From the NCBI GenBank assembly GCA_902775895.1, contig CACYNO010000009.1:1-58149 (forward strand): a DNA stretch of 58,149 nucleotides. Reading direction: 5' to 3'. Below the pieces are notes generated by a model, which did not search any database, was not told the origin of the DNA, and saw nothing but the letters and a program-made list of their open reading frames with translations. This document shows, piece after piece, positions 1 to 58,149 of this stretch (position 1 is its first letter; each line of letters opens with the position of its first letter). Source of the DNA: an uncultured Lachnospiraceae bacterium. GTDB lineage: Bacteria > Bacillota > Clostridia > Lachnospirales > Lachnospiraceae. The translations under genes and the position numbers were made by a program.

Positions 1-987
1 CTTTTCGGATGTACATACGCAAATGTTCAGCCTCATTCCGGAGCACAGGCTAATTTTGCAGTTTTTTATGCACTTCTTCAGCCGGGAGATACCTTTATGG
101 GTATGAGTCTTGACTGCGGAGGTCATCTTTCCCACGGTTCACCTGCCAATATTTCCGGTTCATACTATAACATAGTGCCTTACGGGGTAAATGACGAAGG
201 CTTTATTGATTATGATGAGGTAAGAAGGATAGCAAATGAATGTAAACCCAAGCTTATCGTGGCAGGTGCCAGCGCGTATGCAAGAACCATCGACTTTGCA
301 AAGTTCAGAGAGATAGCAGACGAAGTCGGAGCATTTCTTATGGTGGATATGGCTCACATTGCCGGCCTTGTAGCCGGTGGTGAGCATGCAAGCCCCATAC
401 CATATGCACATGTTGTGACCACAACTACACATAAGACACTTCGCGGTCCCAGAGGCGGAATGATCCTTTCCTCTGAAGAGTTTGCAACAGAGCACAAATT
501 GAACAAATCAATATTCCCGGGAACCCAGGGCGGACCGCTTATGCATGTAATTGCAGCAAAAGCAGTTGCACTTAAAGAAGCCCTTGATCCTGCATTTAAG
601 ACATATGCAAAGAACGTAGTGGATAATGCTAAAGCGCTTTGCGAGGGGCTTCAGTCAAGAGGGTTTGACATAGTGTCCGGGGGCACGGACAACCACCTCA
701 TGCTTGTTGATCTTGTGAAGACAGGAAAGACCGGTAAAGAAGTAGAGGCGCTTCTTGATGAGGTGAATATAACATGTAACAAAAACACCATTCCAAATGA
801 CCCTCAGTCACCATTTGTGACAAGCGGGATTCGACTCGGTACGGCAGCTGTTACCACCAGAGGCTTTAATACTGATGATTGTGACAAAACAGCAGAGGCA
901 ATCAAGCTTGCTATACTGGATGGAAAAGTTGATGAGGCTAGGGCTGTCGTGAAGGAACTTACGGACAAGTATCCGCTTTATGAATGA
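1..987 (+). CDS. glyA: Serine hydroxymethyltransferase, 5-prime truncated by window edge
   Basis: This enzyme interconverts serine and glycine with tetrahydrofolate, a PLP-dependent cytosolic reaction that supplies one-carbon units. The reading frame is open from base 1, so the N-terminal quarter lies outside the window. Visible family motifs are [12 protein letters not shown] near the left edge, GGHLSHGS, the substrate-region DMAHIAGL, and [14 protein letters not shown], in which the lysine after His is the PLP Schiff-base residue. The C-terminal region matches the normal end of the family. Its TGA at 985-987 overlaps an ATG at 984, but the next gene probably starts 20 bases later. Confidence 0.96.
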
Positions 988-1007
988 TAAAATGTTTGGA
1001 GGAAGCA

Positions 1008-2027
1008 ATGGGAAAGTTATTATCTGTTTCCGTGGCATCTTATAAAGTTGAGGATTATATCAGAAAAACACTTGAGTCATGTGTTATACCTGAGTTAATG
1101 GACAAGTTGGAGGTCCTTGTTATTGTTGACGGAGTTTGTGACAGAACGCCTGAGATTGCACGTGAATTCGAAGTGAAGTATCCTGATACGTTCAGGGTTA
1201 TTGAAAAAGAAAACGGTGGATACGGAACAACGGTTAACAGAGGCGTTGATGAGGCATCCGGTAAATACTTTAAACTACTCGACGGGGATGATACCTTTGA
1301 CAAAAAGGGATTGACCCGTCTTATTCATGAACTTGAAGATACAGATGCCGATTGGATCATTTCAGCAAAACGGCTTATCCAGGAAAAAGACGGAATAAGT
1401 AAAGTGTCTTATCCTGTATCGGATGATCTTGTTGATGAACTTGATGGTCAGACTCTTGGGGCGGAAACAATTGACTTCGACATATATAGTAGTATGTGGA
1501 ATAATACCGTTAAGACTGAAATATTGAAAAAACACCTTCCGGAGCTTCCGGGTGGCTGCCAATATACTGATGAGTTGTTTAATACATATTTCCTGCCATA
1601 TGTAAAAAAAGTGAAATTTGTACTGGAACCGGTATATGAGTATCTTTTGAGATACCGCGAACCTGATGAAGAGACCAAAAAAAAGAATCTCGAAAACTTT
1701 ATCTTTATAAGAAAAAAAGAACTAAAGTTTTTTGGGAAAGTTCCGAAGACAAAGAATCACAGAACATTTAAGTACCGAATAAAGACTTATTATCAAAGGC
1801 TTCTTATGGCAGTACTTAGTATGAAGCCGTCTAAAGAGATGTATGTTGTCTACAGACAGCTTGAGTCATACTGTAAAAAGGTGGCACCTGAGATATATGA
1901 AGATGCGGTGGTCGGAGGAAAGAAGATAGAGATACTCAGAAAAACCGGATATAATTATTGGGTGTTTTTAATCTTTGCAAAGACTGTTAAAGACTACATT
2001 ATGAAAGATAAAGTGTCGATAGAATAA
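1008..2027 (+). CDS. Family 2 glycosyltransferase (surface glycan synthesis)
   Basis: A predicted GT-A fold inverting glycosyltransferase of the GT2 type, acting in the cytosol on a lipid-linked or wall glycan. The N-terminus has the GT2 signature SVSVASYKVEDYIRKTL, followed by a nucleotide-binding acidic stretch and LLDGDDTFDKKGL, the D-x-D equivalent, about 95 residues in. There is no membrane segment. An in-frame ATG at 984 overlaps the glyA stop, but the ATG at 1008 has a GGAGGA site at 998-1003, so it was preferred. It is the first gene of a run through 6485 with short gaps. The sugar donor and acceptor cannot be read from the sequence. Confidence 0.85.
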   Translation: MGKLLSVSVASYKVEDYIRKTLESCVIPELMDKLEVLVIVDGVCDRTPEIAREFEVKYPDTFRVIEKENGGYGTTVNRGVDEASGKYFKLLDGDDTFDKKGLTRLIHELEDTDADWIISAKRLIQEKDGISKVSYPVSDDLVDELDGQTLGAETIDFDIYSSMWNNTVKTEILKKHLPELPGGCQYTDELFNTYFLPYVKKVKFVLEPVYEYLLRYREPDEETKKKNLENFIFIRKKELKFFGKVPKTKNHRTFKYRIKTYYQRLLMAVLSMKPSKEMYVVYRQLESYCKKVAPEIYEDAVVGGKKIEILRKTGYNYWVFLIFAKTVKDYIMKDKVSIE

Positions 2028-2043
2028 AAAACTGGAGAGAAAA

Positions 2044-4011
2044 ATGGGCACACACAAGGTTAAGGTTCTTGAAGTAAATGTTGATGATCAGGGAAATGGA
2101 GGGGTTTTTTCTCTCATCAAGACTGTTGTTGAAAGTAAACCTGATAATCTGAAGATCGATATTGCGGCACTTGAGCCCTTCGATAAAAAATCCAATGTTA
2201 ACTATTTGAAAAAACTGGGGACCGATGTTTACTATGTCGGATATAATGGCAACAAACTAAAAAAGCAAATGGTCATATACCGCAATATGATAGATCTGCT
2301 CAAAAAAAACAAGTACGACGTGGTTCATATACATGCAGATGTGGCTAATAAACTGCTTGTTTCCGGGTTGGCTGCAAAAAAATGCGGAGTTCCCAAGATA
2401 ATCTTACATTCTCATGCCACGGGTACAGATGGGAATCACCGTGAACTTAAAAATAAAATGCATATGATATGCAGAAAAAAGTTAACAAATCTCGGGGCTG
2501 AATATGCTGCCTGCTCGTATGCGGCAGCAAAGTGGATGTTTCCAAATGTGCCTAAGTCTGAGATCAGACTTATAAAAAACGGGATTGACATAAAAAAATA
2601 TACTTATGATCCCGGAATGAGAAAAAAGACAAGAGAGGAATTAAATATTGGATCAAAGGATCTTCTTATAGGACATGTAGGGAGATTCATGTACCAGAAA
2701 AATCACGAGTACGTTATAAAAGTATTTGATGCATTTCAAAAGGAGTGGAAAAATAAAGGGTATGACGGTACCCCGAGGCTTATTCTTGTAGGAGACGGAG
2801 AACGTCTTAGAGATATTAAGGAGTCGGTTAAGAAAAAAGGTCTTACCGATAAAGTTATCTTTTATGGACTAAGTAACAGGGTGAACGAGCTCATGCAGGC
2901 TATGGATGTCTTTATCTTACCGTCATTTTTTGAAGGGCTGCCAATTGTAGGTATAGAAGCTCAGGCAGCAGGTCTTCCGGTTTTGTTTTCTGACAAGATA
3001 ACCAGGGAGTCCGGTTTTTCTAAGGATGTAAGATTTTTGTCAATTGATGAGAATTCAATTAATATTTGGGCAGATGAGCTTTTTAAAATCAGAGACGGAT
3101 ACGAGAGAAAGGATACATCCGTTAATCTCAAAAAACGGGGCTATAGCATTGATGATACTGTAAAATATCTTATTGGTCTCTACGGAGCAGACAGAGAAAA
3201 CAGCAAAAGTGCTTTTAAAAGATTGTCGGATCAGGAAGTGAAAGATGAGCTTTTCAGGATATTATCTGATTTTGCAGATTATTGTGATGAAAACGGTCTG
3301 AAATATTCTCTTTGCGGTGGTACTCTCCTTGGAGCTGTAAGGCATAAAGATTTTATACCGTGGGATGATGATGTGGACGTGTTTTTATCAAGAGCTGATT
3401 ACAAAAGATTACATGAGCTTGTAAAAAAGAAACCTATCGGAAAGAATTATCGTTTGGAAAGTCTTCAAAACGGAAAGCTGTTTTTACCTTTTGCTAAGAT
3501 AACAGATACATCAACCAAAATTAAAGAAAAATACTACACTAATAACAAACATCTTTGGATAGATATTTTTCCGGTTGATGGTATGCCGACTGATAAAGCA
3601 AAGGCTGACAGATTGCTTGATGAGATAATTCGATTGAAAAGGTATATAGGATGGGCAATGGCAAAGCCGGGTACGGGAACAACAAAGTTGAGGGCTGCGG
3701 CAAGAAACATTGCAATGATAATACCCAAGATTCGCGGGGCAAAATACTATGCCCGAAAAATAAGTGATCTTGCGCAACAAAACAATTATAAAGAAAGTGA
3801 ATATGTCGGATCTGCAGTTTGGGCTATCAGCCGCGGAGAGAGATTTTTAAAGTCACAATATGAAAATGTTCAGGAGGTTGATTTTCATGGACGTAAGTTC
3901 CATGCTCCGGAATATGATGATTACCTGCGTGGTCTGTACGGAGATTATATGACGCCTCCTCCGGAAAAGGACAGAAAAACTCATTCTATAACTGTTTACA
4001 AGAAAAAATAA
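2044..4011 (+). CDS. Fusion of GT4 glycosyltransferase and LicD-family phosphotransferase
   Basis: Two enzymes in one 655-residue chain. Residues about 5-378 form a GT4/GT-B glycosyltransferase with GHVGRF, VGDGERL and the E-x7-E site EGLPIVGIE at residues 297-305. Residues about 395-655 are a LicD domain with CGGTLLGAVRHKDF and the acidic PWDDDVDV near residue 425, the nucleotidyltransferase-like metal site. LicD proteins move a phosphorylated alcohol from a CDP donor to a sugar: phosphocholine in pneumococcus, ribitol phosphate in the related human FKTN/FKRP. The fusion suggests the GT4 half adds a sugar which the LicD half then decorates. The CDP-forming enzyme is two genes downstream. A GGAGAG site precedes the start. 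Confidence 0.9.
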   Translation: MGTHKVKVLEVNVDDQGNGGVFSLIKTVVESKPDNLKIDIAALEPFDKKSNVNYLKKLGTDVYYVGYNGNKLKKQMVIYRNMIDLLKKNKYDVVHIHADVANKLLVSGLAAKKCGVPKIILHSHATGTDGNHRELKNKMHMICRKKLTNLGAEYAACSYAAAKWMFPNVPKSEIRLIKNGIDIKKYTYDPGMRKKTREELNIGSKDLLIGHVGRFMYQKNHEYVIKVFDAFQKEWKNKGYDGTPRLILVGDGERLRDIKESVKKKGLTDKVIFYGLSNRVNELMQAMDVFILPSFFEGLPIVGIEAQAAGLPVLFSDKITRESGFSKDVRFLSIDENSINIWADELFKIRDGYERKDTSVNLKKRGYSIDDTVKYLIGLYGADRENSKSAFKRLSDQEVKDELFRILSDFADYCDENGLKYSLCGGTLLGAVRHKDFIPWDDDVDVFLSRADYKRLHELVKKKPIGKNYRLESLQNGKLFLPFAKITDTSTKIKEKYYTNNKHLWIDIFPVDGMPTDKAKADRLLDEIIRLKRYIGWAMAKPGTGTTKLRAAARNIAMIIPKIRGAKYYARKISDLAQQNNYKESEYVGSAVWAISRGERFLKSQYENVQEVDFHGRKFHAPEYDDYLRGLYGDYMTPPPEKDRKTHSITVYKKK

Positions 4012-4023
4012 CGGAGATGTTAT

Positions 4024-5064
4024 ATGTTGGATTTCAGCAAAGAGTATTGGGAAGATATAAAAAAAGCGTCAGGAAACATACCTGATATTTCCGGATTGTA
4101 CAAAAAAAGCGTTTTTATAACCGGAGCTACAGGTATGATATGCTCTACCGTTGCAGATATGTTATGGTATCTTAATGATAAAGAAAAAGCCGGGATCAGA
4201 CTCGTGCTTGCAGGCAGAAATGAAGAAAGAATAAAAAAAAGGTTTCCGTATATGAAGGACGGGGATTATGTTTTTATGCGTTTTGACACGTCGGACGTAT
4301 CAGTTTCGGATGAGCGCTTTGACTTTATCATACACGGAGCAGGAAATGCAGATCCCAATGCAATAATGAAGGAACCTGTCGAGACCATTCTGACTAACAT
4401 AATAGGACTGCACAACCTTTTCGGTTTATTAAAAGACAATGATTCAAGAATGCTTTTTATATCATCGAGTGAGATTTACGGAAGAAAAGTGGAAAGCGGA
4501 TCTATGTCAGAAGAGGATTACGGCTTTGTTGATATCCTTAATCCGAGGTCGAGTTATCCTAATGCTAAAAGGATATCGGAGACTTTATGTGCTGCATATA
4601 AAGAGGAATATGGAAAAGACAGTGTTATTGTAAGACCGGGTCATGTTTACGGACCGTCTGTCACAGATAGGGACAGTAGAGCTTCTGCTGAATTTACAAG
4701 AAAAGTCGTTGGCGGAGAAGATATCGTTTTGAAAAGTGACGGTCGTAAAGTTCGCTCTTATATCTATACAGCCGACTGTGCCTCTGCTATTATTACGGTG
4801 TTGTTAAAAGGTGAAAGCACAAATGCATATAATATTTCCAATCCGGATACCAGTGCATCAATAAAAGAATTTGCCAGGGTTATGGCAGAAGCAGGCGGAG
4901 TAGAAGTTGTGTTTGATGTAGAGACTGTACAGGATAAAAGATCCGGTAATATGATGGATAACTCTGTAATTGATCCGGGAAGATTATGCAGTATCGGATG
5001 GAAACCTGAATTTGACCTTGAAAGTGGGATATGTGCTACTTTAAGGGATTATATAAAGGAGTAA
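4024..5064 (+). CDS. Extended SDR, NAD(P)-dependent epimerase/dehydratase/reductase
   Basis: A 346-residue extended short-chain dehydrogenase/reductase related to nucleotide-sugar epimerases. The Rossmann start FITGATGMICS, HGAGNADP, the Ser region SSSEIYG, the catalytic pair Y178-x3-K182 (YPNAKR) and VRPGHVYGP are all present. Proteins of this fold epimerise or reduce nucleotide-linked sugars. Here it sits directly before a CTP-dependent cytidylyltransferase, so the likely substrate is a CDP-linked pentulose or the matching pentulose phosphate, which it might reduce to a pentitol. That role is inferred from context. A CGGAG site precedes ATG 4024, 12 bases after the previous stop. Confidence 0.85.
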   Translation: MLDFSKEYWEDIKKASGNIPDISGLYKKSVFITGATGMICSTVADMLWYLNDKEKAGIRLVLAGRNEERIKKRFPYMKDGDYVFMRFDTSDVSVSDERFDFIIHGAGNADPNAIMKEPVETILTNIIGLHNLFGLLKDNDSRMLFISSSEIYGRKVESGSMSEEDYGFVDILNPRSSYPNAKRISETLCAAYKEEYGKDSVIVRPGHVYGPSVTDRDSRASAEFTRKVVGGEDIVLKSDGRKVRSYIYTADCASAIITVLLKGESTNAYNISNPDTSASIKEFARVMAEAGGVEVVFDVETVQDKRSGNMMDNSVIDPGRLCSIGWKPEFDLESGICATLRDYIKE

Positions 5065-5068
5065 TGAT

Positions 5069-5779
5069 ATGAACATAGGATTACTTATAGCAGGCGGAAG
5101 CGGAAAAAGGATGGGGCAGGATATTCCCAAACAGTTTCTGACCGTTAATGAAAAGCCGGTTATCGTATATACTCTCGAAGCATTTCAAGATCATCCTGAG
5201 ATTGACGAGATTGCGGTTGTATGTATTGAAGGCTGGGAGAATATGCTTTCTGCTTATGCAAAACAGTTTAATATAACCAAATTAAAGAATATTTTTCCGG
5301 GTGGAGAAAACGGTCAGGATTCAATCAGAAACGGAGTGTATGGTTTAAGGGATGCTTATGGGGATGATAATATAGTGCTTATCCATGATTCCATAAGACC
5401 CATGGTTTCTCCGGAGATCATTTCCGATTGTATATCCGTTACTGAGAAAAAAGGATGTGCTATAACGGTTATTCCCTGTGCAGAAGCGATGCTTGAGACA
5501 AATGACGGGATTGAGTCCGATGGCAGTTATCCCCGAGACAGGCTTAAGAGAACACAGACACCGCAGGGTTTTAAACTCGGTGAGATATGTGATCTGCATA
5601 AAAGAGCGTTGGAGTCAGGAATAACTAATTCGGTTGCATCCTGTACTTTAAAGATAGAAATGGGTGAGAAGGTTTATTTTTCAAAGGGTTCTGAGAAAAA
5701 TATCAAGCTTACCACGGTTGAGGACATAGATATATTTAAAGCCCTGCTAATGGCTAAGCGGGCAGATTGGCTGAAATGA
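5069..5779 (+). CDS. IspD/TarI-like cytidylyltransferase
   Basis: A 236-residue CTP-dependent nucleotidyltransferase of the IspD family. Visible are the CTP loop [18 protein letters not shown] at the N-terminus, [14 protein letters not shown], the metal-site region HDSIRP at residue 106, and KRTQTPQGF. The same family contains IspD (methylerythritol phosphate) and TarI (ribitol-5-phosphate). Its position between an SDR and an AraD homologue inside a glycan cluster with a LicD domain favours a pentitol or pentulose phosphate substrate, giving a CDP-linked donor, over an isoprenoid role. It may be the TarI counterpart, but no TarJ-type medium-chain reductase is next to it. An AAAGGAG site lies just upstream. 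Confidence 0.88.
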
Positions 5780-5792
5780 CAGAGGTTTTTAT

Positions 5793-6485
5793 ATGCTTGA
5801 GAGATTAAAGGAAGATGTATGTAAAGCGAATATTGAACTTTCCGAAAAAAGTATAGTGATATATACATGGGGTAATGTCAGTGGTATTGACAGGCAAAAA
5901 GGTCTGGTAGTTATCAAGCCTTCAGGCGTCAGTTATGAGGATATGGCGCCGGAAGATATGGTCGTAGTAGATCTTGAATCGGGAGAAGTTGTTGAAGGGA
6001 ATCTGAAGCCGTCATCAGATACGAAAACCCACTTGGAGATATATAGGGCATTTTGCGGAGTCTCAGGTGTGGTACACACTCATTCGGCAAATGCCACTGC
6101 GTTTGCTCAGGCCGGAAAAGATATAAAAGCTTTAGGAACAACCCATGCTGATTATTTTTACGGGGATATTCCATGTACAAGGATTTTGTCGAGAGAAGAA
6201 GTGGCCGGAGATTATGAACTAAACACCGGAAAAGTGATAGTCGAGACATTTGCGGAAAGGGGTATTGAACCCGGAGATATTCCGGGTGTAATTGTTGCCG
6301 GTCACGGTCCTTTTGCGTGGGGGAAAGATCCGGGCAATGCAGTACATAATGCGGTCGTTATGGAAAAAATTGCTGAGATGAATATTAAGACTCTTATGAT
6401 AAATTCGAGTGCAAAGCTTCCGGATTACGTTCTTGATAAACATTACAATAGAAAACATGGTATAGATGCGTATTACGGACAGTAA
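5793..6485 (+). CDS. Class II aldolase family, L-ribulose-5-phosphate 4-epimerase type
   Basis: At 230 residues it matches AraD/UlaF-type L-ribulose-5-phosphate 4-epimerases in length. The zinc ligands fall at His95 and His97 ([10 protein letters not shown]) and His171 (GHGPFAWG), the same numbers as in E. coli AraD. Other family marks are GNVSGID and [10 protein letters not shown]. The reaction interconverts L-ribulose 5-phosphate and D-xylulose 5-phosphate. No arabinose catabolic gene is near. Being the last gene of the glycan operon, it probably draws a pentulose phosphate from the pentose phosphate pathway for CDP activation. A hairpin terminator follows at 6501. Confidence 0.88.
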
Positions 6486-6500
6486 AAATATAATTAATAA

Positions 6501-6529
6501 AATCAGGTTAAGAGCCTGATTTTTTTTTA
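6501..6529 (+). terminator. Rho-independent terminator of the glycan operon
   Basis: Six-base stem ATCAGG/CCTGAT with a short loop, then a run of eight T. It closes the operon after the AraD-like gene. Confidence 0.85.
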
Positions 6530-6607
6530 TTTTTTAGCCATATTGTATGATATATTGTTACCATAGATTGCCTATAATTAAAAAAATGGTGGAGGTTAAA
6601 AGTAAAG

Positions 6608-8335
6608 ATGAGAAAAAAGAGACTTATTATAGCAGCATGTGCTGCGTTGTCGACAGTAGGCGTAGTTGCCGTACCGGTGTGTGCGGAAGCAGTGTCATTG
6701 ACATTTGAACCCAATGGAGGAGAGTGGATTGGTCAAAAGTTTTCAATGGATATATTCGGAGTGCGTGTTCTTGAAAATAATTCTCCTCACATGAAACGAA
6801 GCAATTATTATTTGTCAGGATATACAACAAAACCTGACGGAAAGGGCGATTACTACTACTTTGGTGAAACGGTGGCATTATATCCAAATGAAACATGGGT
6901 AAATAAGTTTCCGTCTACAGCTACAAAAGTGTATGCAAAGTGGAAGCAATATAAAACAACCAAGACCGTTAATCTGAGTGAATATAAATTTACACAATTT
7001 ACAAATAGTTCATTGAAGGGTAAAGGATATGTTCCACAAGGAGGAGAAGTTTATAAGAAAAACGGAAAAATGTATTTTGTTGCCTCATGGTATGATCAGG
7101 GTAAAAAAAGTAATGACGTAAAACTGGTAAAATACGAATACGATGGAAAAAATAAAACTGCAGGAATAGCAAGCACATCAGGAAAGATGTATCATGCAAA
7201 CGGAGTTGCTTACGGAGACGGAACGATTTATGTTGCTTCAGGTATTGACGAAAACAAAAATAAAGTAAAGAATCCCGGCAACATGGTCTTTAAACTGAAT
7301 GAATCTTCATTAAGCAATAAAGGTCAGGTTAATTTTAATAATAATTGTTGGGAAGATACCTGCCAGGCAGTAGCATATAAAGACGGAAAACTGTTTGCGG
7401 AATTTTCAAATGGCAGAATAATCATTTTTGATACAAAAACGAATAAGATTGAAAAAGAATTTTATGCTGAAGGTCTTTTGGTGAATGAAGCCTATAATTT
7501 GGTTCAGGGTATGGCAGTAAACGGTAACAAAATATATGTTTTGGCATTCAGAAAAGATTCTAACGGAAAGGTAGTTGTGGGAGATCAAAGGATTTTCGTT
7601 TATGATTACACTGCTTCAAAAGGGAACTGGAAAAAAGAAGAATGGAAAATAGTTGATAAAAACGATGAAATAGAGGACATTTCATTTGTAGACGGAAAGA
7701 TGTACCTCATAAGAGGTGGAGACCATAATTGCGGTGTATATGATCTTTCAAGTAAAATCGCTAAAAAAACAGGCTGGAAAAATGAAAACGGTAAGGTGAG
7801 ATTTTACGGAAAAGATGGCAAAGCCTATACCGGTTGGAAAAAAATGGGGGCGGCTGAAGGTGAGACAATTCCTCACTGGTCGTATTTCGGAGATGACGGT
7901 GTGATCAGGTTAGGATGGCAGCAAATGGGAAAAGGAACGAAGAATCCTGATGGAAATACGGCAAAGCATATTTCTTATTTTGGAGATAACGGCTGGCTTA
8001 GAACCGGATGGCAGCAAATGGGAAAAGGAACGAAGAATCCTGATGGAAATACGAAAAAGCATATTTCTTATTTTGGAGATAATGGTTGGCTTAGAACCGG
8101 ATGGCAGCAAATGGGAAAAGGGACAAGCAATCCCGACGGTAATGTTGCAAAACATTTTTCATACTTTGGCAGTGACGGATGGCTTAGGACAGGCATGGTA
8201 ACGTTAGGCAAGGCAGATGGAGAGAAGATAATTCATAAATCTTACTTCGGAAACAATGGCTGGCTTGTTGTAAACAAGAAGTTCAGTGTGGCAGGAAAAA
8301 TGTATACTTCTGATGCAAAAGGTTGGGTTAGATAA
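6608..8335 (+). CDS. Secreted protein: InlB-like/Flg_new module, propeller-like middle, cell-wall-binding repeats
   Basis: A 575-residue exported protein. Residues 1-26 form a signal peptide ending near VCAEA. Residues about 28-120 resemble a Listeria-Bacteroides (Flg_new) repeat, LTFEPNGGEW to TKVYAKW. Residues about 125-385 contain repeated blades such as DGTIYVAS, DGKLFAEF, GNKIYVLAF and DGKMYLIRG, suggesting a beta-propeller. The tail from about residue 389 has aromatic GW repeats like those of choline-binding proteins (see repeat entry). The role is probably adhesion or wall association. No catalytic motif was seen. A GGAGG lies 12 bases before ATG, a long spacing, and a -10-like TATAAT is at 6573-6578. 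Related proteins lie at 44527 and 46137. Confidence 0.85.
   Translation: MRKKRLIIAACAALSTVGVVAVPVCAEAVSLTFEPNGGEWIGQKFSMDIFGVRVLENNSPHMKRSNYYLSGYTTKPDGKGDYYYFGETVALYPNETWVNKFPSTATKVYAKWKQYKTTKTVNLSEYKFTQFTNSSLKGKGYVPQGGEVYKKNGKMYFVASWYDQGKKSNDVKLVKYEYDGKNKTAGIASTSGKMYHANGVAYGDGTIYVASGIDENKNKVKNPGNMVFKLNESSLSNKGQVNFNNNCWEDTCQAVAYKDGKLFAEFSNGRIIIFDTKTNKIEKEFYAEGLLVNEAYNLVQGMAVNGNKIYVLAFRKDSNGKVVVGDQRIFVYDYTASKGNWKKEEWKIVDKNDEIEDISFVDGKMYLIRGGDHNCGVYDLSSKIAKKTGWKNENGKVRFYGKDGKAYTGWKKMGAAEGETIPHWSYFGDDGVIRLGWQQMGKGTKNPDGNTAKHISYFGDNGWLRTGWQQMGKGTKNPDGNTKKHISYFGDNGWLRTGWQQMGKGTSNPDGNVAKHFSYFGSDGWLRTGMVTLGKADGEKIIHKSYFGNNGWLVVNKKFSVAGKMYTSDAKGWVR
7772..8332 (+). repeat. Tandem cell-wall-binding repeat coding region
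   Basis: Encodes an opening GW unit, one short unit (AEGETIPHWSYFG), three long units of about 31 residues around NPDGNTAKHISYFG, and a terminal cap (GKADGEKIIHKSYFG). The first two long units are nearly identical at DNA level. The same plan recurs in the genes at 44527 and 46137. Confidence 0.85.
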
Positions 8336-8355
8336 ATAAGGTCAGATAAAAAATT

Positions 8356-8396
8356 AAAAACCGATGGTTCGTTTTACGAATACATCGGTTTTTTTA
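8356..8396. terminator. Bidirectional terminator between convergent genes
   Basis: Stem AAAAACCGATG/CATCGGTTTTT with A-tract on one side and T-tract on the other, placed between the ends of the repeat protein (+) and argG (-), so it can serve both. Confidence 0.85.
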
Positions 8397-8410
8397 CGAG
8401 AATCATAGAT

Positions 8411-9625
8411 TTATTTGTTCTCCCCATCATTGATTGCTCTTACCTTCATGGACAGTCCGAAAAGATTGATAAATCCGCTGGCGTCCTTATGGTCGTAGAG
8501 TTCGCCTGTGGTAAAGGAAGCGATAGACTCGTTGTAAAGCGAGTAGGGGCTCTTTGTGCCGAGCTTAATGATGTTGCCTTTATAGAGCTTGAACTTCACC
8601 TCGCCGATTACCTTTTCCTGTGTAGTTTCAACAAAGCTTTGCAGAGCCTCGCGAAGAGGGGTATACCATTTGCCCTCATATACTACCTGTGCATATTTGT
8701 TTGCAATATCCAGTTTTTCGGTATATGTATCACGATCAAGGATAAGTTCTTCAAGCTGCTGGTGTGCTTCGTAAAGGATAGTTCCGCCCGGTGTCTCATA
8801 TACGCCGCGGGACTTCATGCCTACTACACGGTTCTCTACGATATCGATGATTCCGATGCCGTGTTTGCCTCCAAGTTTGTTTAATTCTCTTATAATATCA
8901 GATAATTTCATCATCTGTCCGTTTAGTGCGACAGGAGCACCTTTTTCAAAAGAAAGAGTTACCTCCTCGCCTTCGTCGGGAGCCTTCTCGGGAGATACGG
9001 ACATCACAAGAAGATGGTCGTAATCCGGAGCATTCTCGGGACTCTCGAGCTCAAGACCCTCATGGCTAATATGCCAGATATTGCGGTCGCGGCTGTAGGA
9101 ATCACTTGCTGAAGAAAATGGAAGATCAATACCGTGAGAGCGGCAGTATTCGATCTCATCCTCACGGGACTGGAGAGTCCACTTATCGTCACGCCATGGA
9201 GCGATTATCTGAAGATCCGGTGCAAGTGCCTTGATGGTAAGCTCGAAGCGAACCTGGTCATTTCCCTTGCCTGTAGCACCGTGGCAAATGGCAACGGCTC
9301 CTTCTTTTCTTGCAATCTCAACAAGACGCTTTGCGATAACAGGACGAGCCATGCTTGTTCCCAATAGATATTTGTTTTCATATACGGCATGAGCCTTTAT
9401 GCAGGGAAGTATAAAGTCGTCACAGAATTCGTCCGTGAGATCTTCTATATAGAGTTTCACGGCACCGCTGGCCTTTGCGCGTTCATCGAGGCCGTCAAGC
9501 TCTTCTTCCTGTCCAACGTCTGCGCATACGCATACAACATCATAATTATAATTTTCCTGAAGCCAGGGGATGATGGTAGTAGTATCAAGTCCCCCTGAAT
9601 AAGCCAGAATAACTTTTTCTTTCAT
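8411..9625 (-). CDS. argG: Argininosuccinate synthase
   Basis: Joins citrulline and aspartate with ATP to form argininosuccinate, the penultimate step of arginine synthesis, in the cytosol. The 404-residue length is normal. The N-terminus carries the PP-loop ATP site [10 protein letters not shown], with [15 protein letters not shown] and [15 protein letters not shown] further on, all typical of the family. An AGAAAGG site precedes the ATG. It is transcribed away from argC, with a shared 219-base control region containing an ARG-box-like palindrome. Confidence 0.97.
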
Positions 9626-9705
9626 AAAAATACATCCTTTCTTTCAGGTAGTTTGAATATTTACAGAGACTATAATACAGACAAGGGAAAAAATCAAGAA
9701 GATAA

Positions 9706-9719
9706 TGCATAAAAATTCA
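9706..9719. promoter_or_regulatory. Candidate ARG box (ArgR/AhrC operator)
   Basis: TGCATAAAAATTCA differs by one base from the symmetric core TGAATAAAAATTCA of the ARG box. A related ATTCA...TATGCA stretch follows at 9723-9741. It sits between divergent argG and argC, where ArgR repression is expected. No argR gene is in the window. Confidence 0.6.
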
Positions 9720-9749
9720 TAATATTCAAAAAGTTATGCATAAAAGCCC

Positions 9750-9777
9750 TTTACATTCTCTGATAAACTGGTATAAT
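9750..9777 (+). promoter_or_regulatory. Putative argC promoter
   Basis: TTTACA at 9750-9755 and TATAAT at 9772-9777, 16 bases apart, upstream of argC and close to the ARG-box candidate. Confidence 0.5.
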
Positions 9778-9844
9778 CAGGAAAATTGAATTAATTATTA
9801 TGCAAAATGATGAATAATAAATCTTGTTTGTAACGGAGGAGAAA

Positions 9845-10888
9845 ATGATAAAAGTCGGGATCATAGGTGCCACCGGATATGCGGGAAACGAGTTGGTACG
9901 TATACTTATGAATCATCCGGAGGTAGAGGTAGCTGCTTTCGGATCAAAATCATATGAGGGAGAAAAATATTCGGATATCTTCAGGAACATGACAGCGCTT
10001 GCAGATGATGTTTGTGTTCATGACACTATTGAAGAGATGTCAGAATATGTCGATGTTATCTTTACGGCTACACCCCAGGGTTATTGCGCAGGAGAGCTTA
10101 CGGATAAGGCTCTGGAAAACGCTAAGATCATAGATTTAAGTGCAGACTTTCGTCTTAAGGATGTACACATTTATGAGGAGTGGTACAAGATAAAGCACAA
10201 GAGACCGGATCTGTTGCAGGAAGCAGTTTATGGGCTTTGTGAGATAAACCGTGATCAGATAAATAGTGATATACGGATCCTTGCAAATCCGGGATGTTAT
10301 ACAACCGCATCCATACTGGCACTTTACCCGGCAGTAAAAGAAGGAATAATAGACACGGATAGCATTATCATAGATGCAAAAAGCGGGAGCAGCGGAGCAG
10401 GACGAGGCGCAAAGATCGCAAACCTGTTCTGTGAGATAAACGAAAGTATCAAGCCTTACAGTGTGGGAACCCACAGACATACTCCGGAGATAGAGGAGCA
10501 GTTGGGGTATGCAGCGGGAAAGGATATTCAGCTTGTATTTACACCTCATCTTGTGCCTATGGAAAGAGGGATTCTCGTTACAGCCTATGCGGATCTTAAA
10601 GCAGAGACGAGTGATAATGATATAAGAAAGATTTATGAGAAACACTACCTGGATGAGAAATTTATCAGGATTCTTGAAGATGGAGTGTTCCCGGAGACAA
10701 GATTTACAAAAAGCTCCAACTATCTGGATGTGAATTTCAGAGTAGACGCAAGGACCAATAAACTGGTGGTTATGGCAACCCTTGATAATCTTATAAAGGG
10801 CGCCGCAGGTCAGGCGGTACAGAATATGAACCTGATGTTTGGGTTGCCTGAAGACATGGGGTTGAACATGATACCCGTGATAATGTGA
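9845..10888 (+). CDS. argC: N-acetyl-gamma-glutamyl-phosphate reductase
   Basis: Reduces N-acetylglutamyl phosphate to the semialdehyde with NADPH, the third step of ornithine synthesis. The 347-residue protein starts MIKVGIIGATGYAGNE, the NADP-binding loop, and has the catalytic cysteine in ANPGCYTTASILALYP and the GTHRHTPEIEEQ segment. An upstream in-frame ATG at 9824 was rejected because GGAGGA at 9835-9840 serves ATG 9845. It heads a tight operon with argJ (10 bases later) and argB. Confidence 0.97.
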   Translation: MIKVGIIGATGYAGNELVRILMNHPEVEVAAFGSKSYEGEKYSDIFRNMTALADDVCVHDTIEEMSEYVDVIFTATPQGYCAGELTDKALENAKIIDLSADFRLKDVHIYEEWYKIKHKRPDLLQEAVYGLCEINRDQINSDIRILANPGCYTTASILALYPAVKEGIIDTDSIIIDAKSGSSGAGRGAKIANLFCEINESIKPYSVGTHRHTPEIEEQLGYAAGKDIQLVFTPHLVPMERGILVTAYADLKAETSDNDIRKIYEKHYLDEKFIRILEDGVFPETRFTKSSNYLDVNFRVDARTNKLVVMATLDNLIKGAAGQAVQNMNLMFGLPEDMGLNMIPVIM

Positions 10889-10898
10889 AGGAAAAAAG

Positions 10899-12125
10899 AT
10901 GATAAATATAATAAAAGGCGGCATTACAGCTGCAAAGGGATTCCTTGCCGCAAGCACATGCGCCGGTATAAAAAAAGAAAACCATAAAGACATGGCGCTC
11001 ATTTATAGTGAAAAACCCTGTGTGGCAGCCGGTACATTTACGACTAACAAAGTACAGGCGGCGCCGGTGAAATGGGATAAAAGAGTGATAAATGAGGCTC
11101 CTTTTATTCAGGCGGTTGTTATAAATACAGGTATAGCAAATGCCTGCACCTCGGATAAAGGTATGGAAAACTGCAGTACCACGGCAGCAGCAGTTGCAGA
11201 GTGTTTTGAGCTGGCACCTGATAATGTATGCGTATGTTCTACGGGAGTTATAGGACCTCAGCTTCCAATGGATAAAATACTTGCGGGAGTAAAGGTACTT
11301 CCCTCCGGATTAAAGGAAACAGGTGAAGTGGGTACAAGTGCGGCAGAAGCCATAATGACTACGGATACCGTACCCAAGGAAGTGGCGGCTACAACTGAGA
11401 TAGACGGTGTGACTGTGACTGTGGGAGGAATGTGTAAAGGAGCCGGGATGATACATCCAAACATGGCCACCATGCTCTGCTTTATAACGACGGACGTTAT
11501 GATAAAAAAAGAGCTTCTGCAAAAAGCATTTAGTGAGATCATAGATGATTCCTTCAACATGATATCCGTGGACGGTGATACATCCACAAATGATACGGCA
11601 ATAGTCCTTGCAAACGGCATGGCGGAAAATACACTGATCGACAGTGAGGATGAAAAATACGAGGCGTTTAAAGAGGCATTAAGATACACTGCTACGGAGC
11701 TGGCAAAAAAGATCGCAGGTGACGGCGAGGGTTGTACATGTCTTTTTGAGGCGAAGGTGAAAAATGCAAAGACTGTAAAGGATGCAAAGATATTAGCAAA
11801 ATCAGTCATAACTTCAAGTCTTACGAAAGCCGCAATCTTTGGACATGACGCCAACTGGGGACGAGTGCTGTGCGCCCTTGGTTATTCGGGAGCAGACTTC
11901 AATCCTGATAAAGTTGACTTAAGCTTTGTAAGCGTGGCGGGAAGCATAGAGATAATGAAGGACGGTAAAGCCGTGGATTACAGTGAAGAAGAGGCGACAG
12001 AGATACTGTCATGTGATCCGGTTCAGGCATTGATAGACGTAAAAGAAGGAACATGCGAGGCAACTGCCTGGGGCTGTGATCTTACCATAGATTATGTAAA
12101 GATAAATGCGGATTATCGGAGTTAG
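10899..12125 (+). CDS. argJ: Bifunctional ornithine acetyltransferase/N-acetylglutamate synthase
   Basis: Transfers the acetyl group from N-acetylornithine to glutamate, so that acetyl is recycled in arginine synthesis. The 408-residue precursor has the self-cleavage region GAGMIHPNMATMLCF, where the chain is cut before the Thr of ATML to give alpha and beta subunits. SGAD and the GHDANWGR region are also typical. It lies 10 bases after argC. With argJ present the pathway is the cyclic form. argD, argF and argH are not in this window. Confidence 0.97.
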   Translation: MINIIKGGITAAKGFLAASTCAGIKKENHKDMALIYSEKPCVAAGTFTTNKVQAAPVKWDKRVINEAPFIQAVVINTGIANACTSDKGMENCSTTAAAVAECFELAPDNVCVCSTGVIGPQLPMDKILAGVKVLPSGLKETGEVGTSAAEAIMTTDTVPKEVAATTEIDGVTVTVGGMCKGAGMIHPNMATMLCFITTDVMIKKELLQKAFSEIIDDSFNMISVDGDTSTNDTAIVLANGMAENTLIDSEDEKYEAFKEALRYTATELAKKIAGDGEGCTCLFEAKVKNAKTVKDAKILAKSVITSSLTKAAIFGHDANWGRVLCALGYSGADFNPDKVDLSFVSVAGSIEIMKDGKAVDYSEEEATEILSCDPVQALIDVKEGTCEATAWGCDLTIDYVKINADYRS

Positions 12126-12179
12126 TGCACCGGTCAAGAGGTAACAAAAATGAGTGTGATATATCGCGGAGAAAGTGAA

Positions 12180-13085
12180 ATGAGTGGAGAAAAATTATGT
12201 CCGGCAGATGTACGTGCGCAGGTTCTCATAGAGGCCCTTCCATACATCCGTCGCTTTCATGAAAAGACCATCGTAGTAAAATACGGAGGAAATGTAATAA
12301 ATGATGAAGAGCTTGCAAAAACGGTGATAGAGGACATAGTTCTTTTAAAGCTTGTAGGCTTTCGTCCGATCATCGTACACGGAGGCGGATCCGAGATAAC
12401 CAAGTGGGTGGAGTTAAGCGGAAAGAAAGCAGAGTTTGTTGACGGACTGCGTATAACCGACAAGGATACCATAGAGGTGGCCCAGATGGTCCTGAACCGT
12501 CTCAATAAAAACCTTGTACGTGAGGTTGAAAAGCTTGGAGTAAAGGCTTGCGGACTGAGCGGTGCCGACGGAGGTATGCTTTTTGTGGAAAAGAAGATGC
12601 CGGGAGGCAAGGATATAGGATTTGTGGGGGATATCAAAAAAGTAAATACTGATATAATCGACAAGATGCTGGATGATGATTATATTCCTGTGATCTGTCC
12701 TATAGGTATTGATGCAGACTTTAATCCCTATAATATCAATGCTGATGATGCTGCCTACGAGATAGCAACGGCAGTACAGGCAGAAAAGCTGGCCTTCCTT
12801 ACGGACGTGGAGGGACTTTACAAGGACTATAACGATAAAGACACCCTTATATCTGAGATAACGGTAGATTCCGCCAGGGAGCTTTTAAACTCCGGCGATA
12901 TAAAGGGTGGGATGTTTCCCAAGCTTTCCAACTGCATACATGCTGTTGAGAACGGAGTTAAAAGGGTTCATATATTAGACGGACGTATTCCTCATAGCCT
13001 TATCCTTGAGATATTTACACACAAAGGTGTAGGAACGGCAATCATAGGTCAGGAGGAAGAAAAGTTCTTTAAGGAAGAAAAATAA
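12180..13085 (+). CDS. argB: N-acetylglutamate kinase
   Basis: Phosphorylates N-acetylglutamate with ATP, the step normally inhibited by arginine. Motifs are [11 protein letters not shown], the glycine loop [11 protein letters not shown], and PVICPIG. The extended N-terminal helix ([19 protein letters not shown]) is of the kind found in arginine-sensitive hexameric kinases, so feedback control is likely. ATG 12180 gives 301 residues, the usual length, with GGAGA upstream. ATG 12150 has AGAGGT upstream and would add ten residues, so the start is uncertain. A strong terminator follows. Confidence 0.96.
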
Positions 13086-13098
13086 AATAAATGCATCA

Positions 13099-13124
13099 AA
13101 TCCCCCTCGGGGGGATTTTTTTTA
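13099..13124 (+). terminator. Terminator of argCJB
   Basis: GC-rich stem ATCCCCC/GGGGGAT with a three-base loop and a long T run. Confidence 0.92.
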
Positions 13125-13175
13125 TCCATGCAAAAAGTAGAATAAAGACATCAAGTAAAGAAAGAGGAGACAGAT

Positions 13176-13937
13176 ATGGAAGCTGTAAATACTATTAAAA
13201 AGCGAGGAGATCTTACAGATAACATGCACACATATTGGCAGGAGCGTAGTAAGACCTTTGGATTTGATACGGAGTTTATGTTAAATGTACAGGGAAGGAT
13301 CAAGCCTTTTCTTACGGAAGATACAAAAAGAGTTCTCGATGTTGGGACAGGTACGGGAGTAATAGCGGCGGCATGCGCGGAGTTGGGACTTGATGTCACG
13401 GCTGTCGATCTTTGCTCGGAGATGATAAAAAAAGCTGAGAGGAATCTGGCTGATATGGGGTTGAGTGCAAGGTTTATGGAGACGCAGGCAGACGAACTGC
13501 CCTTTGAGGATGATTCCTTTGATATCGTCATCAACAGAAATCTCACCTGGGCTCTTGAAGAGCCGGAAAAGGTGTTCAGGCAGTGGAAAAGGGTGCTCAG
13601 ACCCGGAGGCCTTTTGATCTATTTTGACGCAAATCAGTATTACTACTATTACAACGAAGAGGATAAAAGAAACAGAGAGCTTATGATAGAGATGACCGGT
13701 AGGGCTCATGAAGAAAGAAGCAAGGAAAGGGTGGATTACAGTCTTTGCAATGAGACCGCGTACTATCTTCCCCTGTCTAAACTTGACAGACCGAAGGAGT
13801 GGGATGATATAGTGCTTCCAAGTGAAGGCTTTGCGATAATCAAAGAGGATATAGACTATCCGCAGAATCTGTTGCCATTAGGAATAGCCAAAGGTTGGAG
13901 TACCCAGTTTATGATAGTGGCAGTCAATATGGAATAA
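13176..13937 (+). CDS. Class I SAM-dependent methyltransferase
   Basis: A 253-residue methyltransferase with motif I VLDVGTGTGVIAAA, the acidic residue after beta 2 (VTAVDLCSEM), and VLRPGGLLIYFDAN. The fold is the UbiE/small-molecule type. A tyrosine-rich stretch (QYYYYYNEE) lies in the C-terminal half and is not a family hallmark. The substrate cannot be told. AGAGGAG precedes the ATG. It stands alone between two transcription signals. Confidence 0.88.
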   Translation: MEAVNTIKKRGDLTDNMHTYWQERSKTFGFDTEFMLNVQGRIKPFLTEDTKRVLDVGTGTGVIAAACAELGLDVTAVDLCSEMIKKAERNLADMGLSARFMETQADELPFEDDSFDIVINRNLTWALEEPEKVFRQWKRVLRPGGLLIYFDANQYYYYYNEEDKRNRELMIEMTGRAHEERSKERVDYSLCNETAYYLPLSKLDRPKEWDDIVLPSEGFAIIKEDIDYPQNLLPLGIAKGWSTQFMIVAVNME

Positions 13938-13960
13938 TTTCAAAATTTTTTAAAAAGTAC

Positions 13961-13987
13961 TTGACAAATGAGTGATACATGTATAAT
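13961..13987 (+). promoter_or_regulatory. Promoter of the metal-efflux operon
   Basis: TTGACA at 13961-13966 and TATAAT at 13982-13987. The spacing is 15 bases, shorter than ideal. It is followed at once by a SmtB-type operator. Confidence 0.6.
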
Positions 13988-13993
13988 ATGCAC

Positions 13994-14013
13994 ATATGAG
14001 CAGATATTCATAT
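13994..14013. promoter_or_regulatory. Candidate ArsR/SmtB-family operator
   Basis: ATATGAGCAGATATTCATAT is an imperfect inverted repeat with arms ATATGA/TCATAT, close to the TGAACA-N-TATTCA layout of zinc/cadmium sensor operators (SmtB, CzrA, CadC). It lies just after the -10 box of the HMA-CadA operon, where a bound metal-free repressor would block transcription. The repressor gene is not in the window. Confidence 0.6.
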
Positions 14014-14041
14014 AATGACTATTTACAAAGGAGATTTTATC

Positions 14042-14263
14042 ATGAAGAAAAAATTTACATTATCAGAGATCGACTGTGCAAACTGTGCTGCAAAGATGGA
14101 GGACGGGATTAACAAGATAGATGGAGTGGAAGAGGCAAGCATTAATTTTATGGCACAGAAACTTACTGTGGAATGTGATGAAGAAAGATATGACGAAATA
14201 GTGGAACAGATTAAAATGGTTATAAAAAAAATAGAACCCAAATGTGAGATCACAGCTAAGTAA
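14042..14263 (+). CDS. Stand-alone heavy-metal-associated (HMA) domain protein
   Basis: A 73-residue ferredoxin-like metal-binding domain with the C-x-x-C site in SEIDCANCAAKMEDGI. It resembles the N-terminal domain of P1B-type pumps but is encoded separately, 28 bases before the pump gene, which lacks such a domain. It probably hands the metal to the pump or modulates it. AAAGGAG at 14027-14033 selects ATG 14042 over the in-frame ATG at 14015. Confidence 0.85.
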   Translation: MKKKFTLSEIDCANCAAKMEDGINKIDGVEEASINFMAQKLTVECDEERYDEIVEQIKMVIKKIEPKCEITAK

Positions 14264-14291
14264 ATTGTAGCTCAGAAACAGGAGAGTAATT

Positions 14292-16187
14292 GTGACAAAA
14301 TCCCAGAAGATACATTTAACAAGAATAATAGTCGCAGGTTGTATGTTTGCGGTTCTTATAATCTTAGAGCATACGGGAATTCTTCCTGAGTTGCCTCTCG
14401 AAGGCTACAACTGGCTGGGACTTGGACTTTACCTTGTGCCCTATATAATCATAGCCTATGATGTCATCGCTGAGGCAGGCAGAAATATAAGGCATGGTCA
14501 GGTGTTTGATGAGAACTTCCTTATGCTGGTGGCGACTATAGGAGCCTTTGTGGTGAGTGAGTTCTCAGAGGGTGTAGCGGTTATGCTTTTTTATCAGGTA
14601 GGAGAACTGTTCCAAAACATTGCGGTGAACAGATCCAGAGAGTCTATAAGGGAGCTTATGGACATCACGCCCGAGTTTGCCAACATCGAAGTTGATGGTG
14701 TGATAACAAGGGTGGATCCTGACGATGTGGAGATAGGAAGCACGATACTTGTTAAACCCGGTGAAAAGATTCCCCTTGACGGAATTGTTATCAATGGGGA
14801 ATCCATGGTTGACACATCTTCTCTTACCGGTGAATCGGTACCAAGAAAGATAAAGGAGGGTGACGAGGTAATAAGCGGTTGCGTGAACCAGAACTCAACC
14901 CTTCATGTAAAGACTACAAAGGATTTTGATGATTCTACCGTTTCCAAGATTCTTGAACTGGTGGAGAATGCAGGAAGTAAAAAGGCAAAAGCCGAAAAGT
15001 TTGTTACTAAGTTTGCAAAATATTATACGCCAATAGTGGTTTTCGGAGCTCTTGCATTCTTCATCATTCCTTCTGTCATTACCGGCGACTGGTTTGAGTG
15101 GCTCCAGAGAGCATGTGCATTCCTTGTAGTATCATGCCCGTGTGCTTTGGTCATATCTATCCCTATGGGATTTTTTGGAGGTATCGGTGTTGCGTCCCGT
15201 CAGGGCATCCTTATCAAAGGAGGTAACTATCTGGAGGCTGCAGCAAAGCTTGATACTGTGGTGTTTGATAAGACGGGAACTCTTACCCAGGGTGTCTTTA
15301 AGATAACCGAGATTGCGCCTGAGCCCGGAGTGACTGAAAACATGCTGCTTGAGACTGCGGCTTATGCAGAGCAGATGTCCAACCATCCCATAGCGGAATC
15401 CATAAAGTCGGCTCATCTGGATGCGGGAGGAACAATAGAACTTGAGCACCTGACAGATACCCAAGAGGTGTCGGGACACGGTATAGAGGCGGTTCTGAGA
15501 GGTGAAAAGATACTTGCGGGAAATGCCAAGCTTATGAATAAGCATGGCATCGTATTTTCTGAAAAAGAGTCTGTCGGGACCATATGTTACGTTGCCAAAG
15601 AAGGCAGGTATATGGGTCATATCATTATTTCCGATGTGGTCAAGCCGGAAGCAAAGGAGGCCATTAAAGGTCTTAAGGATAACGACGTTAAGCAAACGGT
15701 AATGCTTACCGGTGACAGAAAATCGGTGGGTGAGGCGGTTGCTGCAGAACTCGGACTGGACAAGGTTTATACGGATCTGCTTCCTGCGGATAAGGTTACA
15801 AAGGTTGAAGAGCTCCTAGAACAGCAAAGTGAATCAGGGAAACTTGCATTTGTAGGTGACGGTATTAATGATACTCCCGTTCTTGCCCGTTCAGACATCG
15901 GCTTTGCCATGGGAGCTATAGGATCTGATGCAGCCATAGAGGCAGCGGATATCGTTATCATGGATGATGACATCAGAAAGATAGCAAAGACAAAGAGGAT
16001 ATCCAAATATACATTAAGGATAATCAAGCAGAATATCACATTAGCCCTTGTGATTAAGCTTGGTATAATAGTTCTCAGTATACTTGGTATTGCAAATATG
16101 TGGATAGCAGTATTCGGAGACGTTGGTGTGGCTATAGTATGTATATTGAATGCCATGAGGATATTGTCTAAGAGAAAGAAATATTAA
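14292..16187 (+). CDS. cadA: P1B-type Zn2+/Cd2+-exporting ATPase
   Basis: A 631-residue metal pump in the membrane. It has the TGES actuator loop, the transmembrane metal site CPC at 282-284, the phosphorylated aspartate in DKTGTLTQG at residue 326, HPIAES, MLTGDR and the hinge GDGIND at 522-527. After the last helices, VIKLGI and VFGDVGVA supply the Lys and Asp seen in Zn/Cd/Pb pumps rather than copper pumps. Translation starts at GTG 14292 with GGAGAG upstream. The usual N-terminal metal-binding domain is missing and is provided by the preceding gene. The operator at 13994 predicts metal induction. Confidence 0.93.
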   Translation: MTKSQKIHLTRIIVAGCMFAVLIILEHTGILPELPLEGYNWLGLGLYLVPYIIIAYDVIAEAGRNIRHGQVFDENFLMLVATIGAFVVSEFSEGVAVMLFYQVGELFQNIAVNRSRESIRELMDITPEFANIEVDGVITRVDPDDVEIGSTILVKPGEKIPLDGIVINGESMVDTSSLTGESVPRKIKEGDEVISGCVNQNSTLHVKTTKDFDDSTVSKILELVENAGSKKAKAEKFVTKFAKYYTPIVVFGALAFFIIPSVITGDWFEWLQRACAFLVVSCPCALVISIPMGFFGGIGVASRQGILIKGGNYLEAAAKLDTVVFDKTGTLTQGVFKITEIAPEPGVTENMLLETAAYAEQMSNHPIAESIKSAHLDAGGTIELEHLTDTQEVSGHGIEAVLRGEKILAGNAKLMNKHGIVFSEKESVGTICYVAKEGRYMGHIIISDVVKPEAKEAIKGLKDNDVKQTVMLTGDRKSVGEAVAAELGLDKVYTDLLPADKVTKVEELLEQQSESGKLAFVGDGINDTPVLARSDIGFAMGAIGSDAAIEAADIVIMDDDIRKIAKTKRISKYTLRIIKQNITLALVIKLGIIVLSILGIANMWIAVFGDVGVAIVCILNAMRILSKRKKY

Positions 16188-16193
16188 AAAAAC

Positions 16194-16218
16194 ACCCCTC
16201 GGGGGTGGTTTTTTTTTG
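16194..16218. terminator. Terminator between convergent cadA and ligase genes
   Basis: CACCCCT/GGGGGTG-type stem with A run before and nine T after, so it may act in both directions. Confidence 0.85.
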
Positions 16219-16231
16219 GTCGGTTATTCGA

Positions 16232-17974
16232 TTAAAAGGTGATAAAACCTTCCCTGTCATTTACCAATGCTTCACGATCTCTCTTTCCATTAGGGTGAAC
16301 AGGCATAGCCTCACGGATCTTATAGTAGTCCGGAACCATATACTCAGGAAGTTTATCCTTTAATTGCTGATTCACTTTCTGTAAGATGCCTTCCTGATCG
16401 GTAGTGCCGTCTTTGAAGACGATATGTGCCACAAGTTTGGTATTTCCATCCTCTTTAATATCAACTACCTTACACTGGTTGATGGTCGCTTCTTCAATGA
16501 TCACATCTTCTATGTCAAACATATAGACGGTCTCGCCGTTCTCACGCTTATAAGAGTCCGTAGCTCTTCCCAGGACAAACACCTCACCGTCCTCGTCCAC
16601 ATAACCTATATCACCTGTACAGCCCCAGGTTATGCCGTCTTTATCGGTCCAAAAGTATTTTTCGGTAGCCTCCGGGTTCTTATAATATCCCTTCATATGT
16701 GAGGGTGAGCAGACGCGGATCTCGCCGTGTTCTCCGTATTTGAGTTCTTCATTTGTCTTTATATCAAAGGCGCTGACGATGGAATTCAGTATGGGATAGC
16801 CGGCACTGCCGAGCTTAGTCTTATAGCCCTCCGCCTCAATGGTACCGGTCACCTCGCTTCCCAGCTCGCACATTCCGTAGCCTTTTATAAGATCAACTTT
16901 ACAGCCATGGGAATGGAAGAACTCATTTATCATTACCTCATCTTTTTTGGAGATCTTCTCACCGCCGGTAGCAGGATAGATCATATTTGAGAGGTCGATA
17001 TCTTTAGTTTCCTCGGCCGTGCACACATATATCCACAGACTTGTTGCCGTAAGAGCAGCTGATGGTTTGTATTTTTTAAGGTCTTTTGCAAAGCTTTCTT
17101 TACTGAACTGAGGCTCCGGGATAACGCAGACACCGTGTGCCAGAGGCATGAGAATAGAAAGCACGATACCGGTAGAAAACCATACGGGGATCATGGACAA
17201 GAATGTATCAGATCTCCTGCCGTAAAAAACATCTCTTTTGTGGTTGTGGATAATGGCATTTATACCGTCATTGGTAAGAAGGATTCCTTTAGACGCACCT
17301 GTAGAACCGGAGGAATACACCATAACAACCGGGGTATCCTTTTCGTAAGGGGAATCAAGTTCTCCCGCGTAATCCGAACCCATTTCCGCAAATTCATTAT
17401 AAGAATGGATAGTTTTATTATGTATGGTCTTTAGCAGTTTTCTGGCCTTGCTCTTCATATAAAGAAGTTTTGAAGCAATGGCAGGCACTGAGTTAGTGAC
17501 AGGTATGATGACAACATTATTTACACAGAGTTCGGGGATTGAATCCTCGATATATTCGTATATTTCATCCAGGATAAAGATCCACTCAGCGATTGTTTCG
17601 TTTATCCTGTCCCTGATCTGCTCTTTGGAAAAAAGCGGGTTGATAAAGTTGGCTATAGCACCTATCCGGCTGCAGGCCAAAACGATATAGATTGCCTCAG
17701 GGACACCGGCCGTGCAAAGTGTCACACAGTCTCCCCTTTTGATCCCGATCTTGCGAAGAGACCTGGTACATTTGTCAACGAATGAAAACATCTTTTCAAA
17801 GCTGATCTTATTTCCGAAATAGTTTAACGCGATATTTTTTGAATGATCTTTGTTGTTGCCGTAAATGCTCTCAAAAACAGTGCATCTGGGCATTGGGTCT
17901 TTTAAATCTTCTTCTTTAAAATATTTAAGCCATGGCTTATCTTTGGACGGATATCCCGTTTTTGTATTTGTCAA
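16232..17974 (-). CDS. AMP-forming acyl-CoA synthetase/ligase family protein
   Basis: An adenylate-forming enzyme of about 580 residues that would activate a carboxylate as acyl-AMP and pass it to CoA or another thiol. Core motifs are VVMVYSSGSTGASKG, the GYGMCELGSEVTGT region, GDIGYVDEDGEVFVLGR and the C-terminal lysine in PNGKRDREAL. The start is probably TTG at 17974, with GAGGGG seven bases upstream. ATG at 18013 has no site, and longer frames would run into the divergent gene at 18102. The substrate is unknown. No carrier-protein gene is adjacent. Confidence 0.85.
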   Translation of the reverse strand: MTNTKTGYPSKDKPWLKYFKEEDLKDPMPRCTVFESIYGNNKDHSKNIALNYFGNKISFEKMFSFVDKCTRSLRKIGIKRGDCVTLCTAGVPEAIYIVLACSRIGAIANFINPLFSKEQIRDRINETIAEWIFILDEIYEYIEDSIPELCVNNVVIIPVTNSVPAIASKLLYMKSKARKLLKTIHNKTIHSYNEFAEMGSDYAGELDSPYEKDTPVVMVYSSGSTGASKGILLTNDGINAIIHNHKRDVFYGRRSDTFLSMIPVWFSTGIVLSILMPLAHGVCVIPEPQFSKESFAKDLKKYKPSAALTATSLWIYVCTAEETKDIDLSNMIYPATGGEKISKKDEVMINEFFHSHGCKVDLIKGYGMCELGSEVTGTIEAEGYKTKLGSAGYPILNSIVSAFDIKTNEELKYGEHGEIRVCSPSHMKGYYKNPEATEKYFWTDKDGITWGCTGDIGYVDEDGEVFVLGRATDSYKRENGETVYMFDIEDVIIEEATINQCKVVDIKEDGNTKLVAHIVFKDGTTDQEGILQKVNQQLKDKLPEYMVPDYYKIREAMPVHPNGKRDREALVNDREGFITF

Positions 17975-18101
17975 AATGCTTCCCCTCTCGCCTTGATTAT
18001 TATATGGCTTCATTGTACGGTATTTCAGTAAAATCAACAAGTTACATATGTCGTGAATGTGATAAAATAAAACAAAAAAATTTATAAATAGGGAGGTTAT
18101 C

Positions 18102-18719
18102 ATGAAGGTTCTTATTTTAAACGGAAGTCCCCGTCCGGAGGGAAATACAGCGGTGGCGTTAAAGGAACTCAGCAAGACATTTGAGGCAGAAGGCGTGGAG
18201 ACAGAAGTTGTTCAGGTTGGGAATCAGGAAATCAGAGGCTGTGTAGCCTGCGGAGCATGTACAGATCTGGGTAAATGCGTATTTGATGATTTAGTAAATG
18301 AGATCGCGGAGAAATTCAAAGAAGCTGACGGATTGGTAGTGGCATCACCTGTGTATTATGCTTCAGCAAATGCAACATTGATAGCCTGTCTTGACCGGCT
18401 CTTCTATAGTGGTAAATTCGACAAGACCATGAAGGTCGGAGCGAGCGTAGTGGTTGCAAGAAGGGGAGGATGTTCCGCAACATTTGACGAATTAAATAAA
18501 TACTTCACCATATGCGGTATGCCAGTCTGTTCAAGCCAGTATTGGAACTGTGTCCACGGTCGTGCGCCCGGGGATGCGGCAAAGGATGAGGAAGGGTTAC
18601 AGACCATGAGAACACTTGCAAGGAATATGGCATTTCTTATGAAGAGCATTGCCTTGGGAAAAGAAAAGTACGGTGTGCCGGATAAGGAAGACTGGCAGCC
18701 GACGCATTTTATAAGGTAA
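18102..18719 (+). CDS. NADPH-dependent FMN reductase / iron-sulfur flavoprotein-like
   Basis: A 205-residue flavodoxin-fold reductase starting KVLILNGSPRPEGNT, the FMN-phosphate loop. GCVACGACTDLGKCVF supplies four cysteines spaced like those of archaeal and clostridial iron-sulfur flavoproteins, so a 4Fe-4S cluster is possible. ASPVYYASANA is the second FMN-binding stretch. The likely role is electron transfer or quinone/nitro-compound reduction. A GGGAGG site precedes ATG. It is divergent from the ligase gene. Confidence 0.87.
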   Translation: MKVLILNGSPRPEGNTAVALKELSKTFEAEGVETEVVQVGNQEIRGCVACGACTDLGKCVFDDLVNEIAEKFKEADGLVVASPVYYASANATLIACLDRLFYSGKFDKTMKVGASVVVARRGGCSATFDELNKYFTICGMPVCSSQYWNCVHGRAPGDAAKDEEGLQTMRTLARNMAFLMKSIALGKEKYGVPDKEDWQPTHFIR

Positions 18720-18838
18720 ATATAGATTTAACATCAAGCAGTGGGGTGTTGTTTTTTTAATAAACTGGCACTTTTTATAAATTTCCGAATGTAATATAAT
18801 ACCGGGAACTGATCAAATTTTTATAAGGAGACTATTTT

Positions 18839-19579
18839 ATGAAGTTAAAAGACAGAGTTGCCATAGTTACAGGATCTACATCAGGCATGGGAAGAGCCAT
18901 CGCCAAAAAATTTGCAGAGGAAGGAGCAAAGGTAGTAGTCACAGGACGTAATGAAGAGCGTGCAAAAGCTGTAGTTGATGATATCAAGGCAGCAGGCGGG
19001 GAAGCGGTATATGTTATCGTGGATACTTCCAACACGGATGACTGCAAGATACTCCTTGACAAGACTCTGGAGGCATACGGAACAATTGATATTCTTGTAA
19101 ACAACGCAGGTATGCTGAGCATGGCTCCTCTTGCAGAGGTTTCCCGTGAGGAGTGGGAGAAAGTATTTAATGTAAATGTAAATGCCGCTCTCTACCTCAC
19201 ACAGCTTGTGGCTCCAATAATGAAGGAAAAAGGAAAAGGCGTTATCGTAAATACAGCATCAGTTGCTTCATACGCTGCACATCACGGTTTTGCGGCATAC
19301 GTATCATCCAAGCACGCTATGGCAGGTCTTTCCAAGTCAATGGCATGGGAGCTCGGACCGGAGATCAGAGTAAATGCCATTGCTCCGGGACTTATCCATA
19401 CAGCTATGGTTGACTCCATCGGCGGAGTTGAGGCGCTGCAGTTTATGATAGATGCCTGCCCTATGAAGCGTGCAGGTCAGCCTGAGGATATTGCTAATGT
19501 GGCACTTTTCCTTGCGAGCGATGATTCGTCATTTATTGACGGACAGGTTATAAAGGTTGATGGTGGATTTGAGGCCTGA
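18839..19579 (+). CDS. Classical short-chain dehydrogenase/reductase
   Basis: A 246-residue NAD(P)-dependent oxidoreductase of the FabG-like type: TGSTSGMGRAIA cofactor loop, NNAG, the catalytic Ser in NTASVASYA, YVSSK, and the C-terminal PEDIANVALFLASDDSSFIDGQ. The 18 bases before ATG hold AAGGAG. The substrate is not predictable: family members act on 3-oxoacyl chains, sugars and sterols. No fatty-acid genes lie near, so a FabG role is doubtful. Confidence 0.88.
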   Translation: MKLKDRVAIVTGSTSGMGRAIAKKFAEEGAKVVVTGRNEERAKAVVDDIKAAGGEAVYVIVDTSNTDDCKILLDKTLEAYGTIDILVNNAGMLSMAPLAEVSREEWEKVFNVNVNAALYLTQLVAPIMKEKGKGVIVNTASVASYAAHHGFAAYVSSKHAMAGLSKSMAWELGPEIRVNAIAPGLIHTAMVDSIGGVEALQFMIDACPMKRAGQPEDIANVALFLASDDSSFIDGQVIKVDGGFEA

Positions 19580-19662
19580 CTTTTGCAGTTAAAAAACAAT
19601 AATGTTGACTCGTGAGATAAAAATGATTTAATCGAGAAGAAAAAAGGCGGTACTAAGGTGTC

Positions 19663-19722
19663 CGCCCTTGTTGATTTACGAACCGTCCTGAGACTTCTGC
19701 AAATCTTGAAGGGCGTTTTTTT
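19663..19722 (+). terminator. Possible terminator after the SDR gene
   Basis: CGCCCTT (19663) can pair with AAGGGCG (19709) before an eight-T run. The loop is long, so confidence is modest. Confidence 0.45.
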
Positions 19723-19735
19723 TATTTCATAAAGT

Positions 19736-19782
19736 ATTCTGCTGAGAAATCTTGAAAATAGATTCTTGGGCAGAATTTTTTA
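19736..19782 (+). terminator. Second hairpin with T run upstream of a small membrane gene
   Basis: Arms ATTCTGCTGAGAAATC (19736-19751) and GATTCTTGGGCAGAAT (19761-19776) pair well and are followed by TTTTT. It is either a terminator or a leader attenuator for the gene at 19814. Confidence 0.55.
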
Positions 19783-19813
19783 GTGGATAATCGTCTTCGC
19801 TGTTTATTGCATT

Positions 19814-20053
19814 ATGAAAGATGCATTTTTTGGATTTGATTACAAAAAACAATCATTTATCTATATGGTGTTTCTAATTGCTTCGTTAAATCTCGGCATG
19901 GGGGTGTGGAGCATAATAGATGGTTCTCTTTGGGATAAAGGAGCGATCACATTTAACCACGGCGGATCAAATTTAATTATCGGGATTGGATTTTTCATAG
20001 TTTTTGCTACACTTATGGTTAAAAGGTTTGAGAGCAAAAGTCAGGGAGAGTAA
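19814..20053 (+). CDS. Small two-helix membrane protein paired with XRE regulator
   Basis: A 79-residue protein with two predicted membrane helices (YMVFLIASLNLGMGVWSII and LIIGIGFFIVFATLMV) and a short charged tail. No family was recognised. Its TAA shares one base with the ATG of the XRE gene, so the two are translationally coupled. The arrangement of small membrane protein then XRE regulator is repeated at 35560-36098. The start lacks a clear ribosome site, so the N-terminus is uncertain. Confidence 0.65.
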   Translation: MKDAFFGFDYKKQSFIYMVFLIASLNLGMGVWSIIDGSLWDKGAITFNHGGSNLIIGIGFFIVFATLMVKRFESKSQGE

Positions 20054-20244
20054 TGAAGAATTTAAAGATGAAATCGGCCAGAGCGGCAAAAGACTATTAT
20101 CAGGAGCAATTGGCAAAGCTTTGTAATGTTTCGAGACAGACGATAAACGCTATAGAAAAGGGCGACTACAACCCGACCATCAATCTATGCATAGCGATAT
20201 GCAAAGCACTGGATAAAACACTGGATGAATTGTTTTGGACATAA
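20053..20244 (+). CDS. Small XRE-family transcriptional regulator
   Basis: A 63-residue single-domain Cro/C1 helix-turn-helix protein: QLAKLCNVSRQTINAIEKGDYNPTINL is the DNA-binding core and the tail KTLDELFWT is typical of this very small subgroup. The first helix (KSARAAKDYYQEQL) is intact. It probably controls its own operon with the membrane protein. No obvious operator was found. Confidence 0.85.
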   Translation: MKNLKMKSARAAKDYYQEQLAKLCNVSRQTINAIEKGDYNPTINLCIAICKALDKTLDELFWT

Positions 20245-20332
20245 AATAATTTTTTAATCCTTATCTAAGTTTTGGATGGGTAAAATCTCGTAAAGGATGA
20301 GGGAATACCTATTGAATCCCCAATATAAAAAA

Positions 20333-20376
20333 ACAACTATAATCCACGAGCCCGTGGAATTATAGTTGTTTTTTTA
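20333..20376 (+). repeat. Dispersed hairpin element, copy A
   Basis: Left arm ACAACTATAATCCAC (20333-20347), right arm GTGGAATTATAGTTGT (20354-20369), then a T run. The arms are conserved with copies B (21459) and C (54847). It can also act as a terminator for the XRE gene. Confidence 0.8.
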
Positions 20377-20431
20377 TTTTTTATAGTATAAAATGAAATT
20401 GCTTAAATTCAGATGATCACAGGTGATATGT

Positions 20432-21427
20432 ATGAGTTTTGATAAGAAAAAAAGGGATAGGATAAAAAAATATCTTCTGGACAAAATTGCAGCGGGGAAT
20501 ACGGATTATGTAAATCGTACAGTAAATGCCTTTGGAATAACTACCACGTCAGTTTACAGATACCTGAAGGAGTTCGAGTCGGAAGGGATACTGGAAAAAA
20601 AAGGATCTAAGTATGAGCTGAAGACTATTCTAAAAAAAGTGGTTCTTTTGAGAAGTAAGGGCGAACTAAAGGATGAAGAAAGTATTTACGTAAAATACAT
20701 CAAAGGTGATCTTGCAGGGAAGAAGGAAAATGTCAGGCGGATATGGGGGTATGCATTTACGGAAATGATGAACAACGCCATCGATCATTCCGAAGCAGAA
20801 GAAGTGACCCTGCTCATATATGAAAATTATGTAAACACATTTATGATCATATATGATAATGGCGTGGGGATCTTTAAAAAGATCAAAGATTATTTTAACT
20901 TAGATTCCCTTGAGGATGCCGCAAAGGAATTGTTCAAAGGGAAATTTACAACGGATAGCAAAAGACACAGCGGTGAGGGGATTTTTTTTACATCCCGTAT
21001 GATGGACGTATTTGGGATAGTATCAGACGGTATTATCTTTTCTCATGAAAAGTATGATGAAGTGGTTAATGCTCGGACAGAATCGAAAGGCACTACTATC
21101 TTAATGGGGCTTTCTGAAAATTCGCGAAGAAAGACAAGGGAAGTATTTGATAAATATGCCGATACGGAAGAAGGCTTTACTAAAACGTCAATAAAGATAA
21201 AAAATATTTTTGAAGAGTATCCGGTGTCCCGGTCCCAGGCGAAAAGACTGGTTAACGGACTCGAAAAGTTTGTGACAGTGGAGCTGGATTTTAGTGGGAT
21301 CGATGAAATAGGTCAGGGATTTGCTGACGAACTTTTCAGGGTTTTTACAAATGCACACCCGGAGATAACATTGACTCCGGTTAATATGTGCAGTGATGTG
21401 GAAAAGATGTATAGGCATGTAAAGTGA
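20432..21427 (+). CDS. Winged-helix + HATPase_c + STAS-like DUF4325 protein
   Basis: A 331-residue soluble regulator-like protein. Residues about 5-70 form a winged helix (FGITTTSVYRYLKEFESEGIL). Residues about 90-210 form a GHKL ATPase: N-box EMMNNAIDHSEA, G1 YDNGVGIF, and GEGIFFTSRMM with GTTI. The last 90 residues are a STAS-like DUF4325 domain (ELDFSGIDEIGQGFADELFR). There is no phospho-acceptor histidine region, so it is probably not an ordinary sensor kinase. DNA binding gated by ATP is an inference. AGGTGA selects ATG 20432 over GTG 20423. It is flanked by hairpin copies A and B. Confidence 0.85.
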   Translation: MSFDKKKRDRIKKYLLDKIAAGNTDYVNRTVNAFGITTTSVYRYLKEFESEGILEKKGSKYELKTILKKVVLLRSKGELKDEESIYVKYIKGDLAGKKENVRRIWGYAFTEMMNNAIDHSEAEEVTLLIYENYVNTFMIIYDNGVGIFKKIKDYFNLDSLEDAAKELFKGKFTTDSKRHSGEGIFFTSRMMDVFGIVSDGIIFSHEKYDEVVNARTESKGTTILMGLSENSRRKTREVFDKYADTEEGFTKTSIKIKNIFEEYPVSRSQAKRLVNGLEKFVTVELDFSGIDEIGQGFADELFRVFTNAHPEITLTPVNMCSDVEKMYRHVK

Positions 21428-21458
21428 GAAATGAAGAAGGAACATAGTAGTATATGTA

Positions 21459-21502
21459 AACAACTATAGCCACAATTGCTGTGGAGTTATGGTTGTTTTT
21501 TT
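21459..21502 (+). repeat. Dispersed hairpin element, copy B
   Basis: Left arm AACAACTATAGCCACA and right arm TGTGGAGTTATGGTTGTT, then nine T. Three paired or single changes from copy A keep the stem. It lies 31 bases after the HATPase gene. Confidence 0.8.
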
Positions 21503-21576
21503 TTCTTAAAAGCTACGCAAGCCTATATTACATAGCGAATATGGAATATTGTATGTTATACTAAAAGCCGAAGAAT

Positions 21577-21696
21577 ATGTTACGGATAATATACGTAAAA
21601 GTTCCGTTAGGAGGTGGCATTCATGTTACTGGAAGAGAGGCCAGAGAAAAAATAGATAAACAGCTTAAGAAAGCAGAGTTGGACATATTTTTTTAG
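21577..21696 (+). CDS. Possible 39-residue peptide or gene remnant
   Basis: An open frame from ATG 21577 encodes a basic peptide with VPLGGGIHVTGREAREKI. It has no good ribosome site and matched no family I know. It may be the decayed start of a larger gene. The region 21500-21820 otherwise holds no gene I can support. Confidence 0.25.
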   Translation: MLRIIYVKVPLGGGIHVTGREAREKIDKQLKKAELDIFF

Positions 21697-21820
21697 AAAG
21701 ACTTGCTGTGGGATGGTGTTGATAAATAAAAAAAGATTGTTTAAGGTCAGAAATTGTTATTGTAAAAAGAGGTGCATATAGCTTCAAAACATATATTAAT
21801 AACGGAAATAATCATTTAAA

Positions 21821-21937
21821 ATGCTAGAAGAAATTAAAAAAATAAAATACAATTATGATGGTAATGGAGTAGAGATAGAATTATTTGTAGATAAAGTTAG
21901 TAATCATAACAAGGATGAAAAATGGGGAGAGTGTTAA
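21821..21937 (+). CDS. Possible 38-residue leader ORF before mrr
   Basis: ATG 21821 to TAA 21937 encodes an acidic peptide (MLEEIKKIKYNYDGNGVEIE) ending one base before the Mrr start codon. The composition is as AT-rich as the following genes. It could be a remnant of a longer gene or a coupled small ORF. Confidence 0.3.
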   Translation: MLEEIKKIKYNYDGNGVEIELFVDKVSNHNKDEKWGEC

Positions 21938-21938
21938 T

Positions 21939-22856
21939 ATGTCAGTACCTAAATTTTCAGAATTTTTCGAGGAATTTTTGCGTGTAATAGAAGATGGTGA
22001 GTTACATTCTGCAAAAGAGGTAAGAGATAAAATTGCTGTGGATATGCAATTGGACGATGTAGAACTTGAAGAAATGCTTCCAAGTGGGAGGCAAAAAATA
22101 TTTGATAATAGAGTTCACTGGGCGAGAACCTATTTGGATAAGGCTGGATTAATAGAAACTCCAACTCGTGGGAAGTATAGAATAACCAATGAAGGTAGGG
22201 AGGTTTTAAATTCTGGTGAAAAAATAGATGTAAAATATTTAAAACGTTATCCGTCTTTTATGGAATTTCACACAGTTTCTAATTTTAAAAAAGTAGCATT
22301 AGATTCATCAGATGATGAAAATAGTGAGTCCCCAATGGAAATAATGGAGACAGCATATGCGCAGGTTAATAACGCACTTGCACATCAACTAATGGAAGAG
22401 ATAATTAAAATAAGTGATTCAGAATTTGAAAAACTTGTTGTAAAGTTGTTACTGAAGATGGGATATGGTAATGGCATAGAGGAAGCAGGTAGAGTTACTA
22501 AAAGGACAAATGACGGTGGAATTGATGGGATAATAAAAGAAGATCAGTTAGGATTTAGTAGTATATATATTCAAGCAAAGCAGTGGAATTTGGATTCGAC
22601 CGTTGGTAGACCTGATATTCAGAAATTTGTTGGAGCATTACAAGGACATCAGGCTCAGAAAGGACTTTTTATTACAACAACAACATTCTCAAGAGAAGCT
22701 ATACATTATGCGGACAATCTTTTGGGAACTAAAGTGGTTTTGATAAATGGTGAAATTTTGACTAAATTAATGATAAAATATAACGTTGGAGTTTCCATAG
22801 AACATATATACGAAATAAAGCGCTTAGATAGCGATTTTTTCGATGAAGAGTTATAA
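21939..22856 (+). CDS. mrr: Mrr-type restriction endonuclease (type IV)
   Basis: A 305-residue protein. An N-terminal winged-helix Mrr_N domain (residues about 1-100) is followed by an Mrr catalytic domain from about 155. The PD-(D/E)XK-type residues are Asp196 in DGGIDGIIKED and Q212-A-K214 in SSIYIQAKQW, with FVGALQGHQAQKGLFITT after it. Mrr enzymes cut modified DNA and guard against phage or foreign methylation. GGGGAGAG precedes ATG 21939. Base composition is much more AT-rich than the flanks, which suggests transfer. No methylase gene is beside it, as expected for type IV. Confidence 0.9.
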   Translation: MSVPKFSEFFEEFLRVIEDGELHSAKEVRDKIAVDMQLDDVELEEMLPSGRQKIFDNRVHWARTYLDKAGLIETPTRGKYRITNEGREVLNSGEKIDVKYLKRYPSFMEFHTVSNFKKVALDSSDDENSESPMEIMETAYAQVNNALAHQLMEEIIKISDSEFEKLVVKLLLKMGYGNGIEEAGRVTKRTNDGGIDGIIKEDQLGFSSIYIQAKQWNLDSTVGRPDIQKFVGALQGHQAQKGLFITTTTFSREAIHYADNLLGTKVVLINGEILTKLMIKYNVGVSIEHIYEIKRLDSDFFDEEL

Positions 22857-22928
22857 CGTGATAAATGGGTAGAAATAATTGAAAAAGAATAATTGTTTTT
22901 TATTATAAAAAACATGAGATATCGAAAT

Positions 22929-23396
22929 ATGAAAGAGTTTATTAAAAAGATATACCAAAAAAATAAGTGGGAATTGGATATGTTAAATTTCTATCCAGAT
23001 GAACAGGATGATAACGAAAGAAAAAGTTATATTTATGCCTGGTTCACAACGGGAGAAAATAAAAAATATTTCTACATAGGGAAAGGAAAAAACAGTAGAT
23101 ACAACCATATATTAAAAGAAATTGAAGCGTTAGATAGAGGTAAATATAAAGGATATCGATATAAAATTCTTCAAGATTTTTACGGTATAGATTATGAATT
23201 TCTTTATCAAAATCTTACAGATTGTGAAGCTAGTATTTTAGAAGCTTATTCAATAATGGAGTATATGCAAAACGGGGAGCCATTACTAAATGTTATATTG
23301 CCAGCAGCAATTATGGAGGATGAAAAAATATGTAAATACAGAGATTCGTATTTTTATGAGAAAGATGAAAAAAAGTTTCTGGATTTTTATAAGTAA
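22929..23396 (+). CDS. GIY-YIG nuclease-like protein
   Basis: About 155 residues with a variant GIY-YIG core: YIYAWFTTGENKKYFYIGKGKNSRY corresponds to the GIY...YIG strands and the following Arg/Tyr, with an acidic residue in DCEASILEAYSIM and a terminal Asn in LLNVIL. Such domains nick DNA in repair, restriction and homing enzymes. ATG 22929 was chosen because the homology-like core begins soon after, but earlier ATGs at 22893 and 22914 are possible, and none has a strong ribosome site. It sits between mrr and an unknown gene in the same AT-rich block. Confidence 0.6.
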   Translation: MKEFIKKIYQKNKWELDMLNFYPDEQDDNERKSYIYAWFTTGENKKYFYIGKGKNSRYNHILKEIEALDRGKYKGYRYKILQDFYGIDYEFLYQNLTDCEASILEAYSIMEYMQNGEPLLNVILPAAIMEDEKICKYRDSYFYEKDEKKFLDFYK

Positions 23397-23446
23397 TTTG
23401 TTTTGTAGAGATTTAGTAAAGCATAAATAATTCAGATACATACTAC

Positions 23447-24280
23447 GTGGACTTTAAGATTTGTGGAGAAAAAATTTTAAATAATTTTATGAAAAAAAGA
23501 GAGAAGGATATTGCCAAAAACCATGATCTTCGTATTCATATACTTCCTAGTCAGTTATTAATTAAAAATTTTATAGAAGGTTATGATAAATGTAACTACG
23601 AAATATATTTGCTAGAATTTATAAATTCGTCATTATATTTTTTGGAGAAATCAAATTATGAGAAATATGTAAAGCCGTTATCTGAAGAAAAAGGTCAATG
23701 TGATTGCATTAGTAAAAAATACAAATTAGATTTCAAGTTATTACTCCCGGAGACTCTTGGACGGGGTAAAAGAGAGTTTTCAACTTCTATAACACAGATG
23801 TGTGAAGGAGTTACTCTTTATGGAGAATCAAATAAAACAAGCAAATCTCCAGATTATAAGGAGATATCAGCTACAATGATTCATGTTGCGTTCCGTAGTT
23901 TAAGTTATAATTATCTGTGTGAAATAGCTGAAAATCCAATAAAAAAATGTGGTGTAGAAAAGGATTTATATTTGATTCTTCAAGAGTCAAAGAAAGCGAA
24001 AAATATTCTTTTTATGTTGCCGTATGAATTATATTATATAGAGTATGTAAAATATGAAATAGGATTGGAAGAGATAATAGCGGTATTGAATTCAGATTTT
24101 GAGATTTTTTTTAAATACAGAAAAGACAAACAACCAAGTTTTGATACTTTTATTTCATTTATTTACCACGAAAAATTTGTAATATTATATTCTTCGGAAA
24201 ATGGTTTGAAGCGTGTTGATGAAATAGATTTGATATTAAGTACAACATTTCAAGAACTAAACCGATTTTCGAATTATTGA
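23447..24280 (+). CDS. Hypothetical protein of the AT-rich island
   Basis: A 277-residue soluble protein, unrecognised. It starts at GTG 23447, with no clear ribosome site, so the true start may differ. It is rich in Lys, Tyr and Phe. A central stretch, CDCISKKYKLDFKLLLPETL, has a spacing of acidic and lysine residues that might belong to a nuclease fold, but this is weak. It follows the GIY-YIG gene by 50 bases on the same strand with the same composition, so it may be a third member of that unit. Confidence 0.65.
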   Translation: MDFKICGEKILNNFMKKREKDIAKNHDLRIHILPSQLLIKNFIEGYDKCNYEIYLLEFINSSLYFLEKSNYEKYVKPLSEEKGQCDCISKKYKLDFKLLLPETLGRGKREFSTSITQMCEGVTLYGESNKTSKSPDYKEISATMIHVAFRSLSYNYLCEIAENPIKKCGVEKDLYLILQESKKAKNILFMLPYELYYIEYVKYEIGLEEIIAVLNSDFEIFFKYRKDKQPSFDTFISFIYHEKFVILYSSENGLKRVDEIDLILSTTFQELNRFSNY

Positions 24281-24326
24281 TAATCATAATTGAAATAGAA
24301 AAAACCGTTAAATAGGAGTTCACACC

Positions 24327-24860
24327 ATGATAGAAAAGATTATTTTACAAGACTACACATCCCACATCACAAAAATGCTTCCCAAAGGAATCTTGCTCAA
24401 TACTTATGCAGACAAGTTCAATTCCATGGTGATCGGCTGGGGTAACATAGGTGCCACTTGGAATATGCCTACATTTGTGGCTTATGTAAGGGAGAACAGA
24501 TTTACAAAGGGATGTATCGACAAAACAGGAGAGTTTTCCATAAGTATCCCTCTTGAAGCACCGGATGCCACGATAAATAAGATCTGCGGCTGGCAGTCCG
24601 GACGGGATATAGATAAAGTAAAAGAGGCGGGACTTACGGTTTGCGAGCCGGTGGAGATAAGCACTCCCGGGGTAAAGGAATATCCGCTTACCCTCGAGTG
24701 CAGGGTGCTTCATGCACTGCCTCTGGACACGACACAGCTTCCCCGTGATATTAGGGAAAAAATGTACCCGGAAGATGTAGAGGGGACATATCCTATGGCA
24801 AACAGGGATAGTCATACGGTTTATACAGCGCAGATAGTGAGTGCATATATCATAAAATAA
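24327..24860 (+). CDS. Flavin reductase-like (FMN-binding split barrel) protein
   Basis: A 177-residue flavin-binding protein: NSMVIGWGNIGATWNMP and VRENRFTKGCIDKTGEFSIS are typical of the flavin-reductase-like domain common in anaerobes. It probably reduces FMN or carries electrons. The composition returns to the chromosomal average, marking the right edge of the AT-rich island. TAGGAG precedes the ATG and a terminator follows. Confidence 0.85.
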   Translation: MIEKIILQDYTSHITKMLPKGILLNTYADKFNSMVIGWGNIGATWNMPTFVAYVRENRFTKGCIDKTGEFSISIPLEAPDATINKICGWQSGRDIDKVKEAGLTVCEPVEISTPGVKEYPLTLECRVLHALPLDTTQLPRDIREKMYPEDVEGTYPMANRDSHTVYTAQIVSAYIIK

Positions 24861-24862
24861 AA

Positions 24863-24902
24863 ATGATCCGGTGAAGTTTGTATGGGCTTCATCATTTTTT
24901 TA
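24863..24902 (+). terminator. Terminator of the flavin reductase gene
   Basis: AATGAT and GGTGAAG on the left pair, with a bulge, with CTTCATCATT on the right, followed by T7. Confidence 0.65.
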
Positions 24903-24949
24903 TTTATCACGACTTTTATCTTTACATTTCCTCATAAAATCTCCTAAAA

Positions 24950-24989
24950 TCTTTACTTTAATTCTCCTAAATGATAAAATAAGTAAAGA
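24950..24989. promoter_or_regulatory. Promoter with inverted repeat before the HTH-Fic gene
   Basis: TTTACT (24953-24958) and TAAAAT (24975-24980) are 16 bases apart. Perfect 9-base arms TCTTTACTT (24950-24958) and AAGTAAAGA (24981-24989) bracket the promoter, a layout expected for an autorepressor. Two CTCCTAAA direct repeats are at 24941 and 24964. Confidence 0.5.
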
Positions 24990-25010
24990 ATTACAGGAGG
25001 TTTATTATAT

Positions 25011-25922
25011 ATGATCTCATATGATGGTCTTGAAAAGGTATTAAAAGAAAAGAAGATCGGCAAGACTGAGCTGGGTGAAATTACAGGTCTTTCAACAAGG
25101 ACGATAGCAAAGATAGCCAAGGGAGAAAAGCTCTCTGCTCGGAGCATACAGCGGATAGCAGACTATCTTGGTGAGGATTCGGAAATCTTAATGAGGGAGA
25201 TTTCGGACAATGATATCCTACAGCTGCTTCGTGAAGAGAAGGAAATGCGGCTTACCGGCGGCCTTTACCATGAACTACAGGTGAGGATGACATATAATTC
25301 AAATCATATCGAAGGAAGTAAGCTTTCTGAGGATCAGACGAGATTGATATTTGAGACCCATACCATTGATGTGGGAGAAGGGGTGCCGGTAGATGATATC
25401 CTGGAGACTATACATCATTTTCGCGGGATTGATCATGTGATAGATGTTGCGGAAGACGAGTTGACAGAGGACATCATAAAACATTTGCATTATATCATTA
25501 AGCATGACACTAAAGATTCTGCACTCAGTTGGTTTGCCGTAGGAGATTATAAAAAACGTGCAAATGTGGTCGGGGGCAGGGAGACCTCAAAGCCCTCCGA
25601 GGTGCATAAGCACATGAAAGAACTGTTAGAAAAATATAACAAAAAAGATAATGTGACATTTGAGGATATAATAGCTTTTCATGCAGAATTTGAATGCATT
25701 CACCCTTTTCAGGACGGGAACGGGAGAGTCGGTAGATTAGTGGCACTCAAAGAGTGTCTGCGTCATAATGTTCTTCCATTCATTATTGAAGATTCTAAAA
25801 AAAGTTTTTATTATAAAGGTCTGAGTGAATGGAATAATGAACGAGGTTGGCTTATTGATACTTGTCTGGATGGTCAGGATACATTTATCAGACTGCTTGA
25901 TATGTTGGAGATACCTCATTGA
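25011..25922 (+). CDS. HTH-Fic family AMP/NMP-transferase-like protein
   Basis: A 303-residue protein with an N-terminal XRE helix-turn-helix (residues 1-60, LGEITGLSTRTIAKIAKGEK) and a Fic domain. The active loop HPFQDGNGRVGR is at residues 231-242, a full HxFxDGNGRxxR match, so catalysis (normally adenylylation of a protein hydroxyl) is likely. S97-N-H-I-E-G102 fits the inhibitory (S/T)xxxE(G/N) motif lying before the core, a self-inhibited class II layout. The HTH and the palindromic promoter point to autoregulation. The target protein is unknown. ACAGGAGG precedes ATG. Confidence 0.92.
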   Translation: MISYDGLEKVLKEKKIGKTELGEITGLSTRTIAKIAKGEKLSARSIQRIADYLGEDSEILMREISDNDILQLLREEKEMRLTGGLYHELQVRMTYNSNHIEGSKLSEDQTRLIFETHTIDVGEGVPVDDILETIHHFRGIDHVIDVAEDELTEDIIKHLHYIIKHDTKDSALSWFAVGDYKKRANVVGGRETSKPSEVHKHMKELLEKYNKKDNVTFEDIIAFHAEFECIHPFQDGNGRVGRLVALKECLRHNVLPFIIEDSKKSFYYKGLSEWNNERGWLIDTCLDGQDTFIRLLDMLEIPH

Positions 25923-25979
25923 TACATCATTGTTTTAGAAAATAAGAGTTTATTACAGAAAAAACATAGGAGGAAAACC

Positions 25980-26348
25980 ATGGGATTTTTATTTGTTGCT
26001 ATGGGAGGTGCCGTGGGTGCGGCAGGCAGATACGCCATCAGCCTGATACCCTGCAAGACGGCTTTTCCTACACTTACATTCATAACTAATATAGCAGGAG
26101 CGGTGCTTATCGGATTTATCGTAGGCATAGCTGAAAGCAAGGAAGATCTTTCACCCAATGCCGTGCTGTTTTTAAAGACAGGACTGTGCGGAGGATTTAC
26201 CACATTTTCAACATTTTCCCTGGAGGCTTATAACCTGTTTCATAACAAGGACTACCTGACCGGCGGGTTATATGCGGGATTGAGCGTGGCCTGCTGTATA
26301 TTCGGAATCTTTTGCGGAAAGAAGCTGGCGATGCTGGTTAAGGGATAA
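25980..26348 (+). CDS. crcB: CrcB/Fluc fluoride channel
   Basis: A 122-residue four-helix membrane protein that works as an antiparallel dimer to let F- leave the cell. GGAVGAAGRY, FITNIAGAVLIGF and GFCGGFTTFSTFS-type residues (here LCGGFTTFSTFSLEA) are the family marks. Only one copy is present here, so a homodimer is expected. No fluoride riboswitch was seen in the short upstream gap. GGAGG precedes the ATG. Confidence 0.95.
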   Translation: MGFLFVAMGGAVGAAGRYAISLIPCKTAFPTLTFITNIAGAVLIGFIVGIAESKEDLSPNAVLFLKTGLCGGFTTFSTFSLEAYNLFHNKDYLTGGLYAGLSVACCIFGIFCGKKLAMLVKG

Positions 26349-26358
26349 TTTCATGAAT

Positions 26359-26414
26359 AAAGCCGTACGTACTATTTTTGGTGAAAGACCGGAAAATAGT
26401 TGTACGGCTTTTTA
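26359..26414 (+). terminator. Terminator of crcB
   Basis: Long stem AAAGCCGTAC...GTACGGCTTT extended by ACTATTTT/AAAATAGT, then T5. Confidence 0.85.
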
Positions 26415-26451
26415 AAAATAAAGAATATTCACCTACCCCTGAGACCGGGTG

Positions 26452-26489
26452 ACACATGCAATTCTGCCGGACATATGCAAGCTTGCCGG
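26452..26489. repeat. Two-copy 19-base tandem repeat
   Basis: ACACATGCAATTCTGCCGG is followed at once by ACATATGCAAGCTTGCCGG, 15 of 19 positions alike, in the gap between crcB and the ATPase gene. Function is unknown. Confidence 0.5.
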
Positions 26490-26516
26490 TGAGATGGATT
26501 TCAGTTCAATAACATT

Positions 26517-26599
26517 TTGGTAAAAGTGTATTTTTACACCTTGAATTTACACGGAAAAGTGTGTTATTATAAGCCTGAAATTCGTGGAAAAGTGTATTT
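26517..26599. repeat. Three iterated motifs upstream of AAA_14 ATPase
   Basis: The motif GG(A/T)AAAAGTGT(A/G)TT occurs at about 26519, 26553 and 26586, 33-34 bases apart, ending just before the start codon at 26615. The first copy is also part of a palindrome (GGTAAAA...TTTTACACC). This is the kind of array that binds a regulator cooperatively. Confidence 0.6.
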
Positions 26600-26614
26600 G
26601 CATGGGGGATTTAT

Positions 26615-27964
26615 ATGCTTTACAGAAAAATATCAGGCAAGATAGAGCAACATCTTAAAACATCATCGAAGATAATGATAGTGGATGGTGCCAGACAGAC
26701 GGGAAAGTCCTATATAATACGCTATGTGGGGAAAAAGCTGTTCAAGAACTACATTGAATTAAATTTTGAGGAGGATTTCGAAGGTCCGAAATCTTTCCGA
26801 AATATTCACACAATACAGGATTTTTATCTGCAGGTAAGCATGATTGCCGGAGACAAAATGGGAAATGCAGATGACACCCTTATTTTTCTTGATGAGATAC
26901 AGCGTTATCCGCATTTCTTCACATTGTTGAAATTCCTGCGTGAAGACAACCGGTTTACATACATAGCAAGCGGATCCCTGTTGGGTGTGACTTTGAAAAA
27001 AACAGCATCTATACCGATTGGCAGCATTCAGATAGAGCAGATGTATCCTCTTGACTTTGAAGAATTTCTCATGGCAAACGGATTTGGTCATGAAGCACTT
27101 GCTGTTCTCAAGGAAAAATACGATAGATCGGAAATTTTTGATGAAGCTACGGATAAAAGGCTGTCAGATTTGTTTCGCAAATATCTGCTTGTAGGGGGAT
27201 TACCGGATGCGGTTAAGGCTTATGTTGAAACAAACAATATTGTCGAAGTCAGGGGGATTCACAGGGACATAATGCGTTTGTATATAGAGGATGCAATAAA
27301 ATATGAAAATGACAGCAGACGAAAGCTTAAGATACGCCGTATTTATGAGATGATACCCTCAAATATGGAACGACAAAAAAAGAGAGTTGTTGTAAAGGAA
27401 ATAGAGGATAAAAAGGGTAAAAGATATGAAAACTATACTGATGAATTTGACTATCTAATATCATCCGGTATAGCTCTTGGAGTAAAAGCAGTCTCTACTG
27501 CTACATTTCCCCTGATAGAGGTCACGGGGAAAAATCTCCTGAAGCTGTACTACAATGATGTGGGATTGCTGACCTCTGTTCTTTACGGCAATAATATCAG
27601 AGCAGTGCTGGATGATATGGAAAGTGTAAACCTGGGTTCTGTATATGAAACTGCTGTGGCACAGGAACTGAAGGCCCATGGATATACTCTGCATTATTAT
27701 GATAATAAGAAAAAAGGTGAAGTGGATTTTTTAATAGATGATTACGACACATCTTCCGTCATACCCGTTGAAGTTAAATCAGGAAAGGATTATACGATAC
27801 ATAGTGCTATAAACACATTTATCTCAAATGCGGATTACGCAGCAAAAAAGGGAATAGTTTTATATAATGGAAATGAAGCGATTGAAAAAAACAAGGTGTT
27901 CTACTATCCGGTTTATTACACCATGTTTTTGTCAAAGCATGATGAAGAAAATGTGATATTTTGA
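26615..27964 (+). CDS. AAA_14 / DUF4143 ATPase, paralogue 1
   Basis: A 449-residue P-loop ATPase of a large but poorly understood bacterial family. Walker A is GARQTGKS at residues 25-32, Walker B is LIFLDEIQ, and a sensor stretch is YIASGSLLG. After a linker and winged-helix region comes a DUF4143 domain with PD-(D/E)XK-like GEVDFLIDD...IPVEVKSGKDY. The nuclease-like residues look intact. The cellular role is not established. Iterons upstream suggest self-control. Paralogues lie at 33403 and 55017. It is followed by a half copy of the dispersed hairpin. Confidence 0.9.
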   Translation: MLYRKISGKIEQHLKTSSKIMIVDGARQTGKSYIIRYVGKKLFKNYIELNFEEDFEGPKSFRNIHTIQDFYLQVSMIAGDKMGNADDTLIFLDEIQRYPHFFTLLKFLREDNRFTYIASGSLLGVTLKKTASIPIGSIQIEQMYPLDFEEFLMANGFGHEALAVLKEKYDRSEIFDEATDKRLSDLFRKYLLVGGLPDAVKAYVETNNIVEVRGIHRDIMRLYIEDAIKYENDSRRKLKIRRIYEMIPSNMERQKKRVVVKEIEDKKGKRYENYTDEFDYLISSGIALGVKAVSTATFPLIEVTGKNLLKLYYNDVGLLTSVLYGNNIRAVLDDMESVNLGSVYETAVAQELKAHGYTLHYYDNKKKGEVDFLIDDYDTSSVIPVEVKSGKDYTIHSAINTFISNADYAAKKGIVLYNGNEAIEKNKVFYYPVYYTMFLSKHDEENVIF

Positions 27965-27984
27965 TCATGAAGTTTAATAAAAAA

Positions 27985-28014
27985 AACAACTATAATTACA
28001 TTTTAAGAAAATGT
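27985..28014 (+). repeat. Dispersed hairpin element, half copy D
   Basis: AACAACTATAATTACA matches the left arm of copies A-C, but the right arm is absent. Instead ACATTTT/AAAATGT forms a smaller hairpin. This is a degenerate or alternative version. Confidence 0.5.
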
Positions 28015-28036
28015 ATAAGCATGTAAAGGGGAACAG

Positions 28037-28510
28037 ATGACTATTATCAGAAAAGCAAAAATTGAAGACATCCCACGGCTTTTGGAACTCTTAGTCCAGG
28101 TGGATATGGTCCATCACAATGGCAGACCGGATATCTTTAAAGGTCCTGCAACCAAGTATAATGCGGAGCAACTGGAGGATATCATAGACAGGGATGATGT
28201 GGCTGTGTTCGTCAGTGAGGATGAAAAGGGATTTGTGACCGGTCATGCCTTTTGCGTGCACAGACAGTTAAAGGATGACCCCGTGGTAACTGATATAAAA
28301 ACCCTTTATATAGACGATATCTGTGTTGACGAAAAACACAGAGGACGCGGGATAGGACGCGACCTTTATCGGTATGTGGAAGAATACGCAAGGGCAAATG
28401 GTTTTTATAACATCACGCTGAATGTATATACATGTAACCCGGATGCAGTAAAGTTTTATGAGTCCATTGGCTTGAAGCCGCTAAAGATCGGGATGGAGCA
28501 GATTTTGTAA
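28037..28510 (+). CDS. GNAT-family N-acetyltransferase
   Basis: A 157-residue acetyl-CoA-dependent acetyltransferase. The acetyl-CoA loop is VDEKHRGRGIGRDLYRYVEEYA, preceded by beta 4 TLYIDDICVD and followed by NPDAVKFYESIGLKP, all classical GNAT features. The substrate (small molecule or protein N-terminus) cannot be inferred. It heads a tight run with pnuC and sfsA. Confidence 0.9.
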   Translation: MTIIRKAKIEDIPRLLELLVQVDMVHHNGRPDIFKGPATKYNAEQLEDIIDRDDVAVFVSEDEKGFVTGHAFCVHRQLKDDPVVTDIKTLYIDDICVDEKHRGRGIGRDLYRYVEEYARANGFYNITLNVYTCNPDAVKFYESIGLKPLKIGMEQIL

Positions 28511-28523
28511 AGGTGAGTATTTT

Positions 28524-29237
28524 ATGAAAAAAATAAAACTGCATAATCCTTTTAAAGAACTCACAAGATTTGAATGGATCCTTTGGATCGTATCTGTTGC
28601 AATACTGCTTGTAACCTTTATCATTGGCGGAGAACGCAACCCGGCAATAATAGCCGCAACACTTGTAGGGGTTACGGGCTTGGTGTTTATCGCGCGGGGT
28701 GATGTGTGGGGACATATCTGCACTATAGTTTTTGCCATACTTTATTCCATAGTATCCGTGTCATTTATGTATTACGGTGAGTTCATCACCTATGCCTTTA
28801 TGACTCTGCCCCTGGCGGTGATATCACTTATCAGCTGGCTTAGACACCCCTTTGAAGATTCAAAGGAGGTAAAGGTAGGGCACATGAACAAAAAGAAATG
28901 GCTCTTTGCGGTTGCGGGAACTGCGGCAGCCACAGTGATCTTCTTTTTTGTTCTGAGAGCCTTTAATACAAACAGCCTGGTTTTCAGTACTATATCTATT
29001 GCCACAAGTTTTTTGGCAGCAACTTTAACGGCATTTCGAAGCCATCTGTATGCTGTTGCATATGCGGCAAATGATATAGTGCTCATAGTGCTCTGGATAA
29101 TCGCAACAATGGAGGATCCCCAATATCTTCCCATGGTCATATCATTCAGCATTTTTTTGATTCAGGATATATATGGGCTGATCAGCTGGAAGAGGATGAA
29201 AAAAAGGCAGCATGGAACTGCAGGAGAGGACACATGA
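28524..29237 (+). CDS. pnuC: PnuC-like nicotinamide riboside/mononucleotide transporter
   Basis: A 237-residue membrane protein with about seven helices. AYAANDIVLIVLW and the end W-x-R-M-x-x-RQ follow the PnuC pattern. PnuC proteins take up nicotinamide riboside (or thiamine-type ligands in relatives) by facilitated diffusion. No NAD salvage gene is adjacent, so the ligand is uncertain. The stop overlaps the sfsA start in ATGA. Confidence 0.85.
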   Translation: MKKIKLHNPFKELTRFEWILWIVSVAILLVTFIIGGERNPAIIAATLVGVTGLVFIARGDVWGHICTIVFAILYSIVSVSFMYYGEFITYAFMTLPLAVISLISWLRHPFEDSKEVKVGHMNKKKWLFAVAGTAAATVIFFFVLRAFNTNSLVFSTISIATSFLAATLTAFRSHLYAVAYAANDIVLIVLWIIATMEDPQYLPMVISFSIFLIQDIYGLISWKRMKKRQHGTAGEDT

Positions 29238-29902
29238 AATATAACAACATCACCAAAGCAAGCTTTATATCCCGCCCAAACCGCTTTATTGCTGAGGTGG
29301 ATATAGACGGGAAAAAAGAAACGGTTCATGTAAAAAATACAGGGCGGTGCAAAGAACTTCTGATCCCGGGCTGTGAGGTTTGGCTGAATGAACCGGGCAC
29401 GGAAGGGCGAAAGACTAAATATGACCTTGTGGCAGTAAGGAAAGAGAACGGAATCCTTTTTAACATAGACAGTCAGGCGCCTAATAAGGTTGTTGGGGAA
29501 TGGCTTAAAAAGCGTGATTACGACAAAGTGGTCCCGGAATATAGATATGGTGATTCCCGTATTGATTTTTACATGGAGAAAAATTCGGGAGCAGTTGAAC
29601 CGGAGAAGTTTCTCATGGAGGTGAAAGGCTGTACTCTTGAGATAGACGGTGTGGGATATTTTCCGGATGCACCCACACAGCGGGGAGTGAAGCACATCAG
29701 GGAATTGATCAAAGCCCGGGAAGAGGGCTTTAAAGCGGTTCTTGCCTTTGTCATACAAATGGACGGAGTGACGGAAGTAAGACCCAATGTGGACACGCAT
29801 CCGGAGTTTGGTGTTGCGATGAGAGAGGCCGAAGCGGCGGGAGTGGAGATATGGTTTTTGCCGTGTCATGTGGAGCCGGATGAGCTTGTGATCACAAAGT
29901 AA
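29234..29902 (+). CDS. sfsA: SfsA family protein (sugar fermentation stimulation homologue)
   Basis: A 222-residue protein with an N-terminal OB-like segment (VHVKNTGRCKELL, PG-x-x-V) and a nuclease-like domain with DSRIDFYME and FLMEVKGCTLE, a PD-(D/E)XK arrangement, then FPDAPTQRGVKH and RPNVDTHPEF. Despite the name, its biochemical activity is uncertain, with DNA binding reported in E. coli. The start overlaps pnuC by four bases. Confidence 0.93.
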   Translation: MKYNNITKASFISRPNRFIAEVDIDGKKETVHVKNTGRCKELLIPGCEVWLNEPGTEGRKTKYDLVAVRKENGILFNIDSQAPNKVVGEWLKKRDYDKVVPEYRYGDSRIDFYMEKNSGAVEPEKFLMEVKGCTLEIDGVGYFPDAPTQRGVKHIRELIKAREEGFKAVLAFVIQMDGVTEVRPNVDTHPEFGVAMREAEAAGVEIWFLPCHVEPDELVITK

Positions 29903-29934
29903 TACAAGAAAACAGATGAAAGGGGCGTTGATCT

Positions 29935-30756
29935 ATGGCTGATACAATGGACATTTCGGAAATAATAAAAATGCGCAGAAGTGTGCGTACATTTAACAAG
30001 AAAAATCTCACAGAAGAGGACCTTGCACAGATCAAGGAGTTCATAAAGGATGTCAAGAACCCTTATGATATCCCTGTGGAATTCCGTCTTCTTGATCCCA
30101 AAGAACATGGCTTGAAGTCTAAGGTTTTAAAGGGAGAAGAACTGTATTTGGGAGCAAAGATCAAGAAGGTTCCCCATTTTGAAGAGGCTTTCGGATACAG
30201 CTTTGAGGCGGTGGTCTTATTTGCACAATCTCTTGGCGTAGGCACGGTGTGGATGGCGAGCACCATGAACCGGGATGCATTTGAAAAAGCCATGGAGCTT
30301 GGGGAGGAGGAGATCATGCCCTGTGTGTCTCCCTTGGGCTATCCGGCTGATAAGATGTCTGTGGTGGAGACGGTGATGCGAAAGACCATCGGCGCGGATA
30401 AAAGGCTGGGGATAGAAGAGATCGCATTTGAACAGGAATTTGGCATCCCTTTTAAAGGATGTGAAGACAAGCTTCTTGAAAATGTCATTGAGATGGTGCG
30501 CCTTGCTCCATCGGCAAAAAATATGCAGCCCTGGCGGATGATCATTTCCGGAAATTCAGTTCATTTTTATGAGAAAAAGGATCCCGGTTTTGACAGAGAA
30601 GAAGCGGGGGATATTCAAAAGATCGATATAGGAATAGCCATGTATCATTTTGCCAAGGTGATGGAAAGTGGTGGCAGGGATGTGACTTTGAAAACAGATG
30701 ATCCGGGACTTAAGGTTCCGGAGGGCGTAGTTTATATTTCCACATATTCGTGGTAA
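29935..30756 (+). CDS. Nitroreductase family FMN protein
   Basis: A 273-residue flavoprotein with the nitroreductase start IKMRRSVRTFNKKNL, the middle AQSLGVGTVWMAST, and the C-terminal SAKNMQPWRMIISG repeat of an FMN-binding half. This larger type is common in Clostridia. It would use NAD(P)H to reduce nitro or quinone compounds, but the native substrate is unknown. Its 3-prime end is echoed in a remnant at 35134-35214. Confidence 0.88.
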   Translation: MADTMDISEIIKMRRSVRTFNKKNLTEEDLAQIKEFIKDVKNPYDIPVEFRLLDPKEHGLKSKVLKGEELYLGAKIKKVPHFEEAFGYSFEAVVLFAQSLGVGTVWMASTMNRDAFEKAMELGEEEIMPCVSPLGYPADKMSVVETVMRKTIGADKRLGIEEIAFEQEFGIPFKGCEDKLLENVIEMVRLAPSAKNMQPWRMIISGNSVHFYEKKDPGFDREEAGDIQKIDIGIAMYHFAKVMESGGRDVTLKTDDPGLKVPEGVVYISTYSW

Positions 30757-30774
30757 AAGCGTGATGAGGTACAG

Positions 30775-32292
30775 ATGAAGAAGAAGCAGATTTACGAAGG
30801 AATAGTTACGGACAGGGTTGATTTTCAGGATAAGGCAAAGGTCAGAGTGGTAAATGCTCCTGATGAAGAGGATAACGGTACCATTATTACCGTAAAAAAT
30901 GCCATCCCCGGTCAGAAAATAGAGTTCAGATTTAAAAAGCAGGGGAAGGGGGATCTTGTGCGTATCTTGGAACAGTCGCCTCTTGAAACCTTACAGGTCT
31001 GTCCTGTTTTCGGTGAGTGCGGCGGATGTACTTACAGTTCCATGGACTATGATGCCCAGCTGACCATGAAACTGGATATGGTAAAAAGACTTATGTCAAA
31101 TAAGGCTTCAAGCAGGCAGGAAGAAAGTGGTGAAGAGGCGGAAGAAACCGCTTTCTGTATTGATGAGAAAGCTATAGAGGGCATTTTTGCATCCCCGTTG
31201 AATAAAGGATACCGTAATAAAATGGAGTATTCCTTCGGTGATATGGAAAAAGGCGGAGAGCTCACCCTGGGACTTCACAGGCGTGGAAGCCGTTTTGATG
31301 TGTTAAACGCGGATGAGTGTATCCTTGTGCATGAAGATTTTAACACTTTAGTCGGTGCAGTACGTGAATTTTTTGCTGAGAAGAAGACCCCGTATTTTCA
31401 TAAAATGGAGGGTGAAGGATATCTTCGTCATCTGGTACTTAGAAGAAGTGAGGCGACGGGAGAAATACTGGTAAATCTGGTGACCACATCTGCGATGGAT
31501 GAGGATGTAGAGACGGAGCTTTTGCGGGAATTTACAGATAAAATTCATTCACTTGGCTTGAGGGGAACAATAGCCGGAATAATCCACACGGTAAATGACA
31601 GCATCGCAGACGTGGTAAAAGATGAGGGTACGAGAGTGCTGTACGGGAAGGATTATATAACCGAAAAGATTCTGGGGCTGGAGTTTAAGATAACGCCATT
31701 TTCATTTTTTCAGACCAACTCCAAGGGTGCAGAGGTGCTTTACGGAAAGGCGAGGGAGTATGCACTCTCAGGCGGGATTTCCAAGTCAAATGAGCAGATC
31801 CGAGAGGGCGGAGGTACTGATTCTGAAGGTTGTTGTAAAGGAGAAGAGGCAAAGCCTGTGATATTCGACCTTTACAGCGGAACCGGAACCATTGCCCAGA
31901 TAATGGCACCGGTTGCCAAAAGGGTTATCGGCGTGGAGATAGTGGAAGAGGCTGTAGAAGCTGCAAGGGAAAATGCTGCGCTAAACGGACTGGATAACTG
32001 TGAGTTCATAGCCGCTGATGTACTGAAGGTATTGGATGAAATAGAAGAAAGGCCTGACTTTATCATACTTGATCCTCCCAGAGACGGAGTGCATCCCAAG
32101 GCATTATCAAAGATACTTGATTACGGTGTGGAGAATATACTGTATATATCCTGTAAACCAACATCCCTGGCAAGGGACTTAGAGGTATGCGGTGAGGCAG
32201 GGTACAGAGTCGATAGAATGTGTTGCGTGGATATGTTTCCGGGGACGGGGCATGTGGAGACGGTGGTTTTGCTATGTCGGACAGAATGCTGA
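30775..32292 (+). CDS. RlmCD/RumA-type RNA (uracil-5-)-methyltransferase
   Basis: A 505-residue SAM enzyme that makes 5-methyluridine in rRNA or tRNA. The N-terminus looks like a TRAM domain, followed by the iron-sulfur cysteines in CPVFGECGGC (residues about 81-90). The catalytic half has FFQTNSKGAEVLYG, DLYSGTGTIAQ, LDPPRDGVHPK and the nucleophile Cys in ISCKPTSLARDL. A low-complexity acidic insert (residues about 115-130) and another near 350 are unusual. rlmCD is more likely than trmA, but the target base cannot be fixed. Confidence 0.9.
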   Translation: MKKKQIYEGIVTDRVDFQDKAKVRVVNAPDEEDNGTIITVKNAIPGQKIEFRFKKQGKGDLVRILEQSPLETLQVCPVFGECGGCTYSSMDYDAQLTMKLDMVKRLMSNKASSRQEESGEEAEETAFCIDEKAIEGIFASPLNKGYRNKMEYSFGDMEKGGELTLGLHRRGSRFDVLNADECILVHEDFNTLVGAVREFFAEKKTPYFHKMEGEGYLRHLVLRRSEATGEILVNLVTTSAMDEDVETELLREFTDKIHSLGLRGTIAGIIHTVNDSIADVVKDEGTRVLYGKDYITEKILGLEFKITPFSFFQTNSKGAEVLYGKAREYALSGGISKSNEQIREGGGTDSEGCCKGEEAKPVIFDLYSGTGTIAQIMAPVAKRVIGVEIVEEAVEAARENAALNGLDNCEFIAADVLKVLDEIEERPDFIILDPPRDGVHPKALSKILDYGVENILYISCKPTSLARDLEVCGEAGYRVDRMCCVDMFPGTGHVETVVLLCRTEC

Positions 32293-32298
32293 AAGTCC

Positions 32299-32499
32299 TT
32301 GAATTTACGCAAGTATAAGCCTGGAGATACCGTCTATATCGTCTCATCTGTGAAAGGGATTAAGGAAGCCAAGGTATTAAAGTATTCCGGCGGATTTTAT
32401 ACCATCAGATTTTCAGACACAGGCGGTGGAATAAAGCTGAGAGAAAGTCGGCTCTTTCCCACCGAGGAAGAAGCCAAGGCAAGTACAAGGAAGAAATAA
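32299..32499 (+). CDS. Small SH3-like hypothetical protein
   Basis: A 66-residue protein of a KOW/Tudor-like layout: KYKPGDTVYIVSSVKGIKEAKVLKYSG, then TIRFSDTGGGIKLRESRLFPTEEEA. The start is TTG 32299, seven bases after the methyltransferase stop and in the same frame. Such small proteins are widespread in Clostridia. No function is known to me. Confidence 0.65.
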   Translation: MNLRKYKPGDTVYIVSSVKGIKEAKVLKYSGGFYTIRFSDTGGGIKLRESRLFPTEEEAKASTRKK

Positions 32500-32569
32500 A
32501 TAAATCAACATTTGTGAGGGTAAGTATGAAATCAAAGAATACAAAAACTACAAAGAAACGAAGAGTAAG

Positions 32570-32896
32570 GTGAAAACGTGGCTTCCCATAGTAGTCGCTA
32601 TAGTAATCGCCGTGATTGGAGTAATCACTTTCCTTCAATATAGAAAAGCCCATACATTCACGTTAACGGATTTTGAATCCGAAGAAATCCAGCCGGTTTT
32701 AGGATTGGTTAGGGTATCTGGATCGCAGGATACGGATGTATGGTTTATTGATGTTGAGAATCCGGAAAGTAAGTTTCAAATAGGATATATTACTCCGGGA
32801 ATGTCGGAAACCATTAAACTTGAAAGAGGCAAATGGTATAGAATAGAAGCTGCAGGGACGATAACCGTTACGATGGTAAATGTAAGAATTGAATAA
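32570..32896 (+). CDS. Small membrane-anchored hypothetical protein
   Basis: A 108-residue protein with one N-terminal membrane helix (WLPIVVAIVIAVIGVITFL) and an outside beta-rich domain. GTG 32570 overlaps the stop of a 15-codon basic ORF (MKSKNTKTTKKRRVR, 32526-32573), which could be a coupled leader or the true N-terminus after a frameshift. No family was recognised. It sits at the boundary between housekeeping genes and mobile debris. Confidence 0.5.
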   Translation: MKTWLPIVVAIVIAVIGVITFLQYRKAHTFTLTDFESEEIQPVLGLVRVSGSQDTDVWFIDVENPESKFQIGYITPGMSETIKLERGKWYRIEAAGTITVTMVNVRIE

Positions 32897-32925
32897 ATTC
32901 CAGTTTGTCGAAATGACACTCTTTC

Positions 32926-32955
32926 GGAGTAGTGAAAAACACTGCTCCTTTTTTA
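32926..32955 (+). terminator. Terminator before PcfB fragment
   Basis: Nine-base stem GGAGTAGTG/CACTGCTCC with AAAAA loop, then T6. Confidence 0.85.
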
Positions 32956-32980
32956 TTGCAAAGGAAAGGAGGAACCCGAT

Positions 32981-33232
32981 ATGCAAGAAGAAGTTGAACA
33001 GAAAACGATGGCATTGTCCGTAAGGACTACAAGGCTAACGGCGGAACTCTTACAGAAAGCGTTCCGTCATTTTTTTGAAGCTCAGAAGAACAGACCAAAA
33101 GAGTTTCATCATGGAAAGCAAACCTTGAAGGATTTGATGAAACAGAGTATCAAAGACTTTGAGGGAACAGCCAAGAAGTATGGGATTGATTTTGCTTTGA
33201 AGAAAGATATATTAGAGAATCCACCAAGGTAA
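32981..33232 (+). pseudogene. Truncated PcfB-family (DUF3801) conjugation protein
   Basis: 83 residues match the N-terminal half of PcfB proteins of integrative conjugative elements: MQEEVEQKTMALSVRTTRLTAELLQKA, HGKQTLKDLMKQSIKDFE and YGIDFALKKD. The protein then stops, while full members are roughly twice as long. AAAGGAGG precedes the ATG, so it may still be translated. It marks a lost conjugative element. No relaxase or coupling protein remains nearby. Confidence 0.7.
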
Positions 33233-33296
33233 TCTAATAAAAACAAGTTTAGCGTCCACTAAACTTGACAAGTACAAAGGATATGATTGACATCGT

Positions 33297-33354
33297 CCAT
33301 CTACTCGGATAATATATAACCATATAGTCGGCCTAAAACAATCCAAATACTCGG
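33297..33354. repeat. Three 23-base iterons upstream of AAA_14 ATPase
   Basis: CCATCTACTCGG (33297), CCATATAGTCGG (33320) and CCAAATACTCGG (33343) are spaced exactly 23 bases apart. A fourth partial CCAAATAC follows at 33367. They end shortly before the GTG start at 33403. Confidence 0.65.
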
Positions 33355-33402
33355 TTAAACAAAGAGCCAAATACAGGATAGACTTACAAGGAGATTAACG
33401 CG

Positions 33403-34674
33403 GTGAAAAAATATTATCAAAGAGTCTCTGATAAAGTGTTGCTGGACCATCTAGAGTCCAAAGGGGCGGTTTTAATTGAAGGAGCAAAATGGTGTGGAAA
33501 AACAACTTCCGCAAAACATATTGCAAATAGTTTCATAGAGATGGATCGTCCGGATATGACGGATCAATACCAACAAATGGCCAGAATAAACCCTGCTAAT
33601 CTTCTTAAAGGTGAAGTTCCGCATTTGATTGATGAATGGCAGATTGCAACGAGCATTTGGAATGCAGTGCGATATGAGGTGGATCAAAGAGGCGAGTTTG
33701 GACAGTTTATTCTCACCGGCTCTTCAGTTCCTGCGAATTTAGATGAAAGCATGCATACAGGAACTGGCCGAATCGTTAGGATGAGGATGAGACCGATGTC
33801 TTTGTTTGAATCCATGGATTCAAATGGTCAAGTGTCATTAAATGATTTATTTGATGGAAAAGACATATCCTCTACAGATAATCATAGTATCGAGGATATT
33901 GCTTTCCTGATTTGCCGTGGTGGTTGGCCGGCAGCGTTGAATCGTACAGAAAAAGTGGCGCTCAGGCAAGCCTTTGATTATTATGATGCAGTCGTAAATG
34001 ATGATATTTCCAGAGTAGATGGTGTAAAAAGAGATTCTGAGAGAACAAAGCGTGTAATGAAATCCTATGCCAGAAATGTTTCGACGCAGGTTTCTTTGGA
34101 AACAATCAGAAGCGATGTGATAAACAATGATATAGAAACTTTTGACAAGGAATCCCTTTATGGATATTTAAATGCTCTGAAGAGAATTTTCGTCATTGAG
34201 GATTCTCCTGCCTGGAATCCTAATTTGCGTTCCAAGACTGCAATCAGAACTTCAGATACAAGGTATTTTGTTGACCCGTCGATTGCGGTAGCTTCACTTG
34301 GAATCGGGCCAAAGGATTTGATAAATGATTTAGAACTCATGGGCCTGATATTTGAGAACCTTTGCGTCAGAGACCTCAGAGTTTATGCGGACGCATCGGA
34401 CGGCAGCGTATACCACTATAGAGACAAAACTGGTCTCGAATGTGATGCGGTGATTCATTTGAGAAACGGCAGTTATGGATTGGTAGAAGTGAAACTTGGC
34501 GGAGACAAGTTGATTGAGGAGGGGGCTGAGAACTTGAAAAAGTTGGCAGAAAGAATTGATACCGAAAAGATGCTTGAACCTGCATTTATGATGGTCTTAT
34601 GCGGAGTAGCCCCATTTGCTTATAAACGCGAGGATGGCGTATATGTTGTTCCGGTTACATGTTTGAAAGACTAA
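33403..34674 (+). CDS. AAA_14 / DUF4143 ATPase, paralogue 2
   Basis: 423 residues. Walker A is GAKWCGKT at 27-34, Walker B-like HLIDEWQ (Trp where most have Ile/Val-Gln), then ILTGSS. GRIVRMRMRPMSLFES is a family stretch. The C-terminal DUF4143 part has LECDAVIHL...YGLVEVKLGGD, a D-x(n)-E-x-K arrangement. The start is GTG 33403 with AAGGAGA upstream. It differs clearly from the copies at 26615 and 55017, so these are old paralogues or separate arrivals. It lies in mobile debris. Confidence 0.9.
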   Translation: MKKYYQRVSDKVLLDHLESKGAVLIEGAKWCGKTTSAKHIANSFIEMDRPDMTDQYQQMARINPANLLKGEVPHLIDEWQIATSIWNAVRYEVDQRGEFGQFILTGSSVPANLDESMHTGTGRIVRMRMRPMSLFESMDSNGQVSLNDLFDGKDISSTDNHSIEDIAFLICRGGWPAALNRTEKVALRQAFDYYDAVVNDDISRVDGVKRDSERTKRVMKSYARNVSTQVSLETIRSDVINNDIETFDKESLYGYLNALKRIFVIEDSPAWNPNLRSKTAIRTSDTRYFVDPSIAVASLGIGPKDLINDLELMGLIFENLCVRDLRVYADASDGSVYHYRDKTGLECDAVIHLRNGSYGLVEVKLGGDKLIEEGAENLKKLAERIDTEKMLEPAFMMVLCGVAPFAYKREDGVYVVPVTCLKD

Positions 34675-34839
34675 ATGAACTATGTCGATCTGATGAATAA
34701 CTGGTATGTCATACCGCATTGGGATTATGACCTGGAAAAGCTTTGTTTCATCGAGATCAGTGAATCCAGGAAACACGACGACCATATGAACATCATCGAA
34801 GAACCAAGACCCGGCTCAATCATAAAGATCGTAGACTGA
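34675..34839 (+). CDS. 54-residue hypothetical, possible gene remnant
   Basis: ATG 34675 follows the ATPase stop directly. The peptide (ending EEPRPGSIIKIVD) has an acidic, beta-strand-like look of a C-terminal domain. It has no ribosome site of its own beyond the upstream coding sequence. It could be a coupled small protein or a fragment of a lost gene. Confidence 0.35.
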   Translation: MNYVDLMNNWYVIPHWDYDLEKLCFIEISESRKHDDHMNIIEEPRPGSIIKIVD

Positions 34840-34870
34840 CAAATTCTATGTCGAAACGGTGTGTTTGCTG

Positions 34871-34916
34871 GAATGTCAAAGGGACGGTTCTATTGACAAC
34901 CGTCCCTTTGACATTC
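34871..34916. repeat. REP-like perfect inverted repeat
   Basis: Two perfect 19-base arms, GAATGTCAAAGGGACGGTT and its complement, surround an eight-base loop. The sequence resembles the GGGACGGTT...TTGACA palindromes scattered in many Firmicutes genomes. A half copy in opposite orientation lies at 35364. Confidence 0.8.
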
Positions 34917-34999
34917 AGAACAGACATCTGTGTAATATGGCAAATATCATTACTTGCATTCGAATGTCAGCAGCATTGCTGTTTTGCCCTGTGTTTTAA

Positions 35000-35143
35000 C
35001 CGGTACTCGCTATTCCATCGTGGCTTTTTGTTTTGATCACCATCGTTGCGGTGATTAAAATGAGCAACGTCATATCCGGGTATATGATGCACAAAGAGTT
35101 AGCTGCTTTACATAGCGAGATGCAAGCGGTGGAAGAACCGTAA
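35000..35143 (+). pseudogene. Remnant of a small membrane protein
   Basis: An open stretch without a start codon encodes LAIPSWLFVLITIVAVIK, a membrane helix, then SNVISGYMMHKELAALHSEM and a stop. It looks like the C-terminal end of a small membrane protein gene. Confidence 0.4.
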
Positions 35144-35214
35144 TCTTGAAAATATATGATCCGGGTTTGAAGATTTCGAAAAGCGTGGTTTATATTTCCA
35201 CATATTCGTGGTAG
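35134..35214 (+). pseudogene. 3-prime remnant of a nitroreductase gene
   Basis: The frame reads RTVILKIYDPGLKISKSVVY and then ISTYSW and a stop. It aligns with the last 26 residues of the nitroreductase at 29935-30756 (DPGLK and VVYISTYSW identical). The final DNA is also identical over about 25 bases. It is the tail of a second nitroreductase whose body has been deleted. Confidence 0.75.
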
Positions 35215-35363
35215 GTTGTCAATGTAATGTTTATTAGGAAGTATTCCCGTAGCGGACATTTTTTCAGGATCGGTTCAGCAGTGAGCCGGTATGTAAAGTT
35301 TATCCTTACGGTAGATTGAATGTATAATTGGAATAAATCGTGCGTCGTTTTTAGGACTTGATT

Positions 35364-35394
35364 GGTTGTCAACAGAACCGTCCCCTTGACACTC
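35364..35394. repeat. REP-like half element, inverted relative to 34871
   Basis: TTGTCAACAGAACCGTCCCC followed by TTGACACTC matches the minus strand of the 34871 element, with TGTCAA/TTGACA ends. The two elements bracket 450 bases of gene fragments. Confidence 0.7.
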
Positions 35395-35454
35395 AAGGAG
35401 TTTGGCATCACCAGGAAGGACGATTACATCACCATCACGTATGTGCTGGATTGA
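35392..35454 (+). pseudogene. Short gene tail fragment
   Basis: Encodes LKEFGITRKDDYITITYVLD then stop, reading like the last strand of a larger protein. The parent family is not identified. Confidence 0.3.
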
Positions 35455-35481
35455 TAATGCAAAGAAAACTTTGTAAAACTC

Positions 35482-35530
35482 TTGACAAGTAAACTTGGCA
35501 TGTGCATAATAATGACAATAAAACTTGGCA
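35482..35530 (+). promoter_or_regulatory. Promoter with two operator-like direct repeats
   Basis: TTGACA (35482-35487) and CATAAT (35505-35510) are 17 bases apart. TTGACAAGTAAACTTGGCA (35482) and ATGACAATAAAACTTGGCA (35512) share 16 of 19 positions and are exactly 30 bases apart, about three helical turns. They overlap the -35 and the transcript start, as expected for the XRE repressor's operators. Confidence 0.65.
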
Positions 35531-35559
35531 GAGCCGAGAGTACACAGGGAGGGTTTACT

Positions 35560-35886
35560 ATGAACAGAGATGAAATTTTAGCAAGAAACCGGGCGGAAAA
35601 TGAAGGGAAGAGCGACGAAAGAGAACTGCAGATCTTTGCGGATGCTTCGAAGGTCGGGATGACCGTAGGAGGAATCCTTGCAGCGATCATCGTAATCTTT
35701 TCCCGGATCATTGATCTTCCGATCCTTGGGCTGGGAGCGTGGGCTGTATATTTTGCGATGTTCGGCAGCCGACGTCTTTACCAGTTCCTGAAGACAAAAG
35801 AAAGGGCAAAAATGGCACAGGCAGTGATCGGCATTGTATTTGGCCTCGGCTGCTTCGTCGGCATGATTGTATTGGGGCTTAAGTGA
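35560..35886 (+). CDS. Small DUF6442-like membrane protein paired with XRE
   Basis: A 108-residue protein. The N-terminus, MNRDEILARNRAENEGKSDE, is followed by three membrane helices. It resembles the DUF6442-type proteins found beside small XRE regulators, but I assign this from memory of the pattern. AGGGAGGG selects ATG 35560. The stop TGA shares a base with the next ATG. The pair may sense and regulate something at the membrane. The function is unknown. Confidence 0.75.
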   Translation: MNRDEILARNRAENEGKSDERELQIFADASKVGMTVGGILAAIIVIFSRIIDLPILGLGAWAVYFAMFGSRRLYQFLKTKERAKMAQAVIGIVFGLGCFVGMIVLGLK

Positions 35887-36098
35887 TGAAAGAAGATTCG
35901 TTGGTCCTTAAGAACCGGCTGCCGGAATACCGAAAGAAAGCAGGCCTGTCACAGACCCAGCTTGCAGAGCTGGTTGGCGTTTCCAGGAACACGATCAGTT
36001 CGATTGAGACCGGACAGTTCAATCCGACGGCAAAACTGGCACTGGTTTTGTGCATCGCCCTGGAAGTAAAGTTTGAAGATCTGTTCTATTTCGATTAG
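35886..36098 (+). CDS. Small XRE-family transcriptional regulator
   Basis: A 70-residue single-domain regulator: NRLPEYRKKAGLSQTQLAEL, VGVSRNTISSIETGQFNPT and a tail KFEDLFYFD. It is coupled to the membrane protein gene by a TGATG overlap (a GTG at 35883 is an alternative start). It likely binds the direct repeats at 35482 and 35512. Confidence 0.88.
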   Translation: MKEDSLVLKNRLPEYRKKAGLSQTQLAELVGVSRNTISSIETGQFNPTAKLALVLCIALEVKFEDLFYFD

Positions 36099-36127
36099 AC
36101 AGATGCCAACCAAAAAGAACACCGCTT

Positions 36128-36163
36128 AACGAGAAAATTTCAACTGATTTCTTCTCGTTTTTC
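36128..36163 (+). terminator. Terminator after the XRE gene
   Basis: AACGAGAA (36128) pairs with TTCTCGTT (36152), followed by TTT. Confidence 0.65.
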
Positions 36164-36240
36164 ATTACCATCCTGCAGAACGCAAAAAGGTCGAAAACAG
36201 GCAAAAACTAGGTCTTTCGCGAGAAGCAGGATAAACGACA

Positions 36241-36404
36241 GACGTCCTGGCAGACGTCTATCGACTTCACATCTATCGGCAGTGCCGATAGAATAAGAAC
36301 TTTGAGGGACGTCTGTTTGGACGTCCTTTTTGGTGCCCCGGACGTCCGGGCGTGCGAAAACCACAAGAAATCAAGCAAGAAATAAGAGCAAAGGAGAAGA
36401 CGTC
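36241..36404. repeat. Cluster of six GACGTC palindromes
   Basis: GACGTC occurs at 36241, 36253, 36308, 36320, 36341 and 36399. Four of these form two pairs with identical 12-base spacing, each pair itself a 20-base near-palindrome. A perfect hairpin CTATCGGCA-G-TGCCGATAG lies between them, and CCCGGACGTCCGGG surrounds the fifth. No gene was found here. Confidence 0.7.
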
Positions 36405-36405
36405 C

Positions 36406-36471
36406 ATGGTAAGAAAACATACGATTTCACTGAAAGACGATACGTATAATATCATACGAAACCGACAATAA
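36406..36471 (+). pseudogene. Truncated ribbon-helix-helix-like ORF
   Basis: A 21-residue frame MVRKHTISLKDDTYNIIRNR follows an AAGGAGA site and the last GACGTC. It looks like the first strand and helix of a CopG/ribbon-helix-helix protein, then stops. It is probably a mobile-element remnant. Confidence 0.35.
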
Positions 36472-36562
36472 GAGCTGCTGATGCGAACAAGCATTGGTGG
36501 TTCTTTTCTTTTTCTCAGGAGAGAAAAAAGACGGTGAAGCATACGAGTCAAATATATCTTCC

Positions 36563-36613
36563 TTGACATAAATAAGGTAATATATTACCATAAATTAAAA
36601 GTAACATATTACC
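36563..36613 (+). promoter_or_regulatory. marR promoter with two palindromic operators
   Basis: TTGACA at 36563 is followed by GGTAATATATTACC (36577-36590), a perfect palindrome, and GTAACATATTACC (36601-36613), a near copy. The centres are about 23 bases apart. MarR proteins commonly repress their own promoter through such sites. Confidence 0.7.
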
Positions 36614-36632
36614 TTTATATAGGAGAAAACCC

Positions 36633-37109
36633 ATGCTGACAGAAGAGGTCGTACATAATGATAATGTAGACTTTTCCAACATCCCATCAAATTATTATCT
36701 ACTTGGTCTTATTAGCGCATTCGAGAATCGCTTTCAGGCGATGGCTGATAGTATCATGCAGGAAATCAGTTGGAAACAGTTCTTTGCGATAATATGCATA
36801 AATATGTGCAAAGAAGCACCTACACTGAAGGAACTGTCGGATATGCTGGGAAGTTCTCATCAGAATGTTAAACAGATCCTGCTAAAGCTTGAAAAGAAGA
36901 ACTTTATCCGGTTTCAGGATGACGAAACAGATAAGAGAAAACAGCGTATTATGCTGACGGATCATTGCAGAGAGTTTTGTGAGAAAAACGATGAGATGAG
37001 CAAGAGTATTATGGAGAAGATGTTTGACGGGATAACAGAGGAAGAAATTGCGACTACCATAAAGACTATTATCAGAATCGAGAAAAAGCTAAGTGGATTT
37101 GATGAATGA
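36633..37109 (+). CDS. MarR-family transcriptional regulator
   Basis: A 158-residue winged-helix regulator: ISWKQFFAIICINM, PTLKELSDMLGSSHQNVKQILLKLEKKNFI (the recognition helix) and DDETDKRKQRIMLTD (the wing) are classical MarR parts. It probably represses itself and the flavodoxin gene 190 bases downstream, through the palindromes at 36577 and 36601. Ligand unknown. TAGGAG precedes the ATG. Confidence 0.92.
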   Translation: MLTEEVVHNDNVDFSNIPSNYYLLGLISAFENRFQAMADSIMQEISWKQFFAIICINMCKEAPTLKELSDMLGSSHQNVKQILLKLEKKNFIRFQDDETDKRKQRIMLTDHCREFCEKNDEMSKSIMEKMFDGITEEEIATTIKTIIRIEKKLSGFDE

Positions 37110-37168
37110 AGAAGAGAAAAAGACGAAGAAGAGTTACAAACAGAAAACAAGGTATATACAGGTGATGA

Positions 37169-37282
37169 AGTATTCACAGCGGATGGGATAAATCATCCAC
37201 CAGCTTTAAGGCTATATGGAACTATCAGGATGGAGACTTTATATATTTTGATGGAACCATAAGCAGCATAATAAATGAATAA
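37169..37282 (+). pseudogene. Short gene tail between marR and flavodoxin
   Basis: A stop-to-stop frame encodes a peptide ending DGDFIYFDGTISSIINE. It has no start codon and may be the C-terminus of an exported protein. Confidence 0.25.
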
Positions 37283-37302
37283 AAAAGAGAAGAGAACAGA
37301 AC

Positions 37303-37827
37303 ATGAGCGGAATCATTTTATACAAATCAAAGTACGGGGCTACAAAGCAGTATGCAGACTGGATTTCGGAGAGAACCGGATTCTCGTGCATCAAGACAGA
37401 TGAGGCAGATATAAAGAAACTTTCAGATCACGATGTTATTATTTTGGGTGGAGGCATCTATGCATCCGGAATTGCAGGGCTATCTTTCCTGAAGAAAAAT
37501 ATAGGTAAGCTTAAGGGCAAGAAAATAATTGTTTTCTGCTGCGGCGCATCTCCTTATGATCCGGATGCGTATGAGGCAGTTGTACAGCGCAATTTTAAAG
37601 GAGAGCTTGCCGGTATTCCATGCTATTACTGTCGAGGAACTTTTGATATGAGCGAAATGTCTTTTAAGGATAGAACACTATGTAAAATGCTTCGTAAGGC
37701 AGTTGCGAAGAAGAATCCTGATGACTATGAGATATGGGAAAAAGCATTGATGGCGGTTGGTGATAATGAAAAGGGAAATTGGATTGACAAGGCATACATA
37801 GAACCTATTATCAAAGCAATAGGATGA
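37303..37827 (+). CDS. Flavodoxin-domain protein
   Basis: A 174-residue FMN-binding electron carrier of the HemG-like flavodoxin type: ILYKSKYGATKQYADWI is the FMN-phosphate loop and VIILGGGIYASGIAG a flavin-contact loop. Being next to a MarR regulator suggests it responds to oxidative stress or a xenobiotic. The partner is unknown. Confidence 0.87.
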   Translation: MSGIILYKSKYGATKQYADWISERTGFSCIKTDEADIKKLSDHDVIILGGGIYASGIAGLSFLKKNIGKLKGKKIIVFCCGASPYDPDAYEAVVQRNFKGELAGIPCYYCRGTFDMSEMSFKDRTLCKMLRKAVAKKNPDDYEIWEKALMAVGDNEKGNWIDKAYIEPIIKAIG

Positions 37828-37850
37828 ATCAAAGAGAATTAGAATCTAAA

Positions 37851-37877
37851 GGGAGTCGAGAAATCGGCTCTCTTTTC
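37851..37877 (+). terminator. Terminator of flavodoxin gene
   Basis: GGGAGTCGA-GAAA-TCGGCTCTC stem-loop with TTTT. Confidence 0.6.
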
Positions 37878-37992
37878 ATGTCCGGAGGGAGGTGGTCATT
37901 TGCATCCGGTCAGGGTTCTGCGGCTGGATGGGGAAGGCTGAAGAGCGGGATTGGATGGATAAGCCTTGACTTTGTGAATAAGGTATAAGAAT

Positions 37993-38037
37993 AGCGGCTG
38001 ATGGAGAGTGATATGTGTTCTCTGTCAGCCGCTTTTT
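37993..38037. terminator. Terminator at the lysR 3-prime end
   Basis: AGCGGCTGATGGAGA pairs with TCTCTGTCAGCCGCT, then T6. It closes convergent transcription. Confidence 0.75.
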
Positions 38038-38930
38038 TATTTATCCGCTCCTAATGATTCAAATGATGCCTGCAACTGTTCAAGAAATCTTTCTGCAATA
38101 GGTGTAAAAGTCTGATAGCGGTTCCAGGCGATATAGAGTTTCGTCTCTGCTGTTGGTATGAGAGGACGGAATACAAGCCCGCTGCCTTCAGAAGTATCGA
38201 TCAGGTGGGCGAATGTCAGAAGGTATCCAAGACCTTCTTTTGCAAAGATGGAACCGTTATAGGAAAGACGGAAGGAACCTTCCAGTTTCATTTCGGAGAA
38301 TGATGTTCCGGCCCATTCTTTTATCTCATTATTCCATGCCTGTTCAGAACAGAACAGGGGAAGTCCGACCAGATCTTTTGCATGGATAGTCTTTTTCTTT
38401 GCCAGCGGGTCATCCGACGGCATCACAAGCCCCCACTTATCACTTTCGGGAAATTCAATATATTCATATTTGCGGCTATCAGGATATTCTGCTAGTACAA
38501 GAAAGTCCAAGAGCCCTTTGTCGAGTTTGTCCGCAATCTGTTCTGTGTCGCCGCTTGTGATGTGGTAATGCAGATTGGGATAGTGGGTCTTAAATTCTTT
38601 TATAACTCTTGCAAGGTATTTGATCTGGTAGGATTCTGCAAGACCAAGATAGAGATCGCCTCCGGTGATGTCATCAAGGGATACGAATTCCTGCTCAATC
38701 TTATCAGCCATGCTGATCAGGTCTTCGGCACGGTTCCTTAAGAGTATTCCTTCGTCCGTCAGTCGGATGCTGAAGCTGTGACGGGTAAAAAGTTTCTTTC
38801 CCAGTTCATCCTCAAGGGATTTCAGTTGCTTTGAAAGCGTGGGCTGTGTCACATGCAGAAGCTCTGCGGCACGGGTCATGTTTTCCTCCATTGCAACGGC
38901 AAGGAAATATCTGAGCGTTCTTATTTCCAT
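38037..38930 (-). CDS. LysR-family transcriptional regulator
   Basis: A 297-residue regulator: N-terminal winged helix MEIRTLRYFLAVAMEENMTR and AAELLHVTQPTLSKQLKSLE, then a LysR substrate-binding domain. It is divergent from the operon at 39071-42013 and presumably controls it. This LysR subtype with hydrolase and flavoprotein neighbours is common in Clostridia. The inducer is not known. Confidence 0.93.
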   Translation of the reverse strand: MEIRTLRYFLAVAMEENMTRAAELLHVTQPTLSKQLKSLEDELGKKLFTRHSFSIRLTDEGILLRNRAEDLISMADKIEQEFVSLDDITGGDLYLGLAESYQIKYLARVIKEFKTHYPNLHYHITSGDTEQIADKLDKGLLDFLVLAEYPDSRKYEYIEFPESDKWGLVMPSDDPLAKKKTIHAKDLVGLPLFCSEQAWNNEIKEWAGTSFSEMKLEGSFRLSYNGSIFAKEGLGYLLTFAHLIDTSEGSGLVFRPLIPTAETKLYIAWNRYQTFTPIAERFLEQLQASFESLGADK

Positions 38931-39070
38931 GAGTCATTTCCTTTCATGTCTTCTATGATATGCTGCAAAGGAATATCACGATATTCATTATAACCATTAG
39001 CGGAGATTCTTTCAAGCGTTTATGATAAGAACTGTAAAGAAAAGAATCGATGAAGGATGCGAGGATTGCC

Positions 39071-39301
39071 ATGGATCTGAAACGATTGAAGCAAAATCTG
39101 TCTGATGCGGGGTGCGGCAATGAAACATCTGAGGGCGTCATAAGGATGTGCGAAGCTGGGGACATGGAAGGTGCCCTGCGGATGATGAGGAAAGACCGGT
39201 GCAGGCTGATGGATGAACTGCACGAGAGCGGAAGGAAGGTTGATTGCATGGACTTTCTGATCCGTGCCACGGAAAGGGTAATGAAGCAGGCAGACCAGTA
39301 A
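39071..39301 (+). CDS. Small conserved hypothetical protein
   Basis: A 76-residue protein, MDLKRLKQNLSDAGCGNETS onward, with MMRKDRCRLMDELHESGRKV and DCMDFLIRATE near the end. It has conserved-looking Cys residues and a helical hairpin. I have seen this type in Clostridia but know no function. GAGGA five bases before ATG 39071 favours it over ATG 39050. Confidence 0.7.
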   Translation: MDLKRLKQNLSDAGCGNETSEGVIRMCEAGDMEGALRMMRKDRCRLMDELHESGRKVDCMDFLIRATERVMKQADQ

Positions 39302-39317
39302 AACGGAGGTAATTGCA

Positions 39318-40304
39318 ATGATGAAGACAGAGGAACTGAAACTGACTGAAGGATGGGATAAGACTTTTCCGAAGAGCGATAAGGTGGATCATAGCAAGGT
39401 TACTTTTATAAATCACTTCGGGATCACACTTGCTGCAGACATGTATGTACCAAAGAATAGTGAAGGAAAGCTTCCGGCAATAGCTGTATCGGGTCCATTT
39501 GGTGCGTGCAAGGAGCAATCATCAGGATTGTATGCGCAGACAATGGGAGAGAGAGGCTTTCTTACAATTGCATTCGATCCTTCATTTACAGGAGAGTCCG
39601 GTGGATTTCCAAGAGCAATGCATTCGCCGGATATTGATGTTGAGGATTTTCAGGCGGCGGTTGATTTCCTTTCCGTACAGGATAATGTGGATCCTGATCG
39701 CATAGGGATCATTGGTATATGTGGATGGGGCGGAATGGCGCTTCAGACTGCCAGCGTAGATACAAGGATAAAGGTTACGGTAACATCTACCATGTATGAT
39801 ATGTCACGTGTTGCCGGAAACGGATACTTTGATTCTGCTGATAATAAGGAAGCAAGAAAAGCAGCAAGAGAAGCGGTTAACAAGCAGCGTACCGAGGATT
39901 ACAGGAATGGCACATATGCGTTAGCCGGAGGTGTTGTGGATCCGCTTCCGGAAGATGCGCCTTTCTTCGTGGAGGATTATTACGACTACTATAAGACGGA
40001 CAGAGGTTATCATTCACGTTCCCTGAATTCTAACGACGGTTGGTCGGTTCAAGCGGGAACATCTCTTGCGAATACGAGACTGTTTACTTACGCAGGTGAG
40101 ATTGACAGTGCGGTGCTTATGATCCATGGCGAGAAGGCTCATTCCTGCTACATGAGCAGGGATACGTTCAAGCTCCTGAATGGGGATAATAAAGAACTGA
40201 TGATCATTCCAGATGCGGTTCATACCGATCTTTATGATGGCGGTGGAAAAGATGCGATCCCGTTCGATAAGATTGAAGACTTCCTTAAGACCTGGATGAA
40301 GTGA
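39318..40304 (+). CDS. Alpha/beta hydrolase
   Basis: A 328-residue hydrolase of the DLH/dipeptidyl-peptidase-like group: AVSGPFGACKEQSS region for the oxyanion hole, DPDRIGIIGICGWGGMALQ for the nucleophile elbow, and DAVHTDLYD for the catalytic His. The elbow has no serine. The cysteine in GIC-GW-GG is the likely nucleophile, as in dienelactone hydrolases, although the spacing is one residue longer. CGGAGG precedes the ATG, with a second ATG at 39321. Substrate unknown. Confidence 0.87.
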   Translation: MMKTEELKLTEGWDKTFPKSDKVDHSKVTFINHFGITLAADMYVPKNSEGKLPAIAVSGPFGACKEQSSGLYAQTMGERGFLTIAFDPSFTGESGGFPRAMHSPDIDVEDFQAAVDFLSVQDNVDPDRIGIIGICGWGGMALQTASVDTRIKVTVTSTMYDMSRVAGNGYFDSADNKEARKAAREAVNKQRTEDYRNGTYALAGGVVDPLPEDAPFFVEDYYDYYKTDRGYHSRSLNSNDGWSVQAGTSLANTRLFTYAGEIDSAVLMIHGEKAHSCYMSRDTFKLLNGDNKELMIIPDAVHTDLYDGGGKDAIPFDKIEDFLKTWMK

Positions 40305-40313
40305 GATGAAGGC

Positions 40314-40892
40314 ATGGAATTAAAAGAATTTCTTGAAAAAATGGATACCGGTGAAGAGATCGAAGCAGGGTCAGAATATCATATGTTCATGCATGGGCTT
40401 TCACAGGAAGCGCTGCGTATCACGGCTGAGATGAACAATGCCTATCATACGCCGGAAGAACTGGTAGAGCTGATGCGGAAGCTGACAGGCCAGCCGGATT
40501 TCCCTACATTCGGCTTTTTCCCACCGTTCTATACGGACTGCGGAAAGAACATCCATTTCGGGCAAAACGTGTTTCTCAATTCCGGCTGCCGGTTGCAGGA
40601 TCAGGGAGGCATCTGGATCGGAGACAATGCGCTGATAGGACACAATGCGGTACTGGCGACACTGAACCATAATCCTGATCCGCAAAAACGAGGGAACCTG
40701 ATTCCTTCCAGGATCGTGATCGGAAAAGATGTCTGGCTCGGGGCGAACGTGACCGTATTGCCCGGCGTGACGATCGGGGACGGTGCGATCATCGCTGCCG
40801 GTGCAGTCGTAACAAAGGATGTTCCTGCCAGAACGGTTGCAGGCGGTGTTCCTGCGAAAGTGATAAAAACGATAGGAGAAGATTATGAGTAA
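40314..40892 (+). CDS. LacA/Maa-type sugar O-acetyltransferase
   Basis: A 192-residue left-handed beta-helix acetyltransferase. The hexapeptide repeats begin near [19 protein letters not shown], the catalytic His is in [10 protein letters not shown], and the end [12 protein letters not shown] is typical. It moves acetyl from acetyl-CoA to a sugar hydroxyl. Its stop overlaps the start of the next gene by eight bases. Confidence 0.92.
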
Positions 40893-41427
40893 TGTACTTG
40901 TTATTTCAACAAGCCTACGGGCAAAGAGTAATTCGGATATCTTGACGGAGCAGCTGATCGCAGGTGCCAAGGATGCCGGACACGAAGTGGAGCGTATCAG
41001 CCTTAAGGGTAAGAAGATCGCTTTTTGTATCGGCTGCCTTGCCTGCCAGAAGACACAGCAGTGTGTGATAAAGGATGATGCTGTAGAAATTGCTGAAAAG
41101 GTAAAAAATGCGGACACACTGGTGTTTGCCACACCGATCTATTACTACGAGATGAGTGGGCAGATGAAGACACTGCTTGACAGGCTGAATCCGCTTTATC
41201 CTTCTGATTATAGATTCCGCAAAGTATATATGCTTTCCGTGGCGTATGAGGATGAAGAGTATGTGCCTGAAAAAGCGGTAAGCGGGCTTCAGGGCTGGGT
41301 GGACTGCTTTGAAAAGGCAGAGTTTGCCGGATCACTGTTCTGCGGAGGAATCTCAGATCCGGGAGAGGCAGACGGAAAGGATACAGAGAAGGATGAAGCA
41401 TATCAGTTTGGAAAGGCTCTGGAATAA
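40885..41427 (+). CDS. NADPH-dependent FMN reductase / iron-sulfur flavoprotein-like
   Basis: A 180-residue flavodoxin-fold protein with [17 protein letters not shown] for FMN phosphate, [20 protein letters not shown] with four cysteines that might hold an iron-sulfur cluster, and [15 protein letters not shown]. It is related to the protein at 18102 but shorter. It lies in the LysR-controlled operon. Confidence 0.88.
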
Positions 41428-42013
41428 GGGAAGAAAAATAAGTGTCATTATATTTGTATTTGTGATGTTGGTGTCTGTAACGGCGTGCGGAAAGACAGAG
41501 CCTGCGAAGGAACCACCGGCTGAATCACAAGAAGCAGAACCTGTTACACTATCTGCCTCTGAGAATGTGGAAACCGTGAATGAAGTCAGTGAAGCAACTA
41601 CTGAATCCGAGGTCGGTAAAACGGAGAATGCTCAGGGCAAAGAACCGGAGCAGGAGGCAGAGTCGATGGTTTTGAAGATAAATGGAGAAATAGTTTCGGT
41701 AGAGTGGGAAAATAATGAATCTGTAGATGCACTTATGGATCTTATTTCTGCAGATCCATTATCTATCCAGATGTCCATGTACGGAGGTTTTGAACAGGTC
41801 GGTTCCATCGGGACGAGCCTTCCGAGGGATGATAAGCAGACTACTACGGAAGCAGGAGACATCGTTTTATATTCCGGAAACCAGATCGTTGTTTTCTATG
41901 GTTCTAATTCATGGGCTTATACAAGGCTTGGAAAGGTGACGGATAAATCAAAGGCAGAGATGACGGAACTTCTTGGAAACGGGGACGTGACGATTACGAT
42001 CAGCATGGAATAG
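41393..42013 (+). CDS. Lipoprotein with cyclophilin-like domain
   Basis: A 206-residue lipoprotein. The signal segment ends in the lipobox SVTAC (Cys about residue 28), then an acidic low-complexity linker, then a cyclophilin-like fold domain (MVLKINGEIVSVEWEN to TISME). That domain occurs in many Clostridia, usually without proven isomerase activity. ATG 41393 lies inside the 3-prime end of the FMN reductase gene in another frame, giving a 35-base overlap. Confidence 0.82.
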   Translation: MKHISLERLWNKGRKISVIIFVFVMLVSVTACGKTEPAKEPPAESQEAEPVTLSASENVETVNEVSEATTESEVGKTENAQGKEPEQEAESMVLKINGEIVSVEWENNESVDALMDLISADPLSIQMSMYGGFEQVGSIGTSLPRDDKQTTTEAGDIVLYSGNQIVVFYGSNSWAYTRLGKVTDKSKAEMTELLGNGDVTITISME

Positions 42014-42054
42014 GATTGCTTTGGGATAAAACTTAATAATGAATCGTTATTGGC

Positions 42055-42095
42055 CTGCGGGCATTTGGAGAAATCCTGATGTTCCGCAGTTTTTT
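42055..42095 (+). terminator. Terminator of the LysR-linked operon
   Basis: CTGCGG/CCGCAG stem with a 23-base loop, then T6. Confidence 0.65.
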
Positions 42096-42166
42096 GCTTG
42101 AAAATCGGAATTCTTCGGATTCAGGGAACTTTAGGGAGTAGGAAAAACTACTCTTGGAGGTGCCCA

Positions 42167-42337
42167 ATGGACAAGATTGAAATGACACTGGAACAACAAC
42201 TTGCCTTTGACGGATTCATTGATGTAATGGTTCAGATATATAAGATGACTTCTGACAAGATTGATTATTCAAAGCTTGATAAGGATAAAGAAAAACAGGG
42301 GAAAAATGGTGATACGACGGATAAGGCAGAGGCTTAA
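42167..42337 (+). CDS. Small ORF preceding a recombinase
   Basis: A 56-residue acidic/lysine-rich protein, MDKIEMTLEQQLAFDGFIDV onward. TTGGAGG precedes ATG 42167. Small ORFs like this often stand directly before large serine recombinases in Clostridial elements. The function is unknown. A TTAAGG/CCTTAA hairpin follows at 42333. Confidence 0.6.
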   Translation: MDKIEMTLEQQLAFDGFIDVMVQIYKMTSDKIDYSKLDKDKEKQGKNGDTTDKAEA

Positions 42338-42448
42338 GGGCTTCCGCCTTAATTGTTTTGAGAGAAGAAAGGATTGAAAAAATGGCCAAAAGTGACTATA
42401 ACAAAATCGTTGGGACACAACACGAAGGACTTGTAACGAGGAGATACT

Positions 42449-42757
42449 ATGGCAAACAAGAAAGTCAAAGTTTACACATATAAAAGAGTATCTACCGCGA
42501 TGCAGGTCGATGGATATTCATTGGATGCGCAGAATGACCGTATGGAGAAGTATGCGGAGTTCAATGACATGATTATTGCCGGATCCTATTCTGATGAGGG
42601 TAAATCCGGTAAGAACATTGCCGGAAGAACCGACTTCCAGAGAATGCTGAACGACATTGCGGATAAGAAGGATAATGTGAAGTTTGCACTTGTTTTCAAG
42701 CTTTCGCGCTTCGGACGTAATGCTGCGGATGTTCTGAACTCTCTTCAGTTCATGTGA
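42449..42757 (+). pseudogene. Truncated large serine recombinase
   Basis: 102 residues of a resolvase N-terminal domain: YTYKRVSTAMQVDGYSLDAQ holds the catalytic serine in RVST, with SDEGKSGKNIAGRTDFQRML and FKLSRFGRNAADVLNSL. It then stops, while intact members have about 500 residues including recombinase and zinc-ribbon domains. None of that remains downstream, so the element can no longer excise by itself. CGAGGAG precedes the ATG. Confidence 0.85.
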
Positions 42758-42857
42758 TATAATATTTCAGACAATACTGACAAGAATCATTATGATGTGA
42801 GAGCATCAGAACCATATCAGGGAGGAACGGAACCGCTTATGCAGGTCCGTGTAATAG

Positions 42858-43154
42858 AAAAGACTGGGGAATAGGGGGATTCGTATTGAAAAGAAAACAA
42901 TAGTAGATTATAAGAAAAAATTTGATGATATCAGACATGAAGAAAATGGCGTGGAATTCTGGTATGCGCGTGAATTGATGGAACTTCTTGAATATGTTCA
43001 GTGGAGAAGTTTTGAAAAAACTATAGAAAAGACAAAAATCTCTTGTAAAAACAACAGAGTTACCGTGGATGACCATTTTGCTGAAGTCAGCAAAATGGTC
43101 GAAATAGGTAGTAAGGCACAGAGAAAACTGAATGATTATATGCTTACACGTTGA
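42858..43154 (+). pseudogene. dinD: Fragment of DinD (DNA-damage-inducible protein D)
   Basis: The frame, open after a TAG at 42855, matches the N-terminal BRO-like part of DinD: IEKKTIVDYKKKFDDIRHEE, NGVEFWYARELMELLEYVQW, RSFEKTIEKTKISC, MVEIGSKAQRKLNDYMLTR, then a stop. An ATG is missing at the expected start, where ATT at 42885 stands. About two thirds of the protein is absent. The following gene has been joined to its tail. Confidence 0.7.
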
Positions 43155-43764
43155 GAGTGAAGCAAAGCACGCAGGTTATCCGAGTATTAATGACTATATT
43201 GAAGATATTGATTTTTTAAAGGAAATCGAAAACGAAAAAGAAAAATTGGTTTCGAAGAGGGATTTGATTGAATGTATCAATCACAGTAGAAAGGAACTTT
43301 CTGTATTGATTGATATGGATGTTCTTCATAAGAATGCTCTTCAAATTCAGCACTATATATGCATTAAAGATTGTACACCGTATCTTGAGAGTTTTATTGT
43401 CGGCTGCGGAGTGTTTTTTTCAGTATATAATGACGGATATGCATTTGATAAGTTGAGGATTGAGAATAATGACCTTATTATTCCGACATATGATTATGAT
43501 GAGAATGATCCTAATAAGAATTATGGTCATGACCCGGACATGAGAGATTACAGAAAATATGGATGTTTAGAAAACATTATGTACCTGATTACTCATAAAA
43601 ATGTTGAGGATGCAGGGGTTGATCTTATGTGTTGTAATGCCCCCGGGATCAGCTTTTATATATCTCAGGATGAGGTGATAAAGATTCTTAATCCCAATAT
43701 GTATAGAGATATTGTACTTATAGATGGCGACACGGATTTTGATTATTCAAAAACAATTACATAA
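43132..43764 (+). CDS. Hypothetical protein, probably 5-prime truncated
   Basis: Up to 210 residues. The first residues overlap the end of the dinD fragment in another frame. The natural-looking sequence begins near VESEAKHAGYPSINDYIED, so the original start was probably lost. It has an acidic C-terminal half (YDYDENDPNKNYGHDPDMRD). No family was recognised. No ribosome site supports ATG 43132, and a junction formed by deletion is likely. Confidence 0.5.
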   Translation: MIICLHVESEAKHAGYPSINDYIEDIDFLKEIENEKEKLVSKRDLIECINHSRKELSVLIDMDVLHKNALQIQHYICIKDCTPYLESFIVGCGVFFSVYNDGYAFDKLRIENNDLIIPTYDYDENDPNKNYGHDPDMRDYRKYGCLENIMYLITHKNVEDAGVDLMCCNAPGISFYISQDEVIKILNPNMYRDIVLIDGDTDFDYSKTIT

Positions 43765-43852
43765 GACGCTTTTACGTAATAAAAGTGTTTAATTTCAGAG
43801 TCTTTTACGGGGATGAAGCAATTACAAGAATTTTACAATGGAATGAAAAAGT

Positions 43853-43963
43853 GTCACCGCTGGTGACATAATTGAACCCGGACGAATCGTTCCTTGATCA
43901 CGTCTGGATGTAAACCAGATGGAGGATGTCACATTAGACCAATGATCAGATCATATAATGTGA
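43853..43963. other. Gene-free stretch with inverted repeats
   Basis: GTCACCGCTGGTGAC-like palindrome at 43853-43867, and arms TCACATTA (43929-43936) and TAATGTGA (43956-43963). They lie between convergent genes. No function can be assigned. Confidence 0.35.
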
Positions 43964-44015
43964 TGTTCCTGTTTTCTTAAAAACTAATGTTACTCTAATC
44001 TTTTTAAAATACCCT

Positions 44016-44225
44016 CTATTTTTTATGGTTGGTCAATCCGCAGATATAATCCATACTAACATCATAAAATTTGGAAAGAATAATTAGAGAATCTACGGGA
44101 ATGCGCGTAATACCAAGCTCGTAATCACTGTAAGTCTTTTGACCTACATGGAGCAGATCCGCAATATGTGTTTGAGTATATTCGTGATCTTCACGAAGTT
44201 CTCTGATTCGATCTCGGTAGTTCAA
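44016..44225 (-). CDS. Small XRE-family transcriptional regulator
   Basis: A 69-residue regulator, MNYRDRIRELREDHEYTQTH, IADLLHVGQKTYSDYELGIT, PVDSLIILSKFYDVSMDYI. It diverges from the repeat-protein genes at 44527 and 46137. A palindrome inside the opposing promoter is a candidate operator, so it may control those surface proteins and itself. Confidence 0.9.
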   Translation of the reverse strand: MNYRDRIRELREDHEYTQTHIADLLHVGQKTYSDYELGITRIPVDSLIILSKFYDVSMDYICGLTNHKK

Positions 44226-44287
44226 AACGACATCTCCATTTTAGTGAAATAATCTTTTTATATGATGCCACGAAAGGGATAGATTTA

Positions 44288-44316
44288 TTGACTTATAGAG
44301 TTATAAACTCTATAAT
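44288..44316 (+). promoter_or_regulatory. Promoter of the 44527 gene with an embedded palindrome
   Basis: TTGACT (44288-44293) and TATAAT (44311-44316), 17 bases apart. Between and over them lies a near-perfect 21-base palindrome at 44294-44314 with arms TATAGAGTT/AACTCTATA. A further half site AGAGTTATAA occurs at 44360-44369. A long leader of about 200 bases, with no other gene seen, separates the promoter from ATG 44527. Confidence 0.65.
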
Positions 44317-44526
44317 AAAATTGTAGATTTTTTTACAAAGAAAATAGTTTGAGAATTATTAGAGTTATAACCACTAAAACAGTCAGATGCGTCTTTTTAA
44401 GGATATGTAAGGTTGGATAATAACAATGAATTAATAATTGGTTAAAGGAGGTAGGATATTAAGTTTACTATTGGATGAAAAGATAAGTACCTAAAAAAAT
44501 TATTTTAAAAAAGGAGGATTATCGAC

Positions 44527-46110
44527 ATGAAGAAAAGAATATTGACCCCTGTTATTATTTCTATGTGTCTTGGTGTTGGTCTGAGTTGTACAACACCTAT
44601 ATTTGCCGTTACAGACAAAACAAGTTCATCCGTTGTTTTGGCAGCAACTGATGTGACAACAAATAACAAAGAGTTATACAAAAAGATAGAAAATGTTGTA
44701 TGGAAAACCAATCGTTTGGATGGGGCATATAAACATATATTTAAAGATGGTGTTGATCAAATATATGAAGGCATTCTTGATAATGACTATAGCCTAACCG
44801 GAAGATATAAGCATGTTGAGAATAAAAAGATTTCTAAGATAGTTAAATTTGAAAAAGGGGAATATCCTGGTTATAGTGCGGGATACATTATTTATCTTGA
44901 TGGAGGGGGTACGTATTTTTACTTTATAGATGATAAAAACTCTCTCATGCGTGCGGAACCGGGAACAGCGAAAGGGAGTATTGTAAATTATAGTGGTGGA
45001 TCTTCTTTAAGCAAATCAGATATGACAGTTAAAAAATTTTTATCAACTGTTGTAGATAAAAAAAGCAAAAATGGCTGGTATAAAGAAAACGGTGGATATA
45101 AATACTACAACTATGGGAAAATGTACACAGGATGGCATTATATGGGTAGTGCTGAAGGCGAGAAAACTCCACATTGGTCATACTTTGGAAAGGATGGCAA
45201 GATTTATACAGGCTGGCGAAGAATGGGAAAGGTTGAGGGCGAAAAGACCGTACACTGGTCATATTTCGGACCAAACGGCTGGCTGAGGACAGGCTGGCAG
45301 CAGATGGGTACAGGAACAAGTAATCCAGATGGAAATGCTGCGAAGCATTGGAGTTATTTTGGTGGCAATGGATGGTTACGTACAGGCTGGGTACAATTAG
45401 GCAAAGGAACGAGTAATCCTGACGGAAATGCGGCAAAGCACTGGAGTTATTTTGGAAACAATGGTTGGTTGAGAACCGGTTGGCAACAGTTGGGCAAAGG
45501 TACTTCAAACCCAGATGGAAATGCTGCAAAACATTGGAGTTATTTTGGTAGTAACGGTTGGCTTCGTACAGGTTTGGTTACGCTTGGAAAAGCCGATGGC
45601 GAAAAAGTATCACATAAATCCTACTTTGGAAATAATGGCTGGCTGAGAGTGAATCAAAACATTACTGTCAGTGGGACAAATTACAAAGCAGATAGTAGGG
45701 GATGGTTGACTGTATATGCTAATGTGAAAATCTTGACTGTAAACAAATCATGGACCTCATCATATTCAGGTAGCAAAAACAGTTTGTATAAACTTGATTT
45801 CAATACATGGAAAAGAATGATAGAAAAAGAGTGGCGGAATAATGACTTACTTGGATCAAGTGCAAGGGTAGGAAAGCAAGTAACATTGAAAGGTAAGAAA
45901 GTAATATCATGGACTTCTTCCTCAAAAGCATTTGACATAAAGGCATTAAATCCGGGAGTTTATTGCATTCTTGTCAATGGTAAGTATTCAGGTGCTTTTC
46001 AAGTATATGATGATGGAACAGTAAGGTATTGTGCTAATTATACCGAAAGCGGATGGGGAAAGTCAGGTAAAGTGGAATCAGGAAACTTAATACGTCATGA
46101 AACAATATAG
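44527..46110 (+). CDS. Secreted cell-wall-binding repeat protein
   Basis: A 527-residue exported protein. The signal peptide ends near PIFAV. Residues about 45-175 form a domain with no family I recognise. From about residue 181 come the repeats: an opening unit NGWYKENGGYKYYNYGKMYT, two short units (AEGEKTPHWSYFG type), three long units (TSNPDGNAAKHWSYFG) and a cap (GKADGEKVSHKSYFG). The C-terminal 130 residues (SWTSSYSGSKNSLYKLDFN onward) are unique. AAGGAGG precedes ATG. It is followed 26 bases later by a relative, so the two form an operon. Confidence 0.85.
   Translation: MKKRILTPVIISMCLGVGLSCTTPIFAVTDKTSSSVVLAATDVTTNNKELYKKIENVVWKTNRLDGAYKHIFKDGVDQIYEGILDNDYSLTGRYKHVENKKISKIVKFEKGEYPGYSAGYIIYLDGGGTYFYFIDDKNSLMRAEPGTAKGSIVNYSGGSSLSKSDMTVKKFLSTVVDKKSKNGWYKENGGYKYYNYGKMYTGWHYMGSAEGEKTPHWSYFGKDGKIYTGWRRMGKVEGEKTVHWSYFGPNGWLRTGWQQMGTGTSNPDGNAAKHWSYFGGNGWLRTGWVQLGKGTSNPDGNAAKHWSYFGNNGWLRTGWQQLGKGTSNPDGNAAKHWSYFGSNGWLRTGLVTLGKADGEKVSHKSYFGNNGWLRVNQNITVSGTNYKADSRGWLTVYANVKILTVNKSWTSSYSGSKNSLYKLDFNTWKRMIEKEWRNNDLLGSSARVGKQVTLKGKKVISWTSSSKAFDIKALNPGVYCILVNGKYSGAFQVYDDGTVRYCANYTESGWGKSGKVESGNLIRHETI
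45070..45715 (+). repeat. Repeat region of the 44527 protein
   Basis: Units of about 28 and 31 residues share GW-x2-(M/L)G and HWSYFG. The three long units differ only at a few positions in protein, with more third-codon change than the copy at 6.6 kb. Confidence 0.8.
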
Positions 46111-46136
46111 AATATTTATTCGGGAAGGAGCTCCTT

Positions 46137-47405
46137 ATGAAAAAGAAGATTAATACAATTAAAAAAATGGCTATTGCTGCTTTGGTTTCAGCCAGTGTAA
46201 TAACTCCTGTAGCAGCAACTGTTGTGCCCGTTACCGTACAGGCAGCCACAAAAAACGGTTGGAAAAATGAAAACGGGGGATGGAAATATTATAAAAACGG
46301 TAAAGCATATACCGGCTGGCATAAAATGGGAAAGGCTGAAGGTGAAAAGACAGAACATTGGTCTTATTTCGGTAAAGACGGCAAAATTTATACCGGCTGG
46401 CGGAAAATGGGAAAGGCTGAGGGAGAAAAGACCGTACACTGGTCATATTTCGGACCGAATGGCTGGCTACAAACGGGCTGGCAGCAGTTGGGTAAAGGGA
46501 CGTCAAATCCTGACGGGAATGCAGCGAAACACTGGAGTTATTTCGGACCAAACGGTTGGCTACGAACAGGTTGGCAGCAGATGGGTAAAGGAACAAGTAA
46601 CCCTGATGGAAATGCTGCAAAGCACTGGAGCTATTTCGGCAGCAACGGCTGGCTACGAACAGGTTGGCAGCAGATGGGTAAAGGGACAAGTAACCCGGAT
46701 GGAAATGCTGCAAAGCATTGGAGTTATTTTGGTGGTAATGGATGGCTTCGTACAGGTATGGTGACACTTGGTAAGGCAGACGGAGAAAAAGTGACACATA
46801 AGTCATATTTCGGAAGCAACGGATGGCTTGTAACCAATAAGACATTTAAATTGTCGGGAAAGACATATAAAGCAGATGGTAGAGGGTGGATAAAATATTC
46901 AGATGCAAGTATTTCGCCTGCACTATATCCTGAGGATGTATGGTCAGGTATTTATAAGATAGAAGTGCGACTAAATAATGGTTCACATATATATCTGCCT
47001 TCGTTTTTAACGGGATGGTTTTATGAAGGAATTGAACCTCACGGAAATTATGGATATGGTATGTATGTGATTGATTCAGTGAGAGGTACATATTTTCTAA
47101 ATTATTCCAAATATGTTGGAAATAAGGTTTATTACGGAAAAGATTATTTCAAAGTTAATGCAAACAAAGTATTCATAGGAGGGCAGGAGTCTATAATTGA
47201 TATTGCTATTAAAACGGGCAGTAAAATGCCTACAAATGACAAGCATCATATGTATAGGAAGATTGGAAACGTAGGCGGAAAAATTTATTATATTGAGTTT
47301 TCTACGCCCGATAGTATACTACCTTATGGTGCGCCAGCTATTGTTCAAAATGAGTATTATGAAGAATTTGCAGAAAAAATAGTCAAATCTGCATGGGTGG
47401 AATAA
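46137..47405 (+). CDS. Secreted cell-wall-binding repeat protein
   Basis: A 422-residue exported protein with a signal peptide ending near VQAAT. Unlike its relatives it has no N-terminal domain: the repeats start directly (NGWKNENGGWKYYKNGKAYT), with two short units, three long units and the cap. Residues about 255-422 form a separate C-terminal domain (YPEDVWSGIYKIEVRLNNGS onward) unrelated by eye to that of 44527. So the same anchor carries different cargo domains. GGAAGGAG precedes the ATG. Confidence 0.85.
   Translation: MKKKINTIKKMAIAALVSASVITPVAATVVPVTVQAATKNGWKNENGGWKYYKNGKAYTGWHKMGKAEGEKTEHWSYFGKDGKIYTGWRKMGKAEGEKTVHWSYFGPNGWLQTGWQQLGKGTSNPDGNAAKHWSYFGPNGWLRTGWQQMGKGTSNPDGNAAKHWSYFGSNGWLRTGWQQMGKGTSNPDGNAAKHWSYFGGNGWLRTGMVTLGKADGEKVTHKSYFGSNGWLVTNKTFKLSGKTYKADGRGWIKYSDASISPALYPEDVWSGIYKIEVRLNNGSHIYLPSFLTGWFYEGIEPHGNYGYGMYVIDSVRGTYFLNYSKYVGNKVYYGKDYFKVNANKVFIGGQESIIDIAIKTGSKMPTNDKHHMYRKIGNVGGKIYYIEFSTPDSILPYGAPAIVQNEYYEEFAEKIVKSAWVE
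46255..46892 (+). repeat. Repeat region of the 46137 protein
   Basis: Same order of units as at 45070: opening GW unit, two short, three long, one cap. The match between the two genes extends to the DNA. Confidence 0.8.
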
Positions 47406-47448
47406 TTTGATAAAAATAGAAAGTATGCAGAAATACGGAGGAGTCGGA

Positions 47449-47886
47449 ATGGATAATAAAATTAGTATTGGCAACGCCGGGGAATATTTTGTTGCCGGAG
47501 AACTTGAGCGAAGAGGATTTACCGTGGCTTTGCCAATGTCAAATGTTAAAGATTTTGACATATTGGGAATAAATAGAACAACTCAAAAACAATGTGCTAT
47601 TCAGGTTAAGACCACAAAGAATTCAAAGAAAGAATGGATGCTTAATAGGAAAAGTGAAGAGTTGGTTTCTGATAAAATTTTTTACGTGTTTGTAAATATA
47701 GAATCGGAAAAAGTACCGGAATATCATATTGTACCAAGCAGTATAGTTGCTGACAGGATTAGTGAAAGCCATAAAAAATGGCTTGAAACGCCCGGGAAAA
47801 ATGGACAACAACACAATGATGTAGACATAAGGACATTTACGGATGAAACTGACGAATTTTTAGATAATTGGAGTTGTCTGGAGTAA
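47449..47886 (+). CDS. PD-(D/E)XK nuclease-like protein
   Basis: A 145-residue protein of the DUF4365/restriction-like fold: GNAGEYFVAGELERRGFTV, then KDFDILGIN with the acidic residue, and CAIQVKTTKNSKKEW as Q-V-K. Such small nucleases occur in defence and mobile regions; substrate unknown. ATG 47449 has GGAGG upstream and is preferred over 47407. It follows the repeat proteins by 43 bases and may share their transcript. Confidence 0.7.
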   Translation: MDNKISIGNAGEYFVAGELERRGFTVALPMSNVKDFDILGINRTTQKQCAIQVKTTKNSKKEWMLNRKSEELVSDKIFYVFVNIESEKVPEYHIVPSSIVADRISESHKKWLETPGKNGQQHNDVDIRTFTDETDEFLDNWSCLE

Positions 47887-47962
47887 GGGGGGTATATATA
47901 GTACATCAGTATAGATTAATACGACAGATGGTAAAAACATGATATGACAATTGGAATACAGT

Positions 47963-48002
47963 AAATAAGGAGGGCTAGGACTTTTTGCCCTCCTTATTTT
48001 GT
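47963..48002 (+). terminator. Terminator after the repeat-protein operon
   Basis: 13-base stem AAATAAGGAGGGC/GCCCTCCTTATTT with TTT. It is strong and probably works both ways. Confidence 0.9.
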
Positions 48003-48042
48003 CTGGTTATGTGAGCGGAAGCTTGATAAAAGTGATTTATAA

Positions 48043-48453
48043 TCACATCCCAATCTTTTTATTGATCTGTTTAACCCTGTGACGGGTTATCAGATATATG
48101 ATCAGCCATATCACAATGAACCCCGCGACAAATATCACAGTAAATATCCATATTGCATAAGATGGCAAATATCCGTTTATCAGATAAAACACCAGATAAT
48201 CAAAATAGAGTACCGCCATATGTATGATGGCGGCAAAGGCTATGTGAAGCCTTTCGGTTTTGTAAATGCCGCTGATCCCTCCGGCAACAAAGGCCATAAC
48301 TACTGAACTTATAACTGCCGTAAATAATTTTTCCACGCTCACCGAGCTGACAACACCTGACGAATTCAGTGCAGCGTAGATGATGGCGAGGATCACGGGA
48401 CCGGCCCATGCGCTTAAAAACCCTCTTAAGAAAAATGTTTTCACAAAACTCAT
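48043..48453 (-). CDS. DUF3021 family membrane protein
   Basis: A 136-residue protein with four predicted membrane helices, FFLRGFLSAWAGPVILAIIY at the start. DUF3021 proteins are typically encoded right after a LytTR regulator, as here, with a four-base overlap. They may sense a membrane signal or restrain the regulator. No experimental function is known to me. Confidence 0.85.
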   Translation of the reverse strand: MSFVKTFFLRGFLSAWAGPVILAIIYAALNSSGVVSSVSVEKLFTAVISSVVMAFVAGGISGIYKTERLHIAFAAIIHMAVLYFDYLVFYLINGYLPSYAIWIFTVIFVAGFIVIWLIIYLITRHRVKQINKKIGM

Positions 48454-48896
48454 AGTCCATACCTCCTTTTTATGTCAGCAAAGCATCTTCTTGATACATA
48501 ATCAGTAAAACCGCTTTTGAATTCCGCATCAACGCCGCCTGATATTGTTGTGATAAAACGATGGATCCTCTTTCGGTTACCGATAGAGGATTTATTTATC
48601 CTGATAAAATCAGGCGGGAGCATTTCCTCAATTTCGTAAAGTCTTTTACGGATAAAATGTTTTTTGGCGTTACTGTCAACAGCATACGTTTTTCCGTTTA
48701 ACACCGTAATGCAGTCAATTTCACTTAAGCTAAGAATCCGTATCTCGTCGTCGCTGTAGGCTGCTATAGAATCGGATGAAGGGTTTGCCGTAACTATTGC
48801 CTCAATTTCATCAATCACGGCACTTCGTTCATGAACCGTAGCGACAACTTCTTCATCTTTTTCTTTGTCTATGATCAATCTGAACTTCAATGTCAT
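48450..48896 (-). CDS. LytTR-family DNA-binding regulator
   Basis: About 148 residues, with a LytTR domain in the C-terminal two thirds: LSEIDCITVLNGKTYAVDSN, RKRLYEIEEMLPPDFIRINK, SSIGNRKRIHRF. There is no response-receiver domain. It forms a pair with DUF3021, a one-component arrangement common in Firmicutes. ATG 48896 starts the conserved MTLKFRLIID, but its AGGAGG is only two bases away, so ATG 48914 remains possible. Confidence 0.88.
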   Translation of the reverse strand: MTLKFRLIIDKEKDEEVVATVHERSAVIDEIEAIVTANPSSDSIAAYSDDEIRILSLSEIDCITVLNGKTYAVDSNAKKHFIRKRLYEIEEMLPPDFIRINKSSIGNRKRIHRFITTISGGVDAEFKSGFTDYVSRRCFADIKRRYGL

Positions 48897-49046
48897 TTCC
48901 TCCTTGCAGACCATATTATAAACATCCGGGGGATTTTTTGTTGAAAAAACACATGAACGGTAGAAAAAAAACGGTCATCGGTTTATTATATATTCCATAT
49001 ATTATTGTTTTTAATTGCATGACATTGTTAAATTGGGGTAATTATT

Positions 49047-49571
49047 ATGGTTATTTTGATCACAGGCGCATCTCATACCGGAAAGACACTTCTGGCGCAA
49101 AGGATGCTTGAAAAATATAACTATCCTTATCTGTCTATCGATCATCTGAAGATGGGACTTATAAGAACCGGCAATACCGATCTTACACCGGAAGACGATG
49201 AGGATCTTACCGGTTATCTTTGGCCTATTGTTCGGGAGATCATTAAAACTGCAATTGAAAATGGTCAAAGCCTGATCGTAGAGGGGTGCTATATTCCCTT
49301 TGACTGGAGAAAGGATTTTGATAAGAATTATTTATCGTCCATCCGTTTTATATGTCTGGCAATGACTGAAAAGTACATAAAAGATAATTTCGATCAGATT
49401 ATCAGGCACGAGTCGGATATTGAATCCAGATTCGTTGATACGGATTGTTCCATCGAAAGTCTTACTGCAGATAATAGGCAATATATTGACGGGTTTCAAC
49501 GAGCCGGAGAAAGAGTTGTGCTAATCGACCATGATCACAAAAGGGCAATGGAAGATATACTTGGTCTGTAA
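49047..49571 (+). CDS. P-loop nucleotide kinase-like protein
   Basis: A 174-residue AAA/adenylate-kinase-like protein: Walker A GASHTGKTLL at residues 7-16, YLSIDHLKMG, and LIVEGCYIPFDW in the Walker B position. It resembles 2-phosphoglycerate kinase-like or zeta-toxin-like folds, but lacks a partner antitoxin. Substrate unknown. A terminator follows. Confidence 0.78.
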   Translation: MVILITGASHTGKTLLAQRMLEKYNYPYLSIDHLKMGLIRTGNTDLTPEDDEDLTGYLWPIVREIIKTAIENGQSLIVEGCYIPFDWRKDFDKNYLSSIRFICLAMTEKYIKDNFDQIIRHESDIESRFVDTDCSIESLTADNRQYIDGFQRAGERVVLIDHDHKRAMEDILGL

Positions 49572-49611
49572 ATTCAGATTTGCATAAAAAAACTATATGT
49601 ATTATCATTGA

Positions 49612-49645
49612 CGATACTATAACACAAGATATAGTATCGTTTTTG
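49612..49645 (+). terminator. Terminator of the kinase-like gene
   Basis: ACGATACTATA/TATAGTATCGT perfect 11-base stem and T5. Confidence 0.9.
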
Positions 49646-49671
49646 ATTGCAGGACATATGTGAGGAAAAAA

Positions 49672-50514
49672 ATGGGTGATAAGAACAGGATCATAAAACC
49701 GGAGGATTATGCAGAGCCCCGGTGCCTTCTCGGCGAAGAGACATACGGCAGCGCGCCTTCTGCGATAATGGTCCCTCAACAAAGAATAGTGGAAAAGATG
49801 GACGAGTACATGAGCCGCAGAGACTACGACGGTGCGGAAAGACATCTGCTTTACTGGCTCGAAGAGGCGCAGCTTGGCAAAGACAAGGGCGGGGAACTCA
49901 TGATAAGAAACGAGCTTGTGGGTCATTACAGGAAAGTGGGTAAAAAAGAAGCCGCAATGGAACACGGTGAAAAAGCGCTTGTGCTTCTAAAGGAACTGGG
50001 CCTGGAGAACTCCACCAGCGGAGGGACGACTTATGTGAATCTTGCAACTGCCTGCAATGCTTTTGATGAAAACGAGAGAGCGATGGAACTTTTTGAAAAG
50101 GCAAGAGCGGTTTATGAGAATAACGGTAATACCGGAAAAGAACTGCTTGGCGGTCTCTATAACAATATGGCTCTGACCTGTGTTTCACTGAAAAGATACG
50201 ATGAGGCATTTGTGTATTATGACAAAGCGATCAATGCTATGAGTCATGTGCATGCAGGTGAACTGGAGATAGCGATCACATACCTTAATATGGCAAATGC
50301 ATATGAACTTCGGGATGGCTTAGAGGCAAGCGAGGGAAAGATAAACGAGCTTCTTGATAAAGCGTCCGATCTTCTGTCAGATGACCACGGTGCACAGGAA
50401 GGATACTACGCATTTGTCCTTGAAAAGTGTGCGCCCACATTTTCATACTACGGATATTTTGCAGATGCGGAATATATGGATAGAAAGGCAAAGATGATAT
50501 ATGAAAGGTCTTGA
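49672..50514 (+). CDS. Tetratricopeptide repeat protein
   Basis: A 280-residue helical protein with TPR units such as YVNLATACNAFDENERAMEL, LYNNMALTCVSLKRYDEAFV and TYLNMANAYELRDGLEASEG. Such proteins form scaffolds. ATG 49672 has GAGGA upstream, while GTG 49660 is an alternative. Its 3-prime end overlaps the DUF4037 gene by 14 bases, which implies they work together. Confidence 0.87.
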   Translation: MGDKNRIIKPEDYAEPRCLLGEETYGSAPSAIMVPQQRIVEKMDEYMSRRDYDGAERHLLYWLEEAQLGKDKGGELMIRNELVGHYRKVGKKEAAMEHGEKALVLLKELGLENSTSGGTTYVNLATACNAFDENERAMELFEKARAVYENNGNTGKELLGGLYNNMALTCVSLKRYDEAFVYYDKAINAMSHVHAGELEIAITYLNMANAYELRDGLEASEGKINELLDKASDLLSDDHGAQEGYYAFVLEKCAPTFSYYGYFADAEYMDRKAKMIYERS

Positions 50515-51442
50515 GATTTCAAAGGCATTTTTTGAAGAATACGGCAGGCCGATGCTTATGGAGCAGTTTCCGGAGTTGATGCCTTATCTTGCGGCAGGTC
50601 TTTGCGGAAGCGGTTCGGAGTGTCTGGGATATGATGATGATGTATCGACGGATCATGACTATGAGCCGGGATTTGTTATTTTTCTTCCCGGTGAGGATAT
50701 GGTGGACAGACAGACTGCCTTCAAACTGGAGAGAGCCTATGCGAAACTTCCCAAGGAATTCATGGGGCTTAAAAGAAGCCTGATGCAGCCTGTGGGCGGT
50801 GCGAGGCGTGGCGTTATCCGCACGGAGGAATTCTTTTCTGAAAAATGCGGAAGAGGGGACGGCGTGCTTTCGTATGATGAGTGGGCAAGAACTCCTGAGT
50901 ATGCATTGCTTGAAGCCGTAAACGGAAAGATTTTTTTTGACAACTATGGAGAGGTGACAGCCATAAGAGAGAGGCTGTCATACCTTCCTGAAGATGTGAG
51001 AAAGAAAAAGCTTGCAGGCAATCTTCTGCTCATGGCCCAGTCGGGACAGTACAATTACATGCGGTGTATTTCCCATGGAGAGGAGGGCGCAGCCCAGCTT
51101 GCGGTGGCGGAGTATGTAAAAGCTGCGATGAGCGTTGCATTTCTATTGAACAAAAAATACCAGCCATTTTATAAGTGGAGTTTCCGTGCTATGAGGGAAC
51201 TGGAGAGATTATCCATCGAAGCTGAACTTCTCGAGTATCTCATCACTACGCCCAATGATAGTGAAATGGCAGAAGAAAAGTACAGGGTTATCGAGGGGAT
51301 AGCGGCAGACTATATTGACGTTCTTATAGACGAGGGCATTACAAAGGCTATTTGCGGAGATCTGGAAAAACACGCCTATTCGGTAAATGACGGTATAGAG
51401 GAGTCAGAACTTCGCAACATGCACATTCTTTCGGCAATTTGA
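50501..51442 (+). CDS. DUF4037 nucleotidyltransferase-like protein
   Basis: A 313-residue protein. The N-terminal third has LCGSGSECLGYDDDVSTDHD, a GS-x(n)-D-x-D arrangement of polymerase-beta-type nucleotidyltransferases, followed by the helical DUF4037 domain. The substrate is unknown; it may modify a small molecule or protein. It is coupled to the TPR gene upstream. Confidence 0.82.
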   Translation: MKGLEISKAFFEEYGRPMLMEQFPELMPYLAAGLCGSGSECLGYDDDVSTDHDYEPGFVIFLPGEDMVDRQTAFKLERAYAKLPKEFMGLKRSLMQPVGGARRGVIRTEEFFSEKCGRGDGVLSYDEWARTPEYALLEAVNGKIFFDNYGEVTAIRERLSYLPEDVRKKKLAGNLLLMAQSGQYNYMRCISHGEEGAAQLAVAEYVKAAMSVAFLLNKKYQPFYKWSFRAMRELERLSIEAELLEYLITTPNDSEMAEEKYRVIEGIAADYIDVLIDEGITKAICGDLEKHAYSVNDGIEESELRNMHILSAI

Positions 51443-51467
51443 TTTACGAAACGGAGTTTAAACGGAT

Positions 51468-52175
51468 ATGATCATACACGGACTGCAAAAAATGACATTA
51501 CTGGACTTCCCGGGACACGTGGCATGCACGGTGTTTCTTTCGGGATGCGATTTCAGGTGCCCATTTTGCCACAATTTTGATCTTGCCTGCGGAAAAGAAG
51601 CGCCGCTCATGGATGACGTCGAACTGCTGAAATTCTTAAAAACCAGAACGGAGCTTCTTGACGGAGTAGCATTTACCGGAGGGGAACCTTGCTTGCATAA
51701 GGAACTGCCCGAACTGATAAAAAAGATCAGGGAACTGGGATTTCCGGTCAAGGTGGACACCAACGGCTACCATCCCGAAATGATAAAAACGCTTATTGAC
51801 GGATCTTTAGTGGACTATTATGCCATGGATATAAAAAACAGCAGGGAAAAGTATGCCCGGACCTGCGGTATAGATACTGTCGATATGGGAAAGATTGAAA
51901 AAAGTATTGATCTTATCATGAGGGAGGCTCCGGATTATGAGTTTAGGACGACTTGTATAGATGAGCTCCACGAGGTCTCGGATTTCGAGGACATGGGTTC
52001 CATGATAAAAGGGGCAAAACGATATTTCCTTCAGGCTTTTACAGACAGGGAAAGCGTGCCCTTCGGTAATCTTCATGCTCCTGAATATAAAAAAATGCTT
52101 GAGTTTTCTGATATTTCCCGCAAATATGCGGATATTGTGGAAATAAGGGGAATGGACAAAATGCACAAGATATAG
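51468..52175 (+). CDS. nrdG: Anaerobic ribonucleotide reductase activating protein
   Basis: A 235-residue radical SAM enzyme that makes the glycyl radical on NrdD. The cluster motif is Cys27-x3-Cys31-x2-Cys34 in SGCDFRCPFCHN, followed by GVAFTGGEPCLHKEL. It is longer than the E. coli type (about 154) and of the pyruvate-formate-lyase-activase-like group. It stands before nrdD, reversed from the commoner nrdD-nrdG order. Confidence 0.92.
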   Translation: MIIHGLQKMTLLDFPGHVACTVFLSGCDFRCPFCHNFDLACGKEAPLMDDVELLKFLKTRTELLDGVAFTGGEPCLHKELPELIKKIRELGFPVKVDTNGYHPEMIKTLIDGSLVDYYAMDIKNSREKYARTCGIDTVDMGKIEKSIDLIMREAPDYEFRTTCIDELHEVSDFEDMGSMIKGAKRYFLQAFTDRESVPFGNLHAPEYKKMLEFSDISRKYADIVEIRGMDKMHKI

Positions 52176-52194
52176 AATAATGTATTTTTTTCAA

Positions 52195-52233
52195 CACTAT
52201 ATATTGACACATACTTCTCCCGATGATAAAGTA
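52195..52233 (+). promoter_or_regulatory. NrdR box overlapping the nrdD promoter
   Basis: ACACTATATATTG at 52195-52207 fits the NrdR consensus (ACACWATATWTTG) fully. It overlaps the -35 TTGACA (52205-52210). A -10-like TAAAGT is at 52228, 17 bases on. One box was seen; NrdR usually uses two. Repression when dATP/ATP is high is expected. Confidence 0.75.
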
Positions 52234-52285
52234 AGTTTCACATGTTAGTGAGATAATAAGTAGTATCATCGAGAGGAGTTTTTTT

Positions 52286-54748
52286 ATGTATCAGGTAGTA
52301 AAAAGAGACGGAAGTATTGCGGATTTTGATATTTCCAAGATCAGTGCGGCGGTAGGGAAGGCCTTCGAATCCCTGGGAAAGGAAACGCATCCGAGTATAA
52401 TCGAGCTTCTTGCCCTTCATGTAACATCGGATTATGAGAGCAAGATAAAAGACGGAAAGATCACGGTGGAGGAGATCCAGGACAGTGTGGAAAAAGTGCT
52501 GTCTGAATCAGGCTATGCAGATGTGGCAAAGTCATATATTCTCTACAGAAGACAGAGAGAAAAGATCCGTAACATAAATTCAGCACTCCTCAATTACAAA
52601 GATATTGTTGACAATTATCTTCAGATAAACGACTGGCGCGTAAAGGAAAACTCCACGGTCACTTATTCGGTGGGAGGACTCATACTTTCAAACTCAGGAG
52701 CCATCACGGCAAATTACTGGCTCTCAGAAGTTTACGACGATGAGATAGCCGAGGCACACAGGTCTGCGGCTATCCATCTTCATGACCTTTCCATGCTTAC
52801 AGGATACTGTGCGGGATGGAGCTTAAAACAGCTTATCCAGGAAGGACTTGGAGGAGTGCCGGGAAAGATAACATCTGCTCCCGCAAACCACCTTTCCACC
52901 CTTTGCAACCAGATGGTAAACTTCCTCGGTATCATGCAAAACGAATGGGCAGGTGCACAGGCTTTTTCCTCCTTTGATACATATCTTGCACCTTTTGTAA
53001 AGGTGGACAATCTTTCCCAGAAAGAAGTAAAACAGTGCGTGCAGTCCTTTATTTACGGTGTAAATACACCCAGCCGCTGGGGTACTCAGTCTCCTTTCAC
53101 GAACATCACCCTTGACTGGGTCGTGCCGGAGGATCTGAAAAACCTTAAAGCCATCGTCGGAGGAAAAGAAGTCGACTTTACTTACGGCGATTGCCAGAAG
53201 GAAATGGATATGGTAAACAAGGCCTTTATCGAAGTCATGATTGAGGGCGATGCAAACGGCCGCGGTTTCCAGTACCCAATTCCCACATATTCAATCACGA
53301 AAAACTTCGACTGGAGTGAGACAGAGAATAACAAGCTTCTTTTTGAGATGACTGCAAAATACGGAACACCGTATTTCTCAAATTACATCAACTCCGATAT
53401 GGAGCCAAGCGATGTACGTTCCATGTGCTGCAGACTGCGTCTTGATCTCCGTGAGCTGAGAAAGAAATCAGGCGGTTTCTTCGGATCAGGTGAGTCAACA
53501 GGTTCTATCGGTGTAGTTACCATAAACATGCCCCGTATAGCGTATCTGTCAGAAAGTCCGGAGGATTTTTACACAAGGCTCGATAAACTTATGGACATAG
53601 CTGCGCGCAGCCTTGCCACAAAGAGAAAAGTTATCACACAGCTTCTTGAGCAAGGGCTTTATCCGTACACGAAGAGATACCTGGGAACATTTGATAACCA
53701 TTTCTCCACCATAGGTCTCATCGGTATGAATGAGGTGGGGTTGAACGCGAAGTGGCTCAGGGCTGATCTTACTGACGAGAAGGTGCAGCGTTTCACACGC
53801 GATGTTCTTAATCACATGAGAGAGAAACTCTCCGATTATCAGGAAAAGTACGGAGATCTTTACAATCTTGAGGCGACACCTGCGGAGTCTACCACATACC
53901 GTTTTGCAAAGCATGACAAGGAGCGTTTCCCGGACATCATCACTGCAAACATGAACGGTACACCGTATTACACAAATTCCTCCCACCTTCCGGTAGGTTT
54001 TACGGAGGATGTATTCTCTGCGCTTGATATTCAGGATGACCTTCAGACTCTTTATACATCCGGAACGGTTTTCCATGCTTTTCTCGGAGAAAAGCTTCCG
54101 GATTGGAAGGCTGCGGCAAATCTTGTGCGTAAGATTGCTGAGAATTACAAGCTTCCTTACTACACCATGTCGCCCACATACTCAGTGTGTAAAGATCACG
54201 GATATCTGGTTGGCGAACAGAACACCTGCCCGATCTGCGGTGCAAAGACCGAGGTTTACAGCCGTATAACAGGTTACTACCGTCCGGTACAGAACTGGAA
54301 TGAAGGAAAGGTTCAGGAGTTCAAGGACAGGAAAGAATATAATATCGGGCATTCGGTGCTTACTCATAATGGACCGAATCCGGTTCCGGATGATTCGAAA
54401 AGACCCGACTATATTTCAGTACCTGTAAAGACAGCGGTTAAAGATATGGCACAGGAAGATGCAGGGACAGAGCCCGGGGAACCGGCAGCTGCCGCATCCG
54501 ACAATGTTGATGGCGCTGAAATATTACTTTTCAAGACATCAACGTGCCCTAACTGCAAAGTGGCAGGAGCCATGCTCGACAAGGCGGGCATCTCATACAC
54601 CGTGCTGAATGCAGAAGAGGAAAAAGAGGCTGTGGAGAAGTTCGGCGTCAGACAGGCTCCGACTCTCGTGCTTGTGAAGGGTGATGATTTTGAGATGTAT
54701 CGCGGAGTGTCCGATATCAAGGGATGGCTGACAAATAATAAGATTTAA
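52286..54748 (+). CDS. nrdD: Anaerobic (class III) ribonucleotide reductase with fused redoxin domain
   Basis: Reduces ribonucleotides to deoxyribonucleotides without oxygen. The 820-residue chain has an N-terminal ATP-cone (residues about 3-95), the glycyl-radical barrel, the zinc cysteines at 635 (CKDHG), 648 and 651 (CPIC), and the radical glycine 663 in RITGYYRPVQ. After an Ala/Asp-rich linker (about 715-742), residues 744-820 form a thioredoxin/glutaredoxin-like domain with CPNC at 754-757. Normal NrdD ends before this. The fused domain suggests a thiol reductant rather than formate. GAGAGGAG precedes the ATG. Confidence 0.95.
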   Translation: MYQVVKRDGSIADFDISKISAAVGKAFESLGKETHPSIIELLALHVTSDYESKIKDGKITVEEIQDSVEKVLSESGYADVAKSYILYRRQREKIRNINSALLNYKDIVDNYLQINDWRVKENSTVTYSVGGLILSNSGAITANYWLSEVYDDEIAEAHRSAAIHLHDLSMLTGYCAGWSLKQLIQEGLGGVPGKITSAPANHLSTLCNQMVNFLGIMQNEWAGAQAFSSFDTYLAPFVKVDNLSQKEVKQCVQSFIYGVNTPSRWGTQSPFTNITLDWVVPEDLKNLKAIVGGKEVDFTYGDCQKEMDMVNKAFIEVMIEGDANGRGFQYPIPTYSITKNFDWSETENNKLLFEMTAKYGTPYFSNYINSDMEPSDVRSMCCRLRLDLRELRKKSGGFFGSGESTGSIGVVTINMPRIAYLSESPEDFYTRLDKLMDIAARSLATKRKVITQLLEQGLYPYTKRYLGTFDNHFSTIGLIGMNEVGLNAKWLRADLTDEKVQRFTRDVLNHMREKLSDYQEKYGDLYNLEATPAESTTYRFAKHDKERFPDIITANMNGTPYYTNSSHLPVGFTEDVFSALDIQDDLQTLYTSGTVFHAFLGEKLPDWKAAANLVRKIAENYKLPYYTMSPTYSVCKDHGYLVGEQNTCPICGAKTEVYSRITGYYRPVQNWNEGKVQEFKDRKEYNIGHSVLTHNGPNPVPDDSKRPDYISVPVKTAVKDMAQEDAGTEPGEPAAAASDNVDGAEILLFKTSTCPNCKVAGAMLDKAGISYTVLNAEEEKEAVEKFGVRQAPTLVLVKGDDFEMYRGVSDIKGWLTNNKI

Positions 54749-54846
54749 ATATAATCAGAATGAGATTTTATGTAGATAAAAGCTAAGGAAGCACATGGAA
54801 TTAATCAGTGCTTTCCTAAAAAAATACAGAAAGAAGAATTTAAAAG

Positions 54847-54889
54847 ACAACTATAATCACAGTTACTGTGGAATTATGGTTGTTTTTTT
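54847..54889 (+). repeat. Dispersed hairpin element, copy C
   Basis: ACAACTATAATCACAG and CTGTGGAATTATGGTTGT pair, followed by T7. It is close in sequence to copies A and B and probably terminates nrdD transcription. Confidence 0.8.
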
Positions 54890-54932
54890 AGGCAGTAAAA
54901 TTGTGTGTGCAATGTAAAAATGTTGAAAACAG

Positions 54933-54976
54933 TTTTGCGTTCAAATCCATAATCGAGTATTGATTTGATCGCAAAA
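54933..54976. promoter_or_regulatory. Interrupted palindrome upstream of AAA_14 ATPase 3
   Basis: TTTTGCGTTCAAATC (54933-54947) and GATTTGATCGCAAAA (54962-54976) are complementary at 13 of 15 positions around a 14-base centre. It lies 40 bases before the start codon and is a candidate operator. Confidence 0.6.
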
Positions 54977-55016
54977 AGGTGCTATTGTTTTTCTAAGGTT
55001 TTAAGGAGGGCATGGC

Positions 55017-56273
55017 ATGTATGTTAAAAGGGATATAGAGAAAATACTTGTTGAAGCAAAGGAGTCTTTCCAGGTGATTACGCTATACGGGAGCAGGCAG
55101 GTAGGAAAAACAACAACTGTTGACCACCTGTTTGGCGACGAGTTTGAGTTTGTAACATTGGATGATAATGAAGAACTTGACCTTGCATTAACAAATCCAA
55201 GAGCATTTTTAGAATCACATCCATGGCCGATTATTATTGATGAAGTACAAAAAGCAGTAATTCTTTTAGATGAAATAAAGAAAATAGTTGATAAACAAAG
55301 ACGACTTTGGATGAAAAATAATGAACCACGAAGACTGATGTTTGTTCTGACCGGATCAAACCAATTTGATCTTCAGGAAGGGATTTCCGAATCACTTGCC
55401 GGTAGAACTGCCGTGATAAATATGAGTGGATTTACGCAAATGGAAAAAAGAGGGATTACCGGAACTTTTTTCGATGTTGATTTTGAAAAATCATTAAAAA
55501 AGCAGCAGAAATATCCTGATCTTTACAGAAACAGCAAGGAAATATACAAGGATATTTTTCAGGGAGGAATGCCTGACATCTGCACAGGTGAATCAAAAAG
55601 AGATATTTATTACAAGTCTTACATTGATACATATATCGAAAAAGATGTAAGAAGGCTCATATCTGCATCAAGCGAAATGCAGTTCAGAAGATTTATTTCC
55701 TTACTTGCGCTGCGAACAGCACAAGAGATCGTATATAGTGATATATCAAGAGATTTGGGTATAAATGCAGAAACATGTAAAAGATGGATTTCGATCCTTC
55801 AGACATCGGGTATTATTTACCTGCTTGAGCCATATATGGCAAATGCATCAAAGCGTATAATAAAAAGTCCCAAGTTATATTTCATGGACACAGGTCTTTG
55901 CGCGTACCTGTGTAAATGGCCTACGTCGGAAATGCTGCATGACTGTGCCATGAGCGGTCATTTTTTTGAAACATATGTGGTAAGCGAGATCATCAAAAGT
56001 TTTTATAACAACGGTGTAGAACCAAAGCAGTACCTTTATTATTACAGAGATATTGATAAAAAAGAGGTGGACATTCTGTTGGTTAAAGATGGAGCATTAT
56101 ATCCGGTAGAGATAAAAAAAGGAGCCACGCCGAGCAAACCTACTAAAAATTTTAATGTGCTTGAAAAATACAAAATGCCAATTAAGCGTGGTATGGTAAT
56201 AGATAATGCAGAAAAGGTACGAGCGCTGAATGAACAAGCTTTTATCTTTCCGGTTTCATTGCTTGGGAGTTGA
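55017..56273 (+). CDS. AAA_14 / DUF4143 ATPase, paralogue 3
   Basis: 418 residues. Walker A GSRQVGKT is at 25-32, Walker B PIIIDEVQK, sensor VLTGSNQF, then the linker LFFMDTGLC-like KLYFMDTGLCAYL and the DUF4143 end KEVDILLVKDGALYPVEIKK, with acidic and lysine residues of the nuclease-like fold. This is the most canonical of the three family members. AAGGAGG precedes ATG 55017. A palindrome lies upstream rather than three iterons. Confidence 0.92.
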   Translation: MYVKRDIEKILVEAKESFQVITLYGSRQVGKTTTVDHLFGDEFEFVTLDDNEELDLALTNPRAFLESHPWPIIIDEVQKAVILLDEIKKIVDKQRRLWMKNNEPRRLMFVLTGSNQFDLQEGISESLAGRTAVINMSGFTQMEKRGITGTFFDVDFEKSLKKQQKYPDLYRNSKEIYKDIFQGGMPDICTGESKRDIYYKSYIDTYIEKDVRRLISASSEMQFRRFISLLALRTAQEIVYSDISRDLGINAETCKRWISILQTSGIIYLLEPYMANASKRIIKSPKLYFMDTGLCAYLCKWPTSEMLHDCAMSGHFFETYVVSEIIKSFYNNGVEPKQYLYYYRDIDKKEVDILLVKDGALYPVEIKKGATPSKPTKNFNVLEKYKMPIKRGMVIDNAEKVRALNEQAFIFPVSLLGS

Positions 56274-56489
56274 AAAATATAAAGAGTTAAAGAACGTTGG
56301 ATGGGATTTTGCCGAGAATGCTGTTAACATAATATGATTTCCGATAAGGGGAGGATAGAAATATATGGCAGGAACATGCAAACCTATAGCGTTAGAAATA
56401 TTCATGTTCTGATATCGTATTGAAGCTATCGTTCTCATTAAGCGATTTCAAGGTAACGGATTTTAACATTTTCGGTTAAGAGGTGTTGG

Positions 56490-56518
56490 TTGTGATCGGT
56501 CCTTTTCATGAATATACT
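56490..56518 (+). promoter_or_regulatory. Promoter of the XRE-AbrB operon
   Basis: TTGTGA (56490-56495) and TATACT (56513-56518), 17 bases apart. The preceding gap 56274-56489 contains no gene I can support. Confidence 0.5.
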
Positions 56519-56543
56519 GATGTCAAGAAGGAGGAAACAAGAT

Positions 56544-56966
56544 ATGGCCATAATGATAAGTGCAAACCTTCGAATGCTTCGCAGCAATAGCAATTATACT
56601 CTCGAGGAAGTAGCAGAGATCATCGGAGTGTCACGTCAGACCATTGCAAAATGGGAAGCAGGTGAGACCTATCCGGATATAGAAAACTGTGTAAAATTAT
56701 CAGCGCTGTATAAGGTATCGCTGGATGCCATGGTTAAGGAGCCGATTCAACTGATGACAGATGAGCCTAACGATAAAGGACAGTATATGTTTGGTATCGT
56801 AAAGGTTGGTGATGACGGTGCAATACCATTGCCGGAAAAGGCAAAACAGTTGATGGATATTTTTCCGGGGGACAGGATGCTGCTTCTCGGAGATAATAAT
56901 CAGGGAATTGCTATTGTTAAGTGTGATGGAATCAATGATTACATAGATATGGAGGAAAAACGATGA
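56544..56966 (+). CDS. XRE regulator with SpoVT-AbrB-like C-terminal domain
   Basis: A 140-residue protein. Residues about 5-60 form an XRE helix-turn-helix (YTLEEVAEIIGVSRQTIAKW). Residues about 85-125 (GIVKVGDDGAIPLPEKAKQL, then GDRMLLLGDNNQGIAIVK) are an AbrB-type swapped-hairpin. Two DNA-binding folds in one chain are unusual. AAGGAGG selects ATG 56544 over 56508. The stop overlaps the DUF4177 gene start. Confidence 0.87.
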   Translation: MAIMISANLRMLRSNSNYTLEEVAEIIGVSRQTIAKWEAGETYPDIENCVKLSALYKVSLDAMVKEPIQLMTDEPNDKGQYMFGIVKVGDDGAIPLPEKAKQLMDIFPGDRMLLLGDNNQGIAIVKCDGINDYIDMEEKR

Positions 56967-57145
56967 CAACAGAATTTGTAAAACTGGAAATGAAAAACAA
57001 CCCTGCAACAACAGCTGAACTTACCGGATACCGGGATGTTATCTGCGAGTATGGCGAAAAGGGCTATTCCTATGCGGGATTTGTTCCGGTAAAGTCAGGT
57101 CCGAGTGGCAAGCTTCTGGAAATTGAATTGGTATTTCAGAAGTAA
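56963..57145 (+). CDS. DUF4177-like small protein
   Basis: 60 residues: EKGYSYAGFVPVKSGPSGKL and LEIELVFQK resemble DUF4177. It overlaps the regulator gene in ATGA, so both are made together. The function is unknown. Confidence 0.75.
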   Translation: MTTEFVKLEMKNNPATTAELTGYRDVICEYGEKGYSYAGFVPVKSGPSGKLLEIELVFQK

Positions 57146-57224
57146 AATAAAACATAACCCATAATGGTTATCGGAAGGAATCAAAAGAGTTTGAAGGATA
57201 ATAAGCTGAAAAAAAGGGGGAACC

Positions 57225-57668
57225 ATGAGATTTCTGATACAAAGAGTTAAAGAGGCGTCTGTGAAAGTGGACAATGAAGTTATCGGAGCAATAGATCATG
57301 GCCTCCTTATTTTTGTGGGAATATGTGAGGGCGATAACGAGCAGATAGCCGACAAACTGATAAAAAAACTCATAGGACTTCGGATCTTTACGGACAGTGA
57401 GGGTAAGACTAATATCTCTCTTGCGGATGTGGGTGGGAGTCTTCTTATCGTGTCCCAATTCACCCTCTATGCGGATTGTAAAAAGGGGAACCGTCCCAGC
57501 TTTACAAAGGCGGCACCTCCCGATATGGCGGAGAAGCTGTATGAGTACATTATTTCCCGGTGTAAAGAACATGCGGAAGTCTCTACGGGAAGCTTCGGTG
57601 CGGATATGAAGGTTAGTCTTGTAAATGACGGTCCCTTTACAATTTTGTTGGATGATAAAGAGCTTTAA
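57225..57668 (+). CDS. dtd: D-aminoacyl-tRNA deacylase
   Basis: A 147-residue enzyme that frees tRNA from D-amino acids (and glycine from tRNA-Ala). [17 protein letters not shown] and [11 protein letters not shown] are the two active-site motifs. The start [15 protein letters not shown] is standard. A GGGGG-containing site precedes ATG. Confidence 0.96.
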
Positions 57669-57827
57669 GTGTTATACTACATAGATATCGTGGATCAGGT
57701 AAAGACCGGAAAAATTATTGCTGCTTGCAGAAATGAGAAGATATTGCATAAACATTTTTAAAAGTATAGAATTAAGCCCGAATGATTTGGGATCAACCTA
57801 TTAATGGTTTAAGAAAGGAAATGTTCT

Positions 57828-58055
57828 GTGATTACAGAAAAAAAGACAGGTGTAAAGTCTGGCAATATTAGTTTTATAAGTTTTGCCAGTTTTATTTCGG
57901 CCATGTCAGTTGTTTTTATACATTCTAACAAATGCTTTTGGGACTTTAGTTCTACAGCAAGATATTGGAAAACGGCAAATATAATCGAATGTTTTTTTTA
58001 TTTTGCAGTTCCTGTTTTTTTTATGATAACAGGGGCTACTCTTATTGATTTGTAG
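57828..58055 (+). pseudogene. Acyltransferase family 3, truncated after 75 residues
   Basis: The N-terminus of a membrane O-acyltransferase: ISFASFISAMSVVFIHSNKC, then FYFAVPVFFMITGATLIDL and a stop at 58053. Family members have 330 or more residues. The start is GTG 57828 with AAAGGAA seven bases upstream. The sequence after the stop looks like an insertion-sequence end, so the gene was probably split. Confidence 0.7.
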
Positions 58056-58149
58056 CAGTCAAGAAAAGTAGACACGAAAAATGTTTTTTTTTGTTTTATT
58101 TTTCAAAAGTGGACATGGGCCACTTTTTTAAGCATTTTGTTTTTTCAAA
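58053..58149. mobile_element. Possible insertion sequence end at window edge
   Basis: GTCAAGAAAAGTAGACAC at 58060-58077 resembles the terminal repeats of several Firmicutes insertion sequences. A second TGGACATGGGCCACTTTTTT region at 58112-58131 can form a hairpin. No transposase is visible because the window stops. Confidence 0.4.

Follow-up and report, generated by a model that had tools for sequence, protein, structure and literature searches.

The described reactions nearest in chemistry to those considered here are reportedly those of AbpA and AbpB of S. pneumoniae 17F, a pentulose-5-phosphate cytidylyltransferase and a CDP-pentulose reductase that are said to convert D-xylulose-5-phosphate to CDP-D-xylulose and then to CDP-D-arabinitol; this system, compared by description only, differs from ours in reportedly using D-xylulose-5-phosphate directly with no AraD step. 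In Campylobacter jejuni HS:5, the PF01128 cytidylyltransferase HS5.18 acts on a ketose phosphate and the extended SDR HS5.17 then reduces the CDP-ketose, taking CDP-6-D-fructose to CDP-6-D-glucitol (PMC10918830). The TarIJ and Acs1 systems also rely on an IspD-family enzyme to make a CDP-pentitol, which serves teichoic acids and capsules (PMC4873967), but in them D-ribulose-5-phosphate is reduced to D-ribitol-5-phosphate and activated afterwards. In the mammalian ISPD-FKTN/FKRP system, LicD-domain transferases likewise use a CDP-pentitol, derived from D-ribitol-5-phosphate, and the excerpted text describes no dedicated epimerase (PMC4873967).

Here, we describe a comparative analysis of a five-gene operon in the window, the whole stretch of 58,149 nucleotides analysed from an uncultured Lachnospiraceae bacterium. 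The operon joins a cytidylyltransferase and an extended SDR of the same kinds as HS5.18 and HS5.17 to an AraD and a LicD domain. Comparison with homologous loci inclines us, by a modest degree, to the view that it serves to build and attach a cell-surface pentitol phosphate of L configuration through a backward-running AraD, CDP-L-ribulose, reduction by the SDR, and transfer by LicD. The proposed substrate is thus a pentulose rather than the hexulose of the HS:5 pair, and AraD is unmentioned in the excerpted text of that report (PMC10918830).

Organization and recurrence of the operon

The AraD, IspD-like, extended SDR, and LicD genes share a strand and are spaced by 4-13 bases (Table 1), and profile matches at coordinates that proved correct bear out the contiguous four-gene set claimed in the initial annotation. 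Gaps of 12, 4, and 13 bases separate, in order, the LicD fusion, SDR, IspD-like, and AraD genes. The GT2 gene upstream overlaps the end of glyA at its start and stops 16 bases before the fusion gene. The hairpin directly 3' of the AraD gene likely marks the end of the operon; terminator-like matches, which are no functional evidence by themselves, number 10 on both strands of positions 1-9000 versus 6.0 expected. Gene content and order, conserved active-site residues, recurrence, clade structure, and genome co-occurrence are all supported by the sequence comparisons described below.

Table 1. Features of the candidate pentitol phosphate operon and the hairpin after it
Feature	Positions	Strand	Basis or remark
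GT2 glycosyltransferase	984..2027	+	PF00535 72.1 bits; same gene run, upstream
GT4 glycosyltransferase-LicD phosphotransferase domain fusion	2044..4011	+	PF00534 90 bits, PF04991 155.5 bits
Extended SDR, putative CDP-pentulose reductase	4024..5064	+	PF01370 Epimerase 131.7 bits
IspD-like cytidylyltransferase, subfamily IspD-I, putative L-ribulose-5-phosphate cytidylyltransferase	5069..5779	+	PF01128 130.4 bits
AraD, L-ribulose-5-phosphate 4-epimerase	5793..6485	+	PF00596 Aldolase_II 171.8 bits; NF006047 365.1 bits
Terminator-like hairpin and T run	6499..6523	+	11-pair stem, loop 3; consensus match only

The fusion protein is 655 amino acids long, with GT4 in its N-terminal half and LicD at residues 414-633. 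Its LicD match clears a cut-off of 22.6 bits, and the translation contains an acidic DDDVD stretch, which we take to be the LicD acidic motif. That the LicD gene is a GT4-LicD fusion went unmentioned in the earlier reading of this DNA. A 655-residue GT4-LicD fusion is also present in the nearest related locus (L083), and 58 of the 80 named loci have a LicD no more than 6 kb away.

These 80 loci were picked by the IspD-like protein alone. Of the 80 stretches fetched, 19 gave an AraD match, always on the same strand and in 17 cases within 1.3 kb; since AraD played no part in the choice of loci, yet every one lies on the same strand, the recurrent linkage exceeds chance. In 17 of the 19, the linked AraD reads as one uninterrupted frame matched over 215 residues or more, and 15 of these 17 are no farther than 1.3 kb from the IspD-like gene; the remaining two of the 19 are a 65-residue piece (L112) and an interrupted copy (L128). 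No AraD occurs in the fetched stretch of the other 61 loci, which is the commoner arrangement. An IspD-SDR-AraD trio on one strand is recurrent, and the cluster was found in different families; cultured carriers include Ruminococcus flavefaciens (L100) and Anaerovibrio slackiae. Locus L083 has the order fusion-SDR-IspD-AraD followed by a gene read as argG, and an argG-like gene also follows the window AraD, after one extra gene. ORF calling missed some genes, including the IspD of L099, L102, and L152, and our counts are therefore not based on it.

Cytidylyltransferase and putative reductase

The window IspD-like protein scores below the cut-offs for IspD (TIGR00453, 166.0 versus 181.3; NF001186, 161.7 versus 253) and for the D-ribitol-5-phosphate cytidylyltransferase TarI (NF001183, 151.8 versus 166), and the best solved relative of its profile is 4jis, a ribitol-5-phosphate cytidylyltransferase. 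Of the 89 proteins at least 64% identical to it, 87 have PCAEAM and all have RTQTPQ, compared with none of 31 below 64%. A second, canonical-looking IspD-like gene, with HDAARP, resides elsewhere in the same genome and adjoins a gene read as tsaD. On the IspD tree, AraD linkage is scattered, with 18 changes versus a shuffled mean of 21.3.

The oxidoreductase gene adjoining the window IspD-like gene encodes an SDR. Its closest solved relatives are 8v4g (E = 2.4e-35) and 8v4h (E = 2.8e-35), both of HS5.17, the CDP-6-D-fructose reductase, and the two proteins share catalytic and phosphate-binding residues: HS5.17 E140, R164, Y167, K171, and R233 are kept in the window SDR and are invariant in all 67 SDRs beside core IspD-I. 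In HS5.17, R164 and R233 lie at the pyrophosphate, and the reductase acts on the open-chain CDP-ketose and contacts CDP (PMC10918830). From 99 stretches with an IspD-like match, SDRs were collected at 76 loci, where one lay no more than 2.5 kb away and on the same strand; nine were set apart, either with distant or odd IspD-I-like neighbours (L064, L072-L076, L133) or with tier II neighbours (L081, L082), and of these K171 is kept in eight and R233 in seven. Two SDRs in L084 were not accepted as separate genes; their lengths and the gap between them suggest a single gene split into two frames.

The sugar-contacting Gln196 of HS5.17 (PMC10918830) is His in the window SDR. This His was rejected as a marker of IspD-I, because it recurs in five of the nine set-apart SDRs, including both tier II proteins (L081, L082). 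At positions that contact cytosine, HS5.17 D212 is replaced by Glu in the window and mostly by Gln or Ala elsewhere, and T227 by Ser. Opposite Met139-Glu140 of HS5.17 stands Ser-Glu or Gly-Glu, defining two SDR groups paired with IspD-I; the SDRs of the window and L094 belong to one group and those of L100 and L088 to the other. Group membership was discarded as a marker of AraD use, both groups having 10 AraD-linked loci. The 4,6-dehydration pair of SDRs is Asp-Lys or Asp-Glu (PMC10918830). The best NCBIfam match of the window SDR is dTDP-glucose 4,6-dehydratase (101.5 versus a cut-off of 365.1), and UDP-glucuronate decarboxylases rank next among its PDB relatives.

AraD and its co-occurrence with IspD-I

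The window AraD resembles the arabinose-catabolic enzyme in sequence (it is 56% identical to that of E. coli and keeps the zinc and catalytic positions that were checked), but it lies in a glycan operon, falls in a clade of its own, and is proposed to run in reverse. It passes NCBIfam NF006047 (cut-off 257) and NF009003 (354.8 bits, cut-off 331) and scores under the TIGR00760 equivalog cut-off (356.3 versus 389.1). The zinc ligands and catalytic residues D76, H95, H97, H171, D120, and Y229 are conserved in all 22 cassette-clade members and in all 35 others; position 120 is Asn in the 1k0w chain. In a tree of the 57 distinct sequences among 62 proteins, identical duplicates being dropped, with the interrupted or partial L064, L065, L112, and L128 left out, the cassette AraDs form one clade (support 98/93; 22 rows) that spans several families. 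It holds all 19 continuous linked AraDs in the tree, two unlinked AraDs from IspD-I genomes (L163, L164), and one lone AraD (L050).

The window's own genome, which is 95% complete, contains no match to AraA or to L-ribulokinase, the latter by a model that matches 11 of 14 controls, three of them over the cut-off; the AraA and AraB that go with AraD in an arabinose catabolic operon are thus both unmatched there. Rpe is present, so that D-xylulose-5-phosphate is available without AraD. With Rpe present and AraA and L-ribulokinase unmatched, AraD would be useful here mainly backwards, making L-ribulose-5-phosphate.

AraD is present in 49 of the 50 named IspD-I genomes that have no continuous linked copy, the exception being that of L157 (G360), in which no AraD was matched. 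The search for AraD elsewhere omitted 12 of the 80 loci, mostly near contig ends (L090, L097, L102, L103, L106, L109, L111, L117, L127, L131, L152, L160); L128 was also outside this and the AraA tests. With L128 scored as AraD-positive the count is 67 of 68 (p = 3e-9, a test inflated by kinship), and 66 of 67 without it. The control, from a family to which not all named genomes belong, is a sample of 299 genomes drawn from a larger group; in it AraD occurs in 13 of 13 strict IspD-I genomes versus 193 of the other 286 (Fisher p = 0.011, again inflated by kinship). Where the best IspD-like protein of a genome is 45-54% identical, AraD occurs in 17 of 27. The strict IspD-I motif was read in fetched loci only, and family genomes whose identity did not exceed 54% were scored as not strict. 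An AraA match is found in 8 of the 13 strict genomes and in 30 of 67 named genomes (6/17 plus 24/50, one of them through 21-residue pieces alone). Within the family, AraD is often found without AraA (AraD in 206 and AraA in 123 of 299 genomes), so an orphan AraD proves little alone and was dropped as a stand-alone proof.

A proposed route and its alternatives

In the route that we favor, AraD would run in reverse, converting D-xylulose-5-phosphate to L-ribulose-5-phosphate, from which the IspD-like enzyme and CTP would form CDP-L-ribulose. The SDR would then use NAD(P)H to reduce C2, giving either CDP-L-ribitol, that is, ribitol joined via C1 instead of C5, or CDP-L-arabinitol, and the LicD half of the fusion would transfer the pentitol phosphate onto a glycan extended by the GT4 half and the GT2 protein. 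Of this route we infer the substrate, the direction of AraD, the order of activation and reduction, the C2 configuration, and the acceptor. The initial annotation had proposed a CDP-pentitol phosphate pathway that feeds LicD and is distinct from TarIJ, a core that the comparative evidence upholds, with changes in substrate choice and step order. Its two candidate substrates, L-ribulose- or D-xylulose-5-phosphate, narrow to the former given Rpe, the unmatched AraA and L-ribulokinase, and the tracking of AraD by IspD-I, and its placement of reduction before activation gives way to cytidylylation first, the more likely order because the closest solved relative of the SDR is HS5.17.

The precedent of AbpA and AbpB suggests direct use of D-xylulose-5-phosphate, AraD simply converting L-ribulose-5-phosphate to it, and the greater number of IspD-I loci lacking linked AraD (61/80) is in keeping with this; we nonetheless think it unlikely, as AraD would be superfluous given Rpe, the genome has no AraA or L-ribulokinase match as a source of L-ribulose-5-phosphate, and the 49/50 co-occurrence would go unexplained. 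It is improbable that the same class of product arises by reduction first, the SDR acting on L-ribulose-5-phosphate and the IspD-like enzyme on the pentitol phosphate as in TarIJ and Acs1. The match to 4jis argues for that order; against it, the nearest solved SDR works on a CDP-ketose, R164 and R233 are kept in 67/67 SDRs beside core IspD-I, and HS5.18 takes fructose-6-phosphate but glucitol-6-phosphate less than 1% as much (PMC10918830).

Extended SDRs catalyse epimerization and dehydration as well as reduction, and the dehydratase match, far under its cut-off, and the decarboxylases next in PDB would suit an enzyme other than a C2 reductase, with LicD transferring a modified CDP-pentulose and no pentitol being formed. 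The nearest solved relative, HS5.17, is a reductase, however, and Ser-Glu or Gly-Glu stands where a dehydratase would have its Asp pair, which makes this reading distinctly improbable. The Pfam name IspD would fit an isoprenoid enzyme in an accidental neighbourhood, and since the LicD enzymes of pneumococcus add phosphocholine, LicD might do so here; either is extremely improbable. The genome has its second IspD-like gene, of canonical motif type, elsewhere, the window protein does not reach the IspD cut-offs, and the cluster recurs in different families. The phosphocholine reading was dropped when choline kinase was unmatched in the genome, a weak test, as the model matches 5 of 14 controls, two over the cut-off.

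A broader version of the L-ribulose-5-phosphate route is rather doubtful: that it is a widespread, horizontally spread pathway of gut Firmicutes, in which IspD-I is a dedicated L-ribulose-5-phosphate cytidylyltransferase supplied by reversed AraD and the Ser and Gly SDR groups set opposite C2 configurations, one yielding L-ribitol phosphate and the other L-arabinitol phosphate. In the open-licence PMC literature, araD, licD, and ispD were not found together, which does not imply absence from print. Among the matches listed there, 'CDP-L-ribulose' was not found and nothing was recognised as this gene set, again without implying its absence from print; 'CDP-L-ribitol' does occur among them, mostly in connection with human disease. 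If correct, the favored route would add an L-pentulose branch to CDP-alditol biosynthesis, give AraD a role in wall building instead of arabinose degradation in some gut genomes, and predict that hosts and phages would meet an L-pentitol phosphate on the surfaces of commensals. It would also counsel caution in naming PF01128/PF01370 pairs by default for CDP-glucitol or CDP-mannitol and in taking an AraD of this kind to indicate that arabinose is used. The locus of one genome (G181) carries extra RpiB-like and DXS-like genes, which could mean another precursor there.

Organization and recurrence of the AraD operon

The window is the entire contig G000:C9 of a 1.65 Mb genome assembled in 14 contigs and 95.2% complete. 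The family is very probably Lachnospiraceae, since genome G077 from the same family has an SDR identical to that of the named locus L107 (Ohessyouella blattaphilus, Lachnospiraceae). It carries contiguous plus-strand genes separated, from the GT2 glycosyltransferase through AraD, by gaps of 16, 12, 4 and 13 bases. The initial annotation had reported neighboring AraD, IspD-like, SDR and LicD coding sequences with short gaps, which we confirm, with the addition that LicD is joined to a GT4 glycosyltransferase in one protein. The N-terminal part of glyA is missing, so this gene probably runs past the contig start. The 575-residue protein encoded just past the terminator-like site looks secreted and contains GWQQMGKGTKNPDGNT..YFGDNGWLRTGW repeats in tandem, which on visual inspection look like cell-wall (choline-type) binding repeats; the protein had no Pfam match above cut-off. 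A gene read as argG comes after AraD and this extra gene. The nearest relative, locus L083, whose IspD-like protein is 90% identical to that of the window, has the order fusion-SDR-IspD-AraD followed by a gene read as argG, with no counterpart of the 575-residue protein in between.

Features of the operon region in the window
Feature	Position	Strand	Remark
glyA	97-987	+	N-terminal part absent
GT2 glycosyltransferase	984-2027	+	
GT4-LicD fusion	2044-4011	+	655 aa
Extended SDR	4024-5064	+	
IspD-like protein	5069-5779	+	
AraD	5793-6485	+	
Hairpin with T run	6499-6523		terminator-like, directly after AraD
Secreted-looking protein	6608-8335		575 aa

The operon is real and recurrent. One scan of the genome collection was made with a profile (A1) built from 15 related IspD-like proteins, and the best 80 of 561 loci were fetched; because selection used the IspD-like protein alone, AraD was free to be absent. 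An AraD match was found in 19 of these 80 stretches, always on the same strand; 17 of them lie no more than 1.3 kb from the IspD-like gene, the other two at 6.4 kb (L095) and 8.6 kb (L114). Seventeen of the 19 matches are single uninterrupted frames with 215 or more matched residues; the other two are a 65-residue piece (L112) and a discontinuous match (L128). In the family sample, genome G008 (L063) has a same-strand AraD at a distance of 11 kb; the gene is interrupted by two in-frame TAG codons in G181 (L064) and broken in G250. LicD occurs within 6 kb in 58 of the 80 loci and in 13 of the 19 with AraD. Six of the 80 have a TagF-like polymerase no more than 10 kb away; in L085 AraD is immediately followed by a 1494-residue protein (3590-8074) bearing a PF04464 CDP-glycerol glycerophosphotransferase domain, and pentitol phosphate may therefore be polymerised there.

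The putative cytidylyltransferase and reductase

By its sequence, CYTIDYLYLTRANSFERASE is a separate subfamily, here called IspD-I. The IspD-like protein of the window falls under the NCBIfam cut-offs of both IspD and D-ribitol-5-phosphate cytidylyltransferase. The loci gave 120 distinct IspD-like proteins, 89 of which share 64% identity or more with that of the window; PCAEAM is present in 87 of these versus none of the 31 others, RTQTPQ in 89 versus none, and exact TNSVASCTL in 66 versus one. Other IspD-like proteins carry, for example, HDGNRCMVS / PCVEAVF / TQTPHTY or HDGIRPLVD / PYNEQIF, and the second IspD-like protein of the window's own genome carries HDAARPMVT / PVKDTIK / AAQTPQCF. In the IspD tree an 85-row core forms one branch (support 99/92), and four more PCAEAM proteins (64-67% identical) fall outside it; the motif group may thus not be strictly one branch. 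AraD linkage is scattered over this tree (18 changes against a shuffled mean of 21.3).

The best solved relatives of the window SDR are 8v4g and 8v4h, structures of the Campylobacter jejuni oxidoreductase HS5.17, which converts CDP-6-D-fructose to CDP-6-D-glucitol; they were obtained with CDP and NADP(H) and with CDP-6-D-glucitol, and Q196 bridges the C3' and C4' hydroxyls (PMC10918830). Of 76 SDRs near IspD-like genes, nine were set apart, lying beside more distant or odd IspD-like members (L064, L072-L076, L133) or beside the tier II group (L081, L082). In HS5.17 numbering, E140, R164, Y167, K171 and R233 are invariant in the remaining 67 and R208 is present in 63, while position 196 is His in all 67. 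The nine retain E140, R164 and Y167 throughout, K171 in eight and R233 in seven, with His196 in five, including both tier II proteins. By these counts, the reductase core is retained and the sugar contact altered, an alteration not confined to IspD-I. Two groups can be told apart among the 67, Ser139 with Gly195 (39) and Gly139 with Cys or Ser195 (28), which lie on opposite sides of the SDR tree across moderately supported branches (94/70, 91/88); ten AraD-linked loci belong to each.

A distinct AraD clade and its distribution

A maximum-likelihood tree was built from 58 AraDs. The 19 continuous cassette-linked ones in it (those of the window, of L063 and of 17 named loci) all group in a single 22-row branch (support 98/93). 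The branch also holds L163 and L164, unlinked AraDs from the genomes that carry IspD-I at L099 and L101, and an AraD of genome G178 (L050, 1492-2190), in which no IspD-like match was found at E 1e-40; by our reading the latter gene adjoins one for an extracellular solute-binding-type protein. Because members of the branch come from Lachnospiraceae, Oscillospiraceae, Selenomonadaceae and one Coriobacteriaceae MAG, horizontal spread is suggested. Outside it lie Escherichia coli AraD and 35 others, at least 11 of which have AraA within 10 kb on the same contig (L038, L045, L049, L054, L056, L060, L061, L166, L168, L171, L172); another, L077, adjoins FGGY-type kinase and transketolase genes by our reading. 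Since all 15 checked positions, active-site residues among them, are identical across the 22 members, their chemistry should be that of L-ribulose-5-phosphate 4-epimerase, so that context and direction alone would differ.

AraD accompanies IspD-I even when unlinked. It was found at E ≤1e-50 in 49 of 50 named IspD-I genomes having no continuous linked AraD, a set without a matched control; the genome of L157 is the sole exception at this threshold. In the family sample (n=299), AraD occurs in 13/13 strict IspD-I genomes versus 193/286 others (Fisher p 0.011), and in 18/18 genomes at ≥55% IspD identity versus 188/281 (p 0.0012), both tests ignoring relatedness; where the best IspD-like protein reaches 45-54% identity, it occurs in 17/27 genomes. 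AraA varies across the genome sets, being present in 6 of 17 with continuous linked AraD, 24 of 50 IspD-I genomes without (in one case through nothing longer than 21-residue pieces), 8 of 13 strict IspD-I family genomes and 123 of 299 across the family sample. AraD without AraA is thus common and, taken alone, is weak evidence.

Proposed direction of AraD and the CDP-pentitol pathway

In the window's own genome, of which about 5% may be missing, no match was found to AraA (its model matches 5 of 14 controls) or L-ribulokinase (11 of 14, three above cut-off), leaving AraD as the one source of L-ribulose-5-phosphate found. Ribulose-phosphate 3-epimerase is present, and D-xylulose-5-phosphate is therefore available without AraD. 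The natural reading of this gene content is that AraD would run from D-xylulose-5-phosphate to L-ribulose-5-phosphate. The scheme of the initial annotation, in which AraD supplies a pentulose phosphate that is reduced, activated and then transferred, stands in outline as a prediction; we refine its substrate, the direction of AraD and the order of reactions, with CDP-L-ribulose proposed to precede the CDP-pentitol.

AbpA/AbpB make a CDP-alditol through a CDP-ketose. The same route, by an IspD-family enzyme and an SDR, is known for HS5.18/17 and Mnp1/2 (PMC10918830), and the window pathway would be of the same chemical type as these three. By Fischer analysis, both the C3 and the C4 hydroxyl of L-ribulose-5-phosphate point left, and reducing C2 would yield L-arabinitol or else CDP-L-ribitol, in which ribitol is linked by its C1 end. 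The known reductases do not agree in their C2 outcome, HS5.17 yielding D-glucitol and Mnp2 D-mannitol (PMC10918830), so the configuration is not callable from sequence and may vary between the two SDR groups. LicD enzymes move phosphate together with the alditol (PMC4873967), and that of the window would transfer pentitol phosphate. From about 400 PF01128/PF01370 pairs, such pairs have been predicted to make CDP-glucitol or CDP-mannitol (PMC10918830). No description of the AraD trio was recognised among the matches listed from the open-licence PMC literature. What appears new is that a dedicated AraD, implying an L-pentulose, recurs as a module.

One cluster in L064 (6961-11803) encodes IspD-like, RpiB-like, 1-deoxy-xylulose-5-phosphate synthase-like (NF008968), SDR and AraD proteins, possibly reflecting a different precursor supply. 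The catabolic context of the IspD-I and SDR genes in L066 (G250:C21, 2357-13232) is unexpected: they adjoin genes for a rhamnulokinase-like protein, a propanediol-type dehydratase large subunit and a tagaturonate reductase, and the fetched stretch gave no LicD match. SDR or AraD copies are broken or partial within the IspD-I clusters of L065 (6826-7643), L112 and L128, as if linked AraD were undergoing loss; the genomes of L065 (G250) and L112 have a second AraD elsewhere. Finally, two differing IspD-like genes are adjacent in L073, L079, L080, L123, L133 and L151, which suggests two CDP-alditols per glycan.
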